This document shows, one piece after another, positions 1-64,000 of a stretch of 64,000 nucleotides of DNA (position 1 is the first letter of the stretch; every line of letters begins with the position of its first letter). The notes under the pieces were generated by a model. The model was given only the letters and a program-made list of their open reading frames with translations. It was not told where the DNA came from and did not search any database. The stretch lies in the NCBI GenBank assembly GCA_004322045.1, contig SCRN01000034.1, forward strand, positions 1 through 64,000. The letters run 5' to 3'. The DNA comes from Paraburkholderia sp. (lineage in GTDB: Bacteria > Pseudomonadota > Gammaproteobacteria > Burkholderiales > Burkholderiaceae). Position numbers and translations under genes: made by a program.

Positions 1-72
1 CCGGCGCAAACCCGCTCGCCGTAAGGCCCCGCTTCCCTTCGCTCAGTCGCACTGACTGCGCGAAAGGGCGTG

Positions 73-101
73 ATTCTAGGCGCGTTCTCAACGCGCCGCA
101 A
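73..101 (-). promoter_or_regulatory. Candidate sigma70 promoter reading out of the window, with inverted repeat in the spacer
   Basis: On the minus strand TTGCGG is followed after 17 nt by TAGAAT, a good -35/-10 pair pointing to a gene left of the window. The spacer holds a perfect inverted repeat, GGCGCGTT-CTC-AACGCGCC (79-97), placed where a repressor could block polymerase. The driven gene is outside the window and is not known. The rest of 1-308 shows no other convincing signal; glsA has only a weak purine stretch before its start. Confidence 0.4.
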
Positions 102-308
102 GCAAAATTTCGGGGTGACGCTTGAAGACCCTTTCTGGCCTACCAACGAAGGGCTACCAGAGGCAAACCGCAACGCTTGACGACACCATGTGCTTGCGGG
201 TTCCATACGGGCTCCGCGAGTCATCGCCCCCGTCCCTAACAGGGGGCGCCGCGGGAAGGCCTCTCGCGCCTATCGATCGATGTATCGGCCTAAGAAACGA
301 ACCACTCA

Positions 309-1235
309 ATGAGCCAGCAACCGAACTACTCGCACCTTCTCGAGCAGATCTATCGTGATATCGCCCCCTGGCGAACGAAAGGCCGCGTCGCCAATTACAT
401 CCCCGAACTCGCCAAAGTACCCGCCGAGCGCTTCGGCATGGCCGTCGTTACTGTGGAGGGCGATGTGTTTACCGTCGGCGATGCCCAAGAACGCTTTTCC
501 ATTCAGAGCATTTCGAAGCTCTTTGCCTGCACGCTCGCCTTTCAATTGCTGGGCGACGAGCTTTGGCGACGAGTCGGGCGCGAGCCGTCGGGCACAGCGT
601 TCAATTCGCTCGTGCAACTCGAAACCGAGCGCGGCCTGCCTCGCAATCCGTTCATCAACGCCGGCGCGCTAGTCGTCACCGACGTGCTTTGCCGTCGCTT
701 CGTGCGTGCCGAAACCGCACTCGTGCAATTCGTGCGGCGGCTCTCCGGTGCGCCGGATATCGATTACAGTTCCCGCGTCGCGCAATCCGAACTGCAGCAT
801 GCCGAGCGCAATCGAGCAATGGCGCATTTCATTGCGAGCTTCGGCAATCTGGAGATGCCGCCGGAAACCGTTGTCGATGCCTATTGCAGTCAGTGCGCCA
901 TCGAAATGAATTGCGTGGAACTGGCGCGCGCCGCCCTATTCCTCGCGAACAGCGGCGTCTCGCCGGCCACGCAGGAACAAGTTTTAAATCCCAGTTCGGC
1001 CAAGCGCCTGTCGGCGCTGATGCTGACCTGCGGCACCTATGACGCCGCCGGGGATTTCGTTTTTCGCGTCGGCCTGCCGGCTAAAAGCGGCGTCGGCGGC
1101 GGAATCGTCGCCGTGCTGCCCGGCGAAATGGCCGCCTGCGTTTGGTCGCCGGGGCTCGACGCCAATGGGAATTCCCTTGCCGGCACACTGGCATTGGAAT
1201 GGTTGACGACGTATTCGGGGCGGTCGATCTTTTGA
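309..1235 (+). CDS. glsA: Glutaminase (serine-dependent beta-lactamase-like fold)
   Basis: Hydrolyses L-glutamine to glutamate and ammonia in the cytoplasm. The 308-residue length is the usual one for bacterial glutaminase. The catalytic SxxK motif is visible as S67-I-S-K70, followed by the family block NPFINAGA (about 113-120) and a glycine-rich SGVGGGIVAV segment near the C-terminus that lines the active site. The ATG fits the family N-terminus, although the upstream Shine-Dalgarno is weak. It stands alone, convergent with the vapBC pair, and no operon partner is visible. Confidence 0.93.
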   Translation: MSQQPNYSHLLEQIYRDIAPWRTKGRVANYIPELAKVPAERFGMAVVTVEGDVFTVGDAQERFSIQSISKLFACTLAFQLLGDELWRRVGREPSGTAFNSLVQLETERGLPRNPFINAGALVVTDVLCRRFVRAETALVQFVRRLSGAPDIDYSSRVAQSELQHAERNRAMAHFIASFGNLEMPPETVVDAYCSQCAIEMNCVELARAALFLANSGVSPATQEQVLNPSSAKRLSALMLTCGTYDAAGDFVFRVGLPAKSGVGGGIVAVLPGEMAACVWSPGLDANGNSLAGTLALEWLTTYSGRSIF

Positions 1236-1346
1236 AGCGTGAGGTCTCGCGCCACCGATCCGGCGCAGTATGGATGGGCAACCGACGCGCGCCGGACCGA
1301 CTTCACGGGCCCAGGCAATTGGACGGAGCCTAGTGCGGCCGCACCG

Positions 1347-1718
1347 CTAATGCAACACGCTTGCGGTCAGCATCAAATCATCGGCCGCTTTCCCCAGCCG
1401 CTTGTCTCTCGTCCAAATCGTGACGCCCGGTTGCAAGCGAGCCGAGGCCAATAGGGACACGTCCACGTAGCCAATACCACGGTTGAACAACCCCTCTCGC
1501 TCGACGAGCCACAGTGTTTCTTCAGGTGTTGCCAGTGGCGCGCTAGGTAGATCGTGCAACGCGCCAAGCACGGCCTCGCGACTACGCAGACTGCCTAGCG
1601 CGATCTCGGCGATCACATATGGATGAACCAGTACGCGACCATCGGTAAGCAGCCCAACCAACACCGGATCCGAAGCGTTGATATGGTCAATCCAAACCGA
1701 AGTATCGATCAAAATCAT
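1347..1718 (-). CDS. vapC: VapC-type PIN-domain ribonuclease toxin
   Basis: Toxin of a type II toxin-antitoxin pair; PIN-domain toxins are Mg-dependent endoribonucleases. The 123-residue protein is a single PIN domain with the expected acidic residues at D5 (MILIDTSVWI), E38 (IAEIALG), D86 (GYVDVSLLAS) and D105 (WTRDKRL). Its ATG overlaps the stop codon of vapB by ATGA, so the two are translationally coupled. A 12-bp palindrome (GTGCGGCCGCAC, 1333-1344) lies just past the stop. All catalytic residues are present, so the toxin looks intact. Confidence 0.88.
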   Translation of the reverse strand: MILIDTSVWIDHINASDPVLVGLLTDGRVLVHPYVIAEIALGSLRSREAVLGALHDLPSAPLATPEETLWLVEREGLFNRGIGYVDVSLLASARLQPGVTIWTRDKRLGKAADDLMLTASVLH

Positions 1719-1912
1719 TTGACGTCCTGTCTGCGGCGCGGCGCCCCCTCAATGCCCGGCTGGCTTCCGCCGAGATTGGCTAGCCGTTTGGCAGCTTCGC
1801 GCTGGATCAGCGCCCTTAGGGCTTCGCGTACGAGCGCCGATTTTTCTTCCATGCCCGTATAGGCTTGGGCCTTGGCGAGCAGATCGTCGTCGAGTGCAAT
1901 CGTCGTGCGCAT
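1715..1912 (-). CDS. vapB: VapB-type antitoxin (ribbon-helix-helix)
   Basis: Antitoxin partner and probable autorepressor of vapC, 65 residues. The N-terminus MRTTIALDDDLLAKAQ is a typical VapB/Arc-like DNA-binding strand and helix; the C-terminal half would wrap the toxin. I chose the internal ATG at 1912 because it is preceded by a strong AGGAAGGAG Shine-Dalgarno, whereas an upstream in-frame start would add 13 residues with no family match. The stop overlaps the vapC start. It is longer at the C-terminus (basic GAPRRRQDVK tail) than many VapB proteins. Confidence 0.85.
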   Translation of the reverse strand: MRTTIALDDDLLAKAQAYTGMEEKSALVREALRALIQREAAKRLANLGGSQPGIEGAPRRRQDVK

Positions 1913-1953
1913 TTTTGCTCCTTCCTTACGAGGTAGACCTAAGACACGCACGA

Positions 1954-1973
1954 ATTATAGCATCAAACGATGC
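1954..1973 (-). promoter_or_regulatory. vapBC promoter -10 with adjoining inverted repeat
   Basis: The minus strand carries a perfect -10 hexamer TATAAT (1959-1954). Directly upstream is the inverted repeat GCATC-GTTT-GATGC (1973-1960). No strong -35 is seen. The arrangement suits autoregulation by the VapB-VapC complex; the operator role is inferred from position. Confidence 0.45.
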
Positions 1974-2079
1974 GAAATTGGATGCCATTCATCACGCCCA
2001 GCACGGGCTCCCGTCGATAGAAGGCCGGGCGCCAAAGCCAGCGCCGACTCTATGGGCGGACGAGATCCGCAGTCGCACG

Positions 2080-2700
2080 TCACGCCACGTATCGTGCGAC
2101 GCTGACGAACTGACACAAGCTGCCGCCAAGCACGAATAAGTGCCAGATACCGTGTCCGTGGCGAATGCGCTCGTCGTTGATGAAAAAGTAGATGCCTGCG
2201 CTATATATCACGCCGCCCGCGATGAGCCACGCCGCCCCAGCCGTAGGAAGCGCATGGATCAACGGGCGGAACGCCACCAGCGCAAGCCATCCCATCAATA
2301 CGTAAAGCAACATCGAGACGCTGCGGGTACGCCGCCCGAGCGTCAATTCCTGCGCGATGCCGACCGCGGCGAGCCCCCAGCTCACGCCGAACAAAGACCA
2401 TCCCCATGGCCCGCGCAGCGTGACGAGCGTGAAAGGCGTGTAACTGCCGGCAATCAGCAAATAAATCGCGGAGTGATCGCATTTCTGCAGAACGGCTTTC
2501 AGCAGCGGACGTCGCACGCTGTGATAAAGCGTCGAAACCGCGTAGAGCACGCACAGCATTGCACCGTACACGCTGAAGCTCACGACCTTGTACGCATCGC
2601 CCTCTACGGCGCCCATCGTTACCAGCACCGCAAGGCCGATCACCGACAAAACTGCGCCCACGAGATGGGTAATGCTGTTGAAACGCTCACCGACATGCAC
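2080..2700 (-). CDS. Hemolysin III / PAQR-family integral membrane protein
   Basis: Seven-transmembrane protein of the hemolysin III (YqfA/PAQR) family, 206 residues. Family motifs are all present: STLYHS (about 56-61), CDHSAIYLLIAGSYTP (about 74-89), and the C-terminal HGHGIWHLFVLGGS with the histidines that bind zinc in PAQR relatives. These conserved residues suggest a membrane metal-dependent hydrolase, but the bacterial substrate is not established and a haemolytic role is doubtful. It is a single gene with its back to the nfeD/slipin operon. Confidence 0.88.
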   Translation of the reverse strand: MHVGERFNSITHLVGAVLSVIGLAVLVTMGAVEGDAYKVVSFSVYGAMLCVLYAVSTLYHSVRRPLLKAVLQKCDHSAIYLLIAGSYTPFTLVTLRGPWGWSLFGVSWGLAAVGIAQELTLGRRTRSVSMLLYVLMGWLALVAFRPLIHALPTAGAAWLIAGGVIYSAGIYFFINDERIRHGHGIWHLFVLGGSLCQFVSVARYVA

Positions 2701-2970
2701 GACGCCATCCTCCCATCGGTGTCATCGACACAAGAGTTTGGATGATACCGGCCCCGGGAAGAATGCGGCGCGGCGAGAGGACCTTTTGACGCACCCGGCA
2801 AGCACACCCGATCCCGAACCGCGACGATGGTCGATCCATACCCGCCCCCCCAGATTGCGCTCGGTTTCGCACCTCGTCTGTTAGCGGACCCCCGCGAATC
2901 GTTCTACTCTTTAAGCGTTAGGGCAGCCGTTCCGGCGGCGGCGCCGCACCCCGTGCGCCGAGTGAAAACG

Positions 2971-4488
2971 ATGAAAACCTACCCGTTGCCGAGGATTGCA
3001 TCGACGCTCGCAGCACGGCCACCCACGCGGTTGCGCGAACGGCTCGTTCGCCGCTTCGCGCCGTTCGTCACCTTCCTAGCGTGCGCTTGCGCCTTTGCAT
3101 GTGCCAACGCCGGGGCGGCAGCGCCCGGCAACGCGGCCGACGCCGCGAGCAGCCGAGTCGTCGTGATTCCGGTCAGCGGCGCCATCGGCCCTGCCAGCGC
3201 CGATTTCATCACGCGCTCGCTCGCGAAAGCCGCCGCGCAGCGGGCGCAACTTGCCATCATCGAACTCGATACGCCGGGCGGGCTCGACACCTCCATGCGG
3301 CAAATCATCAAGGCGATACTCGGCTCGCCCGTGCCCGTCGCCACGTTCATCGCGCCAGGCGGCGCTCGCGCGGCAAGCGCAGGGACCTACATCGTTTATG
3401 CCAGCCATATCGCGGCAATGGCCCCAGGCACGAACCTCGGCGCGGCCACGCCGATCCAGCTGGGCGGGCCGGCTGGCGCCGCGCCTGCCGCGCCGAAAGC
3501 GCCCGATGGCCCAACTCGAGCCGCGTCCGCCCCGCTTCCCACCGATTCGCAATCGACCGAGACGCGCAAGCAGATCGACGACGCGGCCGCCTACATTCGC
3601 GGACTCGCGCAACTGCGCGGGCGCAATGCCCAATGGGCCGAGCGCGCCGTGCGCGAGGCTGTGAGCCTATCTGCGAACGAAGCGCTCGAACAGCACGTCG
3701 TCGACCTCACGGCCCGCGATGTGCCCGATCTGCTCGGCAAGCTCGACGGGCGCACGATAGAGACCACTAGCGGCCCACACATACTGGCGACGGCTCACGC
3801 CGCCATCGTCACACTCGAACCCGACTGGCGCAGCCACGTGCTGGCGGTCGTCACGGACCCGAACGTCGCGCTGATCCTGCTGACCATCGGCATGTACGGC
3901 CTCTTCTTCGAATTCGCCAATCCAGGATTCGTGCTGCCGGGCGTTGCAGGTGCCATTTGTCTCTTGATCGGCCTGTTCGCCCTGCAACTGCTCCCGATCA
4001 GCTATACGGGCCTTGCGCTGATCTTGCTCGGCATCGCTTTCCTGATCGCCGAGGCGTTCCTGCCGACGTTCGGCACGCTGGGCTTCGGCGGCATCGTGGC
4101 GTTTGCTGCCGGAGCGCTGATGCTCATCGATACCGATGCGCCCGGCTATGGGGTGCCGCTGCCCATGATTGCAGCCATCTCCGCGGTCGGGGCGGTTTTC
4201 GTCTTTTTCGTTTCGAGCTTCGCCTATCGCGCGCGACGGCGGCCCGTCGTTACCGGAAGCGAAGCCTTTGTCGGCAGCTTGGGCGAGATCATCGACGGCC
4301 CCCTGGCCCCGGCCGACGGCCAGCCGGGCAGCGAGAACCTCGGATGGGCCCGCGTGCGCGGCGAGCGCTGGCGCGTATGCGGGCCGACACCGATCGACGC
4401 GGGCGCACGCGTTCGCGTCACCGGCCGGCGGGGGCTCACGCTCACGGTCGTGCCCATAGAAGAACTACCAAAAGGAGTGTCGCCATGA
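2971..4488 (+). CDS. NfeD-family membrane serine protease (ClpP-like domain, TM segments, OB-fold)
   Basis: Membrane-anchored ClpP-class protease of the NfeD long form, 505 residues from the chosen ATG. Order: a long basic N-terminus and signal/anchor segment (about 25-50), a ClpP-like domain with the nucleophile in [11 protein letters not shown], a low-complexity Ala/Pro insertion, several hydrophobic helices (about 275-415), and a C-terminal OB-fold beginning at [12 protein letters not shown]. Homologues cleave the C-terminal hydrophobic region of the partner stomatin, which fits the next gene exactly. The start is uncertain: the frame is open further upstream, and I chose the ATG that gives a signal-like N-terminus. 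Confidence 0.85.
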
Positions 4489-5240
4489 TCGGATTCACCT
4501 TCAGCTTCGGCACGTTGCTGCTATTGATCGTCCTTGTCGTCATCGCGTCGTCGATCCGCATCTTCCGTGAGTACGAACGCGGGGTCGTGTTCATGCTCGG
4601 ACGTTTCTGGAAAGTCAAAGGCCCGGGGCTCGTTCTGATCATTCCGGTCATCCAGCAGGCCGTGCGCATGGATTTGCGCACCATCGTCTTCGACGTCCCG
4701 CCCCAAGACGTCATTACGCGCGACAACGTGTCCGTGAAGGTCAATGCGGTCGTGTACTTTCGCGTCGTCGACCCCGAAAAAGCCGTGATTCAAGTCGCGA
4801 AATTTTTCGAAGCGACGAGTCAACTGTCGCAAACGACGCTGCGCGCCGTGCTCGGCAAGCATGAGCTCGACGCGCTGCTGGCCGAGCGCGAGCAGTTGAA
4901 CGCCGACATTCAGCAAACCCTCGACGCGCAAACGGACGCCTGGGGCATCAAGGTGTCGAACGTCGAGATCAAGCACGTCGACATCAACGAGTCGATGATT
5001 CGCGCCATCGCCCGCCAGGCCGAAGCCGAGCGGGAACGCCGCGCCAAAGTCATCCATGCCGACGGCGAACTGCAAGCGTCGCAAAAGTTGCTGGAGGCAG
5101 CGCAAACGCTTGCGCGCGAGCCGCAAGCAATGCAACTGCGCTACCTGCAGACCCTGACGACGATCGCCGCCGACAAAAATTCCACCATCGTCTTCCCGCT
5201 TCCGATCGACCTGCTCGCCACCCTGCTCAATCGCCGCTGA
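4485..5240 (+). CDS. Slipin / stomatin-like SPFH-domain membrane protein
   Basis: 251-residue slipin with one N-terminal membrane helix (about 7-25) followed by an SPFH domain: [12 protein letters not shown], then [19 protein letters not shown] coiled-coil region rich in Glu/Ala/Arg follows, ending in [10 protein letters not shown]. It would form oligomeric membrane scaffolds and is the expected partner of the NfeD protease encoded just upstream. The ATG overlaps the nfeD stop (ATGA) and is preceded by AAAGGAG, showing coupling. Confidence 0.93.
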
Positions 5241-5374
5241 GCCTGCGCGAGGCCCCTTTGCACGCCATGCGGCATGCGACATGCATGCCGCGGCTGGCCT
5301 GCGCCAAAAATCGCCATTACACTGTGCGCCTGTTTTTTCAGCCACGCGCAACATACGACAGGAGACACGCGCTC

Positions 5375-6703
5375 ATGGAACAAGCCAAAGCCTTTCCGTT
5401 GCTGGAATCGGCAAGACGCTACTTCGGCTTCGCAGAGGCAGGCACCGACCTGCGCACCGAGATATTGGCCGGCGTCACGACGTTCTTGACCATGGCCTAC
5501 ATCATCTTCGTCAACCCGGCCATTCTCGGCGATGCGGGGATGCCCAAAGACGCCGTCTTCGTCGCCACCTGCCTCGTCGCCGCCATCGCGACGCTGATCA
5601 TGGGCCTCTACGCGAACTACCCGATCGCCTGCGCACCGGGCATGGGGCTGAACGCTTATTTCGCGTATACGGTCGTCAAGGGCATGGGCTTCACCTGGCA
5701 AGCCGCGCTCGGCGCCGTGTTCATCTCCGGATGTCTATTTTTGGTCGTGACGCTGTTTCGCGTGCGCGAGGCGATCGTCAACGGCATACCGCGCTCGATC
5801 CGCGTCGCCATTACCGGCGGCATCGGGCTCTTCCTCGCGATCATTTCGTTGAAGACGGCCGGCATCGTCGTCGGCAACCCCGCCACCCTCGTCACGCTCG
5901 GCGATCTGCACAAGCCTGCCGCGATTCTCGCGACGATCGGCTTCTTCGCCATCGTGACGCTCGATTTTCTGCGCGTGCGCGGCGCGATCTTGATCGGGAT
6001 TCTCGGCGTGACCGTGCTCTCGTTCTTCTTCGGCGGCAATGAGTTTCACGGCGTCATGTCGACGCCGCCATCGATTAGCCCGACGCTCCTCCATCTGGAC
6101 GTGCGCGCTGCGCTGTCCACCGGCATCATCAACGTGGTCCTCGTGTTTTTCCTCGTCGAACTGTTCGATGCAACCGGCACGCTCATGGGCGTGGCCAATC
6201 GTGCAGGGCTGCTCGTGGAAGGGAAGATGGACCGCTTGAACAAGGCGCTGCTGGCCGACAGCACGGCTATCGTCGCCGGGTCACTGCTCGGCACTTCGTC
6301 AACGACGGCCTACATCGAAAGCGCGTCGGGCGTGCAGGCTGGCGGGCGCACGGGCGTCACGGCGATCACCGTCGCCGTGCTGTTTCTGGCCTGCCTGTTC
6401 TTCGCACCCCTGGCCGGCGTTGTGCCCGGCTACGCCACCGCGCCTGCGCTGCTCTATGTTTCGTGCCTCATGCTGCGCGAATTGGCCGATTTGCCTTGGA
6501 ACGATGCTACCGAGGTCGTGCCCGCGACCCTCACCGCGCTGATGATGCCCTTCACCTATTCCATCGCCAATGGCGTGGCGTTCGGCTTCATCACTTATGC
6601 CGGTCTCAAGCTGTTGACAGGTCGCGCTCGGCAGGTCAAAGCGGTGGTCTGGATCATCGCCGCCATCTTCCTGTTCCGCTTCTTTTATCTAGGCGCGGAA
6701 TGA
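5375..6703 (+). CDS. Purine permease, AzgA/PbuG-type NCS2 family
   Basis: Inner-membrane nucleobase:cation symporter of 442 residues, with about 12-14 hydrophobic segments. The opening EILAGVTTFLTMAYIIFVNP and the GMGLNAYFAY motif are signatures of the adenine/guanine/hypoxanthine branch (COG2252) rather than the xanthine/uracil branch. A mid-protein FFLVELFDATGTLMGVANRAG segment is also typical. The ATG at 5375 has GGAG about 10 nt upstream; the longer in-frame extension has no family match. Exact purine specificity cannot be read from sequence. Confidence 0.9.
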   Translation: MEQAKAFPLLESARRYFGFAEAGTDLRTEILAGVTTFLTMAYIIFVNPAILGDAGMPKDAVFVATCLVAAIATLIMGLYANYPIACAPGMGLNAYFAYTVVKGMGFTWQAALGAVFISGCLFLVVTLFRVREAIVNGIPRSIRVAITGGIGLFLAIISLKTAGIVVGNPATLVTLGDLHKPAAILATIGFFAIVTLDFLRVRGAILIGILGVTVLSFFFGGNEFHGVMSTPPSISPTLLHLDVRAALSTGIINVVLVFFLVELFDATGTLMGVANRAGLLVEGKMDRLNKALLADSTAIVAGSLLGTSSTTAYIESASGVQAGGRTGVTAITVAVLFLACLFFAPLAGVVPGYATAPALLYVSCLMLRELADLPWNDATEVVPATLTALMMPFTYSIANGVAFGFITYAGLKLLTGRARQVKAVVWIIAAIFLFRFFYLGAE

Positions 6704-6784
6704 TCGTGCCGCGCCGCCCGCAGGCGCACGCGCGACGCGGCGGCATGGGCGTTGATTCGGTGTGCCGAAAGGACAAAGCGGCGT

Positions 6785-7075
6785 TCAGGCGCGAGCGTTG
6801 GCTTCGTAAAAGCGGATGTAGCCGCTGCGCAGCTTCGCGCATTGCCCGCCCGTCTCCGAGAGCAATCTGCGCGTGGCCGCTTCGATACGCGGACGATGCG
6901 CGTCGAACGCGCCGACCATATCTTCGAGTCGCGGCGACGCCGCGCCGAAATGGTCTTCGAGCGCTTCGGCCGTGATACTGCACCAGATGCGTTCCCCGTT
7001 CACCACCGCGGGAAACGCCACGATCAACTCGCGGCCCGAATACTCGGGCGCTTCTTTGGGAAAACTGATCTGCAT
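6785..7075 (-). CDS. DUF1488 domain protein
   Basis: Small 96-residue cytoplasmic protein beginning MQISFPKEAPEY. It has the pattern of the DUF1488 family: an N-terminal beta-rich part (ELIVAFPAVVNGERIWCSITAEALEDHFG) and a C-terminal helix. The family is common in Burkholderiales and has no known function. It is a lone gene, tail to tail with the purine permease. The next 319 nt (7076-7394) hold no convincing gene; only a short inverted repeat GCTTCC/GGAAGC is seen there. Confidence 0.65.
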   Translation of the reverse strand: MQISFPKEAPEYSGRELIVAFPAVVNGERIWCSITAEALEDHFGAASPRLEDMVGAFDAHRPRIEAATRRLLSETGGQCAKLRSGYIRFYEANARA

Positions 7076-7394
7076 GGGATTCGCCTTTGCCGTGACGAAA
7101 ACACGCCGATAACCGCGCCGGTGGGAGGTGCTTCCTTCTTGCTGGAAGCGCGGGCTGCCGGCCGGGACAGAGCGACTCCCACGCCGATTGAATACACTTT
7201 AGGACTTTTACGCAGACGAGCAAGTTTTCCTTGCAAAGCCGGCGAAATTGGCCATTGATCTAACAAAAGGGCATGGCATTTGCGTTCGATGCCCCGCCAC
7301 TTTCGTTTTCCTTTCGTTTCTGATGGAATGCCGGGGCGGGCGCGCCCTCGGATGAGGCACCCGTACCCTTTGCGTTTTCCCATTCGCCCGGCCC

Positions 7395-7745
7395 ATGACC
7401 GCACCACCCGCTACTCGCATCCCCATCGTTTGCATCGAGCCGCAGGGCTACCGCTTCGAGGCGCCCGCCACACTCACGCTGCTGGAGGCGGCCGCTTCCG
7501 CGGGAGTGCGGCTGCCGCGCTCGTGCCGCAATGGAACCTGTCGCACGTGTTTGTGCAAGCTCGTTTCGGGAAACGTCAGCTACCGGATCGAGTGGCCAGG
7601 TGTGAGCCGAGAGGAACAGGGCGAAGGATGGATCTTGCCCTGCGTCGCAGTAGCGGATACCGATCTCATCATCGCCGCGCCCGACGCCGAACCGGCTCAG
7701 CCGGTACACGCTCCGGATAGTCGCCGCGGCCCACGCCGCTTCTAA
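7395..7745 (+). CDS. [2Fe-2S] plant-type ferredoxin
   Basis: 116-residue soluble ferredoxin. Four cysteines in plant-type spacing, C44-x4-C49-x2-C52-x30-C83 (CRNGTCRTC and LPC), ligate one [2Fe-2S] cluster. The C-terminal 25 residues are Pro/Arg-rich and look disordered. It lies 30 nt upstream of a DadA-like FAD oxidoreductase on the same strand, so it may serve as its electron acceptor, but this is inferred only from adjacency. Confidence 0.9.
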   Translation: MTAPPATRIPIVCIEPQGYRFEAPATLTLLEAAASAGVRLPRSCRNGTCRTCLCKLVSGNVSYRIEWPGVSREEQGEGWILPCVAVADTDLIIAAPDAEPAQPVHAPDSRRGPRRF

Positions 7746-7775
7746 AATCCCATCGATCAACACGGACGCCACCCT

Positions 7776-9023
7776 ATGGATTTCGACGTCGTCGTTCTCG
7801 GCGCAGGTATTATCGGCGTGTCTTGCGCCGTTCATCTGCAGGATCGTGACCGGAAAGTCGCGCTCGTCGATCGTCGCGCCCCCGGGGAAGAAACGAGTTT
7901 CGGCAACGCCGGGCTGATCGAGCGCTCGGCGGTCATCCCCTACGCGTTCCCGCGCAGTTTGAGCACCCTCGCTCGGTATGCGCGCAATCGGTCAACCGAC
8001 CTCTACTGGGACTACAAGGGATTGCCGTCTTTCTTGCCCTGGCTCGCACGCTATTGGTACGAATCCGCGCCGCAGCGCTTGGCCGCAGCCGCTCGCGACA
8101 TGCTGCCGCTGATCCGCGCGTGCGTCGACGAGCACGAGGCGCTCATTGCGCGAGCGGGCGCCGGTGCACGCGCCCTCGTGCACGACGGCGGATGGATCGA
8201 AGCATTCCGAACACCCGGCGAGTTCGCCGTCGCCGCCGAGCGAGCGCGGCAGATTGCCGACGCGCAAGGCTTGCGGCTCGACACGCTGGACGCCGCGGCG
8301 CTGCACGGTCGCGAGCCAGCGCTGTCCGGCGTCTTCTGCGGCGGCCTGCATTGGAACGATCCGAAGCGCGTGACCAACCCGGGCGCCCTCACCAAAGCCT
8401 ATGCGGGCTTGTTCCAAAGCGCCGGCGGCCGCGTGATGACAGGCGACGCCGCAACCGCCCGCGTGGAAAGCGATGGCTGGATCGTGCAAACCACGGACGG
8501 CCCGATCACCGCACGCGAGGTCGTCGTGGCGCTCGGCCCTTGGTCCGATACCGTTTTTGCTCCGTTGGGCTATCGCATCCCGCTGCGCGCCAAACGCGGT
8601 TACCACATGCACTACGAAGCGACCAGCGACGCGCCGCTTGGCCGCCCGATTCTCGATCGTGAACAGGGCTATGTCATCGCGCCGATGCAACAAGGGCTGC
8701 GCCTGACCACCGGCGTCGAAATCGCCGCGCGCGAGGCCCCGCCGACAGGCGTGCAACTTGCCCGCGCCGAATCGTACGCGCGCCCGGCGTTCGGTCTCGG
8801 CCGACGCCTCGACGCCCAGCCTTGGCTCGGTCTGCGGCCTTGCATGCCGGATATGCGGCCCGTGATCGGTAAAGCCGATCGTCATCGCGGGCTGTGGTTC
8901 GCCTTCGGGCACGCGCACCACGGGCTGACATTGGGCCCCGTCACCGGCAGGCTGCTCGCCGAAATGATGGTGGGCGAGGCGCCATTCACCGATCCTCGGC
9001 CCTACAGCCCTTCCCGCTTTTGA
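7776..9023 (+). CDS. FAD-dependent oxidoreductase, D-amino acid dehydrogenase (DadA)-like
   Basis: 415-residue flavoprotein of the DAO/DadA family. The N-terminal Rossmann motif GAGIIGVSCAVHL binds FAD, followed by ETSFGNAGLIERS, the block typical of DadA-type enzymes. The C-terminal part has the family block PWLGLRPCMPDMRPVIGK and a late histidine-rich GHAHHGLTLGPVTGRL. It would oxidise a D-amino acid or related amine, passing electrons to the respiratory chain or the adjacent ferredoxin. No alanine racemase is nearby, so the substrate is open. Confidence 0.85.
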   Translation: MDFDVVVLGAGIIGVSCAVHLQDRDRKVALVDRRAPGEETSFGNAGLIERSAVIPYAFPRSLSTLARYARNRSTDLYWDYKGLPSFLPWLARYWYESAPQRLAAAARDMLPLIRACVDEHEALIARAGAGARALVHDGGWIEAFRTPGEFAVAAERARQIADAQGLRLDTLDAAALHGREPALSGVFCGGLHWNDPKRVTNPGALTKAYAGLFQSAGGRVMTGDAATARVESDGWIVQTTDGPITAREVVVALGPWSDTVFAPLGYRIPLRAKRGYHMHYEATSDAPLGRPILDREQGYVIAPMQQGLRLTTGVEIAAREAPPTGVQLARAESYARPAFGLGRRLDAQPWLGLRPCMPDMRPVIGKADRHRGLWFAFGHAHHGLTLGPVTGRLLAEMMVGEAPFTDPRPYSPSRF

Positions 9024-9027
9024 TCGA

Positions 9028-9076
9028 ACGAATGCCGCCGGTCGTCGCCCCCAATACCGGCGGCCGGCGCATTCGT
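9028..9076 (+). repeat. Long imperfect inverted repeat after the DadA-like gene
   Basis: Outer arms ACGAATGC (9028-9035) and GCATTCGT (9069-9076) enclose inner arms CGCCGGT (9036-9042) and ACCGGCG (9056-9062). Transcribed from either strand this folds into a bulged hairpin. It starts 5 nt after the stop codon and could end transcription, but no U-run follows. Confidence 0.4.
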
Positions 9077-9247
9077 TGTCGAGTTGTCGTAAAACAACGT
9101 CGCGCGATATCTTGTGCATAAAAGTGTGCAAATTAGCGCAACGGCAGTTGATTGTTTCCGTTTTAAAAATGGTGTTTCTACGGATCTAACGATAGCGGTT
9201 GAGCTCGGACCCGAATACATTTACGGAGCTCGACGCCAGGAGCCGCT

Positions 9248-9532
9248 ATGAGGACAAAAAAGTCTTGCGCCATAGACGCTAGCCGCGTCCAAATCGAAAT
9301 ACTCGAACAATCCGATACCACACTGATCATTCGTTGGGTCGAGCCCGGCCGCTGTCACTACGGTGAACAGCGGTGGCGGCGCCGCTCGGCGAATTCGTCG
9401 GGGACGTGCGTGGTTTCGCGCCGGGCGATTCGCCGAGGCGATGCCGTGTTTCGCCCAGCCGAACGTCCGGCGCCGGCGAACGCAGGCGCAATGATCTCGG
9501 TCGAGGCATTTCTCGCCACGGTCGAGGATTAA
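9248..9532 (+). CDS. Small DUF3331-like protein
   Basis: 94-residue protein resembling the Burkholderia-restricted DUF3331 family: TTLIIRWVEPGRCHYGEQRW, then SGTCVVSRRAIRRGDAVFRP, a CxxxxxxIRRGDAV arrangement typical of that family, and a short hydrophobic tail. A good Shine-Dalgarno (CAGGAG) lies 6 nt before the ATG. Function is unknown; the Cys and His residues could bind a metal, which is inference. It stands alone after an AT-richer gap. Confidence 0.6.
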   Translation: MRTKKSCAIDASRVQIEILEQSDTTLIIRWVEPGRCHYGEQRWRRRSANSSGTCVVSRRAIRRGDAVFRPAERPAPANAGAMISVEAFLATVED

Positions 9533-9706
9533 TTCTAATTGATCCAACGTTATTCCCTACTGTTTTCAGTAGTTGACAGCAAACTTCGATTTACGGTGGA
9601 TTTTCGCCATAGGCGATCAGGCGTTTGCCCTGCTCGCCATCGTCTCCCTCGCACTTTTTAGGCCGCATTCGCCTCGCGTCCGTTGTCGTCATTGAGCATG
9701 CCGCTG

Positions 9707-9727
9707 TCGCCTATTGACAATAGGCGA
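9707..9727 (+). repeat. Near-perfect palindrome upstream of the chemoreceptor gene
   Basis: TCGCCTATTG-A-CAATAGGCGA: 10-bp perfect arms around one base, about 80 nt before the chemoreceptor start. A shorter related copy, TCGCC-ATA-GGCGA, lies at about 9604-9616. The symmetry suggests an operator for a dimeric regulator. The remainder of the gap shows nothing else. Confidence 0.45.
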
Positions 9728-9803
9728 GCACCCGGGCTGCCGATATTCCTGCGGTAGGCGCTGTTCCTTGCGCTTTCCTGAACGCCCGCACGCGAGTATC
9801 GTC

Positions 9804-11366
9804 ATGTTTAAATCGCTCTCGATTCGAGGCGGCCTTGCCGCCACCATAGCCGGTTACACGGCGTTGCTGATGCTCGTCATCGGGGGCGCGCTCGTGCTGC
9901 TGTACGCCGGCCGAGCGGATCTTGCCGCCATGTATCGCGACGACACGGCGTCGCTGCTGCACTTGAAGACGAGTTCCGAACGGTTGCTCGTGTTGCGCGG
10001 TGGCCTGAGCGAAGTCGAGCAATTGATCAGCGCGGGCCAGCCTGCGCAAAAACAGATTGCCCGCCTCCATCAATTGCTCGCGCAAAGCAATGAAGAACTA
10101 GCAGCCTACCAGCACGGGCATGCGCCCGATGCGGTCGAGCAGAAAACGCTCGAAACGCTGCTCGCGCGCCGCCAAACCTTATTGGCTCAGACATTGCAAA
10201 AGGCGCTGTCGCAATTGGACAGCGACAACATGGTGGATTTCCTTTCGACGCAGCGCGAAGCCTCGCCGGCATTGTTCGCGGACTACCAAGACGCCATGAC
10301 CGCATTGGAAGACGTGCAATTGACTCGACAGAAATCGCGCTTCGAGCAAGCCGATGCGCGATTTCATCGCGCGTTGTGGGCGCTTGGCGCAGCCGCCGCG
10401 ATCGCGCTGATTCTCGGCTTTCTCATGCAACGTAGGCTTGCGCGCGCCATCGTTACGCCGGTCAATTCGGCCGTCGAACACTTCGATCGGATCGCCCAAG
10501 GCGATTTGACGCGCGGCGTCATTGTCGAGCGCGCCAACGAAATGGGGCATTTGCTCACGCGCCTCGGCCAAATGCAAACCGGATTGGCACAAACGGTGGG
10601 CCAAGTGCGGGCGGGCGCCGAAGCGATTGCAGGCGACGTACGCACGATCGCGCACGGCAACATGGAGTTGTCCGACCGCACCGAAGAGCAAGCGGCATCG
10701 CTGGAACAAGCGGCGGCCAGCATCGAGCAATTGACCGCGACCGTGCGTCAAACGGCCGACAATGCGCGCAGCGCACGCGCCTACGCGGGCAACGCCGCCG
10801 AAATCGCCGTCAAGGGCGGCGACGCGATGGCGCGTGTCGTCTCTACGATGGATGCGATTTCGGCCAGTTCGACGCAGATCTCCGGTATCGTCGGCGTAAT
10901 CGAAGGCATCGCGTTCCAAACGAACATCCTCGCGCTCAACGCAGCGGTCGAAGCCGCGCGTGCCGGAGAAAACGGACGCGGCTTCGCGGTCGTCGCCTCG
11001 GAAGTGCGCAACTTGGCGCAGCGCAGTGCGGCGGCAGCGAAGGAAATCAAAACCCTGATCGGCGATTCGACGCTGCGTGTGGATAGCGGCAGCGCGCTCG
11101 TCGGTGAGGCCGGCGCGACGATGACCGAACTCGCCGACGCCGTGGATCGCGTGCGCACCATCATCGCCGAGATCAGTCTAGCCTCGGAGCAACAGTCGAT
11201 CGGCATCGAGCAGGTCAATGCATCGGTCTCCCACATGGAGCAGGCCATGCAACGCAATGCGGCGTTGGCCGAGGAGGCGTCGGCCACCGCAGTTTCGCTC
11301 GAAGATCAAAGCCGGCGCCTGGGCGAGGCGGTGTCCCGCTTCCAACTGCCGTCGAGCACGCACTGA
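9804..11366 (+). CDS. Methyl-accepting chemotaxis protein (Tsr/Tar-like layout)
   Basis: 520-residue transmembrane chemoreceptor. TM1 at about 12-35, a periplasmic four-helix-bundle-sized domain, TM2 at about 194-214, a HAMP domain (RRLARAIVTPVNSAVEHFDRI), then the methyl-accepting domain. The conserved hairpin tip GIAFQTNILALNAAVEAARA, where CheA and CheW dock, is intact. The C-terminus ends RFQLPSSTH without a CheR-binding NWETF-type pentapeptide. The ATG at 9804 gives a normal receptor N-terminus; the in-frame upstream extension has no family match. No chemotaxis genes are nearby, so the ligand is unknown. Confidence 0.92.
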   Translation: MFKSLSIRGGLAATIAGYTALLMLVIGGALVLLYAGRADLAAMYRDDTASLLHLKTSSERLLVLRGGLSEVEQLISAGQPAQKQIARLHQLLAQSNEELAAYQHGHAPDAVEQKTLETLLARRQTLLAQTLQKALSQLDSDNMVDFLSTQREASPALFADYQDAMTALEDVQLTRQKSRFEQADARFHRALWALGAAAAIALILGFLMQRRLARAIVTPVNSAVEHFDRIAQGDLTRGVIVERANEMGHLLTRLGQMQTGLAQTVGQVRAGAEAIAGDVRTIAHGNMELSDRTEEQAASLEQAAASIEQLTATVRQTADNARSARAYAGNAAEIAVKGGDAMARVVSTMDAISASSTQISGIVGVIEGIAFQTNILALNAAVEAARAGENGRGFAVVASEVRNLAQRSAAAAKEIKTLIGDSTLRVDSGSALVGEAGATMTELADAVDRVRTIIAEISLASEQQSIGIEQVNASVSHMEQAMQRNAALAEEASATAVSLEDQSRRLGEAVSRFQLPSSTH

Positions 11367-11498
11367 CGCCCGGATACCATTGCCACGGCGATTCGGTTCT
11401 ATCGGCGCGAGCCGGGCCCTGCTCTACTGGTATATGCGGCGCGAAGGGACGCATACGCGTAGCGCGCGCGCTTTCTCATGGAGACCAGGGCTATTCCT

Positions 11499-12377
11499 AT
11501 GTCAACACCTGACCGTTCTCACCAATTCATCTTGACGCTCGCTTGCCCGAGCGCCGCGGGTCAAGTCGCGGCCGTTGTCGCACTGCTCGACAAACATGGC
11601 GGCTATATCGACGAATTGTCCGTTTTCGACGACGATCTCAGCGAGCGCTTCTTCATGCGCTGCGTCTTTCATGGCGCGCGCGGACACGATGCGCCGCTGG
11701 ATCTGAACGCGCTCCAAGCCGAATTCACGCCAACCGCCGCATCGTTCGATATGACCTGGGCCATTCACGATGCGAATGTGCGGCCCAAAGTATTGTTGAT
11801 GGTGTCGAAACTCGAGCACTGCCTGGCCGATTTGCTCTTCCGCTGGCGCATGGGCGAATTGAAGATGGACATCGTCGGCATTGCGTCGAATCATACGACA
11901 CTCGAGCCGATGGCCGTTCAGCACGGACTGCCCTTTCACTATTTGCCGTTGACCGCCGACACCAAGGAGCGGCAGGAAGCGCGGCTACTCGATCTGTTCG
12001 AGACGACGGGCGCCGAGTTGATGGTGCTTGCGCGCTATATGCAGATTCTGTCGGAAGCGACGAGCCGCACGTTGGCGGGCCGCGCCATCAACATCCATCA
12101 CTCGTTTCTGCCCGGCTTCAAGGGCGCAAAGCCTTATCACCAAGCGCACGCGCGCGGCGTGAAGCTCATCGGCGCAACGGCCCACTTCGTGACGGACGAC
12201 CTGGACGAAGGCCCGATCATCGAGCAAGTGGTCGAGCGCGTCGACCATTCGCATAGCCCGGAGCGTTTATTGGCTGTGGGGCGTGACGTGGAGTGCATTA
12301 CCCTCGCACGGGCGGTGAAGGCGTTCATCGAACGGCGCGTGTTCATCAACGGCGAGCGGACCGTCGTTTTGCAGTAA
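11499..12377 (+). CDS. purU: Formyltetrahydrofolate deformylase
   Basis: Hydrolyses 10-formyl-THF to formate and THF. 292 residues: an N-terminal ACT domain (FILTLACPSAAGQVAAV) and a C-terminal formyltransferase-fold hydrolase with the catalytic cluster NIHHSFLPGFKGAKPYHQA and the late Asp in HFVTDDLDEGPII. The ATG at 11499 gives the usual N-terminus; an alternative in-frame ATG lies 21 nt upstream. It is convergent with the betaine cluster and would recycle folate one-carbon units made by sarcosine oxidase, a frequent association of purU with betaine catabolism genes. Confidence 0.93.
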   Translation: MSTPDRSHQFILTLACPSAAGQVAAVVALLDKHGGYIDELSVFDDDLSERFFMRCVFHGARGHDAPLDLNALQAEFTPTAASFDMTWAIHDANVRPKVLLMVSKLEHCLADLLFRWRMGELKMDIVGIASNHTTLEPMAVQHGLPFHYLPLTADTKERQEARLLDLFETTGAELMVLARYMQILSEATSRTLAGRAINIHHSFLPGFKGAKPYHQAHARGVKLIGATAHFVTDDLDEGPIIEQVVERVDHSHSPERLLAVGRDVECITLARAVKAFIERRVFINGERTVVLQ

Positions 12378-12399
12378 CTCGATTCATCGATACATCGAT

Positions 12400-12440
12400 A
12401 AAAAAACGGGGTACGCCGACCTTAAGGCGGCGTACCCCGT
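12400..12440 (-). terminator. Intrinsic terminator of the betaine-binding-protein gene
   Basis: A perfect 12-bp stem, ACGGGGTACGCC (12406-12417) with GGCGTACCCCGT (12429-12440), is followed on the minus strand by a run of seven T. It lies 23 nt past the stop of the leftward binding-protein gene and so ends that transcript. The plus strand lacks a T-run after the stem. Confidence 0.88.
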
Positions 12441-12463
12441 GCAGGGACACTCGATACTAGGAT

Positions 12464-13327
12464 CTACTTAACGTCCGCCACCCAGCTGGTCACGCGATCA
12501 GGGTGAGCCGACACCCATGCCTTGGCCGCGTCCTGCGGCTTGGTGCCGTTCTGCGCCGCGAGCATCACGCCATCGATCTCACCCGGCTTCCACTGGAACT
12601 TCTTCAAGAACTCGACCACCTGCGGCGCCTTCTTCTCGAGCTCCGGGTTGATCACGTTGTCGACATGCTCCGCGCCGCCGAATACCTTCTTCGGATCTTC
12701 CAGGAACTTGAGCTTCCATTTGGCGAACATCCAGTGCGGCGCCCAGCCCGTCACGACGATCGGTTTGTTCGCATGGATATCGCGCGCCAACTCGGCCGTC
12801 ATCGCGCTGCCCGAGCTCGGCATCAATTGATAGCTGAGGTTGTACGCTTTGATCGCGTCGTCAGCCTTCTTCATCACGCCAGCGCCCGCATCGATACCGA
12901 CGATCCGTCCGCTGAAATCGCTCTTTTGCGCCTCGAGATCGGCGATCGTCGTCGCTTTGACGTCGATGGGCACGACCAACCCGATCTTCGCATCGGTGAA
13001 GTTGGCGCCGAGGTCCTCGACCTTCGATTTGTATTGCTCCCAATACGCGCCGTGCGTGGCCGGCAACCAAGCAGACAGCGTGGCGTCGAGATCGCCGCGC
13101 GCCACCCCGCCCCACATCACGCCGGCCGCTACCGGCACGAGCTTGACTGGGTAACCGAGCTTCGTTTCGATGACTTGCGCCGCGACATTGGACGTCGCCA
13201 CGCTATCGTCCCATCCTTCGACGTAACCGATCTTGATCGTCGGCTTGCCATCGGCAAACGCCGGCGCCGCACTCGCGAGCGCCGCGCCCAACGCGGCGCT
13301 CAGCAGCAACTGTTTAAGCAGATTCAT
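12464..13327 (-). CDS. Glycine betaine ABC transporter substrate-binding protein (orphan)
   Basis: Periplasmic binding protein of the OpuAC/ProX type, 287 residues. Signal peptide MNLLKQLLLSAALGAALASAAPAFA with cleavage near residue 25. Tryptophans that typically form the aromatic box for quaternary amines are seen in GYVEGWDDSVATSN, SAWLPATHGAYW and VTGWAPHWMFAKW. The start is supported by CCAGGAG upstream. No permease or ATPase gene adjoins; it may share ChoVW or a distant transporter, as known for CbcX/CaiX-type binding proteins in pseudomonads. It is the last gene of the leftward betaine run, 123 nt after gbcB, with its own candidate operator upstream. Confidence 0.88.
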   Translation of the reverse strand: MNLLKQLLLSAALGAALASAAPAFADGKPTIKIGYVEGWDDSVATSNVAAQVIETKLGYPVKLVPVAAGVMWGGVARGDLDATLSAWLPATHGAYWEQYKSKVEDLGANFTDAKIGLVVPIDVKATTIADLEAQKSDFSGRIVGIDAGAGVMKKADDAIKAYNLSYQLMPSSGSAMTAELARDIHANKPIVVTGWAPHWMFAKWKLKFLEDPKKVFGGAEHVDNVINPELEKKAPQVVEFLKKFQWKPGEIDGVMLAAQNGTKPQDAAKAWVSAHPDRVTSWVADVK

Positions 13328-13413
13328 AGTGGTCTCTCCTGGTCGTCCATCCGCGGCGCGGGTGATACAGGCTTTAGATTGAATAGCCAAAAATCGTCGG
13401 TGAGTGCGTTTTC

Positions 13414-13443
13414 CGACATGCGCTTGCACGCAAGCGACCGCCG
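13414..13443 (+). promoter_or_regulatory. Candidate AraC-type operator: CGACnnnCGCTTGC element, copy 1
   Basis: CGACATGCGCTTGC at 13414-13427, with a second CGAC starting exactly 21 bp after the first (13435). It lies 87 nt upstream of the betaine-binding-protein start. The same 14-mer is found upstream of betB, and a variant (11 of 14 identical) upstream of choV, each with CGAC 21 bp on. Direct repeats two helical turns apart are the usual layout for AraC-family binding. Confidence 0.6.
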
Positions 13444-13450
13444 GATGTCG

Positions 13451-14608
13451 TTATTTGTCGACGACTAAATCGCTGAGCGGTTTGCTGCAGCAAAGCAATA
13501 CCATTCCCTGATCGATCTCGCGCTGACGGATGCCGCCGTTGTGGCGCATGTCGACCTGCCCCGAGACGAGTTTGACCTTGCACGTCCCGCACATGCCCTG
13601 CGTGCATGACGACGGCAGCCGCAGCCCCGCGCGCTTGGCGGCGTCGAGGACGTGTTCGTGCGCACCGCATTCGATGTCGCGGTGAGTCTTGGCGAACGTC
13701 ACGGCATATCGGGCTTGGGTCTCGCCCGATGCAGCCTCGCCCTCCACCGGCGCACTCGCGCCTTCGCTCGCCGCGGCTTGCTCGGCGGGCGAAAGCGAAT
13801 CGAACGAGAAGCTTTCTTCGTGATAATGCGCGCGATCGAAGCCCGCTTCATCGAGCAGGTCGCGCACCGCCTTCATGTAAGGCGCCGGGCCACACGTGAA
13901 AATCTCGCGCTCCATGAAATCCGGCGCGATCAAACGAAGCAAAGGCAGCGTCAAGAAGCCGGTGACGCCGGGCCAATTCGTCCGCTGGCCAATGCGCTCA
14001 CAGACGAAGGAGGTCCTGAAATGCTGCTGATTCGACGCGATGAGATCGAGCTCCCGCGCAAAAATAATGTCGTCGGGCGTACGCGCGCTATGGATAAAAA
14101 CGATATCGCGGTCTTCGCCGAGCTCGTGATGAGAACGGCTCATCGACATCAGCGGCGTAATGCCCGAGCCGGCAGACAAGAACAAGTACTTGCCCGCGGA
14201 ATGGCGCGCGCAGGTGAATTCGCCGGCCGGCCCCAACACGCGCACGGCATCGCCGGCGCGTAGGTTGTCGTGCAGCCAATTCGATACCTTGCCGCCCGGC
14301 ACGCGCTTGACCGTGATCGAAATCGTGTGCGGGCGAGTCGGAGCCGACGAGATGGTATAGCAGCGATTGATCGTCTCGCCGTCGATTTCCATTTCCAGCG
14401 TGATGAACTGCCCAGGCTCGAACGAGAACGTCCTTCCCTCGCGCGACATGAAGAAGAAACTCTTTACGTCGTGCGTTTCCTGCCGCACTTGGCAGCAGAC
14501 GAGCGTTTCCTCGTCGTCGCTGCTCCAAGCCGCGCCGAGCGCGCTCCAGAATGCGGGGCGCGTGAGGCGTCCGTCTTGCGGCTCTAAGGTTTGCGCGTCT
14601 CGCATCAT
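13451..14608 (-). CDS. gbcB: Glycine betaine demethylase, reductase component
   Basis: Supplies electrons from NAD(P)H to the GbcA oxygenase. 385 residues: FNR-like FAD domain (RCYTISSAP), NAD-binding domain (GSGITPLMSM; CGPAPYMKAV), and a C-terminal plant-type [2Fe-2S] domain with CTQGMCGTC and a last Cys in LLCCSKP. A 20-30 residue Ala/Glu/Ser-rich linker (SPAEQAAASEGASAPVEGEA) joins the reductase to the ferredoxin domain. The start could be either of two adjacent ATGs; GAGG precedes the first. It follows gbcA with 33 nt between. Confidence 0.93.
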   Translation of the reverse strand: MMRDAQTLEPQDGRLTRPAFWSALGAAWSSDDEETLVCCQVRQETHDVKSFFFMSREGRTFSFEPGQFITLEMEIDGETINRCYTISSAPTRPHTISITVKRVPGGKVSNWLHDNLRAGDAVRVLGPAGEFTCARHSAGKYLFLSAGSGITPLMSMSRSHHELGEDRDIVFIHSARTPDDIIFARELDLIASNQQHFRTSFVCERIGQRTNWPGVTGFLTLPLLRLIAPDFMEREIFTCGPAPYMKAVRDLLDEAGFDRAHYHEESFSFDSLSPAEQAAASEGASAPVEGEAASGETQARYAVTFAKTHRDIECGAHEHVLDAAKRAGLRLPSSCTQGMCGTCKVKLVSGQVDMRHNGGIRQREIDQGMVLLCCSKPLSDLVVDK

Positions 14609-14641
14609 GCTATGCCTCGTCCCTTGCTGACTGACCGATCG

Positions 14642-15883
14642 TTAAGCGCCGACGTGAGCGCCGAGGCGGCCGACATACCAATCGCAGAATTTTTCGACGA
14701 GCCCTTCCGTGAATGGCGAGTACGGACCCGGCTCATAGGCGCTGCTGCCCGTTCCGCGTTGCGAGAACTCGACGAGCGCGCGATCTTGCGCGTTCGTTGC
14801 ATTCCACACCGCCGTCAGATTCGGAACGTCGTAATCGACGCCTTCAACCGCATCCTTATGCACCATCCACTTCGTGCGCACGAGCGTCTTGCCGGCGGAG
14901 AGCGGGATCACCGAAAAAGTGACGATGTGATCGCTCATGAAGTGGTGCCACGAATTCGGTTGCGTCCAGAACGACAGGCCACCCAGATCAGCGCGCTTGA
15001 ATTCGCCGAGCAGCTTTTTGGAGGCGACTTTCGCATCGAGCGTTTGCGACTCGCCGCTGCGGTCGAGCGGCAAGCGCTGTGTGCGAAAACCGGTGACATC
15101 GCTCAGGCGCTCTATTTCGACCGAAGGCAGGCTCATCGCTTCCCACTGCGACGCGCGCTCGACGCAGGTGCGCTCGAATGCGGCCATCCCTTCGGCGTTG
15201 GCCGGAGACGGTTGATAGCCGAAGCCGTATTCATAGAGCGAGATCGTCAGCTCGGGATGGTTCGCGACGCAGTGATAGCACTCGCGATTGTTTTCCATCG
15301 TCAACTTCCAATTGCCTTCCTCGATGATGTCGACCTGCGCCGCGATCTTGCAGTTGGCGAGATCGTGAGGAAGAAGGTACGGCTCCATCGCCGCGCGCAT
15401 GACGGCAAAATCGGCGGGAGGTTCCGGGGCGAGGCAAACGAAGATCAGGCCGCCTAGGCTTTCCACGTGAACCGACTTCAGGCTGTGCTTGCAGCGGTCG
15501 AACTTCTCACCCATATGCTCGGCGAACATCAGCGCGCCGCTCAAGTCGTAGGTCCAGCTGTGATAGGGACACACGATGTTGCCGACCGTGCCGCGTTCTT
15601 CGTTGCACAAGCGCGCGCCGCGGTGGCGGCAAACGTTGTGGAACGCGCGGACCGACATGTCGTCGTCGCGCACGATCAGAACCGATTCGCCGGCCAGCTC
15701 GACGGTCACATAATCGCCGGGCTCGGGAATATCGGGTTCGACCGCCACATGAATCCAGTGCTTGCGGAAAATCGCTTCCATATCGAGCGCGAAAATTTCT
15801 TCGCTGCGGTAAAACGGCGCTTCGAGGCTGTAGCCCTTTTTGCGCCGTTCGATGAGCGCGCGAATGTCTGCGGATACGGTCAT
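14642..15883 (-). CDS. gbcA: Glycine betaine demethylase, Rieske oxygenase component
   Basis: Rieske non-haem iron monooxygenase converting glycine betaine to dimethylglycine plus formaldehyde. 413 residues. The Rieske cluster is C85-R-H87 and C105-P-Y-H108; the catalytic-domain bridge and iron ligands are in NNRECYHCVANHPEL. The ATG at 15883 is preceded by CCGGAG; the longer in-frame start has no such site. The 81-nt gap after etfB carries CGACAAGCACTTGT (minus strand, 15926-15913), which matches 9 of the 11 fixed positions of the CGACnnnCGCTTGC element but lacks the second CGAC, and a short AAGGCC-GGAT-GGCCTT hairpin. Confidence 0.94.
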   Translation of the reverse strand: MTVSADIRALIERRKKGYSLEAPFYRSEEIFALDMEAIFRKHWIHVAVEPDIPEPGDYVTVELAGESVLIVRDDDMSVRAFHNVCRHRGARLCNEERGTVGNIVCPYHSWTYDLSGALMFAEHMGEKFDRCKHSLKSVHVESLGGLIFVCLAPEPPADFAVMRAAMEPYLLPHDLANCKIAAQVDIIEEGNWKLTMENNRECYHCVANHPELTISLYEYGFGYQPSPANAEGMAAFERTCVERASQWEAMSLPSVEIERLSDVTGFRTQRLPLDRSGESQTLDAKVASKKLLGEFKRADLGGLSFWTQPNSWHHFMSDHIVTFSVIPLSAGKTLVRTKWMVHKDAVEGVDYDVPNLTAVWNATNAQDRALVEFSQRGTGSSAYEPGPYSPFTEGLVEKFCDWYVGRLGAHVGA

Positions 15884-15964
15884 GTCTGCTCCGGATGCTT
15901 TTGACTTGCTGTACAAGTGCTTGTCGCTAAGTTCGTGTATTCAAGGCCGGATGGCCTTCCGATT

Positions 15965-16747
15965 TCAATAATCGACGAGTCGATGCTCTCGCAAATAACT
16001 GAGGATCACTTGTGCTTTTTCGACCGAAGTCCCCTCAATTACGACGTTTCCGCCACGGCTTTCCGTCGTCGTGGCCGTCAACATGCGCGCATGCCCGGAA
16101 CGCTTTTCCGCTGCGGCGAGCTTGATGGGTTTGCGCTGCACCGGCGCGATTCGCCATGCCTGCGCGTCGCTGTTCGGTAAAGCGTGCTCGCGATGCGATT
16201 CGATTGCGCCGGCCGACGCACGCGCATAGGCATAGCGAGGCGTCACGGCCGCTTGCGGGTGGACCGCGACGACGGCGGGCAGAGTCGCTTCGATGCTGCG
16301 GCGAAAGCCTTTCGGTAAGAACTGTGTGACCGCCACGCCATCGCGTTGAACGGCAACGTCGAGCGCAGATTCGACCAGCGCGTATCCCAGGGCTTCGGCC
16401 AACCGATAAGGAAGCATGCCCGTATCGTAGGCGCCTTCCGCGCGGGTTCCGGTCAGGACGAGAGGAACGCCCCGCAAGCGCTGCGCCAGGAGCGCCGCCG
16501 CGTCGTCGTCCCTGCAAGCCAACACGTCGATGCGCGGCGCGCCCAATGCCAGGTAATCGGTCAAGGCCAAATTCGATGCGTCCCCGGCATGCAGCACCTC
16601 TAGCCGCGCGCCGTGCTTTTGCGCTAGCGTGCGCGCGATTTCGAGCGCGGTGGCGTCGTTGCGGCTGTAGCACGACACCCCGCTCACGCGGTGACGCCCC
16701 ACCGAGACCAGCACGGCGATCCGATCCAGCTTCTCTATCCTGTTCAT
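15965..16747 (-). CDS. etfB: Electron transfer flavoprotein beta subunit, dimethylglycine type
   Basis: 260-residue EtfB/FixA-family subunit, the small partner of the EtfA encoded just upstream. It has the nucleotide-fold N-terminus (IAVLVSVGRHRVSGVSCYSRNDATALEIA), the LVLTGTRAEGAYDTGMLPYRLAEALG block and the VEKAQVILSYLREHRLVDY tail. It would carry electrons from dimethylglycine demethylase to ETF-quinone oxidoreductase. Its ATG overlaps the etfA stop by ATGA. It is more divergent than housekeeping EtfB, as usual for dgc-linked copies. Confidence 0.88.
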   Translation of the reverse strand: MNRIEKLDRIAVLVSVGRHRVSGVSCYSRNDATALEIARTLAQKHGARLEVLHAGDASNLALTDYLALGAPRIDVLACRDDDAAALLAQRLRGVPLVLTGTRAEGAYDTGMLPYRLAEALGYALVESALDVAVQRDGVAVTQFLPKGFRRSIEATLPAVVAVHPQAAVTPRYAYARASAGAIESHREHALPNSDAQAWRIAPVQRKPIKLAAAEKRSGHARMLTATTTESRGGNVVIEGTSVEKAQVILSYLREHRLVDY

Positions 16748-17919
16748 GCCACCACCCCTTCACGAACGTTGGCACTCGCCTGCGCGACCGATAGATGACT
16801 CGCTTGCTTGGCCTGCTCCACCTGGCTCGTCAGCGCTGTGATCGTCGCTTGCGCATCGGTGATCACCGTGAGATTGGCGCGCTTGACGATCGGCGCACTG
16901 CCGTCGAGATTGACGGCGATCACGTGCCGGCAGTCCTTGATCCCTTGCAGATGCTGAACCGCGCCCGAGATCCCGAAGGCGATATAGACGCTCGCGTTGA
17001 CGGTCTTGCCCGTCGCGCCGACCTGCTTGTCGCGCGTGAAGTGGCCGTTGTCGACAGCCACCCGGCTCGCGCCGATCGCCGCACCCAGCGTGTTCGCGAG
17101 CGCTTCGAAGGCGGCGATGTCGGTCACGCCGTTGCCGGCGGAGATGATGAAATCGGCCTCCTCGAGCGCCACTTGTGCAGCGTCGAGCTGCGTCGTGCCT
17201 CGGTCGACATATCGCGTCGCATTCGACTGCGCGCCGGCCGCGCTCGGCGCGGCCACGCGTTCGCCGGCGCCGACGAACGGCAGCTTGGCCGCCACGGCCT
17301 CGGGGTCGAGCAGGATGACGTCGGGCCACGCACGTGTTGCGAACGACACGCCGGCCCCCGCATAGCAGCCGACATGCTTGGCGTCGATCTCGACGACATG
17401 CGTCGCAATGCTGGCGTTGACGCGCGCGGCGTAACGCCGGCCGAGATCGCCGTCTCCCGTTGCGTTGTCGGGCAATAAGACATGCGCGGGCTCGAACGCG
17501 GATACACAGTCGCGCAGCGCGGCCAGAGCTTGATCCGGGGAAAACGCCGGCCGAGCCAAAGCGGGAAATTCGACGACCTTGTCCGCACCGAGCGCAGCGG
17601 CATCGTCGGTCAACTCGCCGAACACGACCAAGATCACTTCCGTTGCCGCATCGGCCACGATGGCCGCCGCGGCGATCGCCTGACGTGCGTGCTCGTCGAG
17701 CGCGCCGCGATCGCTATGCGCGGCGACGAGCAGCGCACGCGCACCGGCTTCATACACGCGGCGCGGCTTCGCCTTCTGCGCATGCGACCCATGCAACGCG
17801 GCTTGCGTCGCTTCGTCGATGGCGCCCGCGATATGTTCCGCGCCTAGCGTAATGCGCTTGAGTCCCGACGCAGCAATGACGAAAGGCCGGCGCGGATCGA
17901 TTCGTTTAACGTTATTCAT
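16744..17919 (-). CDS. etfA: Electron transfer flavoprotein alpha subunit, dimethylglycine type
   Basis: 391-residue EtfA/FixB-family FAD-binding subunit. The C-terminal FAD domain is clear: AGNGVTDIAAFEALANTLGA, VGATGKTVNASVYIAFGISG, AVNLDGSAPIVKRANL. The N-terminus carries extra sequence relative to the ~310-residue housekeeping form, typical of dgc-linked copies. The start at 17919 has GGAGTGAGG upstream. It begins 4 nt after dgcB stops and overlaps etfB, so the demethylase and its electron acceptor are co-translated. Confidence 0.92.
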   Translation of the reverse strand: MNNVKRIDPRRPFVIAASGLKRITLGAEHIAGAIDEATQAALHGSHAQKAKPRRVYEAGARALLVAAHSDRGALDEHARQAIAAAAIVADAATEVILVVFGELTDDAAALGADKVVEFPALARPAFSPDQALAALRDCVSAFEPAHVLLPDNATGDGDLGRRYAARVNASIATHVVEIDAKHVGCYAGAGVSFATRAWPDVILLDPEAVAAKLPFVGAGERVAAPSAAGAQSNATRYVDRGTTQLDAAQVALEEADFIISAGNGVTDIAAFEALANTLGAAIGASRVAVDNGHFTRDKQVGATGKTVNASVYIAFGISGAVQHLQGIKDCRHVIAVNLDGSAPIVKRANLTVITDAQATITALTSQVEQAKQASHLSVAQASANVREGVVA

Positions 17920-17923
17920 GGCC

Positions 17924-19849
17924 TCACTCCAGCGCGGCGGCAACGAGCTCGGCGACGTCGAGCACCTCTGGCCGGGGACCCACCACGCCTTCGAGCATCG
18001 CCGTACAATTCGGGCACCCCACGGCGACCACCTCCGCGCCGATCGCGCGGGCGTCCGCCATGCGGATGTCGGGAATCCGCGCTTTGCCCGGAATATCGGT
18101 GAGCGGCGCACCCCCGCCCCCGCCGCAGCAGCGTCCGCGCATGCCGTGGCGCTCCATCTCGATCACCTTGATACCGATCGATTTGAGCAGGCGCCGTGGC
18201 GCTTCCGTCTCGCCGTTGTAGCGGCCCAGGTAGCACGGATCGTGATAGGTGATGCGCTTGTCGGCCAACGCGGCAGAGGCCTTCGGTGAAAGGCGGCCCG
18301 CTTGCACGAGTTCGGCGACCAGGCTCGTATGATGCTGAACCTCGTAGCGCGCGCCCAACGCGCGGTATTCGTTGCGCAGACTGTGCATGACGTGCGGGTC
18401 GGCCGTCACGATTCGCTTGAAGCTCAGCGCGCCTAGCGTCGACATCATGCGTTTTGCCATGCGCTGAAACGTGGCTTCGTCGCCCAGCCGGCGCGCGACG
18501 TCGCCCGTGTCGGCCTCGGCCCCGCCCAGCACCGCGAAATCCACCCCTGCTTTGTTCAGCACTTTGACGAGTGCGCGCAGCGTGCGTTGGTACCGCATGT
18601 CGAACGCGCCTTCGCCTGCAATCAACAATATGTCGACGGGCACGCCCGGCTGTGCGACGCGAGCGTTCAGATCGACCGCCCAGTCATATCGCGCGGCGAT
18701 GTCGTAGCCGCCCGCACTGCCCGTCTCGCGCAGATTGGCGAGCACCTCCGGCGCCTTGCCCGGGACGTCGCCTTCGGTCAACGTACGATGGCGCCGCATA
18801 TCGACGATGGCGTCCACATGCTCGATCAGCATCGGGCATTCTTGAACGCACGCACGGCAGGTCGTGCATGACCAAATCGTGTCCGACTCGATCAAGCCCG
18901 AGACGATTGGGCCGTTAGGCTGGCCGCTGTGACGCCCGATCTCGATACCGGGCGTGGGGCTGCCTGCATACGCCGCATCGGTGCCGCCGACCATCCCGGT
19001 GACGAGGTCTTGAATCAGCTTTTTCGGATTCAGCGGCTGCCCTGCGGCGAATGCCGGGCAGGCTGCCTCGCACTTGCCGCACTGCACGCATGCGTCGAAA
19101 CTGAGCAACTGATTCCAGCGAAACTCGACCGGCTTGGCGACCCCATAGTCGCGATGCTCGATATCGGGCAGTTTCAATGCGGTCGGGGGCGTCCCCTCGC
19201 CGTTTCCGGTGTACGACTCCCGCGTTTGGGCAAAGCGTTCTTGACGCGGATGGAACGCGAGGTGCAGCAAGCCGGCGATCGCATGCTTCATCGGGCCGCC
19301 CTTGGCCGCACCCATCGTCATCGCGAATGCGCCGATGCCGATCAGCACCGCACAGATCACGGCGAACCCTCGCGACATGGCGGCGGCCGGCACGAGCGTA
19401 AAGAGCACGAGACCGAGCGCAAACGAGCCGAGCAGCCAGGGCAACGCATTCCAGGGGCCACGCGACAACCGGGCCGGCACGGCCTTCGCTCGACGACGGC
19501 GCCACACGAAGACGGCCCCGATCAGCATGGCGAGCGCCGCGAGAAAAATCAGCTTATCGAGCCACGGCGAATAGATGGCGAGGCCGTAGTTGACGAACAC
19601 GAGCGCCAGCGCGGCGATCGCACCACCGGCCGTCGCGACGTGGGTCTTCGCGATATACGGGTCGCGAGCGACGACATGGTGCAGATCGACGAAATAGCGC
19701 TTCGGAATGGCGAACAGATTCCAAACACCGAACGCGCCAGGTGTCGTGGCTCGCCCGAGACGCCAGTACGCCGAACGTTTGGCGACGGCGAAGACAAGCC
19801 CGCCGACCGACAGCCAGAGCAGCACTGTGATGAGAAAGGCCGGGCTCAT
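17924..19849 (-). CDS. dgcB: Dimethylglycine demethylase subunit B: membrane-associated Fe-S/CCG-domain protein
   Basis: 641-residue redox partner of DgcA. N-terminal half has about five membrane helices (about 5-25, 80-100, 105-120, 138-160, 162-185). Two [4Fe-4S] motifs follow: C254-x2-C257-x2-C260-x3-C264 and C328-x2-C331-x2-C334-x3-C338. The C-terminus has two CCG-type cysteine-rich repeats (HDPCYLGRYNG, RCCGGGGGAP, GCPNCTAM) like those in HdrB/GlpC-type proteins. It starts 2 nt after dgcA. Role in dimethylglycine demethylation follows from known pseudomonad dgcAB. Confidence 0.92.
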   Translation of the reverse strand: MSPAFLITVLLWLSVGGLVFAVAKRSAYWRLGRATTPGAFGVWNLFAIPKRYFVDLHHVVARDPYIAKTHVATAGGAIAALALVFVNYGLAIYSPWLDKLIFLAALAMLIGAVFVWRRRRAKAVPARLSRGPWNALPWLLGSFALGLVLFTLVPAAAMSRGFAVICAVLIGIGAFAMTMGAAKGGPMKHAIAGLLHLAFHPRQERFAQTRESYTGNGEGTPPTALKLPDIEHRDYGVAKPVEFRWNQLLSFDACVQCGKCEAACPAFAAGQPLNPKKLIQDLVTGMVGGTDAAYAGSPTPGIEIGRHSGQPNGPIVSGLIESDTIWSCTTCRACVQECPMLIEHVDAIVDMRRHRTLTEGDVPGKAPEVLANLRETGSAGGYDIAARYDWAVDLNARVAQPGVPVDILLIAGEGAFDMRYQRTLRALVKVLNKAGVDFAVLGGAEADTGDVARRLGDEATFQRMAKRMMSTLGALSFKRIVTADPHVMHSLRNEYRALGARYEVQHHTSLVAELVQAGRLSPKASAALADKRITYHDPCYLGRYNGETEAPRRLLKSIGIKVIEMERHGMRGRCCGGGGGAPLTDIPGKARIPDIRMADARAIGAEVVAVGCPNCTAMLEGVVGPRPEVLDVAELVAAALE

Positions 19850-19851
19850 GA

Positions 19852-21915
19852 TCAAAAGTCCTTGCAAAGCCGCAGCGAGTCGTAGATCGCGCCGTGAATG
19901 TTGTGCATCGAGATGCAGTCGCCCACGCGGAACAGCAAGAACCGGCCATTGCCCAATTCCTCGGACAAGCAGGGTTGCGCCTCGGCGGCAAAGAGCTTGT
20001 TCACGTCGATTTGCCCGCGATTGAGCGACTCCGGCTTGAGCTTCCAATAGAGCGCATCGTTAGGCGTACTACCGTTCTCGATCACGACTTGATCGACGGC
20101 GCGCTCTTCCTGCTCTTCCGTATATTCGTTGCGCAGCACGGCGATCTTCTTGCCGTCTTCCTCATAGACGCGGTCGAGCCAGAAGTTCGGCGTATGAATT
20201 ACCCCTTGCGCATAGAGACGCCGATAGAAGATCGGGAAGGTCGTGCCGCCGCAATCGTCGGCAATTTTCACATCGGGGGTGACGATCTCGACCTTCGAAC
20301 CACGGCTCGAGATGAAATCGGCTACGCCCGCGCCCGCATGCGTGCTGACGCCGTCGTAGACGAGCACATTCTGCTTCGGCTCGACGCGCCCCGAGAGGAT
20401 GTCCCACGAGCTGACCGCCAGCCCTTGCGCAACGCCCCAGTGCGCGCCCTGATCGGAGAACGCGCGGCCACCTGTGGCGAGCACGATGATGTCGGGCTTC
20501 TCGGCCAGAATTGCTTTGTCATCGGCCTCGACACCCAACCGGCGGTCGACGCCGAGACGCTTGGTCTCCATGTCGAACCAGCGCACGATGCCGGCCATCT
20601 GCTCGCGCTGCGGCGCCTTCGCGGCGAGCAGAATCTGTCCGCCGACTTCGGTGTTCTTCTCGAACAAGACGACATCGTGCCCGCGCGAGCGCGCGACGCG
20701 CGCTGCTTCCAGCCCAGCGGGTCCTGCGCCCACGACGACGACCTTGCGCTTCGGCCCGCGCGATTTCTCGATTACGTGCGGCATCGTCGCTTCACGCGAG
20801 GTCGCGGCATTTTGCACGCAAAGCACATCCAAGCCGTTGTATTGCCGGTCGATGCAATAATTCGCGCCGACGCACTGCTTGATCTCGTCCTCGCGTCCAT
20901 CGCGGATTTTGATGACCATGTGCGGATCGGCGATTTGCGCGCGCGTCATGCCCACGAGATCGATCATTCCCGAGGCCAGCAAACGTTCGGCTTGTCCCGC
21001 GTCGCGAATGCTTTGCGCGTGCATGACGGGAATGTCGACCACCGATTTGATGCCGGCCGCCAAATGCACGAACGGCTCGGGCGGCAGCGCCATCGGCGGC
21101 ATGCAGTTCGCCAGTGTGTTGTGCGTGTCGGCGCCCGAGCCGATCACGCCGAGATAATCGATGAGGCGCGTCTCGGCCATTGCATGCGCGATTTCCTTCA
21201 GTTGCTCGTGATCGAGACCGTCCTCGTGGAATTCGTCGCCGCACATGCGCAGGCCGACGACGAAGTCGGGCCCGACGGCTTCGCGCACGGCCGTCAGCAC
21301 TTCAACGCCGAAACGCAGACGATTGGCGAGGCTGCCGCCCCACTCGTCGGTGCGGAAGTTCGTGCGCGGGCTCCAGAACTGATCGATCAAGTGCTGGTGC
21401 GCGGCGGAGATTTCGATCCCATCCATGCCGGCCTGCTTGACGCGCTTGGCCGCGGCGGCGAAATCCTGAATGATGCGGCGAATTTCTTCCACCTCGATCG
21501 TCTTCGCATTGCCGCGGTGCACGGGCTCGCGCACGCCGGAGGGTGTCATCAGGTGCGGCCAATGCTCGCCGTGAAACGCGGAGCGGCGACCCATATGTGT
21601 CGCTTGAATCATGATCTTTGCGCCGTGCCGGTGCATCGTCTCGGCGAGGCGATTCAAAGGATCGATCACGCGATCGGTCGCCAGGTTGACCGACTTCCAC
21701 CAGCCTTGCGGACTGTCGATCGACACGGGGCTCGAGCCGCCGCAGACCGCCAAGCCCACGCCGCCCTTCGCTTTCTCCTCGTAATAGCGGATATAGCGAT
21801 CGCCGGGCAGCCCGCCCGGCTCCGCATAGACTTCCGCATGCGCCGTGCTGACGATGCGATTGCGCAGCGTCAGTTGGTTCAGCGTCATCGGTTTGAACAG
21901 ATGGGGGTAGCGCAT
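19852..21915 (-). CDS. dgcA: Dimethylglycine demethylase subunit A (old-yellow-enzyme type)
   Basis: 687-residue flavoprotein that demethylates dimethylglycine to sarcosine. N-terminal FMN-binding TIM barrel (YPHLFKPMTLNQLTLRNRIVSTAH), a [4Fe-4S] binding stretch (CVGANYCIDRQYNGLDVLC), then a Rossmann FAD domain (VVVVGAGPAGLEAARVA), as in dimethylamine/trimethylamine dehydrogenases. The ATG at 21915 has GAGG 9 nt upstream and gives the family N-terminus. It is followed directly by dgcB. The 83-nt gap before it shows no clear copy of the CGACnnnCGCTTGC element. Confidence 0.94.
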   Translation of the reverse strand: MRYPHLFKPMTLNQLTLRNRIVSTAHAEVYAEPGGLPGDRYIRYYEEKAKGGVGLAVCGGSSPVSIDSPQGWWKSVNLATDRVIDPLNRLAETMHRHGAKIMIQATHMGRRSAFHGEHWPHLMTPSGVREPVHRGNAKTIEVEEIRRIIQDFAAAAKRVKQAGMDGIEISAAHQHLIDQFWSPRTNFRTDEWGGSLANRLRFGVEVLTAVREAVGPDFVVGLRMCGDEFHEDGLDHEQLKEIAHAMAETRLIDYLGVIGSGADTHNTLANCMPPMALPPEPFVHLAAGIKSVVDIPVMHAQSIRDAGQAERLLASGMIDLVGMTRAQIADPHMVIKIRDGREDEIKQCVGANYCIDRQYNGLDVLCVQNAATSREATMPHVIEKSRGPKRKVVVVGAGPAGLEAARVARSRGHDVVLFEKNTEVGGQILLAAKAPQREQMAGIVRWFDMETKRLGVDRRLGVEADDKAILAEKPDIIVLATGGRAFSDQGAHWGVAQGLAVSSWDILSGRVEPKQNVLVYDGVSTHAGAGVADFISSRGSKVEIVTPDVKIADDCGGTTFPIFYRRLYAQGVIHTPNFWLDRVYEEDGKKIAVLRNEYTEEQEERAVDQVVIENGSTPNDALYWKLKPESLNRGQIDVNKLFAAEAQPCLSEELGNGRFLLFRVGDCISMHNIHGAIYDSLRLCKDF

Positions 21916-21998
21916 GTCGATCGACCTCGAACGAATTCTGTGACGAGCTTTACTGCCGTAACGTCTTGACGCGTGTTGCCGCGACGACGAGCGTCGCG

Positions 21999-22532
21999 TT
22001 AATGGGAAAGCGGCGAAACCTCGAAGACGCAGTGTGCGTGCCCTTCGCCGGCGCATTGCGTTTCCTTCGATTGCGAGCGCGGGCCTTTACGGCCGCTCGT
22101 ATCGGTATCGTTGACCCAATCCATCGCCCCGGCGAACCAACCGGCGAACATGTAGCAAAGCTTGCCTTCCTTCCCGGGCTGGGCGAGCACGAACGAGGAA
22201 TGGCGCAACTCGATCCGCGCGTGCGCGCTCGCGGGATCGGCTTCGGCGATCTTGAACAGCCCCCAGCCGCGCTGCGAGAGGCGTTTCAAGTAGTGCTCGA
22301 ATACCGCCATGCCGGTGAGGCCGTGTTGCTTGGCCTCCTTATCGCACCAGTGATAGGCCGACTTGTAGCCTGCCTTGTAGAGAATGTCGGCGTAGGCTTC
22401 GCGTCCCAGCGCCTCTTCCACGGCAACGTGGTTGTTCGTGAAGAAATGACGCGGCACGTAGAGCATGGCCAGCGCGTCCGTCGTCCATACGCCGGTATCG
22501 GGATCGACGTCGATCGGAATTTGCGGTTGCAT
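21999..22532 (-). CDS. DUF5943 protein of the betaine-catabolism cluster
   Basis: 177-residue soluble protein of the DUF5943 family, which is repeatedly found next to dgcAB in pseudomonads and Burkholderia. The middle looks like a V4R/4-vinyl-reductase-like small-molecule domain (LGREAYADILYKAGYKSAYHWCDKE; FEHYLKRLSQRGWGLFKI), and the C-terminus is Cys/His-rich (KETQCAGEGHAHCVFEV). Its function is not established; a binding or quality-control role in dimethylglycine oxidation is only inference from linkage. 41 nt follow the dipeptidase-like gene. Confidence 0.82.
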   Translation of the reverse strand: MQPQIPIDVDPDTGVWTTDALAMLYVPRHFFTNNHVAVEEALGREAYADILYKAGYKSAYHWCDKEAKQHGLTGMAVFEHYLKRLSQRGWGLFKIAEADPASAHARIELRHSSFVLAQPGKEGKLCYMFAGWFAGAMDWVNDTDTSGRKGPRSQSKETQCAGEGHAHCVFEVSPLSH

Positions 22533-22573
22533 GAGAAAGTCCCTGACTAAACGTTAATGGCGATAACGGCGCC

Positions 22574-23545
22574 TTACGCGCCCCACACTTCGCGGAATAC
22601 GCGCACCCAGTTCTCGCCCATGATCTTGCGGATCCGCGTCTCGCTCCAGCCTGCGCGTTCCATCGCGGCCGTGAGATTCGGGAATTCGCCGATGGTCCTG
22701 ATGCCTTCCGGATTGACCACCTTGCCGAAGTTCGTCAAACGGCGATAACGGCCCTTGTCGTGCGTGAGCCAATCGAAGAAGTCCACGCTGTAGCCTTGCG
22801 TGAAATCGGTGCCGATGCCGACCGCGTCCTCGCCGATCAAATTGACGACGTAGTCGATCGCTTCGATATAGTCCTCGACCGTCGCATCGATGCCGCGCTT
22901 GAGGAACGGCGCGAACATCGTGACGCCGACAAAACCGCCCGCATCGGCGATTTCCTTCAACTGCGCATCGCTCTTGTTGCGCGGATGTTCCTTGAGCCCC
23001 GACGGCAAGCAGTGCGAATAGCAAACGGGCTTTTTCGAGAATGCGATCGCCTCGGACGACGTGTTGCCGCCGACATGCGAAAGATCGACCATGATGCCGA
23101 CGCGATTCATCTCCGTGATGACTTCGCGACCGAAATCGGAAAGACCGCCGTCGCGCTCGTAGCAGCCCGTGCCGACCAGGTTTTGCGTGTTGTAGCAAAG
23201 CTGCACGACGCGCACGCCCATATCGGCGAAGGCTTCGACGTAGCCGAGGTTGTCCTCGAACGCATGGGCGTTCTGAAACCCGAGGATGACTCCGGTCTTG
23301 TTCTCGCGCTTGGCGCGTGCAATGTCATCGGTCGTGCGCACGAGCGTCAAGATCTCGGCGTTCTCCCGAATTTGCTGCTTCATGAGCGCGATGTTGTCGA
23401 CGGTCTTGGCGAAGCTCTCCCAGACCGACACCGTGCAGTTGGCGGCCGTGATGCCGCCCTTGCGCATGTCTTCAAAAACCGATCGTTCGAACTTGGAGAT
23501 GTTCAGGCCGTCGATGATGATGCTGTTCTCGTGCAAAGTAGACAT
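22574..23545 (-). CDS. M19 dipeptidase-like protein lacking the canonical HxD metal ligands
   Basis: 323-residue TIM-barrel protein of the renal-dipeptidase (M19) family, conserved in betaine clusters. In active M19 enzymes the first metal ligands lie in DGHND and a bridging Glu in EGGH. Here those places read DGLNIS and GFQNAHA, so His, Asp and Glu are replaced. Two later ligand histidines are kept (VDLSHVGG and CYSHCLPSG). Hence true dipeptidase activity is doubtful; a changed metal site or non-peptidase role is inferred. It sits between glyA and the DUF5943 gene. Confidence 0.85.
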   Translation of the reverse strand: MSTLHENSIIIDGLNISKFERSVFEDMRKGGITAANCTVSVWESFAKTVDNIALMKQQIRENAEILTLVRTTDDIARAKRENKTGVILGFQNAHAFEDNLGYVEAFADMGVRVVQLCYNTQNLVGTGCYERDGGLSDFGREVITEMNRVGIMVDLSHVGGNTSSEAIAFSKKPVCYSHCLPSGLKEHPRNKSDAQLKEIADAGGFVGVTMFAPFLKRGIDATVEDYIEAIDYVVNLIGEDAVGIGTDFTQGYSVDFFDWLTHDKGRYRRLTNFGKVVNPEGIRTIGEFPNLTAAMERAGWSETRIRKIMGENWVRVFREVWGA

Positions 23546-23624
23546 CGATTGCTCCGGGCGTAGGCTAGTGCAATGGAAATCGGCGTGAGCCGCTAAGCGT
23601 GCAGCGTGAAACTCGCGGGCACAC

Positions 23625-24899
23625 TCAATAAATCGGGTATTGCTCGCACAACGCGAAAATCTCGCGCCGCACGCGCTCTTCGGTCTGCGCGTGGCCTTCC
23701 GGGTGGTGCGTCAACGCGTCGAACACCTCGAGAATCAAGCGGCCGATCTGCTCGAACTGCTCCGTGCCGAAGCCGCGCGTGGTGCCCGCAGGCGTGCCCA
23801 GCCGAATGCCAGAGGTCACGGTCGGCTTCTCGGTGTCGAACGGAATGCCGTTCTTGTTGCAGGTGATGCCGGCGCGCTCGAGGGCAGTCTCCACTTGGGT
23901 GCCTTTGAGGCCCTTCGGCCGCAGATCGACGAGCAGCAAATGGTTGTCGGTGCCGCCCGTCACGAGATCGACGCCGCCTTCGCGCAGCACCGCACCGAGC
24001 GCCTGCGCATTGGCGAGCACGCGATCGATGTAGCGCTTGAAGCCATCTTCGAGCGCCTCGCCGAACGCGACGGCCTTGCCCGCGATCACGTGCATGAGCG
24101 GGCCGCCTTGCAGCCCCGGGAACACGGCCGAATTGATCTTTTTGGCGACGTCCTCGTCGTTGGTCAGGACGAAGCCGCCGCGCGGGCCGCGCAGCGTCTT
24201 GTGCGTGGTAGATGTGACGACGTGGGCATGCTCGATCGGGTTGGCGTGGCGCCCCGCCGCGATGATGCCCGCGATGTGCGCCATATCGACCATCAGTTTT
24301 GCGCCGACCCGATCCGCAATGGCGCGAAAGCGCGCGAAATCGAGCGCGCGCGGGTACGCCGAAAAGCCCGCAATGATCAGGCTCGGGCGGTGTTCGTCGG
24401 CCAGCGCCTCGACGCGGTCGTAATCGATCAGCATCGTGTCGCGGCTCACGCCATACTGCACGGCGTTGAACCACTTACCCGAAAGCGCAGGCTTGGCCCC
24501 ATGCGTGAGGTGGCCGCCCGCATCGAGCGACATGCCGAGGATGGTGTCGCCGGGCTTGGCGAGCGCCAGCATGACGGAGCCGTTCGCCTGTGCACCCGAA
24601 TGCGGTTGGACGTTGGCGAATTGCGCGCCGAACAAGCGCTTCACTCGCTCGATGGCAAGCGACTCCACTTCGTCGACGAATTCGCACCCGCCGTAATAGC
24701 GCTTGCCCGGATAGCCTTCGGCGTATTTATTCGTCAGCACAGAGCCTTGCGCTTCCAGCACAGCGCGGGAAACGATGTTCTCCGATGCGATCAACTCGAC
24801 CTGCGACTGTTGTCGCTCGAGCTCGCGTAGGAGCGCCGCGCGCACGGGTGCGTCGCGTTCGGCAAGTGTCTGCGTGAAAATCGGCTCTGTATTCGACAT
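23625..24899 (-). CDS. glyA: Serine hydroxymethyltransferase
   Basis: PLP enzyme interconverting glycine plus 5,10-methylene-THF and serine. 424 residues, normal length; the Schiff-base lysine is K234 in [14 protein letters not shown], and VDMAHIAG and the N-terminal ELIASEN are conserved. It heads the leftward betaine run, so it is probably the dedicated isoenzyme that turns glycine from sarcosine into serine using the one-carbon unit from sarcosine oxidase. 79 nt separate it from the dipeptidase-like gene. Confidence 0.95.
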
Positions 24900-25006
24900 G
24901 GCGGATCCGTATTGATGGCGCGGCGCGCTTATGCTGTGGCGCCGCCGCCGTTCGTTGGCGACGGCTCTATTCTTGTCGTTCGCCCATTTCGCGGATTGAC
25001 GAATTC

Positions 25007-25035
25007 AGACGCGTTCTTTGCCTTTTCCGACACGG
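25007..25035 (+). promoter_or_regulatory. Weaker copy of the 21-bp direct-repeat element between glyA and gbdR
   Basis: GAC(n)6 with TT spacing at 25007-25020 resembles the first half of the CGACnnnCGCTTGC element (6 of 11 fixed bases). Exactly 21 bp later CGACACGGGCGTC (25028-25040) matches 12 of 13 bases of the second half upstream of choV. It lies 108 nt before glyA. Confidence 0.35.
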
Positions 25036-25043
25036 GCGTCCGT

Positions 25044-25106
25044 TTTGGACAAGTTTGGACAGGGACGGGGGCGAGAGGGCAATGCCGGTCGACCCGGCTC
25101 TCGCCC
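25044..25106 (+). repeat. Tandem TTTGGACA repeats followed by a long hairpin
   Basis: TTTGGACA occurs twice with a 10-bp period (25044-25051 and 25054-25061). Eight nucleotides on, GGGCGAGAG (25069-25077) and CTCTCGCCC (25098-25106) form a 9-bp stem. These lie in the 472-nt gap between glyA and the GbdR-like gene. Nothing else convincing was seen in the gap; a glycine riboswitch was looked for and not found. Confidence 0.4.
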
Positions 25107-25371
25107 TCATCGATCGCGCTCATCGGTCGCAGCCCGATCGAACCCGCTTTGCAGTTGATGCTTCGCACCATTTAGAGAGCTCACAGTCTCCGCAAAGCTT
25201 CACTACAGGGCGTTGCGCGCACAGTTGCGGTGCACCATTGCAGAGTATGTCTACGCATCCTAGGGTTAAGCCGTATGGCATGCTTGTTGCCCTCGATCCC
25301 ACAATGAAACGCGCCTTTGGCTCGGTAAGACCAGCGGCAGCACACGATTCGGATTCGAAGGAACACCCCAC

Positions 25372-26391
25372 ATGTCGCCTGATCGCACTGCGTCGCTTTC
25401 AAACTTCGCGTTCATGGCTTTGCCCAACTTCACGATGATCGCGTTCTCGAACGCGGTCGAAGTGCTTAGGATGGCGAACTATCTCAGTGGCCAGGAGCTC
25501 TATCGCTGGACCGTCGTGAGTCCCGACGGAGGCCCGGTCACGGCCAGCAACGGGCTTGCCGTCGAGACGGTGCCGGTTGCATCGCTCCCGCAGCAACCGG
25601 ATGTCGTCTTCGTGTGCGGCGGTGTGGATGTCCAACACGCAACGACGAACACGCATCTATCGGAGTTGCGCCGCTTCGCGCGCTCGGGCGTCGCGCTCGG
25701 CAGCCTTTGCACCGGCACTTACGCGCTCGCTCGCGCGGGCTTGCTCGATGGTTACGCATGCGCGATCCATTGGGAGAACATGTCCGCGCTGAAGGAAGAG
25801 TTTCCCGGCACGCGTTTCTTGAAAGAGTTGTTCGTCATCGATCGCGATCGCATCACATGCACGGGCGGGGTCGCGCCACTCGACATGATGTTGCACCTGA
25901 TCGCCCCGCGGATCGGCACGCCGCGCGTCACGCAGATCGCCGAACAATTCATCGTCGAGCATGTCCGCGATACGAGCGCTCAGCAACGCATGCCGCTCGT
26001 GGCCCGCTTGGGATCCGCGAACAAGTCGCTGTTCGAAGTCATCGCGTTGATGGAGAACAACATCGAGGAGCCGCTATCGCGCGAGGAGCTCGCGCGGCTC
26101 GCGAACATGTCGCAGCGCCAGCTTCAACGCTTGTTCAGAGAACATCTGGGCATGACGCCCACGCACTACTACCTCACGCTGCGCCTGCGCCGCGCGCGCG
26201 AACTGCTGTTGCAAACCGACATGTCCATCATGCACATCACGATGGCGTGCGGCTTCCAATCGGCGTGTCACTTCAGCAAGAGCTATCGCGACGCGTTCGG
26301 CACCGCGCCCACGCGCGAACGCCGCAAGCAGGTGGCGCCGTTTGCCGGCGCGCCGAGCACTGCACCGGTAGAGCCCGCGCTGCACTGTTGA
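25372..26391 (+). CDS. gbdR: GlxA-family AraC-type regulator, probable GbdR
   Basis: 339-residue activator with an N-terminal DJ-1/PfpI (GATase1-like) sensing domain (LPNFTMIAFSNAVEVLRMAN; GSLCTGTYALARAGLLDG; TCTGGVAPLDMMLHL) and a C-terminal AraC HTH pair (ELARLANMSQRQLQRLFREHLG; ITMACGFQSACHFSKSYRDAFG). This architecture and its position divergent from the betaine-catabolic run match GbdR, which in pseudomonads senses betaine and dimethylglycine. A close paralogue lies in the choVWX operon, so which of the two is the true GbdR is not settled. It ends 3 nt from the convergent MocR gene. Confidence 0.8.
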   Translation: MSPDRTASLSNFAFMALPNFTMIAFSNAVEVLRMANYLSGQELYRWTVVSPDGGPVTASNGLAVETVPVASLPQQPDVVFVCGGVDVQHATTNTHLSELRRFARSGVALGSLCTGTYALARAGLLDGYACAIHWENMSALKEEFPGTRFLKELFVIDRDRITCTGGVAPLDMMLHLIAPRIGTPRVTQIAEQFIVEHVRDTSAQQRMPLVARLGSANKSLFEVIALMENNIEEPLSREELARLANMSQRQLQRLFREHLGMTPTHYYLTLRLRRARELLLQTDMSIMHITMACGFQSACHFSKSYRDAFGTAPTRERRKQVAPFAGAPSTAPVEPALHC

Positions 26392-26394
26392 AAC

Positions 26395-27894
26395 TCACTC
26401 GATAGCGAACGCATCGCGCAACCTACCCGCGATCTCTTGCGCTTGGGCGGGCGATCCTACGTTGGTGAAGCCCATCAGTAAGCCCTGGCTGCGCCGACGC
26501 AGCGCCGTCGTCGCATACCGCTCCGAGAGCGCCTGACACGCGAATCCCGCTCGTTGAGCCCGGCGCGCCAGCGTGCGATCGCCGACGCGCGCGCGAATGC
26601 GTACGACCAAGTGCATTCCCCCACGGGTCGGATCGACGTCCAGCCGCTCGCCGAGCGCCTCGCGCAATGCCTGCACGAGCCAAGCCCGACGCCGCGCATA
26701 GAGCAACCGCATTTTCTTCAAATGACGGGCGAAGTGCCCCGCCGTCAAGAGTTCGGCAACCGCCTCCTGCAACAAGCGCGAACCGCGGCTTGGCGCTGCG
26801 CGAAGCGCGCTTTCGAACGCCGGTGCGGTCGCCCTCGGCACGACCACATACCCGAGCGATAGCGCGGGGAACAGCACTTTCGAAAAACTCCCGGCATAAA
26901 TGACGCGGTCGCGCGCATCTAGGCTCTTGAGCGCGGGCAAAGTGGGCCCGGCGTAGTGAAACTCGCCGTCGTAGTCGTCTTCGAATATCCAAGCCTTCGC
27001 ACGCGACGCCCAGTCGAGCAACGCTAGCCTGCGCGATACCGTCATCGAGATGCACAGCGGCGCCTGGTGCGATGGCGTCACCACGGCCATTCGGGCGTTG
27101 GGCGCTTTCTCTCGGCCGGCCGCATCGTTCAGTCCGTCGGCGTCGACGGGGACCGGATGGGCAATCCACGACCCGCATTCCAACACCTTGCGCGTGGGTG
27201 GATAGCCGGGATCTTCGATCCATACGGTATCGCCACGCCGAAGCAGCACGCTCGCGGCCAACGTGAGGGACGCGCAATAGCCTGTGGTGATGAAGACCTG
27301 ATCGGCGCTGCACAGAACACCGCGTGACATGAGCAAATAGGCGGCGATGGCTTGCCGAAGCGCGGGCTCTCCGCACGGATCGCCATATCCGAGATCGGCC
27401 GTCGACGTCGTCCGAACGCGGCGTGCCGCGAGCCTTGCCCACACCTTCCGCGGAAATGCATCGAGCGCCGGGATGCCCAGCTGCAGCGGCAGCGGCGAGA
27501 GCGCTTGCTGCGACGGTGAGGCGAGCCGCTTCGGCTTCGATGCCGTCGTCGCCCACCTCGCCGGCGCCGGCGCGTGAGCGCGGCGGGTACGCGGCGAGCG
27601 CGGCAGATGGGGCGACACGATCGTCCCGGCCGGACCGCGCGCCAATAGGTAGCCCTCTCCGGCCAGCCGCTGATAGGCGGCTTCGACCGTGCCGCGCGCG
27701 ACGCTCAACTCGCTCGCCAGCGTACGCGCGGACGCCACGCGCGCCCCGGGCGCGAGCACGCCGGTGTCGATCGCCATCAACAAGCGCTCGTAGAGTTGGA
27801 GCCCGAGCGGAACCCCCGTTCGCCGATCGATGGGGGAAATCGCTGCATTTCGTTGAATCTCGTTCCGCGGGAGCTTTGACGATGGCCTAGTCAT
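26395..27894 (-). CDS. MocR/PdxR-family transcriptional regulator (GntR HTH plus aminotransferase fold)
   Basis: 499-residue MocR-type regulator. N-terminal winged helix (LYERLLMAIDTGVLAPGARV; LSVARGTVEAAYQRLAGEGYL) and a C-terminal class I aminotransferase-like domain with the PLP lysine in YAGSFSKVLFPALSLGYVV and the IFEDDYDGEFHY motif. Such proteins respond to PLP or amino compounds. It is divergent from the epimerase gene (79 nt between starts), its most likely target. Confidence 0.9.
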   Translation of the reverse strand: MTRPSSKLPRNEIQRNAAISPIDRRTGVPLGLQLYERLLMAIDTGVLAPGARVASARTLASELSVARGTVEAAYQRLAGEGYLLARGPAGTIVSPHLPRSPRTRRAHAPAPARWATTASKPKRLASPSQQALSPLPLQLGIPALDAFPRKVWARLAARRVRTTSTADLGYGDPCGEPALRQAIAAYLLMSRGVLCSADQVFITTGYCASLTLAASVLLRRGDTVWIEDPGYPPTRKVLECGSWIAHPVPVDADGLNDAAGREKAPNARMAVVTPSHQAPLCISMTVSRRLALLDWASRAKAWIFEDDYDGEFHYAGPTLPALKSLDARDRVIYAGSFSKVLFPALSLGYVVVPRATAPAFESALRAAPSRGSRLLQEAVAELLTAGHFARHLKKMRLLYARRRAWLVQALREALGERLDVDPTRGGMHLVVRIRARVGDRTLARRAQRAGFACQALSERYATTALRRRSQGLLMGFTNVGSPAQAQEIAGRLRDAFAIE

Positions 27895-27973
27895 TTCACG
27901 TGATTTTGGTTCTTTTCACTGGTGCATCGTACGCGCAAACTTGCACAATCTACAACCGAGGACCCGATTCATC

Positions 27974-28723
27974 ATGAGCGAAACCATCTTCCTGGCCGGC
28001 GCAGCCGGCGCGATCGGCGCCGCACTCACGCCGTTGCTGGTCGAAGCGGGCTATGAGGTCTACGGCACGACCCGGCGTCTCGAGCGCACCGACGGCATTC
28101 GGGCAGCGGGCGCCCATCCGATTCTCGTCGACGTGTTCGATCGCGACACGTTGGCCGATGCAATCGAGCGCATCGCACCGACGATCGTGATCCATCAGTT
28201 GACCGATCTACCGCCAGGACTCAATCCGAAAGCCATGGGCCAGGCCATCGCGCGCAATGCCCGCATCCGCGCTGAAGGAACGGCCAACCTCGTTGCAGCG
28301 GCGCGCGCTGCCGGCAGCAAACATATCGTCGCGCAAAGCATCGCCTGGGCGTATGCGAGCGGACAGGCGCCGTATGTGGAGTCGCAGCCGCTCGATTCCG
28401 AGGCGCAAGGGGCTCGCGCCATCACGGTCAACGGCGTGATCGCGCTCGAGCGCTGTGTCTTGAGCCTCAATGAAGCGGGCGGCATCGGCACCGTGTTGCG
28501 CTACGGGAATCTGTATGGCCCGGGAACGGGCCGCGAGACGGCGCAAGGGGCCAGCCCGCTGCATGTCGAGGCTGCGGCTTGGGCCGCCTTGCTTGCCGTG
28601 CAGCGCGCGCGCGGCGGCGTCTTCAACATCGCCGAAGACAGCGCGGAAGTGACGAGCGAGAAGGCCAAGCGTGAATTGGGCTGGCGTGCGGATATGCGGT
28701 CCGCACATTCGCCCGCGCAATGA
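27974..28723 (+). CDS. NAD-dependent epimerase/dehydratase (extended/atypical SDR)
   Basis: 249-residue Rossmann protein with the SDR nucleotide motif LAGAAGAIGAAL at the N-terminus and arginine-containing YGTTRRLERTDG after it. It lacks an obvious YxxxK dyad (the region reads SIAWAYASGQAPYVESQ), so catalysis is uncertain and the substrate unknown. The ATG at 27974 was preferred over an upstream start because it begins the fold directly. Divergent MocR regulator upstream; convergent LysR gene downstream. Confidence 0.8.
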   Translation: MSETIFLAGAAGAIGAALTPLLVEAGYEVYGTTRRLERTDGIRAAGAHPILVDVFDRDTLADAIERIAPTIVIHQLTDLPPGLNPKAMGQAIARNARIRAEGTANLVAAARAAGSKHIVAQSIAWAYASGQAPYVESQPLDSEAQGARAITVNGVIALERCVLSLNEAGGIGTVLRYGNLYGPGTGRETAQGASPLHVEAAAWAALLAVQRARGGVFNIAEDSAEVTSEKAKRELGWRADMRSAHSPAQ

Positions 28724-28749
28724 AGAGAGCGCCGACGCGTGCCTAGCGA

Positions 28750-29652
28750 TCAGCTTCGCGCCGGCGCGCGCTCGGTTTCCGCCGAGATCCGTTGCGCGAG
28801 GAAATCCACGAGCGCGCGCACCCGCCGAGGCAGCGCGCGCCGGCTCGGCCAGACGAGATGGATCGGGGCGGGTTCAGGTTCATACTCGGTCAAGACGAGT
28901 TCGACGCAGCCTGCGTCCAAGTACTCCTGCACCTGGCCCAGCGGCGCACGCGCGATGCCGAGCCCGGCCACCGCAGCCCGATTGCACGCTTGCGCGTGGC
29001 TCGATCGAAACCGCCCCGTGACACGGACAGCCTTGCCGTCTGGGCCGAATAGCCAAGATTCCTCCCCGATGCTTTTTCGCAGCAGGCATTCATGGCCGGC
29101 CAAGTCTTCGGGCACTCGGGGGTACCCCCGAACGGCAAAGTAGCCCGGCGCGCCGAAGATCACCCGCCGCAGCGTGCCGATGCGCCTAGCCTTCAAATCC
29201 GACGGCGGGAGCGCGCCCAGCCTGAGCGAGACATCGATCCGCTCCTCGGCCAGATCGACGTGCCGCTCCGATAACAACAACTCGATGCCGACGTTGCCGT
29301 GCAGCGTCATGAAATCGGCGACCGCAGGCGCCAAGTACTGCGTACCGAACCAGGTCGGGGCCGCCAATCGGATCGCGCCGCGCAGCTGCGGCCCTTGGTC
29401 GGCCAGCGCCTCGCGTGCCGCGACGATCTCGCGCATCGCCGGCCGGATTCTGTCGATGAACGCAAGGCAGGCGAGCGTGGCATGGACGCGTCGTGTCGTC
29501 CTGATGAACAGCGACACGTTCATTTGTCGTTCCATCGCCGCCAAGGTCCGGCTGACCGATTGCAGCGACCGCCCCAATGCAGCAGCCGCAGCGGTCAAGC
29601 TGCCATGATCGGCCACGGCGAGCAAAACCGCGTAGTCCTCGTCTGCCCTCAT
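28750..29652 (-). CDS. LysR-family transcriptional regulator
   Basis: 300 residues: N-terminal winged HTH (DYAVLLAVADHGSLTAAAAALGRSLQSVSRTLAAMERQM) and a periplasmic-binding-like effector domain (GAIRLAAPTWFGTQYLAPAVADFM). The start at 29652 is chosen for the family N-terminus; an upstream in-frame ATG adds 20 residues. Divergent from the GlcG-like gene with 127 nt between, its likely target. Confidence 0.9.
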   Translation of the reverse strand: MRADEDYAVLLAVADHGSLTAAAAALGRSLQSVSRTLAAMERQMNVSLFIRTTRRVHATLACLAFIDRIRPAMREIVAAREALADQGPQLRGAIRLAAPTWFGTQYLAPAVADFMTLHGNVGIELLLSERHVDLAEERIDVSLRLGALPPSDLKARRIGTLRRVIFGAPGYFAVRGYPRVPEDLAGHECLLRKSIGEESWLFGPDGKAVRVTGRFRSSHAQACNRAAVAGLGIARAPLGQVQEYLDAGCVELVLTEYEPEPAPIHLVWPSRRALPRRVRALVDFLAQRISAETERAPARS

Positions 29653-29779
29653 CTCTGGATTCTCTCGGTTATCGGAAGAATGTCTGTCGATTCCCGCCGC
29701 TACCGCGGGCATCGAACAAGACCTACATTCTAGGCCGAGGCACGACGCGCCCCTCGATCTTCCTTAAAAGAGAAAACGC

Positions 29780-30235
29780 ATGACCAACATGACCGACGCC
29801 CCTCCTACGCTTTCCCCCCCTCGCTACGGCGCGCCGATTACGCTCGAGCTTGCCCAACGGGTCGCGCAAGCCGCACAGTGCGAGGCGCAGCGCAACCGCT
29901 GGCCGATGGTAATCGCGATCGCCGATAGCGCGGGGCACCTTGTTTTGTTGCAGCGGCTCGATCAAGCACAGCTTGGCAGCATCGAAGTCGCTCGGCAAAA
30001 GGCACAAACCGCCGTGTATTTTCGCCGCCCGACGAAGCGCTTCGAGGACGCGTTGGCGCAAGGCGGACTGCATCTGCGCTTGCTCGGCATGACGAACCTG
30101 ACGCCGCTCGACGGCGGCCTGCCGCTCGTCGTCGACGGCGAGGTGGTAGGTGCAATCGGTGTCTCGGGCATGCAATCGCACGAAGACGCCCAGGTCGCGC
30201 AAGCAGGCGCGGCGGCGCTGGACTCGGTGCACTAG
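29780..30235 (+). CDS. GlcG/HbpS-family heme-binding-like protein
   Basis: 151-residue single-domain protein of the GlcG/HbpS family: ELAQRVAQAAQCEAQRNRWPMVIAIADSAGHLVLLQRLDQAQ, then the SIEVARQKAQTAVYFRRPT segment and the glycine-rich GEVVGAIGVSGMQSHEDAQVA tail. Members bind heme or small oxidised molecules; function here is unknown. Controlled probably by the divergent LysR. Confidence 0.82.
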   Translation: MTNMTDAPPTLSPPRYGAPITLELAQRVAQAAQCEAQRNRWPMVIAIADSAGHLVLLQRLDQAQLGSIEVARQKAQTAVYFRRPTKRFEDALAQGGLHLRLLGMTNLTPLDGGLPLVVDGEVVGAIGVSGMQSHEDAQVAQAGAAALDSVH

Positions 30236-30269
30236 CAGAGCGCGCCTAGCGCTTACCGCCGGTGTTCGG

Positions 30270-30917
30270 TCAGGCCCTGCCCTTGGCCCCACCGGCGGCG
30301 CATATCATCGCGACGCCGGCTTCGGCTGTCGCCCGCAGCGCCGCGCGCTTGTCTCCGGCACGCGAGCGTACCGCTAGCGTGTGCAAGATGGCCGACGCGA
30401 TCTTCGACAGCATGGCTGCGTCCGCATCGGGACCGAGTTCGCCGCCCGCTTGCGCGCGAATGAACCGCGCCTCGAAGGCACGATCGAACGCTCGCAATCC
30501 GGTGGCGAGGATCTCGCGCACGGCGTCGTCATTCACGGCCTCGACGGCCGCGGTGCCGATCAAGAAGCACCCCTGCGGCCGGCTAACGTCGCGAAAGTAA
30601 AGCCCCAAGGCAAGATCGTAGACATGCCGCAGGGCATCGGCGAGCGGGGCATCGCCGCTCAACGCCTCTTCCATCGCGATTCGATTGACTTCGACATAGC
30701 GCTCGAGCGTGGCGAGATACAGCGCACGCTTATCCCCGAACGCGCCGTATAAGCTCGGCCGGTTCATGCCCATCGCGGCGCTCAGTTCATCCAGCGTCGT
30801 CGCGCTATACCCGCTTTGCCAAAACGTATCCCGCGCTCGGGACAACGCTTCTTGAGCGTCATACGCCCGAGGACGTCCGCGCGAGCGCCGCTCGCTACCC
30901 TCGTCTTTTTGTACCAT
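30270..30917 (-). CDS. TetR-family transcriptional repressor
   Basis: 215 residues from the ATG at 30917 (a TTG 39 nt upstream is also open). HTH of the AcrR/YcdC type: ALSRARDTFWQSGYSATTLDELSAAMGMNRPSLYGAFGDKRALY. The C-terminal domain resembles TetR_C proteins with GCFLIGTAAVEAVNDD. Divergent from the glutathione S-transferase gene, which it most likely represses. Confidence 0.9.
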   Translation of the reverse strand: MVQKDEGSERRSRGRPRAYDAQEALSRARDTFWQSGYSATTLDELSAAMGMNRPSLYGAFGDKRALYLATLERYVEVNRIAMEEALSGDAPLADALRHVYDLALGLYFRDVSRPQGCFLIGTAAVEAVNDDAVREILATGLRAFDRAFEARFIRAQAGGELGPDADAAMLSKIASAILHTLAVRSRAGDKRAALRATAEAGVAMICAAGGAKGRA

Positions 30918-30969
30918 GTCGAATAAAAATGCTTGACGCAATGAATTTATGTTCAATATAGTACAAAAA
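30906..30969 (+). promoter_or_regulatory. GST promoter with inverted GTAC arms (TetR operator candidate)
   Basis: A sigma70-like pair TTGACG (30933-30938), 18 nt, TATAGT (30957-30962) drives the GST gene. The region is bracketed by TTTTTGTAC (30906-30914) and GTACAAAAA (30961-30969), perfect 9-bp inverted arms, one overlapping the -10 and one the TetR start. A smaller TGAA-n6-TTCA symmetry lies between. Confidence 0.45.
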
Positions 30970-30991
30970 TCAAACGAGGAGGAGATCGGAC

Positions 30992-31624
30992 ATGGAACTG
31001 TACTTTTCGCCGCTAGCGTGTTCGTTGGCCACGCGTATTGCGTTTTACGAAGCCGGCTACGACGCGCGATACATGCAGGTAGACACGAAGCGCAAGCAAG
31101 TGCTCGGGGGAGGCGATTTCTTCGAGATCAATCCGTTGGGGCAAGTGCCGGTTCTTCGCACGGACGAGGGGGCATTGCTGTTCGAGAACACGGCCATCCT
31201 GCCGTACGTGGCCGATCGTCTCCCAGCGGCCAAGCTTGCGCCGGCCGGCGGGTTCGAACGCGCCAGGCTACAGCAATGGCTGGGCTTCATCAGCACCGAA
31301 TTGCACAAGGCGCTGTTCGTGCCGATGCTCGACCCCGCAGCACCGGACGACGTCAAACGCTATGCGCGCGAAAAGGTCGCGCTGCGGATGAGCGTGCTCG
31401 AGCGGCACCTGAGCGCCCGTGAATGGTTGCTCGACGCATTCGGCGTTGCCGACATTTACCTCGCGGTGGTGCTCAATTGGGCACGCTATTGCGATGTCGA
31501 TATTGCGCATTGGCCGGCCGTCCACGCCTATTTCAAGCGGGCGTTGGCGCGGCCAGCGTTGGCGCGAGCGTTCGAAGAGGAAATGACGCTTTATCGGGAA
31601 GCGCTCGCGCGCGAAAACGCGTAG
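30992..31624 (+). CDS. Glutathione S-transferase family protein
   Basis: 210 residues: thioredoxin-fold N-terminal domain (MELYFSPLACSLATRIAFYEAG, with Ser/Cys near the usual catalytic place; NPLGQVPVLRTDEG and LFENTAILPYVAD form the glutathione site) and an all-helical C-terminal domain (FGVADIYLAVVLNWARYCDVDI). Excellent Shine-Dalgarno GAGGAGGAG. Substrate unknown; TetR control suggests an inducible detoxification role. Confidence 0.92.
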   Translation: MELYFSPLACSLATRIAFYEAGYDARYMQVDTKRKQVLGGGDFFEINPLGQVPVLRTDEGALLFENTAILPYVADRLPAAKLAPAGGFERARLQQWLGFISTELHKALFVPMLDPAAPDDVKRYAREKVALRMSVLERHLSAREWLLDAFGVADIYLAVVLNWARYCDVDIAHWPAVHAYFKRALARPALARAFEEEMTLYREALARENA

Positions 31625-31696
31625 CCCACGGCACAGCACGCCACAACACTGCCCGGCGCGCCCCCTTCGCGCCGGGAACATTCCTTTAGGCTCGGC

Positions 31697-32161
31697 TCAA
31701 TCGAGGAGATCGAGCATGCCGAGTCCGTTGGCTTCGCAGTACTGACGATAGGCATTCAACTGCGTCGCGGCGGAAACGCGATGCCGCACAGAGCCGTCGG
31801 CGCCGAGGAACTCCACCTCGCCATGCACGACCACGAATACCGTCAACGGCACTTCGCCCACCACTTTCCACCAATCGGTATTGCCCGGCGGCTCATACAC
31901 GTACTCGCCCGGGCCGACGCGCTCCCCCGTGCATAACACCCGTTCGCCTTCGAGATTGAATGCGTGAATTTCGCCGGTATGGCGATGCAGCGGCATTGTT
32001 GCGCCGGGGCTCATGCGCATCATTTCCACGAAGCCGCGACCATCGGCAAAAAAGCGCAACGGCTTCCAGGACTTGACGGGCGATTCGGGAATCCACGGCA
32101 TGTCACGTGCGGTCGTGATGCGCGCGGGAAGATATTGGATCGTCGATTCGAATTCGCTCAT
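31697..32161 (-). CDS. Cupin protein, 2,4'-dihydroxyacetophenone dioxygenase-like
   Basis: 154-residue single cupin. The metal site is visible as PLHRHTGEIHAFNLEG with further conserved GPGEYVYEPPGNTDWWKV, and the C-terminal LNAYRQYCEANGLGM helix typical of the DAD-type cupin family. It may be a metal-dependent dioxygenase of a small aromatic or keto compound. The ATG at 32161 follows GGAG. Divergent from a MocR regulator, its probable controller. Confidence 0.82.
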   Translation of the reverse strand: MSEFESTIQYLPARITTARDMPWIPESPVKSWKPLRFFADGRGFVEMMRMSPGATMPLHRHTGEIHAFNLEGERVLCTGERVGPGEYVYEPPGNTDWWKVVGEVPLTVFVVVHGEVEFLGADGSVRHRVSAATQLNAYRQYCEANGLGMLDLLD

Positions 32162-32255
32162 GAGCTTGGCTCCGGTACGAGCGCAAAAGCGCCGTTTCAT
32201 GAGCTCAATTTAGCGGTACACTGGCTCGTTTTTTGAGCCGGACTTTGCCCGTTTC

Positions 32256-33752
32256 ATGGAACCAGTTTTCGAGTTTCCACTCGCGCTCGACAAGCATGGC
32301 CCGCAGACGCTTGCGCGGCGGCTTCATCAACAACTGCGCGCCGCGATCGTCGAGCAGCGGTTGGCCGCCGGGACACGGCTACCGTCGACGCGCCGCGTGG
32401 CGCAGGCTTATGGCATCGCACGCAATACCGTCATCGCCGCCTACGACCTGCTGATGGCCGAAGGTTTCATCGTGACGCGCTCCGGTGCGGCGGCCGAGGT
32501 GGCCGATCTGTCGCAGTGGCGGCATATGGCCCCGCGCAAGCGCACCCGCACACGGCCGGTGCTACCGCTCGCCATTGATTGGCGCAAAGCGCAATCAAGC
32601 GAGAAACATACCGCCTCTGCGGCCACGGCGACGGCGGCGGCCCGGCCGCCTGCAGCATCCGCTCGCGGCTTCCACCTTGGCCTGCCCGATCATCGCTGGT
32701 TTGCCACGGACGTTTGGCGCCGCTTGTTGCTGCGCTCGAGCAGCTTCGCGCTGCCCGACGCGTTCGGCTACCCGCCGGCTGAGGGCCGCCCGTTACTGCG
32801 CGCCGCTATCGCGCAGTGGGTCGCCTACACGCGCGCAGTCGTCTGCACGGAGCAGGACGTAATCGTCACATCGGGCGCGCAACAAGCGTTCGACCTACTC
32901 GCACGCGTGCTCGTCGCGCGCGGACATACCAAGGTCGCGATCGAAGACCCCGGTTATCCGCCGCTTCGCGCGGCTCTGCTAGCTGCCGGGGCGCAACTCG
33001 TGCCGGTGCCGGTCGACGAATATGGGCTCATCGTCGATAGGTTGCCGGCCGATGTGCGGCTCGTTTGCGTCACGCCATCACACCAGTTTCCGACCGGCGT
33101 CGCGATGTCGCTCGCGCGTCGGCAAGCATTGCTCGACTTCGCGCAGCGCACTCGTGCGGTCATCATCGAAGACGACTACGACGGCGAGTTTCGTTACGGG
33201 ACCGATCCGCTCGATGCGCTGCAGACGCTCGACCGCGAAGCGAGCGTGATCTATGTCGGCACGTTTTCGAAGATCATGTTTCCATCGCTTCGGGTAGGGT
33301 ACGTCGTAGCGCCACCGTGGTTGATCGGCGCCTTGGCCGCCGCCAAGCAATGTGCCGATAACGGCGGCAACGTGGCGCTTCAGGAAGCGCTCGCACGCTT
33401 CATCCTCGACGGGCATCTGGCGAAGCACACGCGGGTGATGAGAAAGCGCTACGCAAGCCGGCGCGATGCATTGCTCGGCGCGATCGAGCGCAAACTCGGC
33501 GATTGGTTGATTGCGGTCCCGCCTCGCGCTGGCATCCACTTGTATGCAAGGTATCGGGACCGCCGCCGGGCGAAGCGGATCACGACGCTCGCCGCGCATC
33601 ATGCTGCCGGCGCACAGCCGGCCGGCGACTTCCTACTCGACCATCGGCAAGCGACGTCCGATAGCGGTATAGCGTTCGGTTTCGGCTATATCGACGAAGC
33701 CGAGATCGAGAGCGCGATCACTCGATTGGCACGCGCGCTGGATGGTGGTTAG
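32256..33752 (+). CDS. MocR/PdxR-family transcriptional regulator
   Basis: 498 residues: GntR winged helix (RLHQQLRAAIVEQRLAAGTRLPSTRRVAQAYGIARNTVIAAYDLL) and an aminotransferase-like domain with IIEDDYDGEFRYG and the PLP lysine in YVGTFSKIMFPSLRVGYVV. An Ala-rich, Arg-rich linker of about 50 residues separates the two. The 94-nt divergent gap to the cupin gene has GGTAC twice and a GGCTC-n7-GAGCC inverted repeat, plausible operator parts. Confidence 0.92.
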   Translation: MEPVFEFPLALDKHGPQTLARRLHQQLRAAIVEQRLAAGTRLPSTRRVAQAYGIARNTVIAAYDLLMAEGFIVTRSGAAAEVADLSQWRHMAPRKRTRTRPVLPLAIDWRKAQSSEKHTASAATATAAARPPAASARGFHLGLPDHRWFATDVWRRLLLRSSSFALPDAFGYPPAEGRPLLRAAIAQWVAYTRAVVCTEQDVIVTSGAQQAFDLLARVLVARGHTKVAIEDPGYPPLRAALLAAGAQLVPVPVDEYGLIVDRLPADVRLVCVTPSHQFPTGVAMSLARRQALLDFAQRTRAVIIEDDYDGEFRYGTDPLDALQTLDREASVIYVGTFSKIMFPSLRVGYVVAPPWLIGALAAAKQCADNGGNVALQEALARFILDGHLAKHTRVMRKRYASRRDALLGAIERKLGDWLIAVPPRAGIHLYARYRDRRRAKRITTLAAHHAAGAQPAGDFLLDHRQATSDSGIAFGFGYIDEAEIESAITRLARALDGG

Positions 33753-33772
33753 CGGCTTTCCGTCGGCGAAAT

Positions 33773-33804
33773 CGCCGCGGCTTCGGAGGAACAAAGCCGC
33801 GGCG
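33773..33804. terminator. Hairpin between convergent MocR and fdhA genes
   Basis: Perfect 11-bp arms CGCCGCGGCTT (33773-33783) and AAGCCGCGGCG (33794-33804) with a 10-nt loop. Placed between two converging stops (33752 and 33827), it could end transcription from both sides, though no U-run follows on either strand. Confidence 0.5.
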
Positions 33805-33826
33805 CCCTATACGATCACGCTTACGC

Positions 33827-35023
33827 TTAGGCTGCCTTAAGCATGCCGTGCGGATCGATGACGAACTTGCGCGGCGCGCCGCCATCGAATGCGCGGTAGC
33901 CTTCGGGCGCTTGATCGAGCGAAATGACGGTGACGTTGACGATCTTCGCGATCGGCAATCTGTCCCACAAGATCGCCTGCATCAAATTGCGGTTGTATTT
34001 CATCACCGGCGTTTGGCCCGTGTGGAACGAATGGGACTTGGCCCAGCCAAGGCCCAGCCGCAGGCTCAAGCTGCCGCGCCGTGCCGCCGGATCGGTCGCG
34101 CCCGGATCGTCCGTGACGTAAAGGCCGGGAATACCGATGGCGCCGGCCGCACGCGTGATTTCCATCAGCGAGTTCAATACCGTGGCCGGCGCTTCCTGCA
34201 TGTGCGCGTTGCCGTGTCCGTGCGCTTCGAAACCCACGCAATCGACCGCGCAGTCGACTTCCGGTTTGCCAAGAATTTGCTCGATCTGTTCGCCGACCGA
34301 AGCGTCGAGCGACAGGTTCACGGTTTCGAATCCCATTGCCTTCGCGTGCTCGAGACGCTGCGCATTCATATCGCCGACGATCGTCACCGCCGCGCCGAGC
34401 AAACGCGCCGACGCCGCGGCCGCCATGCCGACCGGGCCCGCGCCGGCGACATAAACAGTCGAGCCCGGTTTGACGCCCGCGGTGACGGCGCCGTGATAAC
34501 CCGTCGGCAAGATATCGGACAAGCAAGTCAGATCGCGGATCTTCTCGAGCGCTTGATCGCGATCGGGAAACTTCAGCAGATTGAAATCGGCATACGGCAC
34601 GAGCACGTACTCGGCTTGCCCGCCAATCCATCCGCCCATGTCGACGTAGCCATACGCGCCGCCGGCGCGCGATGCGTTCACATTCAAGCAAACGCCGGTG
34701 TGCTGATCCTTGCACATCGGGCAGCGGCCGCAGGCGACGTTGAACGGCACGGAAGCGAGATCGCCGATCTTGAGCGTCTCGACGTCGCGCCCGACTTCGA
34801 CCACCTCCCCGGTGATTTCGTGACCAAGCACGAGCCCAACGGGCGCGGTCGTGCGGCCGCGCACCATGTGTTGATCGGAGCCGCAAATATTCGTGCTGAC
34901 CACCTTCAGGATCACGCCGTGCTGGATCGAGCGGCCGCTCGGATCGACCATCTTCGGATAGTCGATCGACTGCACTTCGACCTTGCCCGCGCCTTGATAC
35001 ACGACACCTCGGTTGCTGCTCAT
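33827..35023 (-). CDS. fdhA: Glutathione-independent formaldehyde dehydrogenase
   Basis: Zn- and NAD-dependent enzyme oxidising formaldehyde to formate, 398 residues, as in Pseudomonas putida FdhA. Catalytic zinc ligands C47 (NICGSDQH) and H68 (GHE); structural zinc cysteines C98, C101, C104, C112. NAD fold AGAGPVGMAAAASA. Shine-Dalgarno AAAGGAG. It handles formaldehyde from GbcA and DgcA. It is divergent from betB, in the place that betI often holds. An inverted repeat GATCGCC-GACG-GGCGATC (35046-35063) lies in its leader. Confidence 0.94.
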   Translation of the reverse strand: MSSNRGVVYQGAGKVEVQSIDYPKMVDPSGRSIQHGVILKVVSTNICGSDQHMVRGRTTAPVGLVLGHEITGEVVEVGRDVETLKIGDLASVPFNVACGRCPMCKDQHTGVCLNVNASRAGGAYGYVDMGGWIGGQAEYVLVPYADFNLLKFPDRDQALEKIRDLTCLSDILPTGYHGAVTAGVKPGSTVYVAGAGPVGMAAAASARLLGAAVTIVGDMNAQRLEHAKAMGFETVNLSLDASVGEQIEQILGKPEVDCAVDCVGFEAHGHGNAHMQEAPATVLNSLMEITRAAGAIGIPGLYVTDDPGATDPAARRGSLSLRLGLGWAKSHSFHTGQTPVMKYNRNLMQAILWDRLPIAKIVNVTVISLDQAPEGYRAFDGGAPRKFVIDPHGMLKAA

Positions 35024-35099
35024 CGCATTCGTCTCCTTTCGTCTCGATCGCCGACGGGCGATCATCTTGCGGCGGGGCGCGCAACGCTTGGAATCGCAG

Positions 35100-35117
35100 A
35101 AATGCGAGACGCGCGCC
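35100..35117 (+). promoter_or_regulatory. 18-bp block shared with the choV upstream region
   Basis: AAATGCGAGACGCGCGCC matches AAATGCGACACGCGCGTC upstream of choV (58047-58064) at 16 of 18 positions. It lies 77-94 nt before the fdhA start. It may be an fdhA-side operator half. The same bases also loosely resemble a sigma54 site, which I rejected. Confidence 0.4.
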
Positions 35118-35176
35118 ACTCGCTCGCTGCCGTTTGCAGCGTAGTCCGCAACGGGTCGCCGCGATCGTACAAAACG

Positions 35177-35205
35177 CGACATGCGCTTGCTAGAACACGA
35201 CACGC
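35177..35205 (+). promoter_or_regulatory. Candidate AraC-type operator: CGACnnnCGCTTGC element, copy 2
   Basis: CGACATGCGCTTGC (35177-35190), identical to the 14-mer upstream of the betaine-binding-protein gene, followed 21 bp after the first base by CGACACGC (35198-35205). It lies about 94 nt before the betB start and 154 nt before fdhA. No betI gene is nearby, so another regulator must act here. Confidence 0.6.
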
Positions 35206-35298
35206 AGCGTGCGCCCCAGTCCATATCGATTGAACGGCGGACGCAAAACGCCTATCGTGGAACCCTTCGAAAGACTGACGAAAATTCTGGAGAGTTCG

Positions 35299-36777
35299 AT
35301 GACCTTGTCCTCCGTCTACGGTCCGCAGCGTCTCTACATCGGAGGGACCTACGTCGACGCGACATCCGGCACGCACTTCGAAACGTTCGACCCGGCAACG
35401 GGCGAACGCTTGGCCACGCTCGGGCAAGCGAGCGCCGCCGATATCGAACGCGCGGTGGCATCGGCGCGCGAGGGCCAGTCCGCGTGGGCCGCGCTCGGTG
35501 CGATGGCGCGCTCGCGCATTCTGCGCCGCGCGGTCGAGTTGCTGCGCGAACGCAACGACGAGCTGGCCGAACTCGAGATGCGCGACACGGGCAAACCCAT
35601 CGCCGAAACACGCGCAGTCGACATCGTGACGGGCGCCGACGTAATCGAGTACTACGCCGGGCTCGCGCCCGCGCTCGAGGGACGCCAGATCCCCTTGAGA
35701 GAGGACTCGTTCGTCTATACGCGGCGCGAGCCGCTCGGGGTCTGCGCCGGGATCGGCGCTTGGAATTACCCGATTCAGATCGCCTGCTGGAAATCGGCGC
35801 CGGCGCTCGCCGCGGGCAATGCGATGATTTTCAAGCCGAGCGAAATCACGCCGCTGTCGGCGCTCAAGCTCGCGGAAATCTACACGGAAGCCGGTGTGCC
35901 GCCGGGCGTTTTCAACGTCGTGCAAGGCAACGGCGCCGTCGGTGCACTGCTAGCCGAGCATCCGGCGATCGCGAAGGTATCGTTTACCGGTGGCGTGGAG
36001 ACGGGCAAGAAGGTGATGGCGCTGGCCGGCGCATCGTCGTTGAAGGAGGTCACGATGGAACTCGGCGGCAAGTCGCCGTTGATCGTGTTCGACGATGCTG
36101 ATCTCGAACGCGCGGCCGATATCGCCGTCACCGCGAACTTCTTCAGCGCGGGCCAAGTGTGCACGAACGGTACGCGCGTATTCGTTCACCGCTCGATCAT
36201 GGCGCGATTCGAAGCGCTCGTCGTCGAGCGCGTCAAGCGCATTCGCATCGGCAAGCCCTCCGATCCCGAAACGAACTTCGGGCCGCTCGCAAGCGCCGCT
36301 CAGCTCGACAAGGTGCTCGGCTATATCGAGAGCGGCAAGCAGGAAGGCGCGCGCGTCGTCATCGGCGGCAAGCGTATCGTCGACGGCGAATTCGCTCGCG
36401 GCCAATACGTGGAGCCGACCGTGTTCGGACAATGCCACGACGACATGCGTATCGTGCGCGAGGAAATTTTTGGTCCCGTGATGTGCCTGCTTGCGTTCGA
36501 CGAAGAGAACGAAGTCATCGAGCGCGCGAACGCAACGCAATACGGCTTGGCGGCAGGGGTCGTGACCGAGAGCCTCGCGCGCGCGCATCGCACGATTCAC
36601 CGTCTCGAAGCAGGCATCTGCTGGATCAACACGTGGGGCGAATCGCCTGCAGAGATGCCGGTCGGCGGCTATAAGCAATCGGGCGTCGGTCGAGAAAACG
36701 GCATCGGCACGCTCGAGCATTACACGCAGATCAAATCGGTGCAGGTGGAACTCGGCCCTTATCGGCCCGTGTTCTAG
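35299..36777 (+). CDS. betB: Betaine aldehyde dehydrogenase
   Basis: NAD(P)-dependent oxidation of betaine aldehyde to glycine betaine. 492 residues, normal for BetB. Catalytic Cys in [14 protein letters not shown] and general-base Glu in MELGGKSPL; the BetB signature [19 protein letters not shown] is complete. The ATG at 35299 has GGAGAG upstream. betA follows after 24 nt, giving a betBA operon. Confidence 0.95.
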
Positions 36778-36801
36778 GCTCCGTTGCTAAGGAGAGCGCT
36801 C

Positions 36802-38517
36802 GTGAGTGCTAACGAATACGACTACATCATCGTCGGCGCGGGGTCGGCGGGCAATGTGCTCGCAACGCGATTGACGGAAGACGCCGATGTCACCGTGCTG
36901 CTGCTCGAAGCGGGCGGCCCCGATTATCGCCTGGACTTCCGCACGCAAATGCCGGCCGCACTCGCCTATCCGCTGCAAGGCCGGCGCTACAACTGGGCCT
37001 ATGAAACCGAGCCCGAGCCCTATATGAACAATCGGCGCATGGAGTGCGGGCGGGGCAAAGGGCTAGGCGGTTCGTCGCTCATCAACGGCATGTGCTACAT
37101 CCGCGGCAACGCGCTCGATTACGACGGCTGGGCGCGAAACGAAGGGTTGGAGAACTGGAGCTATCTCGACTGTCTGCCCTATTTCAAGAAGGCTGAGACG
37201 CGCGATATCGGCCCGAACGCCTATCACGGCGGCGATGGCCCCGTGCATGTCACGACGAGCAAGCCAGGCAACAACCCGCTGTTCGGCGCGATGGTCGAGG
37301 CCGGCGTGCAAGCGGGCTACGCGCGCACCGACGATCTCAACGGCTATCGCCAGGAAGGGTTCGGTCCGATGGATCGCACCGTCACCGCGCAAGGCCGCCG
37401 GGCGAGCACCGCGCGCGGTTACCTCGATCAAGCGAGGCAACGGCCCAATTTGACCATCGTCACGCATGCGCAGGCCGATCGCGTGCTATTCGCCGGTCAA
37501 CGCGCAAACGGGGTGACATACCTGCACCGCGACACGCCGGTCACCGCCCATGCGCGACGCGAAGTGCTCGTCTGCTCGGGCGCGATCGCCTCGCCGCAAT
37601 TGCTGCAGCGTTCGGGCGTTGGCCCGGGCGAGTGGCTGCGCGAAGCGGGCGTGCCGATCGTGCTGGACTTGCCGGGCGTCGGCCGCAATTTGCAGGACCA
37701 TCTCGAGATCTACATGCAGTACGAGTGCAAGGAGCCGGTTTCGCTCTATCCCGCGCTCAAGTGGTACAACCAGCCCGCGATCGGGTTGGAATGGCTGATC
37801 AAAGGAACGGGCATTGGCGCGAGCAATCAGTTCGAAGCGGGCGGCTTCATCCGCACACGCGACGACGATCTCTGGCCCAACATCCAGTACCACTTCTTGC
37901 CGATCGCGATCAACTATAACGGCTCCAACGCCATCGAAATGCATGGCTTCCAAGCCCACATGGGGTCGATGCGCTCGCCTAGCCGCGGCCGAATCAAGCT
38001 GCGTTCGCGCGATCCGCGCGCGCATCCGAGCATCCTGTTCAACTACATGGCCGAACCGCTCGATTGGCGCGAGTTCCGCGACGGCATCCGCATCACGCGC
38101 GAAATCATCGCGCAGCGTGCGCTCGATCGTTATCGCGGCCGAGAGCTCAGCCCCGGCGCCGAGCTGAAAACCGATGCCGAGCTCGATGCATTCGTGCGCG
38201 CACGAGCCGAAACCGCGTATCACCCCTCGTGCTCATGCGCGATGGGCTACGACAATATGTCGGTCGTCGATGCCGCAGGGCGTGTGCACGGCATCGAAGG
38301 CCTGCGTGTGGTGGATGCGTCGATCATGCCGCGCATAACGACGGGCAATCTGAACGCGCCGACGATCATGCTGGCCGAGAAGATCGCCGATCGGATCCGC
38401 GGACGCGCGCCGCTGGCGCGCGCGGACGTGCCCTATTACGTGGCTCAGGGCACGCCGCCCGACCGGCGTGCCCGCGCCGATTGTGAACAAATTTGCAATG
38501 ATGATTTATCGAAATAG
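36802..38517 (+). CDS. betA: Choline dehydrogenase
   Basis: GMC-family FAD flavoprotein oxidising choline to betaine aldehyde, membrane-associated. 571 residues. FAD motif [16 protein letters not shown] at the N-terminus; GMC signatures [20 protein letters not shown] and [15 protein letters not shown]; catalytic His in [10 protein letters not shown]. The start is a GTG with AAGGAG 7 nt before it; a TTG 18 nt upstream has none. It is co-transcribed with betB. Confidence 0.95.
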
Positions 38518-38520
38518 GCG

Positions 38521-38549
38521 TTAACCCTAAGACCTCCAATCGCTACACT
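38521..38549 (+). promoter_or_regulatory. Candidate promoter of the DUF4148 gene
   Basis: TTAACC, 17 nt, TACACT, ending 66 nt before the start codon. Each hexamer matches 4 of 6 consensus positions. Offered because spacing and placement are right; otherwise weak. Confidence 0.3.
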
Positions 38550-38615
38550 GCAGTCATCGGTTCACGCAATGAACGCGATGCAACAGAGAGATAAATAACT
38601 TTTGGAGGTATTACC

Positions 38616-38924
38616 ATGAAATCGCTGATCCAATCCGTCGTTATCGCCGCTGCTTTTGCCGCTCCGGTTGCCGTTTTCGCGCAAACCAATGCGCCTGTGA
38701 CGCGCGCTCAAGTCAAGGCTGAACTGGTTCAATTCCAAAAAGCCGGTGGCCGCACCAATTTCAGCAACGACCCGTACTACCCGACGGACGCACAAATCGC
38801 GCAAGCGCGCGTCAATGCGCAAAACGCTAACGATCAAGCAGTCGGTGGCGTTCACGCCGGATCGTCTGCTGCGGGCGCGCCGGCCAAGGCCGACGGGGCC
38901 AAATCGTTGTTCTTCGGCATCTAA
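38616..38924 (+). CDS. DUF4148 secreted small protein
   Basis: 102 residues with a signal peptide (MKSLIQSVVIAAAFAAPVAVFAQ, cleavage near 22) and the DUF4148 core TRAQVKAELVQFQKAGG followed by YPTDAQIAQARVNAQN. The family is abundant in Burkholderia and of unknown function. Strong Shine-Dalgarno TTGGAGG. It follows betA by 98 nt but has its own promoter-like sequence and probably is not part of that operon. Confidence 0.9.
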   Translation: MKSLIQSVVIAAAFAAPVAVFAQTNAPVTRAQVKAELVQFQKAGGRTNFSNDPYYPTDAQIAQARVNAQNANDQAVGGVHAGSSAAGAPAKADGAKSLFFGI

Positions 38925-39008
38925 TCGCCGCTTGATGTGACCAGCCGCTCAGCGGCGCACGAACAAAAACGCTGGGCGGCGCAAACAAATATTCGCCGCA
39001 TCGAACGG

Positions 39009-39036
39009 AATCGGCTTGCTTTCACGCAAGCCGATT
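39009..39036 (+). repeat. First of three stacked hairpins after the DUF4148 gene
   Basis: Perfect 11-bp arms AATCGGCTTGC and GCAAGCCGATT with a 6-nt loop. Followed by a 7-bp hairpin CCGCCGG-ACA-CCGGCGG (39054-39070). Confidence 0.6.
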
Positions 39037-39073
39037 TCGCGCCGATACCTCCGCCGCCGGACACCGGCGGTTT

Positions 39074-39105
39074 CGCCTAGCCCTTAATTCGGCTAGGCGC
39101 TTTTT
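39074..39105 (+). terminator. Intrinsic terminator, third hairpin after the DUF4148 gene
   Basis: CGCCTAGCC and GGCTAGGCG form a perfect 9-bp stem with an 8-nt loop, followed by C and TTTTT. It ends rightward transcription about 150 nt past the DUF4148 stop. Confidence 0.85.
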
Positions 39106-39128
39106 CTGTGGATGCGAAGCGCGTTCGG

Positions 39129-40181
39129 CTACTGTCGCAGCGAATCGAGGTCGATCACGAAGCGGTACTTTACATCGCTCTTTAGCATCCTCTCGTAAGC
39201 TTCGTTGATGCCCTGCATCGGAATCATTTCGATATCCGATGTAATCCCGTGCTCGCCGCAAAAATCGAGCATTTCTTGCGTCTCGGCGATGCCCCCAATG
39301 AGCGAGCCGGCCAGACGGCGGCGCTTGAAGATCAAGTTGAACACCTGCGGCGACGGGTGATCGTGCTCGGGCGCGCCGACGAGCGTCATCGTCGCATCGC
39401 GTTTGAGCAGCGCGATGAACGGATTGAGATCGTGCTGCGCGGCCACCGTATTGAGGATGAAGTCGAAGCTGTTCAGGTGGGCCTGCATTTGCGCCGGATC
39501 TTTCGAAATCACGACTTCATGAGCGCCGAGACGCTTCGCATCTTCGATTTTCGACGGCGATGTCGTGAACAGCACGACGTGTGCGCCCATCGCGCGTGCG
39601 AGCTTCACACCCATGTGGCCGAGGCCGCCCAATCCGACGACACCCACTTTCTTGCCGGGACCCGCACCCCATTGGCGCAGCGGCGAGTATGTCGTAATGC
39701 CTGCGCACAACAGCGGCGCGGCGCCCGCGGGGTCGAGATTGTCCGGCACGCGCAGAACGAAAGCTTCGTCGACGACGACGCTCGTCGAATAACCGCCGTA
39801 GGTCGTCTCGCCGCTCACGCGATCGACGCCGTTATAGGTGCCGACAAAACCGTTCTCGCAGTATTGCTCCAGGCCTTCGGCGCAGCTTGCGCATGTACGG
39901 CAGGAATCGACGAGGCACCCTACGCCAACGAGATCGCCGCTCTTGTAACGCGTAACGGTGGGGCCAACCTGCGTGACGCGACCCACGATTTCATGCCCCG
40001 GAACGACGGGAAAGATGGTGTTGCGCCATTCGTTACGCGCTTGGTGTAGATCGGAGTGGCAGACGCCGCAAAACAGCACCTCGATTTGCACATCATGCGC
40101 GCGCAAGTCGCGGCGTTGAATATCGAACGCAACGAGAGGAGAATCGGCATCCTTTGCCGCGTAGCCGTGAGTCGTATACAT
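39129..40181 (-). CDS. Zinc-dependent NAD(P) alcohol dehydrogenase (YahK/cinnamyl-type)
   Basis: 350-residue MDR enzyme. Catalytic zinc ligand C41 in GVCHSDLH, H63-E64 in PGHEIVG; structural zinc cysteines C94, C97, C100, C108. Nucleotide motif GLGGLGHMGVKLA. It reduces aldehydes or oxidises alcohols; exact substrate unknown. The ATG at 40181 follows CAGGAG. Divergent AraC gene upstream is the likely regulator. Confidence 0.92.
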   Translation of the reverse strand: MYTTHGYAAKDADSPLVAFDIQRRDLRAHDVQIEVLFCGVCHSDLHQARNEWRNTIFPVVPGHEIVGRVTQVGPTVTRYKSGDLVGVGCLVDSCRTCASCAEGLEQYCENGFVGTYNGVDRVSGETTYGGYSTSVVVDEAFVLRVPDNLDPAGAAPLLCAGITTYSPLRQWGAGPGKKVGVVGLGGLGHMGVKLARAMGAHVVLFTTSPSKIEDAKRLGAHEVVISKDPAQMQAHLNSFDFILNTVAAQHDLNPFIALLKRDATMTLVGAPEHDHPSPQVFNLIFKRRRLAGSLIGGIAETQEMLDFCGEHGITSDIEMIPMQGINEAYERMLKSDVKYRFVIDLDSLRQ

Positions 40182-40372
40182 ATCTGATCGCTCCTGCAAG
40201 GATACGGCGCTTCGACATGAAGCATCGCAGCAGCACATGGTAGAAAGTCGCACGCCCCTACGGAATGCCTGAATCTATCGAACGTTTGCCTATTTCTCTC
40301 GGCGGCAAGCGAAATCGCCGAATCGGCGCTATATTTCGAGCCCGATTCTCCTAAATTGTGCGCTCGACGGCC

Positions 40373-41359
40373 ATGTCCCTCCCCGCCTCGACCTCTTCAT
40401 TCGTCAGTCCAGCGCAAGCGCGCATGGTGGAACTGTTGGCCACGCTCGCCCCTGGCGAGGGCTATACCTATTCGGTGCTCGACGGCGTGAAGTTCATGCG
40501 AACGAACGTATCGATCCCCCGCGTGCCGGTCATGTACGAGCCGTGCATCGTCATCGTGGCTCAGGGGCGCAAGCGCGGCTTCCTCGGCAGTCAAGCGTTC
40601 ATCTACGATGCGCAGCACTATTTGGTGCTGTCGGTGCCGCTGCCGTTCGAGTGCGAAACCGAAGCCACGCCGCAAGAGCCGATGCTGGCCATTTCGATTC
40701 GAATCGACTTGAGCGTGATCGCCGAAATCTTGATGACGCTCAACGATACGCGCGGCCCAATGGACAGCGAGCCGCGCGCCGTCTACGCGACGCCGCTCGA
40801 TCGCACGCTGAGCGACGCGGTCCTGCGATTGCTCGAGTCGCTAGCGTCGCCCCACGACGCGCGCATACTCGGTCCGTCGATCGTGCGTGAGATCTGCTAT
40901 CGGGTCCTGACCGGATCGCAAGGGGACATGATCCGTGCGGCGCTCACCCATCAGGATCATTTCGGCAGAATTGCAAAAGCCTTACGACGCATTCATACCG
41001 CGTTCGCCGACAATCTCGACATTCCCACGCTGGCGCGCGAGGCCGGGATGAGTCCGGCCGTGTTTCACGCGCAATTCAAAGCCGTGACGGAGACTTCGCC
41101 GATGCAATACGTGAAGACGACGCGGCTGCATCAGGCGCGGCTGCTCATGATGCAGAACGGACTGAACGTCAGCGCCGCCGCGACGCGCGTCGGTTACGAA
41201 AGCGCCTCGCAATTCAGCCGCGAATTCAAGCGCTTGTTCGGGTTGAGCCCGGTCGATGACGTCAAGCGCTTGCGCGGCGACGACCTCGCACTGACACGCG
41301 CCGACACCACCGCGACGCAAGCCAAGCACAACGCGCCGCGTCACTTCGCCGCTGAATAG
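40373..41359 (+). CDS. AraC-family transcriptional regulator (AraC_N type)
   Basis: About 328 residues. N-terminal AraC_N/cupin-like sensor (RVPVMYEPCIVIVAQGRKRGFLG; VLSVPLPFECETEAT) and C-terminal HTH pair (DIPTLAREAGMSPAVFHAQFKAVT; SAAATRVGYESASQFSREFKRLFG). Regulators of this type often control divergent alcohol dehydrogenase genes, as here. Start uncertain: a GTG 15 nt upstream is also possible. Confidence 0.88.
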   Translation: MSLPASTSSFVSPAQARMVELLATLAPGEGYTYSVLDGVKFMRTNVSIPRVPVMYEPCIVIVAQGRKRGFLGSQAFIYDAQHYLVLSVPLPFECETEATPQEPMLAISIRIDLSVIAEILMTLNDTRGPMDSEPRAVYATPLDRTLSDAVLRLLESLASPHDARILGPSIVREICYRVLTGSQGDMIRAALTHQDHFGRIAKALRRIHTAFADNLDIPTLAREAGMSPAVFHAQFKAVTETSPMQYVKTTRLHQARLLMMQNGLNVSAAATRVGYESASQFSREFKRLFGLSPVDDVKRLRGDDLALTRADTTATQAKHNAPRHFAAE

Positions 41360-41417
41360 TCGCCGGATAGTCGTCGGATAGCGCGGCGCGTGACTCACGC
41401 TGAGCGCGCCCTGTATT

Positions 41418-42407
41418 TCAGCGGGTCGCGTCCCCGAACCGATATTCGTGCGTCAGCTCGTCGAGCTTCGCCTTCAATTGCGGGTCGAGTGCCAGATCCA
41501 GCGCCGCCAGCGTGTCGCCCAACTGCTCCGGCCGGCTCGCGCCGAGGATCGCGGAGGTGACGACCTCGTTCGCCAGCACCCATGCGACCGCGACCGTCGA
41601 CAGTGTGAGACCCGCGTCCGCCGTCAACTGCTTGAGCGCTTCGATCGTCGCGAACTCGCGCTCATGCCAATAACGGGCCTGATAAAGCGCTCCCGCCGTG
41701 CCCACCGTGAAGCGGCCCTCGGGCGGAGGCGTCTCGCGCCGGTGCTTGCCGGTCAACAACCCGCCCGCGAGCGGGTTGTAAGGCATGACCGCCAAGCCTT
41801 CCTCCTGCGCAAGCGGCAGCAACTCGCGTTCGATCTGACGAAACAGCAGGTTGTAGCGAGGCTGAACCGAAACGAAGCGCGTTGTACGCAACGCATCGGC
41901 GCGCCCGAGCGCCCGTGCGAGGCGGTACGCCAGAAAGTTAGACACGCCGACGTAGCGCGCGCGCCCTGAACGCACGATGACGTCCAGCGCTTCGAGCGTC
42001 TCATCGAGCGGCGTATCGAGATCGTCGGAATGGAGCTGATAGAGATCGACGTAGTCGGTATCGAGCCGTTTGAGCGAAGCGTCGATGGCGTCGAGCAAGT
42101 GCTTGCGGGAAGCGCCCCGGTCCCACGGGGACGGCCCCATCTCGCCGACGGCCTTCGTCGCGAGCACGAAGCGATCGCGTTTGCCTTTGAGCCAACGGCC
42201 GACGATCTCCTCGGTGCGTCCCACGCGCGATAGGCCGCCCCCGAGCGGGTAAACATCGGCCGTGTCGATGAACGTCACGCCGGCATCGGCTGCCGTATCC
42301 ATGATGCGGATCGACGTCGCCTCGTCGATCTGAAAGCCGAACGTCATCGTCCCGAGGCAAACTCGCGACACGTTGAGCCCGGTCGCGCCGAACTTGCGGT
42401 ATTGCAT
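41418..42407 (-). CDS. Aldo-keto reductase
   Basis: 329-residue TIM-barrel NADPH oxidoreductase. The catalytic tetrad is D48, Y53, K85, H126 (FIDTADVY, LATKAV, YQLHSDD). C-terminal NADPH loop SAILGASRPEQLGDTLAAL. It belongs to the YajO/Tas-like group. Broad carbonyl substrates likely; no pathway link is visible. Confidence 0.9.
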   Translation of the reverse strand: MQYRKFGATGLNVSRVCLGTMTFGFQIDEATSIRIMDTAADAGVTFIDTADVYPLGGGLSRVGRTEEIVGRWLKGKRDRFVLATKAVGEMGPSPWDRGASRKHLLDAIDASLKRLDTDYVDLYQLHSDDLDTPLDETLEALDVIVRSGRARYVGVSNFLAYRLARALGRADALRTTRFVSVQPRYNLLFRQIERELLPLAQEEGLAVMPYNPLAGGLLTGKHRRETPPPEGRFTVGTAGALYQARYWHEREFATIEALKQLTADAGLTLSTVAVAWVLANEVVTSAILGASRPEQLGDTLAALDLALDPQLKAKLDELTHEYRFGDATR

Positions 42408-42550
42408 TCACTGTCTCCCGAAGCGTGCCGCCATGCGCGGCGAAAGGGCAAGGATAACCCTTTGTCGAGGCGGGTGCGTCGGCCCCACGCCATTCCCGCA
42501 TCGGAATCGCCATGCAAACGCATTTTATCCGACGCTCAACTCACGCAAGA

Positions 42551-42582
42551 ATGAATGAATGAATGACTGACTGACTGACTGA
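42551..42582 (+). repeat. Tetranucleotide tract (ATGA)4(CTGA)4
   Basis: Four ATGA units (42551-42566) then four CTGA units (42567-42582), in a 698-nt gap that is AT-rich against a GC-rich genome. Such tracts can change length by slippage. The tract is 524 nt upstream of the next start and outside any reading frame I accept. Confidence 0.7.
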
Positions 42583-42692
42583 CAGACCGTTCCATTTAAT
42601 GAAAAATATGGATAACCACCACGCGTCAAACTTTCCGACTTCAAATTTATTTAGAATAAATTACCAAAATCACCCATCCCAAGTCACTAGCA

Positions 42693-42716
42693 CACGCTAC
42701 AAATAATCGTAGCGTG
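42693..42716 (+). repeat. Inverted repeat in the AT-rich gap
   Basis: CACGCTAC (42693-42700), loop AAATAATC, GTAGCGTG (42709-42716): perfect 8-bp arms. No T-run follows; role unknown. Confidence 0.4.
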
Positions 42717-42759
42717 CGTCGCATCATAACCAGCATATAAATAAAAATTTGAAAGGAAG

Positions 42760-42789
42760 TTGACACGCGCGACGGCGCACCCCTAATCT
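42760..42789 (+). promoter_or_regulatory. Candidate sigma70 promoter upstream of the M1 aminopeptidase
   Basis: A consensus -35 TTGACA, 18 nt, and TAATCT as -10. It would give a leader of about 310 nt. No reading frame in the leader is convincing. Confidence 0.45.
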
Positions 42790-43105
42790 CTCTGCATCGC
42801 CGCCCGTCGCTCAGGCACCGTCTTCAACGGCTTACTCGCCATCGCCTGACGCTGCAGCTCGGCGCCCCCCGAAAGACAGTTCTGTTCGATTTTGTTTGTT
42901 GTCTATTCCGCTTCATATTTTAATTAGCAGTCCTATCTAACTATGCAACCTTAGGTTCAAGCGTAAAACGAGCCCGGGCAACGCACGCCCATGACTATCG
43001 AACGACTCGATCGCTCGCGGGTATTGCTTTGCCTTTCTCGAGATAGCGGGGAAAAAGAAATTCATATCGTAGATGAATCAACACTTTCCAGTCGAGGGTT
43101 GAACA

Positions 43106-45289
43106 ATGCGCTTTTCCTTTCCACTCAATACCAAGTTGCACTGCATCTCGCTAGCCGCGGCCCTGGCGTTGGCCGGCTGCGGCGGAGGCGACGGCTCGTC
43201 CGCCGCAGGTACGCGCGCAGGCGCCGCCACAACGCCTTCCACGTCGCCCGCGGCCGTCACCTCGCCTGCAACGCCGGTTGCCGCGACGCCCGGCGTCGAC
43301 AAGACCGTTGCGCCCGTCGAAATGCCTGACACCGTGACACCCGTCAACTACCGGCTGTGGTTCCGGCCCAATCCCGCGCTGAACGCATTCGACGGGCGCG
43401 CCGACGTCGAGATCAAGGTGCTCAAGAACGTCAATGCAATCGTCGTGGCCGCGCACCGGCTCACGTTCACGAACGGCACGCTGATGTTGCAGCCCGGGAA
43501 CATTCCGTTGATCGCGACGCCGCAGGACGACGGCGACTACTATCAGTTGCGCCCCGCGAGCGGTCAGATCGCACCGGGCACCTACTCGCTGCACATGGAG
43601 TGGAAGGGGATCATCAACTTCAAGACTTACGACGACCCGGCCACGAAAACGGGCGGCAGCTGCGGCAATGATCCGTATCCCGGGTGCTCGGCCGCCGAAG
43701 GCGTGTTCCGCATCGACTTGAAAGCGACCGACGGCAAAACCAGCGGCGCGATACTCACGCAAGGTGAATCCGATCTTGCGCGGCAGTGGTTTCCCGGCTG
43801 GGACGAGCCCGCGTTCCGCCCGACCTACGAGGTCAGCGCGGACGTACCGCAAAACTGGCGTGTCGTCTCCAACGCAGCCGAGAAGGACGAAGTCGACGTC
43901 GACCAGGGCTACAAGCGCGTCACGTTCGAAAAGACGCCGCCGATGCCCTCGTACCTATTGTTCTTCGGCGGCGGCCAATTCGACATCTTGGAGGACGATT
44001 TCTCTACCCCGCTGTCGGACGGCAAGGGCCTGCATTTGCGGATCTTCACGCCGCCGGGCATGAAGGACTGGGCCAAGCCCGCCATGCAGCAGACGAAGCA
44101 GGCGCTCGATTTCTACTACCGCTACACGGGCGTGCCGTTGCCGCTCAAGAAGTTCGACACGATCGCCGCCAACGACGCCTTCAAGGCCGAAAAAGACCTG
44201 AACTTCGGCGGCATGGAGAACTGGGGCGCCATTCTCGAATTCGCCGACGACATCTTGCCCTCGCCGGGCACGACGATGTCGAACTATGGCGTCACCGTGT
44301 TGACGCACGAAGCGGCGCACCAATGGTTCGGCGATCTCGTCACGCTCGATTGGTGGGACGACGTCTGGCTCAACGAATCGTTCGCGACGTTCTTCGAGAA
44401 CAAGACGAAGGTCGCCTTCTTCCCGGATCGATTCAGTTGGGAGGGCGAAGTCAAGAACAAGTACCGCATCATCGCGGCCGATCTGGCCTCGACTTCCTAC
44501 CCGATTCAACCAAACTTCAACGCATGGGCGTCGAACGATTTCGTCATCAACGCCGCGCCGTTCGTCTATGACAAGGGCGGCCAGGTGCTCAAGATGTTCG
44601 AGGGCTATCTGGGCGAAGACGTGATGCGCAAGGGCCTGCAGCAATACTTGACCGACTATGCCTTCGGCAATAGCACGCCCAAGCGCCTCTGGGACGAGCT
44701 ATCTCGCGCCAGCGGCGAGCCGATGAACGCCATCGGCGACAGCTTCGTGCGTCAAACCGGGGTGCCGCTCGTCTCGCTGGAAACGCAATGCGATATGACG
44801 AGCGACCAGACCGTCGTCTCGCTCAAGCAGCAGCCGTTCCCGAACAAGAACCTTTATCCGGGCTCGCAGTGGACGATTCCGCTGACGCTCGCTTATGGCG
44901 ACAACCTTGCAAACAGCAAGACCATCGCGATGAAGGACACGAGCATGCAGGTGCGCTTGCCCGGTTGCGGCGCGGTGCTGGCCGATCCGAGCGGGCAGGA
45001 CTATTACGTCGTCAACTACGGCAACAACGCTTGGGGGCAACTGCTGGCGCAACGCAACGCGCTGCAAGATCCGCCGCGCCTCACGAATCTGAAGCTCGAA
45101 GCGCATCTGCTGGTTGGCGCGGGGCTGGCCGATCCGTCGCGCGAGCAGAGCATCGACTCGATCTCCGTCGCGCCGAACATCGCGGCGCGGATGCAACGCC
45201 TCGAGAGCACGCCGGTGCAGACGGTGGTTCGCCGCGTGCCGTTCTATCAAGGGCGGTTGAAGGCTACCCAGAAGCCGAAGTCGAATTGA
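43106..45289 (+). CDS. M1-family aminopeptidase lipoprotein
   Basis: 727-residue zinc aminopeptidase. Lipoprotein signal MRFSFPLNTKLHCISLAAALALAGC with a lipobox (LAGC) at 22-25, then a Gly/Ser/Thr/Pro-rich tether, so it sits on the cell envelope. The exopeptidase motif is GGMEN (368-372); zinc site H401-E-A-A-H405 with E424 18 residues on, all intact. Cysteines in SCGNDPYPGCSA may form a disulfide. Substrate range unknown. Its last 26 nt overlap the convergent folB-like gene. Confidence 0.92.
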   Translation: MRFSFPLNTKLHCISLAAALALAGCGGGDGSSAAGTRAGAATTPSTSPAAVTSPATPVAATPGVDKTVAPVEMPDTVTPVNYRLWFRPNPALNAFDGRADVEIKVLKNVNAIVVAAHRLTFTNGTLMLQPGNIPLIATPQDDGDYYQLRPASGQIAPGTYSLHMEWKGIINFKTYDDPATKTGGSCGNDPYPGCSAAEGVFRIDLKATDGKTSGAILTQGESDLARQWFPGWDEPAFRPTYEVSADVPQNWRVVSNAAEKDEVDVDQGYKRVTFEKTPPMPSYLLFFGGGQFDILEDDFSTPLSDGKGLHLRIFTPPGMKDWAKPAMQQTKQALDFYYRYTGVPLPLKKFDTIAANDAFKAEKDLNFGGMENWGAILEFADDILPSPGTTMSNYGVTVLTHEAAHQWFGDLVTLDWWDDVWLNESFATFFENKTKVAFFPDRFSWEGEVKNKYRIIAADLASTSYPIQPNFNAWASNDFVINAAPFVYDKGGQVLKMFEGYLGEDVMRKGLQQYLTDYAFGNSTPKRLWDELSRASGEPMNAIGDSFVRQTGVPLVSLETQCDMTSDQTVVSLKQQPFPNKNLYPGSQWTIPLTLAYGDNLANSKTIAMKDTSMQVRLPGCGAVLADPSGQDYYVVNYGNNAWGQLLAQRNALQDPPRLTNLKLEAHLLVGAGLADPSREQSIDSISVAPNIAARMQRLESTPVQTVVRRVPFYQGRLKATQKPKSN

Positions 45290-45749
45290 TACGTTCGGTG
45301 CGGCAGCGGGCGTCGTAATCCGCCCGCGTCCAATCCAGCTCGATGCCGATACGCTGCGTGCCCGGCCGGATCTTCGGCTTATACAGCACCAGCGTAACGG
45401 TATCGAGTGCGCCCCATTGCTCGAACGATAGCGCCGCCAACTCCGCCGCCAGCGTTTCGAGCAACCTCGTATGCGGCTTCGTTTCCAGGAACTGCGTCAA
45501 GCGCTCGCAATACTGCTCGTAATCGATCCATTCGTGCGCGTCCGTTTCCGCCGGCGCGCATCGATACCCCAGCCGGGCATCGATCACGACCGGCTGAGGC
45601 GCGTCATGCTCATGCGCATGAATGCCGACGCGCGTGTGCGCCTCGAGCCCGTCGACGAACACGGACCATCCGCGCCCGCCGAGCCCCGGCCGCGGGGCGG
45701 CGCTGCGCCACAGCGCCTCGTCGAGCGCGAACGGCTCGCTCGGCTTCAC
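45264..45749 (-). CDS. FolB-like dihydroneopterin aldolase, coupled to soxG
   Basis: 161 residues, tunnelling-fold FolB family: VFVDGLEAHTRVGIHAHEHDAPQPVVIDARLGY holds the expected Glu near the pterin site, and YKPKIRPGTQRIGIEL a lysine in the usual place. It starts at GTG, overlapping the soxG stop by GTGA. A folate-linked enzyme at the end of a sarcosine oxidase operon fits the need of SoxBDAG for tetrahydrofolate; whether it is the main FolB or a specialised copy is open. Confidence 0.8.
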   Translation of the reverse strand: MKPSEPFALDEALWRSAAPRPGLGGRGWSVFVDGLEAHTRVGIHAHEHDAPQPVVIDARLGYRCAPAETDAHEWIDYEQYCERLTQFLETKPHTRLLETLAAELAALSFEQWGALDTVTLVLYKPKIRPGTQRIGIELDWTRADYDARCRTERINSTSASG

Positions 45750-46372
45750 GATACGATCGGCGCGGCCGCGTCGAGCATGATGCGGCAGAAGTAATCGGCG
45801 AAGCTGCGGCGCACGACCAGTTCGAACGCATCGTAGGCGGTCGGGATCAGGATGATCGACGCCTTGAAGTAATGGCTCTGCGCGCATTGCCCTGGCTGCA
45901 GCACCTGCGGGTGCAGATCGAGCGGGCACCCGCGAGCGATGACGTCACGCACGCGGTCGCCGCTTGCCTCCAACACGGTATAGCCGCTGCCGACGTCCAC
46001 GGACGACGCGAACAGCGTGCCCATCGCCGTGCGCAATTTGCCTTCGAGCTCGGGCGTACGCGCTTCGTTCGACCGCACGAGCCATTCGTCCGGCCCGAGC
46101 CATAGCGCGTCATACTCCGCTCCTTTCGCAACCGTGTTCGGCTTGACCGGCAGGCGAACCCCGATCGCGCGCTCCACGGCGGCGACGAACTCGCGATCGC
46201 GCACATCGCCGCGCAGGTTCGCCAGATCGAGGAAGGGCCGCTCACGCAAGCGAAACGCCTTCGACTGCAGCGCCTGATTCGCATCGAGCAGCGCTTGTGC
46301 GCCGATGAGGGGCGATTCGAGCGACGAACGTGCGCCCGCTACCGCCGCATTGCTTCGGTTTTCATTCCACAT
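45746..46372 (-). CDS. soxG: Sarcosine oxidase gamma subunit
   Basis: 208-residue small structural subunit of heterotetrameric sarcosine oxidase. Conserved blocks SKAFRLRERPFLDLANLRGD, ALWLGPDEWLV, VLEASGDRVRDVIARGCPLDL and the terminal RRSFADYFCRIMLDAA are all family hallmarks. Its start overlaps the soxA end by 11 nt, so translation is coupled. Confidence 0.93.
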   Translation of the reverse strand: MWNENRSNAAVAGARSSLESPLIGAQALLDANQALQSKAFRLRERPFLDLANLRGDVRDREFVAAVERAIGVRLPVKPNTVAKGAEYDALWLGPDEWLVRSNEARTPELEGKLRTAMGTLFASSVDVGSGYTVLEASGDRVRDVIARGCPLDLHPQVLQPGQCAQSHYFKASIILIPTAYDAFELVVRRSFADYFCRIMLDAAAPIVS

Positions 46373-49300
46373 GTTGACGCACTCCTTCGACGTCGTAGAA
46401 GACGGGGCTCGCGATCGTCGCCGCCATCGCTTTGCCGTTCAGATCGACCGACACCTTCTGCCCCATCTTGCCGAGCCCTCCCTTCACCACCGCCATGGCA
46501 ATCGAGCGCTTCAAAATCGGACTGTAGTAACTCGACGTGACGTGCCCGAGCATCGGCACGGGTTCCGCGGCGACTTGGTTCGCAGCCGGCCCGTTGACGC
46601 CCTGCGGCAAGATTTGGCTGCCTTCGGGCAGGACGTATGAAGGATCGTCCGTTAGGAGTCCCACCAATTGCTTACGCCCCTCCTTCGCCGTATCGGAGCG
46701 CGTGAGCGAGCGCTTGCCGAGACAATCTTTCGTCTTGGCCACGAGACCGCCCATGCCCAAGTCGAACGGCGTCATCGAACCGTCGGTATCTTGCCCGACG
46801 ATGATGTAACCCTTCTCGGCGCGCAGCACGTGCATCGTCTCCGTGCCGTAAGGCGTGATGTCGAATTCGTCACCCGCCGCCATCAATGCCTCCCAGACCG
46901 CGCGACCCGCGTTGGCCGGCACGTTGACCTCGTAGGCGAGCTCGCCCGAGAAGCTGATGCGCATGATGCGTGCGGGAACATCGGCAACCTTCCCCTCCCG
47001 GAACGACATGAACGGGAATGCTTCGTTCGAGAAATCGACGTCGCGGCACACTTTGCGCAGCACCTTGCGGCTGTTGGGGCCGACCACCGCAAACGTGGCG
47101 AAGTGGTCGGTCACCGATGCCATGCGCACCTTCATGTCGGGCCATTCGGTTTGCACCCAACGCTCGAGCCAGGTCAGCACCCGTGCGGCGCCGCCGGATG
47201 TCGTCGACATCAGATAGTGTTGCTCGCCAAGGCGCACGGTCACGCCATCGTCGAACACCATGCCGTTCTCGTCGAGCATCAAACCGTAGCGGCACTTGCC
47301 CACTTCGAGTTTCGACCAGGGGTTCGTGTACACCCAATTCAATAGCTTGGCCGCGTCGGGACCTTGCACGTCGATCTTGCCGAGCGTCGAAGCGTCCATG
47401 ATGCCGACACTCGTTCGCACCGCGAGGCATTCGCGGGCAACCGCAGCATGCAAATCCTCGCCGGCTTTCGGGAAGTACCAAGGACGCTTCCAGTTGCCCA
47501 CGTCCTCGAACAATGCGCCATGCTCGACATGCCATTCGTGAATGCAGGTCTTGCGGATCGGATCGATGAAGTCGCCGATCTCGCGGCCCGCGATGGCGCC
47601 GAACGTCACCGGCGTGTAATTCGGGCGGAACGTCGTCGTCCCCGTTTCGGGAATCGTCTTGCCGAGCGCCTGCGCGAGGATCGCCATGCCGTTGATGTTG
47701 CCGAGCTTGCCCTGATCCGTGCCGAAACCCATCGCCGTATAGCGCTTCACGTGCTCGACCGATTCGAAGCCTTCGCGTGCGGCGAGCAGGATGTCGGCCG
47801 CCGACACGTCGTTCTGAAAATCGACGAACTGCTTCGGCCCGCGCGCCGCACGCTCGTGGCTGCCGACGAGCCACAGCGGCAGTATCTTCGACTCCTTGAT
47901 ATCGGCCACTTGGGGCGACGCGGGCCGCGTGGCGTCCTTGAAGCCGAGCGAGCGTGAAGCCTCGACACCGGCGTCGATTGCCAGCCGCACGCCGCGCGCG
48001 AGGCCGAATTCGCCCGATGCCGCGCCCACGCTGACTTCGGGCTGCATCCCCTTGCCCGGCACGAAGCAGGCTTTCTCGTCATGCCAATGCGCTTTGCCGC
48101 CCGACTGCGCGAACAGATGCAGCACAGGACTCCATCCGCCCGACATCGCCACGAGATCGCACGACAAATTCGCGACGGTCGCACCCACCTTACCGCCCGC
48201 GAACGACGCGACTTCCACCGACGTCACGTGGCGCTTTCCAGCTGCTTGATTGACTACGGCGCCGGTCATCACGATCACGCCGTGGCGGCGCGCCGCGGCG
48301 GGCAGCGAGCCGTCGCTTTGCGCACGCGGGTCCACGACCGTGACTTTCGCGCCGCTCGATTTCAAATCGAGCGCACATTGATAGCCATCGTCGTTATTCG
48401 TGAAGACGACCGCCTCGCGCCCCGGCAGCACACCGTAGCGATGGATATAGGTCGACACGGCCGACGCCAGCATGATCCCGGGCAGATCGTTGTTGCCGAA
48501 CACGAGCGGCCGCTCGTGCGCGCCCGTGGCCAGGATCACGCGTTTGGCGCGAATCTTCCAAACGAGTTCTCGCGTACCTTTGCGCATCGACACGGGCACG
48601 TGATCGGTCAGCCGCTGCACGACGGTCACGAGATTGTGATCTTGATAGCCGAACGCGGTGCTGCGCGAGAGCACTTTGACGTCGGGCATCTGGGCGAGCG
48701 ACTGCTCGATCTTTTCGACCCACTGCACCGCGCTTTTGCCGTCGATCTGCGCGCGGCACGAAAGGAGCGAGCCGCCCAGTTCGCGCTGATCGTCGACGAG
48801 GATCACGCGCGCGCCGGAACTGCCCGCCGCATGAGCTGCCGCGAGGCCGGCCGGACCGCCACCGACGACGAGCACGTCGCAATGCGCGAAGCACTTGTCG
48901 TAGCGGTCGGCGTCGGGCGTATCGGGCGCCTTGCCCAGGCCCGCGGCTTCGCGAATCTTCTCCTCGTACTTCGGCCACCACTTGCGCGGCCACATGAACG
49001 TCTTGTAGTAAAAGCCCGCAGGAATGAAGCGCGCGATCTTTTGATTGACGGCGAGCTTGTCGTTCTCCAAGGAAGGCTCCGCATTGACGCTGCGCGCAAC
49101 GAGCCCTTGATACAACTCGACTTCGGTCGCGCGCGCGTTCGGCACGGTATAGGCCCCGTTCTCGAGTTGAACGATCGCATTCGGCTCTTCGACACCCGCC
49201 GTCACGATGCCGCGCGGCCGATGATACTTCCAGCTCCGCGCAACGAAATGCACGCCGTTGGCAAGCAACGCCGAGGCGAGCGTATCGCCTTGATAGCCCT

Positions 49301-49388
49301 GATATGTGCGGCCGTTGAACGTAAACGTCAGCGGAATCGCCCGGTTGACCCGGCCGCCGGACGCCAAGCGGTCTTTTTGATTGCTCAT
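46362..49388 (-). CDS. soxA: Sarcosine oxidase alpha subunit
   Basis: 1008-residue large subunit. Order: N-terminal ferredoxin-like domain (PLTFTFNGRTYQGYQGDTLASALLANG), a Rossmann FAD/NAD-binding domain (VLVVGGGPAGLAAAHAAG, about 172-189), and a C-terminal GcvT/aminomethyltransferase-like folate domain (GVRLGEQHYLMSTTSGGAARV to SPVFYDVEGVRQHVE). It oxidises sarcosine to glycine and moves the one-carbon unit to THF as 5,10-methylene-THF. Start at 49388 follows AAGGGGG and is 1 nt after soxD stops. Confidence 0.95.
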   Translation of the reverse strand: MSNQKDRLASGGRVNRAIPLTFTFNGRTYQGYQGDTLASALLANGVHFVARSWKYHRPRGIVTAGVEEPNAIVQLENGAYTVPNARATEVELYQGLVARSVNAEPSLENDKLAVNQKIARFIPAGFYYKTFMWPRKWWPKYEEKIREAAGLGKAPDTPDADRYDKCFAHCDVLVVGGGPAGLAAAHAAGSSGARVILVDDQRELGGSLLSCRAQIDGKSAVQWVEKIEQSLAQMPDVKVLSRSTAFGYQDHNLVTVVQRLTDHVPVSMRKGTRELVWKIRAKRVILATGAHERPLVFGNNDLPGIMLASAVSTYIHRYGVLPGREAVVFTNNDDGYQCALDLKSSGAKVTVVDPRAQSDGSLPAAARRHGVIVMTGAVVNQAAGKRHVTSVEVASFAGGKVGATVANLSCDLVAMSGGWSPVLHLFAQSGGKAHWHDEKACFVPGKGMQPEVSVGAASGEFGLARGVRLAIDAGVEASRSLGFKDATRPASPQVADIKESKILPLWLVGSHERAARGPKQFVDFQNDVSAADILLAAREGFESVEHVKRYTAMGFGTDQGKLGNINGMAILAQALGKTIPETGTTTFRPNYTPVTFGAIAGREIGDFIDPIRKTCIHEWHVEHGALFEDVGNWKRPWYFPKAGEDLHAAVARECLAVRTSVGIMDASTLGKIDVQGPDAAKLLNWVYTNPWSKLEVGKCRYGLMLDENGMVFDDGVTVRLGEQHYLMSTTSGGAARVLTWLERWVQTEWPDMKVRMASVTDHFATFAVVGPNSRKVLRKVCRDVDFSNEAFPFMSFREGKVADVPARIMRISFSGELAYEVNVPANAGRAVWEALMAAGDEFDITPYGTETMHVLRAEKGYIIVGQDTDGSMTPFDLGMGGLVAKTKDCLGKRSLTRSDTAKEGRKQLVGLLTDDPSYVLPEGSQILPQGVNGPAANQVAAEPVPMLGHVTSSYYSPILKRSIAMAVVKGGLGKMGQKVSVDLNGKAMAATIASPVFYDVEGVRQHVE

Positions 49389-49389
49389 G

Positions 49390-49713
49390 TTATTTGCCCC
49401 CTTGCGTGTTCTTGCGCGCAGTCTCGTGCGGCTCGCTCGCGCCGGGCGCTGCCGCGCCCCCGAACGTTTCATAGCCATGGAACGCATAGCTCACGGTATC
49501 GCGCGTGGCCATGAACCAGCGCCGGCAGCCTTGCGTATGCAGCCACTGCTCGCGATGCACGCCGCGTGGATTCTTACGCATGAAGAGGTAATCGCCCCAC
49601 TCGCGATCGCTGAGCTTCTCCGGTTCCAACGGGCGCGCAATGTCGGCTTCTCCGCCGCAGGAAAACTCGCTTTCGGCGCGCGGCCCGCACCAAGGGCATT
49701 CGATCAGCAACAT
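49390..49713 (-). CDS. soxD: Sarcosine oxidase delta subunit
   Basis: 107-residue subunit. The zinc site is exactly as in characterised SoxD: C6, C9 (CPWCG), H59 and C63 (LHTQGC). A Thr/Lys-rich tail (ETARKNTQGGK) extends past the domain. It lies between soxB and soxA in the normal operon order. Confidence 0.95.
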   Translation of the reverse strand: MLLIECPWCGPRAESEFSCGGEADIARPLEPEKLSDREWGDYLFMRKNPRGVHREQWLHTQGCRRWFMATRDTVSYAFHGYETFGGAAAPGASEPHETARKNTQGGK

Positions 49714-49737
49714 GTGATTCTCCTTCGTAGCGGTGCG

Positions 49738-50982
49738 TCAGTGCGCGACGGCAGCAGCGCCGTGCTCGTCGATGAGGTGGCCCGTATAGAAACGATCGAG
49801 CGAAAACGGCGCATTCAGCGGATGCGGCGCATCGTTCGCGATCGTGTGCGCGAACACCCATCCCGATCCGGGCGTCGCCTTGAAGCCGCCCGTCCCCCAT
49901 CCGCAGTTGAAATAGAGCCCCTTGACATCGGTCTTGCTGATGATTGGGCAGGCGTCGGGCGAGACATCGACGATGCCGCCCCACTGACGGTTCATGCGCA
50001 CGCGCGAGAACACGGGGAACATTTCGACGATGGCCTGCAGCGTGCCTTCGATGACATGAAAGCTCCCGCGCTGCCCAAAGCCGGCGTACTGATCGATGCC
50101 CGCGCCAATCACGAGATCGCCCTTGTCGGATTGGCTGATGTACGCATGCACCGCGTTGGACATCACGACGGTATTGACCACGGGCTTGATCGGCTCGGAT
50201 ACGAGCGCCTGCAGCGGATGGCTCTCGAGCGGCAAACGCACGCCCGCCATGTCGGCGAGCGTGGTGGTGTTGCCAGCAGCGACCACCGCCACTTTCTTCG
50301 CCTTGATGAAGCCCTTCACCGTATCGACGCCGACCACGGCGCCCCCTTCGCGGCGAATGCCCGTCACCTGGCAGTTTTGAATGATGTCGACGCCATGCGC
50401 GTCGGCGCCCCGCGCGAAACCCCAGGCCACCGCATCGTGCCGGGCTACGCCGCCACGCCGTTGGAACGACGCGCCGAGCACCGGATAGCGGGCGTTCAAG
50501 TTGATCGTCGGCTCGATCTCCTTGATCTGCTCGGGCGTCAAGAATTCGGCATCGACGCCGTTCAGGCGGTTCGCATTCACGCGCCGTTGCGTATCGCGCA
50601 CGTCCTGCAGCGTATGGGCCAAATTCATCACGCCGCGCTGGCTGAACATGACGTTGTAGTTGACGTCTTGCGAGAGCCCTTCCCAGAGCTTCATCGCCTT
50701 CTCATAGAGCGCGGCCGATTCGTCCCACAGATAGTTCGAGCGAATGATCGTCGTATTGCGCGCCGTATTGCCGCCGCCGATCCAACCTTTTTCGAGCACG
50801 GCGATATTGCGCACGCCGTGCTCCTTGGCAAGGTAGTACGCCGTGGCGAGCCCGTGCCCGCCTCCGCCGACGATCACGACGTCGTACTCGCGCTTGGGTT
50901 CGGGGCTGCGCCATTGGCGCTCCCAGTTCTCGTGGTACGACAACCCGTTGCGCACCAAACTGAATATTGAAAAGCGGCTCAT
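49738..50982 (-). CDS. soxB: Sarcosine oxidase beta subunit
   Basis: 414-residue flavoprotein with FAD motif [19 protein letters not shown]. The His that takes covalent FMN in this family is visible in [14 protein letters not shown] (near residue 182). It carries out the dehydrogenation of sarcosine; peroxide forms when oxygen reoxidises the enzyme. The stop is 24 nt before soxD, and the start follows sdaA by 22 nt. Confidence 0.95.
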
Positions 50983-51004
50983 AGCGGTGGTCCCGATGGG
51001 TCGA

Positions 51005-52390
<1,386 letters not shown>

Positions 52391-52409
52391 GGGGCTGCCT
52401 CGCGTTGGG

Positions 52410-52453
52410 ATCGTTTGATCGTTTGATCGATCGATTGATTGATCGGTCGATCG
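52410..52453 (-). repeat. Degenerate tetranucleotide repeat in the sdaA leader
   Basis: Eleven 4-nt units, mostly ATCG with TTTG, ATTG and one GTCG, run without break on the plus strand. They lie 20-63 nt before the sdaA start, close to its Shine-Dalgarno. Confidence 0.75.
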
Positions 52454-52530
52454 TTGAGAGAGACGAATTACGCGGATTCGGGCCGCTACGCATGGACTCA
52501 AGTACACCAAAGCGTAAAATTCCCCGATAG

Positions 52531-52560
52531 AACAAAAGCGGCATCGCCTTGGGATGCCGC
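52531..52560 (-). terminator. Terminator-like hairpin upstream of sdaA
   Basis: GCGGCATC (52538-52545) and GATGCCGC (52553-52560), perfect 8-bp arms, 7-nt loop; on the minus strand the stem is followed by TTTTGTT. No minus-strand gene lies upstream that it could end, so it may act as an attenuator of the sdaA-sox transcript. Confidence 0.5.
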
Positions 52561-52695
52561 CGCCAAACGCCGAACCGATAGGCCGTTGCATGCGTTTGAA
52601 CTATGATTGGCGGCGGAAAAACACAAGCGCCGGAGGTACACTGCGGCGACGCTGTATGCATACGCCGCCGTTGCGGCCCCCTATTCTTCCTTAGC

Positions 52696-53766
52696 ATGAA
52701 CGCTGTCGATCCGTCACCGCTCGTTTCTCCCGTCTCGCGAGAGCGCATCCGCTTCGGCATCGTATTGCTGCCCAATTTCACGCTGACGGCATTTTCCGGC
52801 TTCGTCGACATGTTGCGGCTCTCGGCCGACGATAGCGACTTCAGCAAGCCCGTCCGGTGCGCTTGGAGCGTCGTCGGTAAGGCGCTTGCGCCCGTGCGCG
52901 CGAGTTGCGGCATTCAGATCACGCCGTGGGAGACCTTCGACGAGTCCGAGCCGTTCGACTACGTGGTCGTAGTGGGCGGGCTGCTGCATTCAGGCCCGCA
53001 GGCCGATGACGAAACGCTGGCCTTCATTCGACGCGCTGCAAGCGGCGGCGCGACGATCGTCGGGATTTGCACGGGCGTCTTCACGCTGATGCGAGCGGGC
53101 GTGCTCGAAGGTCACCGCGTGTGTGTGAGTTGGTTTCACTACTGGGATTTCATCGAGCGTTTTCCATCGGCAAACGCCGAGATGCTCGTGGCCGATCGCC
53201 TGTTCGTCATCGATCGGCGCCGCATCACGTGCTCCGGCGGGCGGGCATCGATCGATGTCGCCGCGGCCATCCTACTGCGGCACTTCGAGCATTCGACGGT
53301 GCAGAAGGCGTTGCGCATCCTGCTCGTCGGAGAAATGCAAAAAGGCAATGCGCCGCAACCGCATCCGCCCGGGCTCGAGCCGTCGACACATCCGAAGATC
53401 AAGCGGGCGATCCTATTGATGGAGCAGCATGTCGGGCGCGCGCTGCCGCTCGAAGAGCTGGCCTGCAAGCTCGATCTTTCGCCGCGTCAGCTCGAGCGGC
53501 TTTTCAAGGCGCAAACGGGAAAGACGCCGCAGACCTTCGCCAAGCACGTACGGCTACGCACGGCTGCTTGGTTGTTGACGAGTTCCGACAGAAGCGTCGC
53601 GGATATCGCATCGAGTTGCGGCTTCTCGGACGCGTCGCATCTGGGCCGCGAGTTTCGCAAGCAGTACGGCATGCCCCCCGTCGCGTTTCGCGAGCAGCGC
53701 GCGGGCAGCGAGGCTACCGATAAGGAGTACGAAGACTATTTCTCGGCGTCGGGCGCGCTATCGTAG
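52696..53766 (+). CDS. GlxA-family AraC-type regulator, SouR-like
   Basis: 356 residues: DJ-1/PfpI-like sensor (GIVLLPNFTLTAFSGFVDMLRLSAD; GICTGVFTLMRAGVLEGHRV; TCSGGRASIDVAAAILLRHF) and AraC HTH pair (LACKLDLSPRQLERLFKAQTG; DIASSCGFSDASHLGREFRKQYG). It is less similar to the other two GlxA-type proteins in the window. Position divergent from sdaA-soxBDAG suggests the role of SouR, the sarcosine-responsive activator in Pseudomonas; function inferred. The ATG at 52696 starts the family N-terminus. Confidence 0.8.
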   Translation: MNAVDPSPLVSPVSRERIRFGIVLLPNFTLTAFSGFVDMLRLSADDSDFSKPVRCAWSVVGKALAPVRASCGIQITPWETFDESEPFDYVVVVGGLLHSGPQADDETLAFIRRAASGGATIVGICTGVFTLMRAGVLEGHRVCVSWFHYWDFIERFPSANAEMLVADRLFVIDRRRITCSGGRASIDVAAAILLRHFEHSTVQKALRILLVGEMQKGNAPQPHPPGLEPSTHPKIKRAILLMEQHVGRALPLEELACKLDLSPRQLERLFKAQTGKTPQTFAKHVRLRTAAWLLTSSDRSVADIASSCGFSDASHLGREFRKQYGMPPVAFREQRAGSEATDKEYEDYFSASGALS

Positions 53767-53823
53767 CGATCGCCTGCGCAACGCGCCCATGAGACAAGCA
53801 CGTTGCGCGGGCGCGACCCACAC

Positions 53824-54774
53824 TCAATGCGCCGCAATATACGACTTGACGGCGGCCAACCCATCTTTGCCGTCGATCGTCGTCACACCCGCCAGCCACT
53901 TGTCGAGCACCTGCGGGTTCTTCTTCAACCACTGCGCAGCCGCCTTGTTCGGGTCCTGCTTATCCATGATCGGCATCATGACGTGATTCTCGATGTCGGT
54001 CGTGAAATGCAGATTCGACACGAGTTTCGCGGCGTTGGGGCAGCGCGCGGAATAGTCGGGCGGCGTTGCCGTGAAGACTTTCGCCTCGCCGTAGTTCGGC
54101 CCGAAGACATCGTCGCCGCCGCTCAAGTAGTCGATCTTCATCTGCACGTTCATCGGATGCGGTTCCCAGCCGAGGAAAACGATCCACTGCTTCTCGCGCG
54201 TCGCCTTATTGACCTGAACGAGCATGCCCGCCTCGCTCGATTCCACGAGCTTGAACTTGCCTAGGCCGAATTGGTTGGCGTCGATCATCTTTTTGATCAG
54301 CGCATTGCCGTCGTTGCCCGGTTCGATGCCGTAAATGCGGCCGCCGAGCTTATCGGCATATTTTTGAATATCGGCGAATGTCTTCAAACCGCCGTTATAG
54401 ACATAATCGGGGACGGCGAGCGTGTATTTGGCCCCGGTCAGATTCGGCGTGGACAGCACTTCGATTTGCTTCGCTTTGACGAACGGCTCGATCATCGGGT
54501 CCATCGTCGGCGACCAATAGCCGAGAAAGACGTCGATCTGTTTGCTCTTGATGCCGGCGAACGTGATCGGCACCGAGGCGATCGTCTTCGTGGGGTTATA
54601 GCCGAGCCCTTCGAAGACGGTCGATGCGATCCCCGTCGTCGCGGCGATGTCGGTCCACCCCACGTCGGCGAATCGCACGTTGCGGCATGCGGCCGGATCG
54701 GCTGCATACGCGCTCGTCGTCATCAGGATCGCGGCGGCCGCAGCCAGACCGCCCTTCATCAAGCGATGGTTCAT
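53824..54774 (-). CDS. choX: Choline ABC transporter substrate-binding protein
   Basis: 316 residues. Signal peptide ending near residue 24 (SAYAA). The ChoX ligand box is recognisable: W40 and D42 in GWTDIAATT, W87 in LGYWSPTMDP, Tyr in VPDYVYN, Asn in PGNDGNALI and Trp in FLGWEPHPMN, close to the numbering of Sinorhizobium ChoX. It binds choline in the periplasm for ChoVW. Last gene of the leftward choV-choW-regulator-choX set. Confidence 0.93.
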   Translation of the reverse strand: MNHRLMKGGLAAAAAILMTTSAYAADPAACRNVRFADVGWTDIAATTGIASTVFEGLGYNPTKTIASVPITFAGIKSKQIDVFLGYWSPTMDPMIEPFVKAKQIEVLSTPNLTGAKYTLAVPDYVYNGGLKTFADIQKYADKLGGRIYGIEPGNDGNALIKKMIDANQFGLGKFKLVESSEAGMLVQVNKATREKQWIVFLGWEPHPMNVQMKIDYLSGGDDVFGPNYGEAKVFTATPPDYSARCPNAAKLVSNLHFTTDIENHVMMPIMDKQDPNKAAAQWLKKNPQVLDKWLAGVTTIDGKDGLAAVKSYIAAH

Positions 54775-54868
54775 ATACTCTCCTCAGTTCGCACAGTTAT
54801 GTCGGCGTTTCGCCGTTTTCGAGAACATCGACCGCAATGACAACAATGCCTAAACCCTTGCAGCAACA

Positions 54869-55858
54869 TCAATGCGCCTGCCGGCGCTCCCGGCTTGGCG
54901 CATAGCCGAACTGGGCGCGATATGCTTTGCTGAAATGACAGGGCGATTGGAAACCGCAAACCGAGGTGACGCGCGCGATCGACGTATCGGTCGTTCTGAG
55001 CAAGTCGCGCGCGCGCCGCAGCCTCAGCGAAAGGTAGTAATGCGTTGGCGATACATCGAGGTACACCTTGAACATGCGTTGCAGGTGACGCTGCGAGAGC
55101 CGCACGAGGCGCGCCAGTTCCTCGAGCGACAGCGGCTCTTCGATGTTGGCCTCCATGAGCCGTACGACTTCGATCAATTCGGCTCGCGAAAAACCGATGC
55201 GCGCATCGACCGGAATCGGTTGATGGTCGGAAGCGCTGCGGATTCGCTCGAGAATGAACTGGGCGGAAACCTGCGCGGCGAGATTGCGGCCGCACCGCTC
55301 GCCCACGAGATGCAGCATCAAATCGAGCGGCGCCGTGCCGCCCGTGCAGGTCAAACGGTCTCGATCGATGACGAAGAGTTCGTCGGAGAACTTCACACGC
55401 GGAAATTCCGCGTGCAACGCCGACATGTCCTCCCAATGCACGGTGCAGCGATAGTCGTCGAGCAAGCCGGCGCTCATGAGCGCATAAGCGCCCGTGCACA
55501 GCGCGCCGAGCGGCACGCCGCGCGCGCCGAGATCGGCGAGCAGCGCCTTCACGCGCGTATCGACCACACTGCGAATTTGCGTGCCCCCGCAGACGATCAG
55601 GACGTCGGGCACGCCGACTTCCTCTAGGGTACGCGTGGGCGTGACCGTCACGCCGTTGCTGGCTCGCACCGGCACGCCGTCGGTCGAGATAACCGACCAA
55701 CGGTAGTGCGAGGCGCGGCCGACATAGTTCGTCATCCTAAGGACTTCGACGGCGCTCGTGAATGCGATCATCGAAAAGTTCGGCAGCGTCAGAAACCCGA
55801 AGTGGACGGGGGGCGCGAACTGAGCCGCTTCAGGCTGCATCACGGTGGCGGGCGTCAT
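54869..55858 (-). CDS. GlxA-family AraC-type regulator within the cho operon (GbdR paralogue)
   Basis: 329 residues, same layout as the gbdR candidate and clearly close to it (LPNFSMIAFTSAVEVLRMTNYV against LPNFTMIAFSNAVEVLRMANYL; HTHYYLSLRLRRARDLL). DJ-1/PfpI sensor then AraC HTH pair. It begins 16 nt after choW with GAGG upstream and is followed by choX, so it is co-transcribed with the choline transporter. It may sense choline or betaine; either this or the 25-kb paralogue could bind the 21-bp direct-repeat element. Confidence 0.85.
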   Translation of the reverse strand: MTPATVMQPEAAQFAPPVHFGFLTLPNFSMIAFTSAVEVLRMTNYVGRASHYRWSVISTDGVPVRASNGVTVTPTRTLEEVGVPDVLIVCGGTQIRSVVDTRVKALLADLGARGVPLGALCTGAYALMSAGLLDDYRCTVHWEDMSALHAEFPRVKFSDELFVIDRDRLTCTGGTAPLDLMLHLVGERCGRNLAAQVSAQFILERIRSASDHQPIPVDARIGFSRAELIEVVRLMEANIEEPLSLEELARLVRLSQRHLQRMFKVYLDVSPTHYYLSLRLRRARDLLRTTDTSIARVTSVCGFQSPCHFSKAYRAQFGYAPSRERRQAH

Positions 55859-55874
55859 GCTGGCCTCGTTCGCT

Positions 55875-56783
55875 TCAGCTTTGCGTCGCGGGCTGCTGGG
55901 CGCTGCCACGCAGCCGCATCACATTGCGCAACCCTTTGAAACGCGGCGCGTTCGCCGTCCCGGGCGTGCGGCCGAAGCTTTCCGTAATGCGATCGAGAAT
56001 GATCGCCAGCAACACGACGGACAGGCCGCTTTCGAACCCGAGACCGATATCGAGCCGTTGAATACTGGCCAGCACGTCGTTGCCCAGGCCGCCGGCTCCC
56101 ACCATCGACGCAATGATCACCATCGAGAGCGCCATCATGATCGTCTGATTGACGCCCTGCATGATCGAGGGCAACGCGTTCGGAAACTGCACCTTGTAGA
56201 GCAACTGCAACGGCGTGCAACCGAACGCCTGCCCCGCTTCGACGATTTCGCGATTGACGTGGCGAATCCCGAGGCTCGTCAGGCGCACCGCGGGCGGCAT
56301 CGCGAAGATGACTGTCGACAGAATGCCCGGAACGCGGCCGAGACCGAACAGCATCGCCGCCGGAATCAGATAGACGAACGCCGGCATCGTCTGCATCAAA
56401 TCGAGAATCGGCCTCACGACGAGGGCGACATGCTTGTCCTTGGCCGTCCAAATGCCCAGAGGAATGCCGAATACGAGGCTGATCAGCGTCGATGACAACG
56501 TCAGCCCGAGCGTGATGACCGTCTGATCCCAGAACCCGGTCGCGTAAATCAACAGCAACGACAGCGTGGTGAAGAGCGCAAAGCGCCAGCCGACACGCCA
56601 GAGCCCTACGGCGATGAAGCACGCCATCAGCGCCCACATCGGGATGATTTGCAAGCCGTGTTCGACGAGCGCGGCGAAGGCTTCGATCCCGCGGCCGATC
56701 GTATCGAAGGTGCGGCTGTCGTGATCGAGCAGATAGTGGACGGATTGGTCGACCCAAGTGCCGAGCGGAATGAGTTCAGACAT
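55875..56783 (-). CDS. choW: Choline ABC transporter permease
   Basis: 302-residue inner-membrane permease with six or so helices and the EAA-type loop EIVEAGQAFGCTPLQLLYKVQFPNALPSI. The ProW/OpuAB-type BPD domain is complete (TLSSTLISLVFGIPLGIWTA; GAGGLGNDVL). ATG overlaps the choV stop by 8 nt. Pairs with ChoV and ChoX. Confidence 0.93.
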   Translation of the reverse strand: MSELIPLGTWVDQSVHYLLDHDSRTFDTIGRGIEAFAALVEHGLQIIPMWALMACFIAVGLWRVGWRFALFTTLSLLLIYATGFWDQTVITLGLTLSSTLISLVFGIPLGIWTAKDKHVALVVRPILDLMQTMPAFVYLIPAAMLFGLGRVPGILSTVIFAMPPAVRLTSLGIRHVNREIVEAGQAFGCTPLQLLYKVQFPNALPSIMQGVNQTIMMALSMVIIASMVGAGGLGNDVLASIQRLDIGLGFESGLSVVLLAIILDRITESFGRTPGTANAPRFKGLRNVMRLRGSAQQPATQS

Positions 56784-57945
56784 GGGAGCCTCGCGTGCGG
56801 GTGATGGCTTGAAGGACGACGGCGCGATCGACCGAGCCGCAATAGCAGCCGTCGTCGTCGACGACGGGCAGGGCGCGCGCATTGGCTACGACACGCGAGA
56901 CGACCTGGTCGAGCGGCGCGCTGCGCGCGATCGAATCGACCTGCGTGAGTTCCGGGCTACTCGCGCCAAGCGCCTCGCGCGTGACGAAGCCGCGAAATTT
57001 GCGCTGCGCATCGAGCACGAATGCGTAATCGGCGCTGCCGTTCAGCGAAGCCGCAATGCCGGCGGCATTGAACTGCCTGACGAGCGGCACGGCGTCGGTC
57101 TGCATCAAGTCGCCCGCCGTCAGATAGCGGCTCGTGTCGACACCCTCGAAAAAAGCGCGGACGTAATCGTTCGCAGGTCGGCTGATGATTTCCTGCGGCG
57201 TGCCGAGTTGCACGAGACAGCCGCCTTCCATGATCGCGATGCGGTTGCCGATGCGCAGCGCCTCTTCCAAATCGTGCGAGACGAACAGAATCGTGCGGCG
57301 CTGCTCTTTTTGCAGTTGCAGCAACACGTTCTGCATTTCCTTGCGCTTGAGCGGATCGAGCGCCGAGAACGCTTCGTCCATGATCATCAGCGACGGGTTC
57401 ACGGCAAGGGCTCGAGCCAGGCCCACGCGCTGCTGCATGCCGCCCGACAGCTCGGCCGGCAGCTTATGAGCGAACGGCGCGAGCCCGACTTGCTCGAGAA
57501 CCGTCATCGCGCGTGCTTCGCGCACCTTGCGCGAAAGCCCGGCCACTTCGAGCCCGAACGCCGCGTTCGACAGCACGGTGCGCTGCGGCATGAGCGCGAA
57601 GGATTGAAACACCATGCTCATGTCGGTTCGACGCAATGCGGTCAGCTCGCCGCGCCGCGCCGATGCGATGTCGCGTCCGTCGATCAGCACGTGGCCCGCG
57701 GTCGGGTCGACGAGCCGATTGATCAGGCGAATCAGCGTCGACTTGCCGGAGCCGGACAGCCCCATGAGGACGAAGATTTCGCCCTCGGGCACATCGAACG
57801 AAACGTTATGCACGCCGACGATCTGGCCGGTTCGCGCGAAGATTTCATCCTTCGTCGCGCCGGCGGCCAGCATCTCGAGCGCTTGCTTGGGATTCGCGCC
57901 GAATACCTTGCAGAGCCCTTGCACCCTTACCTTCGGTGAACTCAT
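56776..57945 (-). CDS. choV: Choline ABC transporter ATP-binding protein
   Basis: 389 residues: ABC ATPase with Walker A GLSGSGKST (62-70), Q-loop FQSFALMPQ, signature LSGGMQQR, Walker B LMIMDEAFSALD and the H-loop SHD, followed by a C-terminal CBS-pair-like domain as in ProV/OpuAA. Shine-Dalgarno AAGGAG. First gene of the cho operon; the 345-nt divergent gap to the TorF gene carries the shared CGACnnnCGCTTGC element. Confidence 0.94.
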   Translation of the reverse strand: MSSPKVRVQGLCKVFGANPKQALEMLAAGATKDEIFARTGQIVGVHNVSFDVPEGEIFVLMGLSGSGKSTLIRLINRLVDPTAGHVLIDGRDIASARRGELTALRRTDMSMVFQSFALMPQRTVLSNAAFGLEVAGLSRKVREARAMTVLEQVGLAPFAHKLPAELSGGMQQRVGLARALAVNPSLMIMDEAFSALDPLKRKEMQNVLLQLQKEQRRTILFVSHDLEEALRIGNRIAIMEGGCLVQLGTPQEIISRPANDYVRAFFEGVDTSRYLTAGDLMQTDAVPLVRQFNAAGIAASLNGSADYAFVLDAQRKFRGFVTREALGASSPELTQVDSIARSAPLDQVVSRVVANARALPVVDDDGCYCGSVDRAVVLQAITRTRGSHV

Positions 57946-58030
57946 CTCTTCCGTCTCCTTGCGGCAGGCCGACGCCTGCACAGTCTGCCTACATGGTTGC
58001 GAGAAAAATCCCCGGGTGGCCGACGAATTC

Positions 58031-58059
58031 CGACGCACGCTTGCGAAAATGCGACACGC
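58031..58059 (+). promoter_or_regulatory. Candidate AraC-type operator: CGACnnnCGCTTGC element, copy 3
   Basis: CGACGCACGCTTGC (58031-58044) then CGACACGC starting 21 bp after the first base (58052). It lies 86 nt upstream of choV. The second half continues into an 18-bp block also found before fdhA. A further CGACATGC lies on the minus strand at 58151-58144 without a partner. Confidence 0.6.
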
Positions 58060-58290
58060 GCGTCGCCCCAGAACCCCCTTGTCTCCCGCCGAGCGCCGAA
58101 GCATAAGGCCGCGCGCCCTAAATGCAAACCGTGCACGCAATCGGCATGTCGCGAAAGCACAAATTTCCGTCCAAAAACGCCTCGGCACGGCGCATATCGG
58201 CTGGCAATACTCAGCCAACCGGATCCGCACCCGATAAGCATCCAAAAGAGGTGGCCGGTCATACCGATTACAACGACGACGGAGCGCATC

Positions 58291-59214
58291 ATGACTTACC
58301 CGAAAACAAAGTCACGCCTCAAATCGACCGCGCTTGGCGGCGCGGCGCTTTTGGTCGGTTCTCTGTATGCGCACACTACGCTTGCGCAGACGGCCGAACC
58401 GAGCGGCGCGAGTGCGCCGGCCGCAACGGCGGCGGCGCCCGATCCGGCGGCAACGGCGGCGAGCGCACAGCCGGCGGCCCCGGCAGCGCCCGCCGCTTCT
58501 CCGTTCACCGCCAACGTCACGCTTGCTTCGCAATACGTCTCGCGCGGCTTCCGGCAGACCTGGGGCAAACCGGCGATTCAAGGCGGGTTCGACTACACGC
58601 ATTCGAGCGGGCTGTTCGCAGGAACGTGGCTGTCGAGCGTCAGCAGCAAGTTCATCGAAGGCGGCACCGTCGAGTGGGATCTTTATGGCGGATACGGCGG
58701 CGCGCTTGGCGATCTCTCGTACACGGGCACGCTTTACTACTACGTGTACCCGGGCGCGCGCATGTCGGCAAGCAACACGAGCTACAACTATGGCGAGTTC
58801 GTCGCGGCGTTGACCTATAAGTGGTTCACCGCGAAGTATTGGCTGACCTATACGCCGAATTACTTCGGCTATGACAGTCAATCGCTCGGGATAGGCAGCG
58901 GTAAGGGCAGCCGCGGCTCCGGCTACCTCGACTTGAACACCAACATCGATCTGACGCACGGCTGCTCCCTGCTCTTGCATTACGGTTGGCAGCGCGTGCA
59001 AAACTTCTCGGCGTACAACTGGCAAGACGCGAAGGTTGCCGTATCGAAGACGTTCGACGGCGGCTGGACCTTGACGGGGGCGGTGACCAAGGGCTGGGGC
59101 GCAACTAACGCCTACGATCACTACACCACGGGCGCACCCGACTCCTCGGGCAATATCGCCGTGTCGAACCCGTTGCAAACGACGTTCTTCGCGACGATCA
59201 CGAAGGTGTTCTGA
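58291..59214 (+). CDS. TorF-family putative outer-membrane porin
   Basis: 307 residues. Signal peptide (cleavage near TLAQ, about 32), an Ala/Pro-rich stretch, then the TorF family start FTANVTLASQYVSRGFRQTWGKPAIQGGFDY. Alternating strands and a C-terminal TKVF aromatic end fit an outer-membrane barrel. Divergent from choV, so it may help uptake of choline or betaine, but this is only positional. GGAG precedes the ATG by 8 nt. Confidence 0.85.
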   Translation: MTYPKTKSRLKSTALGGAALLVGSLYAHTTLAQTAEPSGASAPAATAAAPDPAATAASAQPAAPAAPAASPFTANVTLASQYVSRGFRQTWGKPAIQGGFDYTHSSGLFAGTWLSSVSSKFIEGGTVEWDLYGGYGGALGDLSYTGTLYYYVYPGARMSASNTSYNYGEFVAALTYKWFTAKYWLTYTPNYFGYDSQSLGIGSGKGSRGSGYLDLNTNIDLTHGCSLLLHYGWQRVQNFSAYNWQDAKVAVSKTFDGGWTLTGAVTKGWGATNAYDHYTTGAPDSSGNIAVSNPLQTTFFATITKVF

Positions 59215-59343
59215 CTCTGACGTGTTTTGAAGCGCGCCGCCTCCGGTGGCTGCGCACGGGCGGCGCTGCGCAGTTTGGCGCCGTCCGCCTGGCTGACATG
59301 ACACAATGGCCGCGTCTCCTCATCCGCATCTACGCGACAGGCC

Positions 59344-60108
59344 ATGTCCAATTCGATTCGCCGCCGCGCTTTAGCGCTAGCCGCCTGCGCCACCCTCATC
59401 GCATCCGGATGCTCGGTGCTGGCGGCAGCCGATCCGAACGCACTCTGGCAAATCGTCAACTTCGACTGCGTGCCCGCCGCGCGCACGACGGGCAAACCCG
59501 GCATCTGCGCGACTGTCGATTTGCCGGGCCGCTTCGCCATCTTGCGCGATCGACAGGGTGTGGCGCAGCATCTCTTGATTCCTACCGATCGGATTTCCGG
59601 CATTGAAAACCCCCGCCTGCTCGCCCCCGACGCGCCGAATTACTGGGCCGATGCGTGGCATGCGCGAAGTTTCGTCGAAGCCAGTCTAAAGAAAGCACAG
59701 CGCCCCCCGCTCGCCGATGACGAAATCGGGCTCGAAATCAATTCGGCGATGCGGCGCTCGCAAGAGCAGTTGCACATCCACATCGACTGCATGCGCGCCG
59801 ATGCCGTATCGGCGCTGGCTGCGCATCGCAGCGATCCACCGCGCATGTGGGCTCCCCTTACGATCGACGGCACCCGCTACCGCGTGATGCGCGTGCCGGG
59901 TCCTACTTTCGATTTCAATCCGTTCGATCTCGTGGCCGGCGACAAGACGAATCCGGACGCGATGGCCGGGCAAACGATCCTCGTCGCCGGGGCCGGCCCT
60001 TCCGCCGAGCAGGCGGGATGGTTGATCGTCAACAGCAGCATCGACACCGACGCAGGAACAGGCTCGGCCGAAACACTGCTCGATCATCGATGCGCCGATG
60101 CGTCCTAG
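59344..60108 (+). CDS. CDP-diacylglycerol pyrophosphatase-like lipoprotein
   Basis: 254 residues of the Cdh family. N-terminal signal with lipobox ASGC at 20-23. HIT-like motif QEQLHIHIDC is intact, with QHLLIPTDRISGIENP before and the late AGWLIVNSSID. It would hydrolyse CDP-diacylglycerol at the envelope. No partner genes. Confidence 0.85.
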   Translation: MSNSIRRRALALAACATLIASGCSVLAAADPNALWQIVNFDCVPAARTTGKPGICATVDLPGRFAILRDRQGVAQHLLIPTDRISGIENPRLLAPDAPNYWADAWHARSFVEASLKKAQRPPLADDEIGLEINSAMRRSQEQLHIHIDCMRADAVSALAAHRSDPPRMWAPLTIDGTRYRVMRVPGPTFDFNPFDLVAGDKTNPDAMAGQTILVAGAGPSAEQAGWLIVNSSIDTDAGTGSAETLLDHRCADAS

Positions 60109-60245
60109 CGCCCTGTCCCGCAAGTTGCTTCGATATGCAATCACCCATTTCATGGATAAGAGAATGAGAACCGACGGCACGGGGCACTAAATCCGATTCC
60201 CGTCACGTCCCAGTGTCTGGGTCGCAGCTCGCTCACGCCGCCACT

Positions 60246-60265
60246 TTGCAATTTTTTGCAATTTT
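60246..60265 (+). repeat. Perfect 10-bp tandem repeat
   Basis: TTGCAATTTT twice in immediate succession. Downstream, GCCGCGGC at 60299-60306 and 60316-60323 can form a GC-rich stem. Both lie in the 311-nt gap before the first lipoprotein gene; nothing else was seen there. Confidence 0.5.
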
Positions 60266-60419
60266 CGAATGCCCTTTTTGAATCCATTGCTGCAAAATGC
60301 CGCGGCGTCGCGCGCGCCGCGGCGCTACACGACGAGCTGAAGCGCTCGCCAGGCGCAAGGCGTGCTTCATGCTGTCAGAACGCAATAAGCAAAAGGCTAT
60401 GAATAAAAAGGCAGCGGAT

Positions 60420-60953
60420 ATGCAAAAGACAATGCGCCGGTTCGCGGCCGCCGCGCTCGTCGCAGCGGCCATCGCCGATTTGAGCGGCTGCAGCTCCGTG
60501 TACACGGAAAGCGCCTCGGCAGGCGCCGGTATCGCCGGCGCAGCCCTCGCATCGAAAGTCACCCGCAACGCGGCCGTCGCGACGGGTATCGGTCTTGGCG
60601 CGGTTGCCGCTGCCAAAGCGGGTGTGCAATACACCGAACGCGTAGTCCACCGCGATACGCAGAACACGATTGCGGCTGCGGCCGGGCCGTTGGCCGTAGG
60701 CGCGGTCGCACCGTGGACGACCCGGCATAGCGTCCCGCTCGATCCCGACGAGCACGGCCGCGTCACGGTTAGCCGTGCGATCAGCACGGGTGCGCTGGAC
60801 TGCAAGGAAATCGTGTTCTCCGTCGATCAGGCTGAGACCACGAACAATGCGGCTTCGAGCGCGTTTTACGTCGCCTCCGTATGCCGCGATGGCAATACGT
60901 GGAAGTGGGCGTCGGCCGAGCCCGCCACCGAACGATGGGGCGCTTTGCAATGA
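60420..60953 (+). CDS. Small lipoprotein, first of a tandem pair
   Basis: 177 residues from the ATG at 60420 (earlier in-frame ATGs at 60369 and 60399 are possible). Lipoprotein signal ending in LSGC. A glycine/alanine-rich hydrophobic stretch follows (GAGIAGAALASKVTRNAAVATGIGLGAVAAAKAG), then a conserved C-terminal half ending WKWASAEPATERWGALQ that is shared with the next gene. Family not recognised; likely an outer-membrane lipoprotein. Confidence 0.75.
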   Translation: MQKTMRRFAAAALVAAAIADLSGCSSVYTESASAGAGIAGAALASKVTRNAAVATGIGLGAVAAAKAGVQYTERVVHRDTQNTIAAAAGPLAVGAVAPWTTRHSVPLDPDEHGRVTVSRAISTGALDCKEIVFSVDQAETTNNAASSAFYVASVCRDGNTWKWASAEPATERWGALQ

Positions 60954-61453
60954 GCGCGCGCGTGATTCTCGTCGCGCTCGCGTGCATCGGCGCGGGCGCG
61001 CTCGTGAGCGGCTGCGCGTCGATCGGCGCGGCGAGCGGCGCAGTCGCGGGCGTAGCGACGGGCGCGGTCACGGCCAACCCCGCGGTCGGCATCGGTGTGG
61101 GCATTGCAGTGCAATCGGCGACCGACGAAGCGGTGAATCGCTACATGCGCGGCATGCATCGCGACCAGCAAAACGCGATTGCCGCATTGGCCGGGCAGTT
61201 GCCGGTCGGCGCGGCGCAGCCGTGGCGCGTCGACCACACGCTTCCCATCGAAAATGGTCACGGCGAAGTGCGCGTGACCCGCGAAATCGACAGCGCGCTG
61301 GCCGCCTGCAAAGAGTTTGCGTTCTCGGTCGTCGACGGCGACAAGCCCGATTCGAAGGTGTACTGGTTCACCGCCAGCGCTTGCAAGCAGGGCGCGCAGT
61401 GGAAGTGGGCGTCGGCCGAGCCCGCGGTGGAGCGCTGGGGCACCCTGCAGTAA
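60950..61453 (+). CDS. Small lipoprotein, second of a tandem pair
   Basis: 167 residues with lipobox VSGC and a glycine-rich stretch. The C-terminal half is paralogous to the previous protein (HRDQQNAIAALAG against HRDTQNTIAAAAG; WKWASAEPAVERWGTLQ). Its ATG overlaps the preceding stop by ATGA. A 27-bp DNA stretch is identical in both genes at a distance of exactly 500 bp, in the same codon phase. Function unknown. Confidence 0.8.
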   Translation: MSARVILVALACIGAGALVSGCASIGAASGAVAGVATGAVTANPAVGIGVGIAVQSATDEAVNRYMRGMHRDQQNAIAALAGQLPVGAAQPWRVDHTLPIENGHGEVRVTREIDSALAACKEFAFSVVDGDKPDSKVYWFTASACKQGAQWKWASAEPAVERWGTLQ

Positions 61454-61486
61454 CGGGCTTCGCCCGCTCCGGGCGCGCACGCCGAA

Positions 61487-61533
61487 CGTTTATTCGCGTG
61501 AGGAATAAACGCTATTTATGCGTGTGAAGAATA
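61487..61533 (+). repeat. Inverted and direct repeats after the lipoprotein pair
   Basis: CGTTTATTC (61487-61495) and GAATAAACG (61503-61511) form a 9-bp stem. An 18-nt motif TTATnCGnGTGAnGAATA occurs at 61490 and 61516 (26-bp period, 15 of 18 identical). It may end the lipoprotein transcript. The rest of the 366-nt gap up to 61819 holds no gene I accept. Confidence 0.45.
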
Positions 61534-61819
61534 TTTAAGCTGAGGACCATCACGAAGCGAATCGGTCGGATCGATATTCCTGACGCAAATATTTGCCGTT
61601 TATGCCTGCTAGGCTCTGCCACCGCATTTTCCGGAGAAGGTGGCGGCCCGGATCTTCACAGGCCTGCGCGAAGCCGCGCAACGCCTTCGCGCCATGAAGG
61701 CCGAACGCATCGCCTAACGCTGCGACCTCCCTCCAATTTTGCCGATGCCGTCTAGCGCGCCGCCGCACGGATCGGCCAGGACGGCCTCTGTTCCTGCGTG
61801 GCGCGCCCTTCCGATCGCC

Positions 61820-63826
61820 CTACTGCGCATCCATGACTAGCAACTGCGCACCATCGGCCACTTGATCGCCCACGGCGTAGAGCACTTCGGCCACCTTGCC
61901 CGCAGCGGGCGCACCGATCGTATGTTCCATCTTCATCGCCTCCATCACGATGAGCGGTGTGCCTTTCTCCACCACGGCGCCCGGCTCGACCAGCACGGCG
62001 ATCACCTTGCCCGGCATCGGCGCGGTCAACCGCCCTTCGCCATGCTCCGCATCGGCCGCGTGGGCGAGCAAGTTCTGCCACTCGAACGCCAGCGCCGCGC
62101 CGTGGCCAAAGACGTGAAACACGTCGCTATCGATGAACACGCGCCCCGTGATGCGCTGCTCGCCCAGACGCACCCCGAATGTATGCGGCTCGCTACCGCG
62201 CCACCAGTCGAACGCATCGCGCTGGCCGTCGTGCTCCAACTCGCGCAGATCGCCCTCGCGCGTGTAAGCGACCTTGAAAGCGCCGTCGTTTTCCACGTCG
62301 CGCCATTCGATCGTTTGAAGGTAACGGCCGTTCAAGCGCCAATGCGATAGCGCATCCCACGGCGACGCGCCATGGGCAACACCGCCCTCGCGCGTGAGCA
62401 GCGCCGCGCATGCCAATGCCATGGCCGCCTTGAACGGCCGCTCCACCGGCGCGAACAAAGCATCGTGATGACGCTCGATCAGACCCGTATCGAGATCGGC
62501 ACTTGCAAACGGCTTGCTTTGCACGATGCGCTGCAAGAACGCCACGTTGGTTTGCGGGCCTACCGCCTCGCAGCCCTGCAATGCCCGGCTCAAGCGCGCG
62601 AGCGCTTCGTCACGATCGGCCCCGTGCACGATCAGCTTGGCGATCATCGGATCGTAAAACGGCGTGATCGTATCGCCTTCGCGCACACCGCTATCGATCC
62701 GCACCGGCGCGCGCTCGGGCGTACCGATCGCAAACTCGACGCTCTGCGGCATGCGCAGATACTTGAGCGTGCCCGTCGACGGCAAGAACCCGCGCGCCGG
62801 ATTCTCGGCATACACGCGCGCCTCGATCGCATGGCCGTCGATGCGCAATTGTTCTTGCGTGAGAGGTAGCGGCTCGTCGGCGGCCACGCGCAATTGCCAT
62901 TCGACCAGATCCTGCCCCGTAATCATTTCGGTGACCGGATGCTCCACCTGCAGCCGCGTGTTCATCTCCATGAAATAGAACGCGCTGTCGGTCATGATGA
63001 ATTCGACCGTGCCCGCGCCGACATAGGAGACCGCTCGCGCCGCGGCCACCGCGGCCTCGCCCATCGCGCGGCGCACGCCGTCGGAGAGCCCTGGCGCCGG
63101 CGCTTCCTCGAGGACTTTTTGATGGCGCCGCTGCACCGAGCAATCGCGATCGAACAAGTACACCGCGCCGCCGTGCCGATCGGCAAACACTTGCACTTCG
63201 ACGTGGCGCGGACGCGTCAAATACTTTTCGATGAGCACGCGATCGTTGCCGAAGCTGCTTGCGGCCTCACGCTTGCACGATGCCAGCGCGGCAGCGAAGT
63301 CTTCCCGCTTCTCGACCACGCGCATGCCCTTGCCTCCGCCCCCGGCGCTCGCCTTGAGCAACACCGGATAGCCGATGGCATCGGCTTCGCGCTGCAGAAG
63401 CTCGGCATCTTGTTCGTCGCCGTGATAGCCCGGCACGAGCGGAACGTCCGCTGCCTGCATCAGCGCTTTGGCCGCCGCCTTCGATCCCATCGCCGCGATG
63501 GCCGACACCGGCGGCCCGATGAAAACGAGCCCGGCCGCCTCGCACGCTTGCGCGAATGCTTCGTTCTCCGAAAGAAATCCGTAGCCTGGATGAACGGCCT
63601 GAGCGCCCGTGCGCAACGCTGCATCGATGATGCGCTCGATGAGCAGATAGCTCTCGCTCGCGGCGGCACCGCCGATATGGACCGCCTCGTCGCATGCGGC
63701 CACGTGCTTCGCATTGGCGTCCGCATCGGAATAGACGGCGACGCTCGCAATCCCGAGCCGCTTGCACGTCGCGGCCACGCGGCAGGCGATCTCGCCGCGA
63801 TTCGCAATCAAAATCTTGTTGAACAT
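61820..63826 (-). CDS. liuD: Methylcrotonyl-CoA carboxylase biotin-containing (alpha) subunit
   Basis: 668 residues: biotin carboxylase domain (MFNKILIANRGEIACRVAATCKRLG; ATP-grasp GGGGKGMRVV; MEMNTRLQVEHPVTEMITG), a central linker, and a C-terminal biotinyl domain with the biotin lysine K632 in EAMKMEH. Position next to liuC marks it as the leucine-pathway carboxylase that acts with LiuB on 3-methylcrotonyl-CoA; length fits MccA/LiuD rather than the shorter AccC. Confidence 0.92.
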   Translation of the reverse strand: MFNKILIANRGEIACRVAATCKRLGIASVAVYSDADANAKHVAACDEAVHIGGAAASESYLLIERIIDAALRTGAQAVHPGYGFLSENEAFAQACEAAGLVFIGPPVSAIAAMGSKAAAKALMQAADVPLVPGYHGDEQDAELLQREADAIGYPVLLKASAGGGGKGMRVVEKREDFAAALASCKREAASSFGNDRVLIEKYLTRPRHVEVQVFADRHGGAVYLFDRDCSVQRRHQKVLEEAPAPGLSDGVRRAMGEAAVAAARAVSYVGAGTVEFIMTDSAFYFMEMNTRLQVEHPVTEMITGQDLVEWQLRVAADEPLPLTQEQLRIDGHAIEARVYAENPARGFLPSTGTLKYLRMPQSVEFAIGTPERAPVRIDSGVREGDTITPFYDPMIAKLIVHGADRDEALARLSRALQGCEAVGPQTNVAFLQRIVQSKPFASADLDTGLIERHHDALFAPVERPFKAAMALACAALLTREGGVAHGASPWDALSHWRLNGRYLQTIEWRDVENDGAFKVAYTREGDLRELEHDGQRDAFDWWRGSEPHTFGVRLGEQRITGRVFIDSDVFHVFGHGAALAFEWQNLLAHAADAEHGEGRLTAPMPGKVIAVLVEPGAVVEKGTPLIVMEAMKMEHTIGAPAAGKVAEVLYAVGDQVADGAQLLVMDAQ

Positions 63827-63862
63827 GGAGTGTCTCGCAGTGAAGCGGCTATCGGGTTGCGG

Positions 63863-64000
63863 TCAGTGCGCCGCCCAAGCGGGCGCGCGCTTTTCGAGGA
63901 ACGACGCGACGCCTTCGCGCCCCTCCTCGCTTGCGCGGATTCGCGCGATGCGGCGGGCGGTATCGTCGATCAAAGTTTCGTCCAGCACGCGGCCGGCGAC
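63863..64000 (-). CDS. liuC: Methylglutaconyl-CoA hydratase (C-terminal part, cut by window edge)
   Basis: Only the last 45 residues are in the window, ending ASEEGREGVASFLEKRAPAWAAH, a typical enoyl-CoA hydratase tail (EGREGVxAFLEKRxPxW). Its stop is 36 nt before liuD, as in liu operons. Assigned as liuC from that context; the catalytic part lies outside. Confidence 0.85.
   Translation of the reverse strand, partial: VAGRVLDETLIDDTARRIARIRASEEGREGVASFLEKRAPAWAAH

Follow-up and report, generated by a model that had tools for sequence, protein, structure and literature searches.

The recurrence of one short repeated element close to genes for betaine and choline metabolism raised the question of whether it is an operator, which genes it serves and what kind of protein would bind it. 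The original prediction described it as an AraC-type direct repeat, with halves two helical turns apart, common to three betaine/choline promoters, and our analysis supported this description. In the window, i.e., the whole 64-kb stretch of DNA analyzed here, the pattern CGACNNNCGCTTGC-N7-CGAC was found exactly at 13414–13438, 35177–35201 and 58031–58055 (operators 1, 2 and 3), always on the plus strand and nowhere else, and it did not occur in 100 dinucleotide shuffles of the window. Sequence comparison also confirmed that the 14-mer is the same at operators 1 and 2, that 11 of its 14 positions are common to the three sites, and that CGACACGC is present at both 35198 and 58052. In this form the element is reversed relative to the first and third genes, because both are minus-strand genes. 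On the opposite strand, i.e., the minus strand, to which we assign all three operators, it becomes KGTCGY-N6-GCAA-N5-YGTCG, two half-sites 21 bp apart, with individual readings of GGTCGC-TTGCGT-GCAA-GCGCA-TGTCG, TGTCGT-GTTCTA-GCAA-GCGCA-TGTCG and TGTCGC-ATTTTC-GCAA-GCGTG-CGTCG for operators 1, 2 and 3, respectively.

Distances to start codons were 85–93 nt. Operator 1 lies 86 nt from the ATG of a betaine/choline-type ABC transporter gene for an OpuAC-type substrate-binding protein (12464–13327, minus strand; Pfam OpuAC 1.1e-69, TIGR03414 below cut-off). Operator 3 is 85 nt from a choV-like ATPase gene (56776–57945, minus strand), which is followed on the same strand by genes for a choW-like permease, a GbdR-like regulator and a choX-like binding protein. 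Operator 2 is located in the divergent gap between fdhA, coding for a glutathione-independent formaldehyde dehydrogenase (33827–35023, minus strand; TIGR02819 777.9 bits, over cut-off), and betB, coding for betaine-aldehyde dehydrogenase (35299–36777, plus strand; TIGR01804 728.7 bits, over cut-off); betA begins at 36784 on the plus strand, directly after betB. The gap from 35205 to the betB start codon is 93 nt, and the minus-strand gene at this site is fdhA, not betB. Other minus-strand genes include gbcB-/gbcA-like genes, an electron-transfer flavoprotein pair, a peptidase M19 gene, glyA, and two open reading frames with Oxidored_FMN and with DUF3483 and 4Fe-4S domains, which are called dgcA- and dgcB-like, respectively, after their presumed place in the pathway. 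Besides, operator 3 also lies in a divergent gap (58056–58291) to a TorF-type porin gene, which begins at 58291 on the plus strand.

The strict pattern was rare in the genome from which the window was taken (5,993,192 bases, 5.99 Mb, in 54 contigs): we found 4 copies, 3 of them in the window, versus 0 for the reversed-pattern control, so the prospect of many unrelated hits was not borne out. The fourth copy (C40:19432) was inside a coding sequence of the histidine-phosphatase family. When up to 3 mismatches were allowed, we counted 28 matches in the window, compared with 12.3 on average in shuffles. A loose half-site pattern with one mismatch was hardly enriched genome-wide (144 versus 116 in the control), and therefore only the strict form or conservation carries a signal. 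Across 11 genomes of the genus, GTCG-N7-GCAAGCG-N3-GTCG had 23 matches versus 3 in the control, of which 14 preceded choV, fdhA or the binding-protein gene and 9 were elsewhere. Seven of these nine fell in coding sequences of Pfam families, namely His_Phos (L004, L036), ABC transporter (L024), BCSC_C (L027), OprD (L034), AMP-binding (L035) and porin (L040); another (L039) was in an open reading frame that matched no Pfam family, and the last (L026) was upstream of a chemoreceptor gene in genome G005, on the opposite strand. Neighbouring DNA (414,534 strand-bases) had two copies of the CAA-containing form GTCG-N8-CAA-N6-GTCG.

A sequence-only model was built from 32 sites (alignment A1 left out 1 of 33 distinct sites, L044, because of a one-base slip) and run over the same 11 genomes. 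The three window sites, which are in the model by construction, gave E values of 5.3e-5, 9.2e-5 and 2.2e-4, and the next match in the same genome was intragenic with an E value of 0.109; the gap between the three sites and this next match is the informative part of the scan. In G006, a member of the genus with no match to fdhA, the binding-protein gene, choV or betB, the model had no match below 0.066. One further match below 1e-3, at G002:C1:1502487, was inside a NUDIX gene and was rejected as unrelated.

We then asked about conservation by searching 40 relatives and the genome itself (41 in total) with four proteins and looking for GTCG-N17-GTCG in the 300 bp before each gene, in the orientation of the gene. 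The genes were carried by 13 Burkholderiaceae genomes, and in these the repeat preceded fdhA, the binding-protein gene and choV in 13 of 13 cases each (39 of 39 orthologs). Since the background of this bare repeat is 0.063 per 300-bp strand, i.e., about 6% of such strands are expected to have one, chance is a very poor explanation for all 39 cases, even if the relatedness of these genomes has to be kept in mind. For fdhA, the repeat was found at 13 of 17 matches, which were all 13 best matches of the family; the matches without it were two second copies and those of G031 and G037, which belong to other families. The binding-protein gene had it at 13 of 14 matches, on the same strand, with G031 as the exception. 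After six of the 22 choV-protein matches (48–51% identity) were left out of the count, 15 of the 16 choV matches examined had the repeat: the 13 family orthologs, a paralog in G005 and the gene of G037, where the CAA core was lacking. The G031 choV gene had no repeat within 300 bp and one at 307 bp, and the six omitted matches had no element with 0 or 1 mismatch.

Alignments of the orthologous gaps showed that the operator and a downstream block were kept while the flanks had diverged. The downstream block contained −10-like cores at fixed offsets in all 13 genomes: CTACnCT at +32 before fdhA, ATGTA at +36 before choV, and a CTAAA-like core at +36 before the binding-protein gene, the last with sequence variants allowed in the search expression. 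In the window these cores, all on the minus strand, are CTACGCT at 35138–35144 (32 nt past operator 2), ATGTA at 57990–57994 (36 nt past operator 3) and CTAAA at 13373–13377 (36 nt past operator 1). Given a 17-bp spacer, the −35 position would fall at the end of the proximal half-site. Within the 39 sites, GTCG is invariant as the condition of selection; the two A's of the GNAA part were present in 39 and 38 of 39 sites, respectively, and the leading T in 26, C in 18 and G in 26. The GNAA part was visible in the distal copy only.

The element was also seen in other genera. Three megaplasmid records (Burkholderia cenocepacia, Cupriavidus and Caballeronia), in which genes were placed by tblastn, had high-scoring sites upstream of whichever of the three genes (for the binding protein, fdhA and choV) the stretch contained, except for the Cupriavidus binding-protein gene, which had no site over 11 bits. 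These records also contained three further, unassigned hits of 13–16 bits. In the Cupriavidus record, another strong and likewise unassigned operator, accompanied by a CTACTCT motif, was located some 1.4 kb upstream of fdhA (L267:23704). For fdhA, we extended the comparison to the best 80 of 474 related loci from named genomes. The repeat was located 118–197 bp before fdhA in 74 of these 80 loci, in records named Trinickia, Burkholderia, Paraburkholderia and Caballeronia, and a stricter form, within 200 bp and with CAA or AAA allowed, was likewise found in 74 of the 80. TACnCT followed the repeat at +33 in 63 of the 74 loci and at +32 in 9, and was not found in 2. Six loci lacked the repeat, two of which kept a degenerate GGCG version. 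The repeat was found in 5 of 5 loci with betB directly adjacent, 27 of 27 with betI and 42 of the 48 that had neither gene within 2.6 kb, a class that includes a few loci with a cut-off flank. Many named loci had an additional repeat some 300 bp before fdhA; these were set aside because all such loci have betI adjacent and the position is within the betI match.

These data bear on the assignment of operator 2, which had been taken to mark betB. This part of the original prediction was not supported: orientation, spacing to the −10-like motif at fixed distance, and the named fdhA loci assign the site, on sequence evidence, to fdhA and not primarily to betB. That it is a betB operator with fdhA incidental appears unlikely, even though it is 93 nt from the betB ATG, and a betB promoter, TTGAAC-17 bp-TATCGT (35230–35258, plus strand), lies 28 bp from it, a spacing shared by all nine genus genomes that have betB but no BetI match (G007 reads TATCTT). 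The element is reversed relative to betB, only 5 of the best 80 named loci have betB directly adjacent, and in G010 and G021, where betB is apart from fdhA, fdhA keeps the element while betB, after betI, is without it in the orthologous place. In G021, a bare repeat that lacks the CAA core is located 39 bp before betB; other bare repeats, 614 bp (G010) and 570 bp (G021) before betB, are where the betI reading frame lies. The spacing is not betB-specific either, because G023, which has betI, already has 29 bp.

It is quite possible, though somewhat doubtful, that operator 2 is shared in Trinickia species without betI, activating both fdhA and the divergent betBA. We found betB in 10 of the 11 genus genomes and a BetI-model match in one (G010); across all 41 genomes, TIGR03384 matches (E 1e-40) were found in five (G010, G019, G021, G023 and G031), and the genome analyzed here (G000) had none, which does not fit a BetI-controlled betIBA operon. 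The canonical betB promoter 28 bp away is consistent with a shared operator, as is the arrangement in G002, where fdhA and an operator of its own lie on a different contig and betB still has an operator before it. Compared with G008, the G002 region is identical at 23 of 25 operator positions, 27 of 29 betB promoter positions, 16 of 28 spacer positions and 21 of 45 positions on the former fdhA side; genomes with fdhA in place have 16–19 of 25, 11–18 of 28 and 31–35 of 45 for the operator (seven genomes), spacer and fdhA side, respectively, so that the operator in G002 exceeds this range and the spacer shows no such excess. An operator kept before betB without adjacent fdhA therefore suggests selection for betB, which could also be argued for a betB operator; however, this decoupled arrangement was seen in one genome only, where fdhA may have been lost recently. 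In addition, AraC operators usually act in one working orientation. It seems that betB took over the former betI promoter (35209–35299 in the window), a TTGAACGTTCAA palindrome of which survives in G023. No betI match was seen in the genome analyzed here or in 8 other genus genomes with betB. The gene beside betB in G002 is different, with TetR-like and glutathione S-transferase-like reading frames as judged by eye.

Two GATase1-AraC regulators encoded in the window are candidates for binding: candidate 1 at 25372–26391 on the plus strand (NF052371 396.2 bits; Pfam DJ-1_PfpI and HTH_18) and candidate 2 at 54869–55909 on the minus strand (NF052371 381.5 bits), which are 56% identical. Both score under the curated 480-bit cut-off of the NF052371 GbdR equivalog, and therefore we call them GbdR-like, not GbdR. 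All 13 family genomes with sites had both genes, and in each of them choV was on that contig too. This co-occurrence is weak evidence because the regulator genes share a contig with the targets. In G006, which lacks the pathway genes, only a 37% identical relative was found. When 274 genomes of the class were searched for GbdR-like proteins at E 1e-110, the two encoded in the window were the sole matches. In-frame TGA codons were reported for five matches (L127, L128, L130, L131 and L134) to the second GbdR-like gene, perhaps because the matches run beyond the end of the gene.

The element itself resembles operators of this kind of regulator. The ARG box of Pseudomonas ArgR is TGTCGCN6GNAA, present in tandem 5 bp apart with the second copy less conserved (PMC10963909). 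The same half-site, the 5 bp between copies and the weaker second copy recur here, with a 21-bp period; site 3 matches the ARG half-site exactly and sites 1 and 2 have one mismatch each. ArgR belongs to the AraC/XylS family, and its targets concern arginine, in contrast to betaine import and demethylation here, where the sixth base and the first T also vary. ArgR is also a member of the GATase1 subfamily. CdhR and GbdR belong to this subfamily as well, and the CdhR site is GGTCGC-N15-GGTCGC, again a 21-bp direct repeat of GTCGC-type half-sites bound by a GATase1-AraC regulator at quaternary-amine genes (PMC5806209). That source has CdhR governing carnitine genes from a class I position upstream of the promoter (PMC5806209); the present repeat, by contrast, adjoins the inferred −35. 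Regulation by GbdR is already known in Pseudomonas (PMC5806209, PMC12323605, PMC3170909). As cited in the first of these, the P. aeruginosa GbdR regulon likewise includes betaine catabolic and transporter genes and has a distal half-site with an essential CG pair, but one half-site is GCCGC, which differs from GTCG in the second base (PMC5806209). The element described here precedes betaine catabolism and uptake genes, in agreement with a GbdR regulon. GbdR regulation is known in Burkholderia thailandensis too, where a gbdR1/gbdR2/souR system was reportedly described by Nock and Wargo in 2016; this species likewise has two GbdR-like regulators and a choline catabolic locus. In a search of the open-access literature on GbdR and on choline in Trinickia, we found no account of the operator.

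Two other explanations of the element were weighed. That it is a GC-rich word kept by chance or shared ancestry, with no regulatory function, is hardly credible. Loose versions are common (36 bare GTCG-N17-GTCG repeats in 64 kb, both strands), and the strict pattern also falls by chance in unrelated genes of the genus, but footprinting contradicts this explanation, as the flanks diverge while the operator and −10 core stay; the spacing is fixed and the element appears again in other genera. A different GATase1-AraC regulator, SouR- or ArgR-like (e.g., C50:87935), could be the binding protein in place of the GbdR-like pair; the half-site code is common to several regulators of this kind, and therefore DNA alone cannot name the protein. 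We consider this quite improbable. A relative of that distant paralog is present in G006, which has no match to any of the four query proteins and whose sole strict-pattern match is within a BCSC_C-type coding sequence, and both GbdR-like genes accompany choV in the family genomes with sites. Some observations do stand against a GbdR-type assignment: the sub-threshold scores of both regulators, the GCCGC half-site of P. aeruginosa, the Cupriavidus binding-protein gene, the 6 of 80 named fdhA loci without the repeat, the unenriched loose motif and the 9 of 23 strict genus matches outside the three promoters. Similarly, G031 and G037 have GbdR-like proteins and no element before fdhA, and G031 has none before the binding-protein gene.

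We conclude that the element is real and represents a conserved operator, predicted to be of GbdR type and to define a regulon. It is very probably an activator operator of the GATase1-AraC class that drives betaine import and demethylation, with either or both of the GbdR-like proteins as the most likely binding partner. In the mechanism we propose, the regulator with betaine or dimethylglycine bound would occupy the well-conserved distal and the weaker proximal half-site. The proximal half-site would abut the −35 position of promoters that have no evident −35 hexamer, and we therefore infer that RNA polymerase is recruited in a class II-like manner. Operator 2 would primarily serve fdhA, whose product would clear the formaldehyde derived from betaine demethylation, and in Trinickia species without betI it may also serve the divergent betB. 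These findings move the middle site from betB to fdhA. For the betaine/choline regulon across Burkholderiaceae, they also provide a specific operator and promoter arrangement that can be tested.

The regulon appeared to be wider than the three promoters, as the run of glyA, dgc and gbc genes and a chemoreceptor gene seemed to be included. With a matrix derived from the 39 sites (30.7 bits), the three operators, all of which belong to the matrix, scored 43.5, 38.9 and 34.5, and the next scores in the window were 15.8 at 9683 (plus strand) and 12.0 at 25003 (minus strand). The latter corresponds to a weaker candidate operator at 25007–25031 (minus strand), whose second half is GTCT, before glyA and the dgcAB-etf-gbcAB genes. 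In each of the 13 family loci it was the top-scoring match on the minus strand (range 1.4–16.9), and it was 132–164 nt from glyA in 12 of 13 (glyA was not found in the G002 stretch). A −10-like AAGAAT (24969–24974, minus strand) was at the same offset in 13 of the 14 loci compared. The glyA site exceeded 11 bits in 2 of the 3 records of B. cenocepacia, Cupriavidus and Caballeronia, and a related sequence was also found in G031.

The other weaker candidate operator (9685–9709, plus strand; matrix score 15.8) precedes a gene for a methyl-accepting chemotaxis protein with TarH, HAMP and MCPsignal domain matches (9804–11366, plus strand). At 9739–9748 on the plus strand, 29 nt past this operator, is GCCGATATTC, a putative sigma28-like −10 given its likeness to the sigma28 consensus. 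The chemoreceptor gene was beside the binding-protein gene in 7 of 13 genomes, and in all seven it had the repeat (matrix scores 3.9–15.8) and, 29 nt later, GCCGATATTC. A search of the 41 genomes with the ligand-binding part identified close homologs in 10, i.e., these seven and G010, G021 and G023, where the homologs are at other loci and 63–64% identical. The repeat was upstream in all 10 genomes with a homolog of at least 63% identity, at 168–196 bp in the latter three, and GCCGATAT was 29–30 nt after the repeat in 9 of the 10, being absent in G021. Three distant homologs (38–41%) had neither the repeat nor GCCGATAT. We tentatively suggest that in Trinickia lacking betI one operator took over both choline oxidation and fdhA, and that the regulator also acts on the sigma28-type chemoreceptor promoter. 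If this is true, betaine catabolism, choline oxidation and chemotaxis would form one feed-forward regulon. Two testable cases are raised by this, a regulator replacement in which BetI was lost and a GbdR-type site retained, and the recruitment of a chemoreceptor into a catabolic regulon. The G023 homolog of the chemoreceptor gene (L278, G023:C71:375055) lies about 2 kb or less from a GATase1-AraC gene (G023:C71:376804-377745) whose product is 44% identical to candidate 1.
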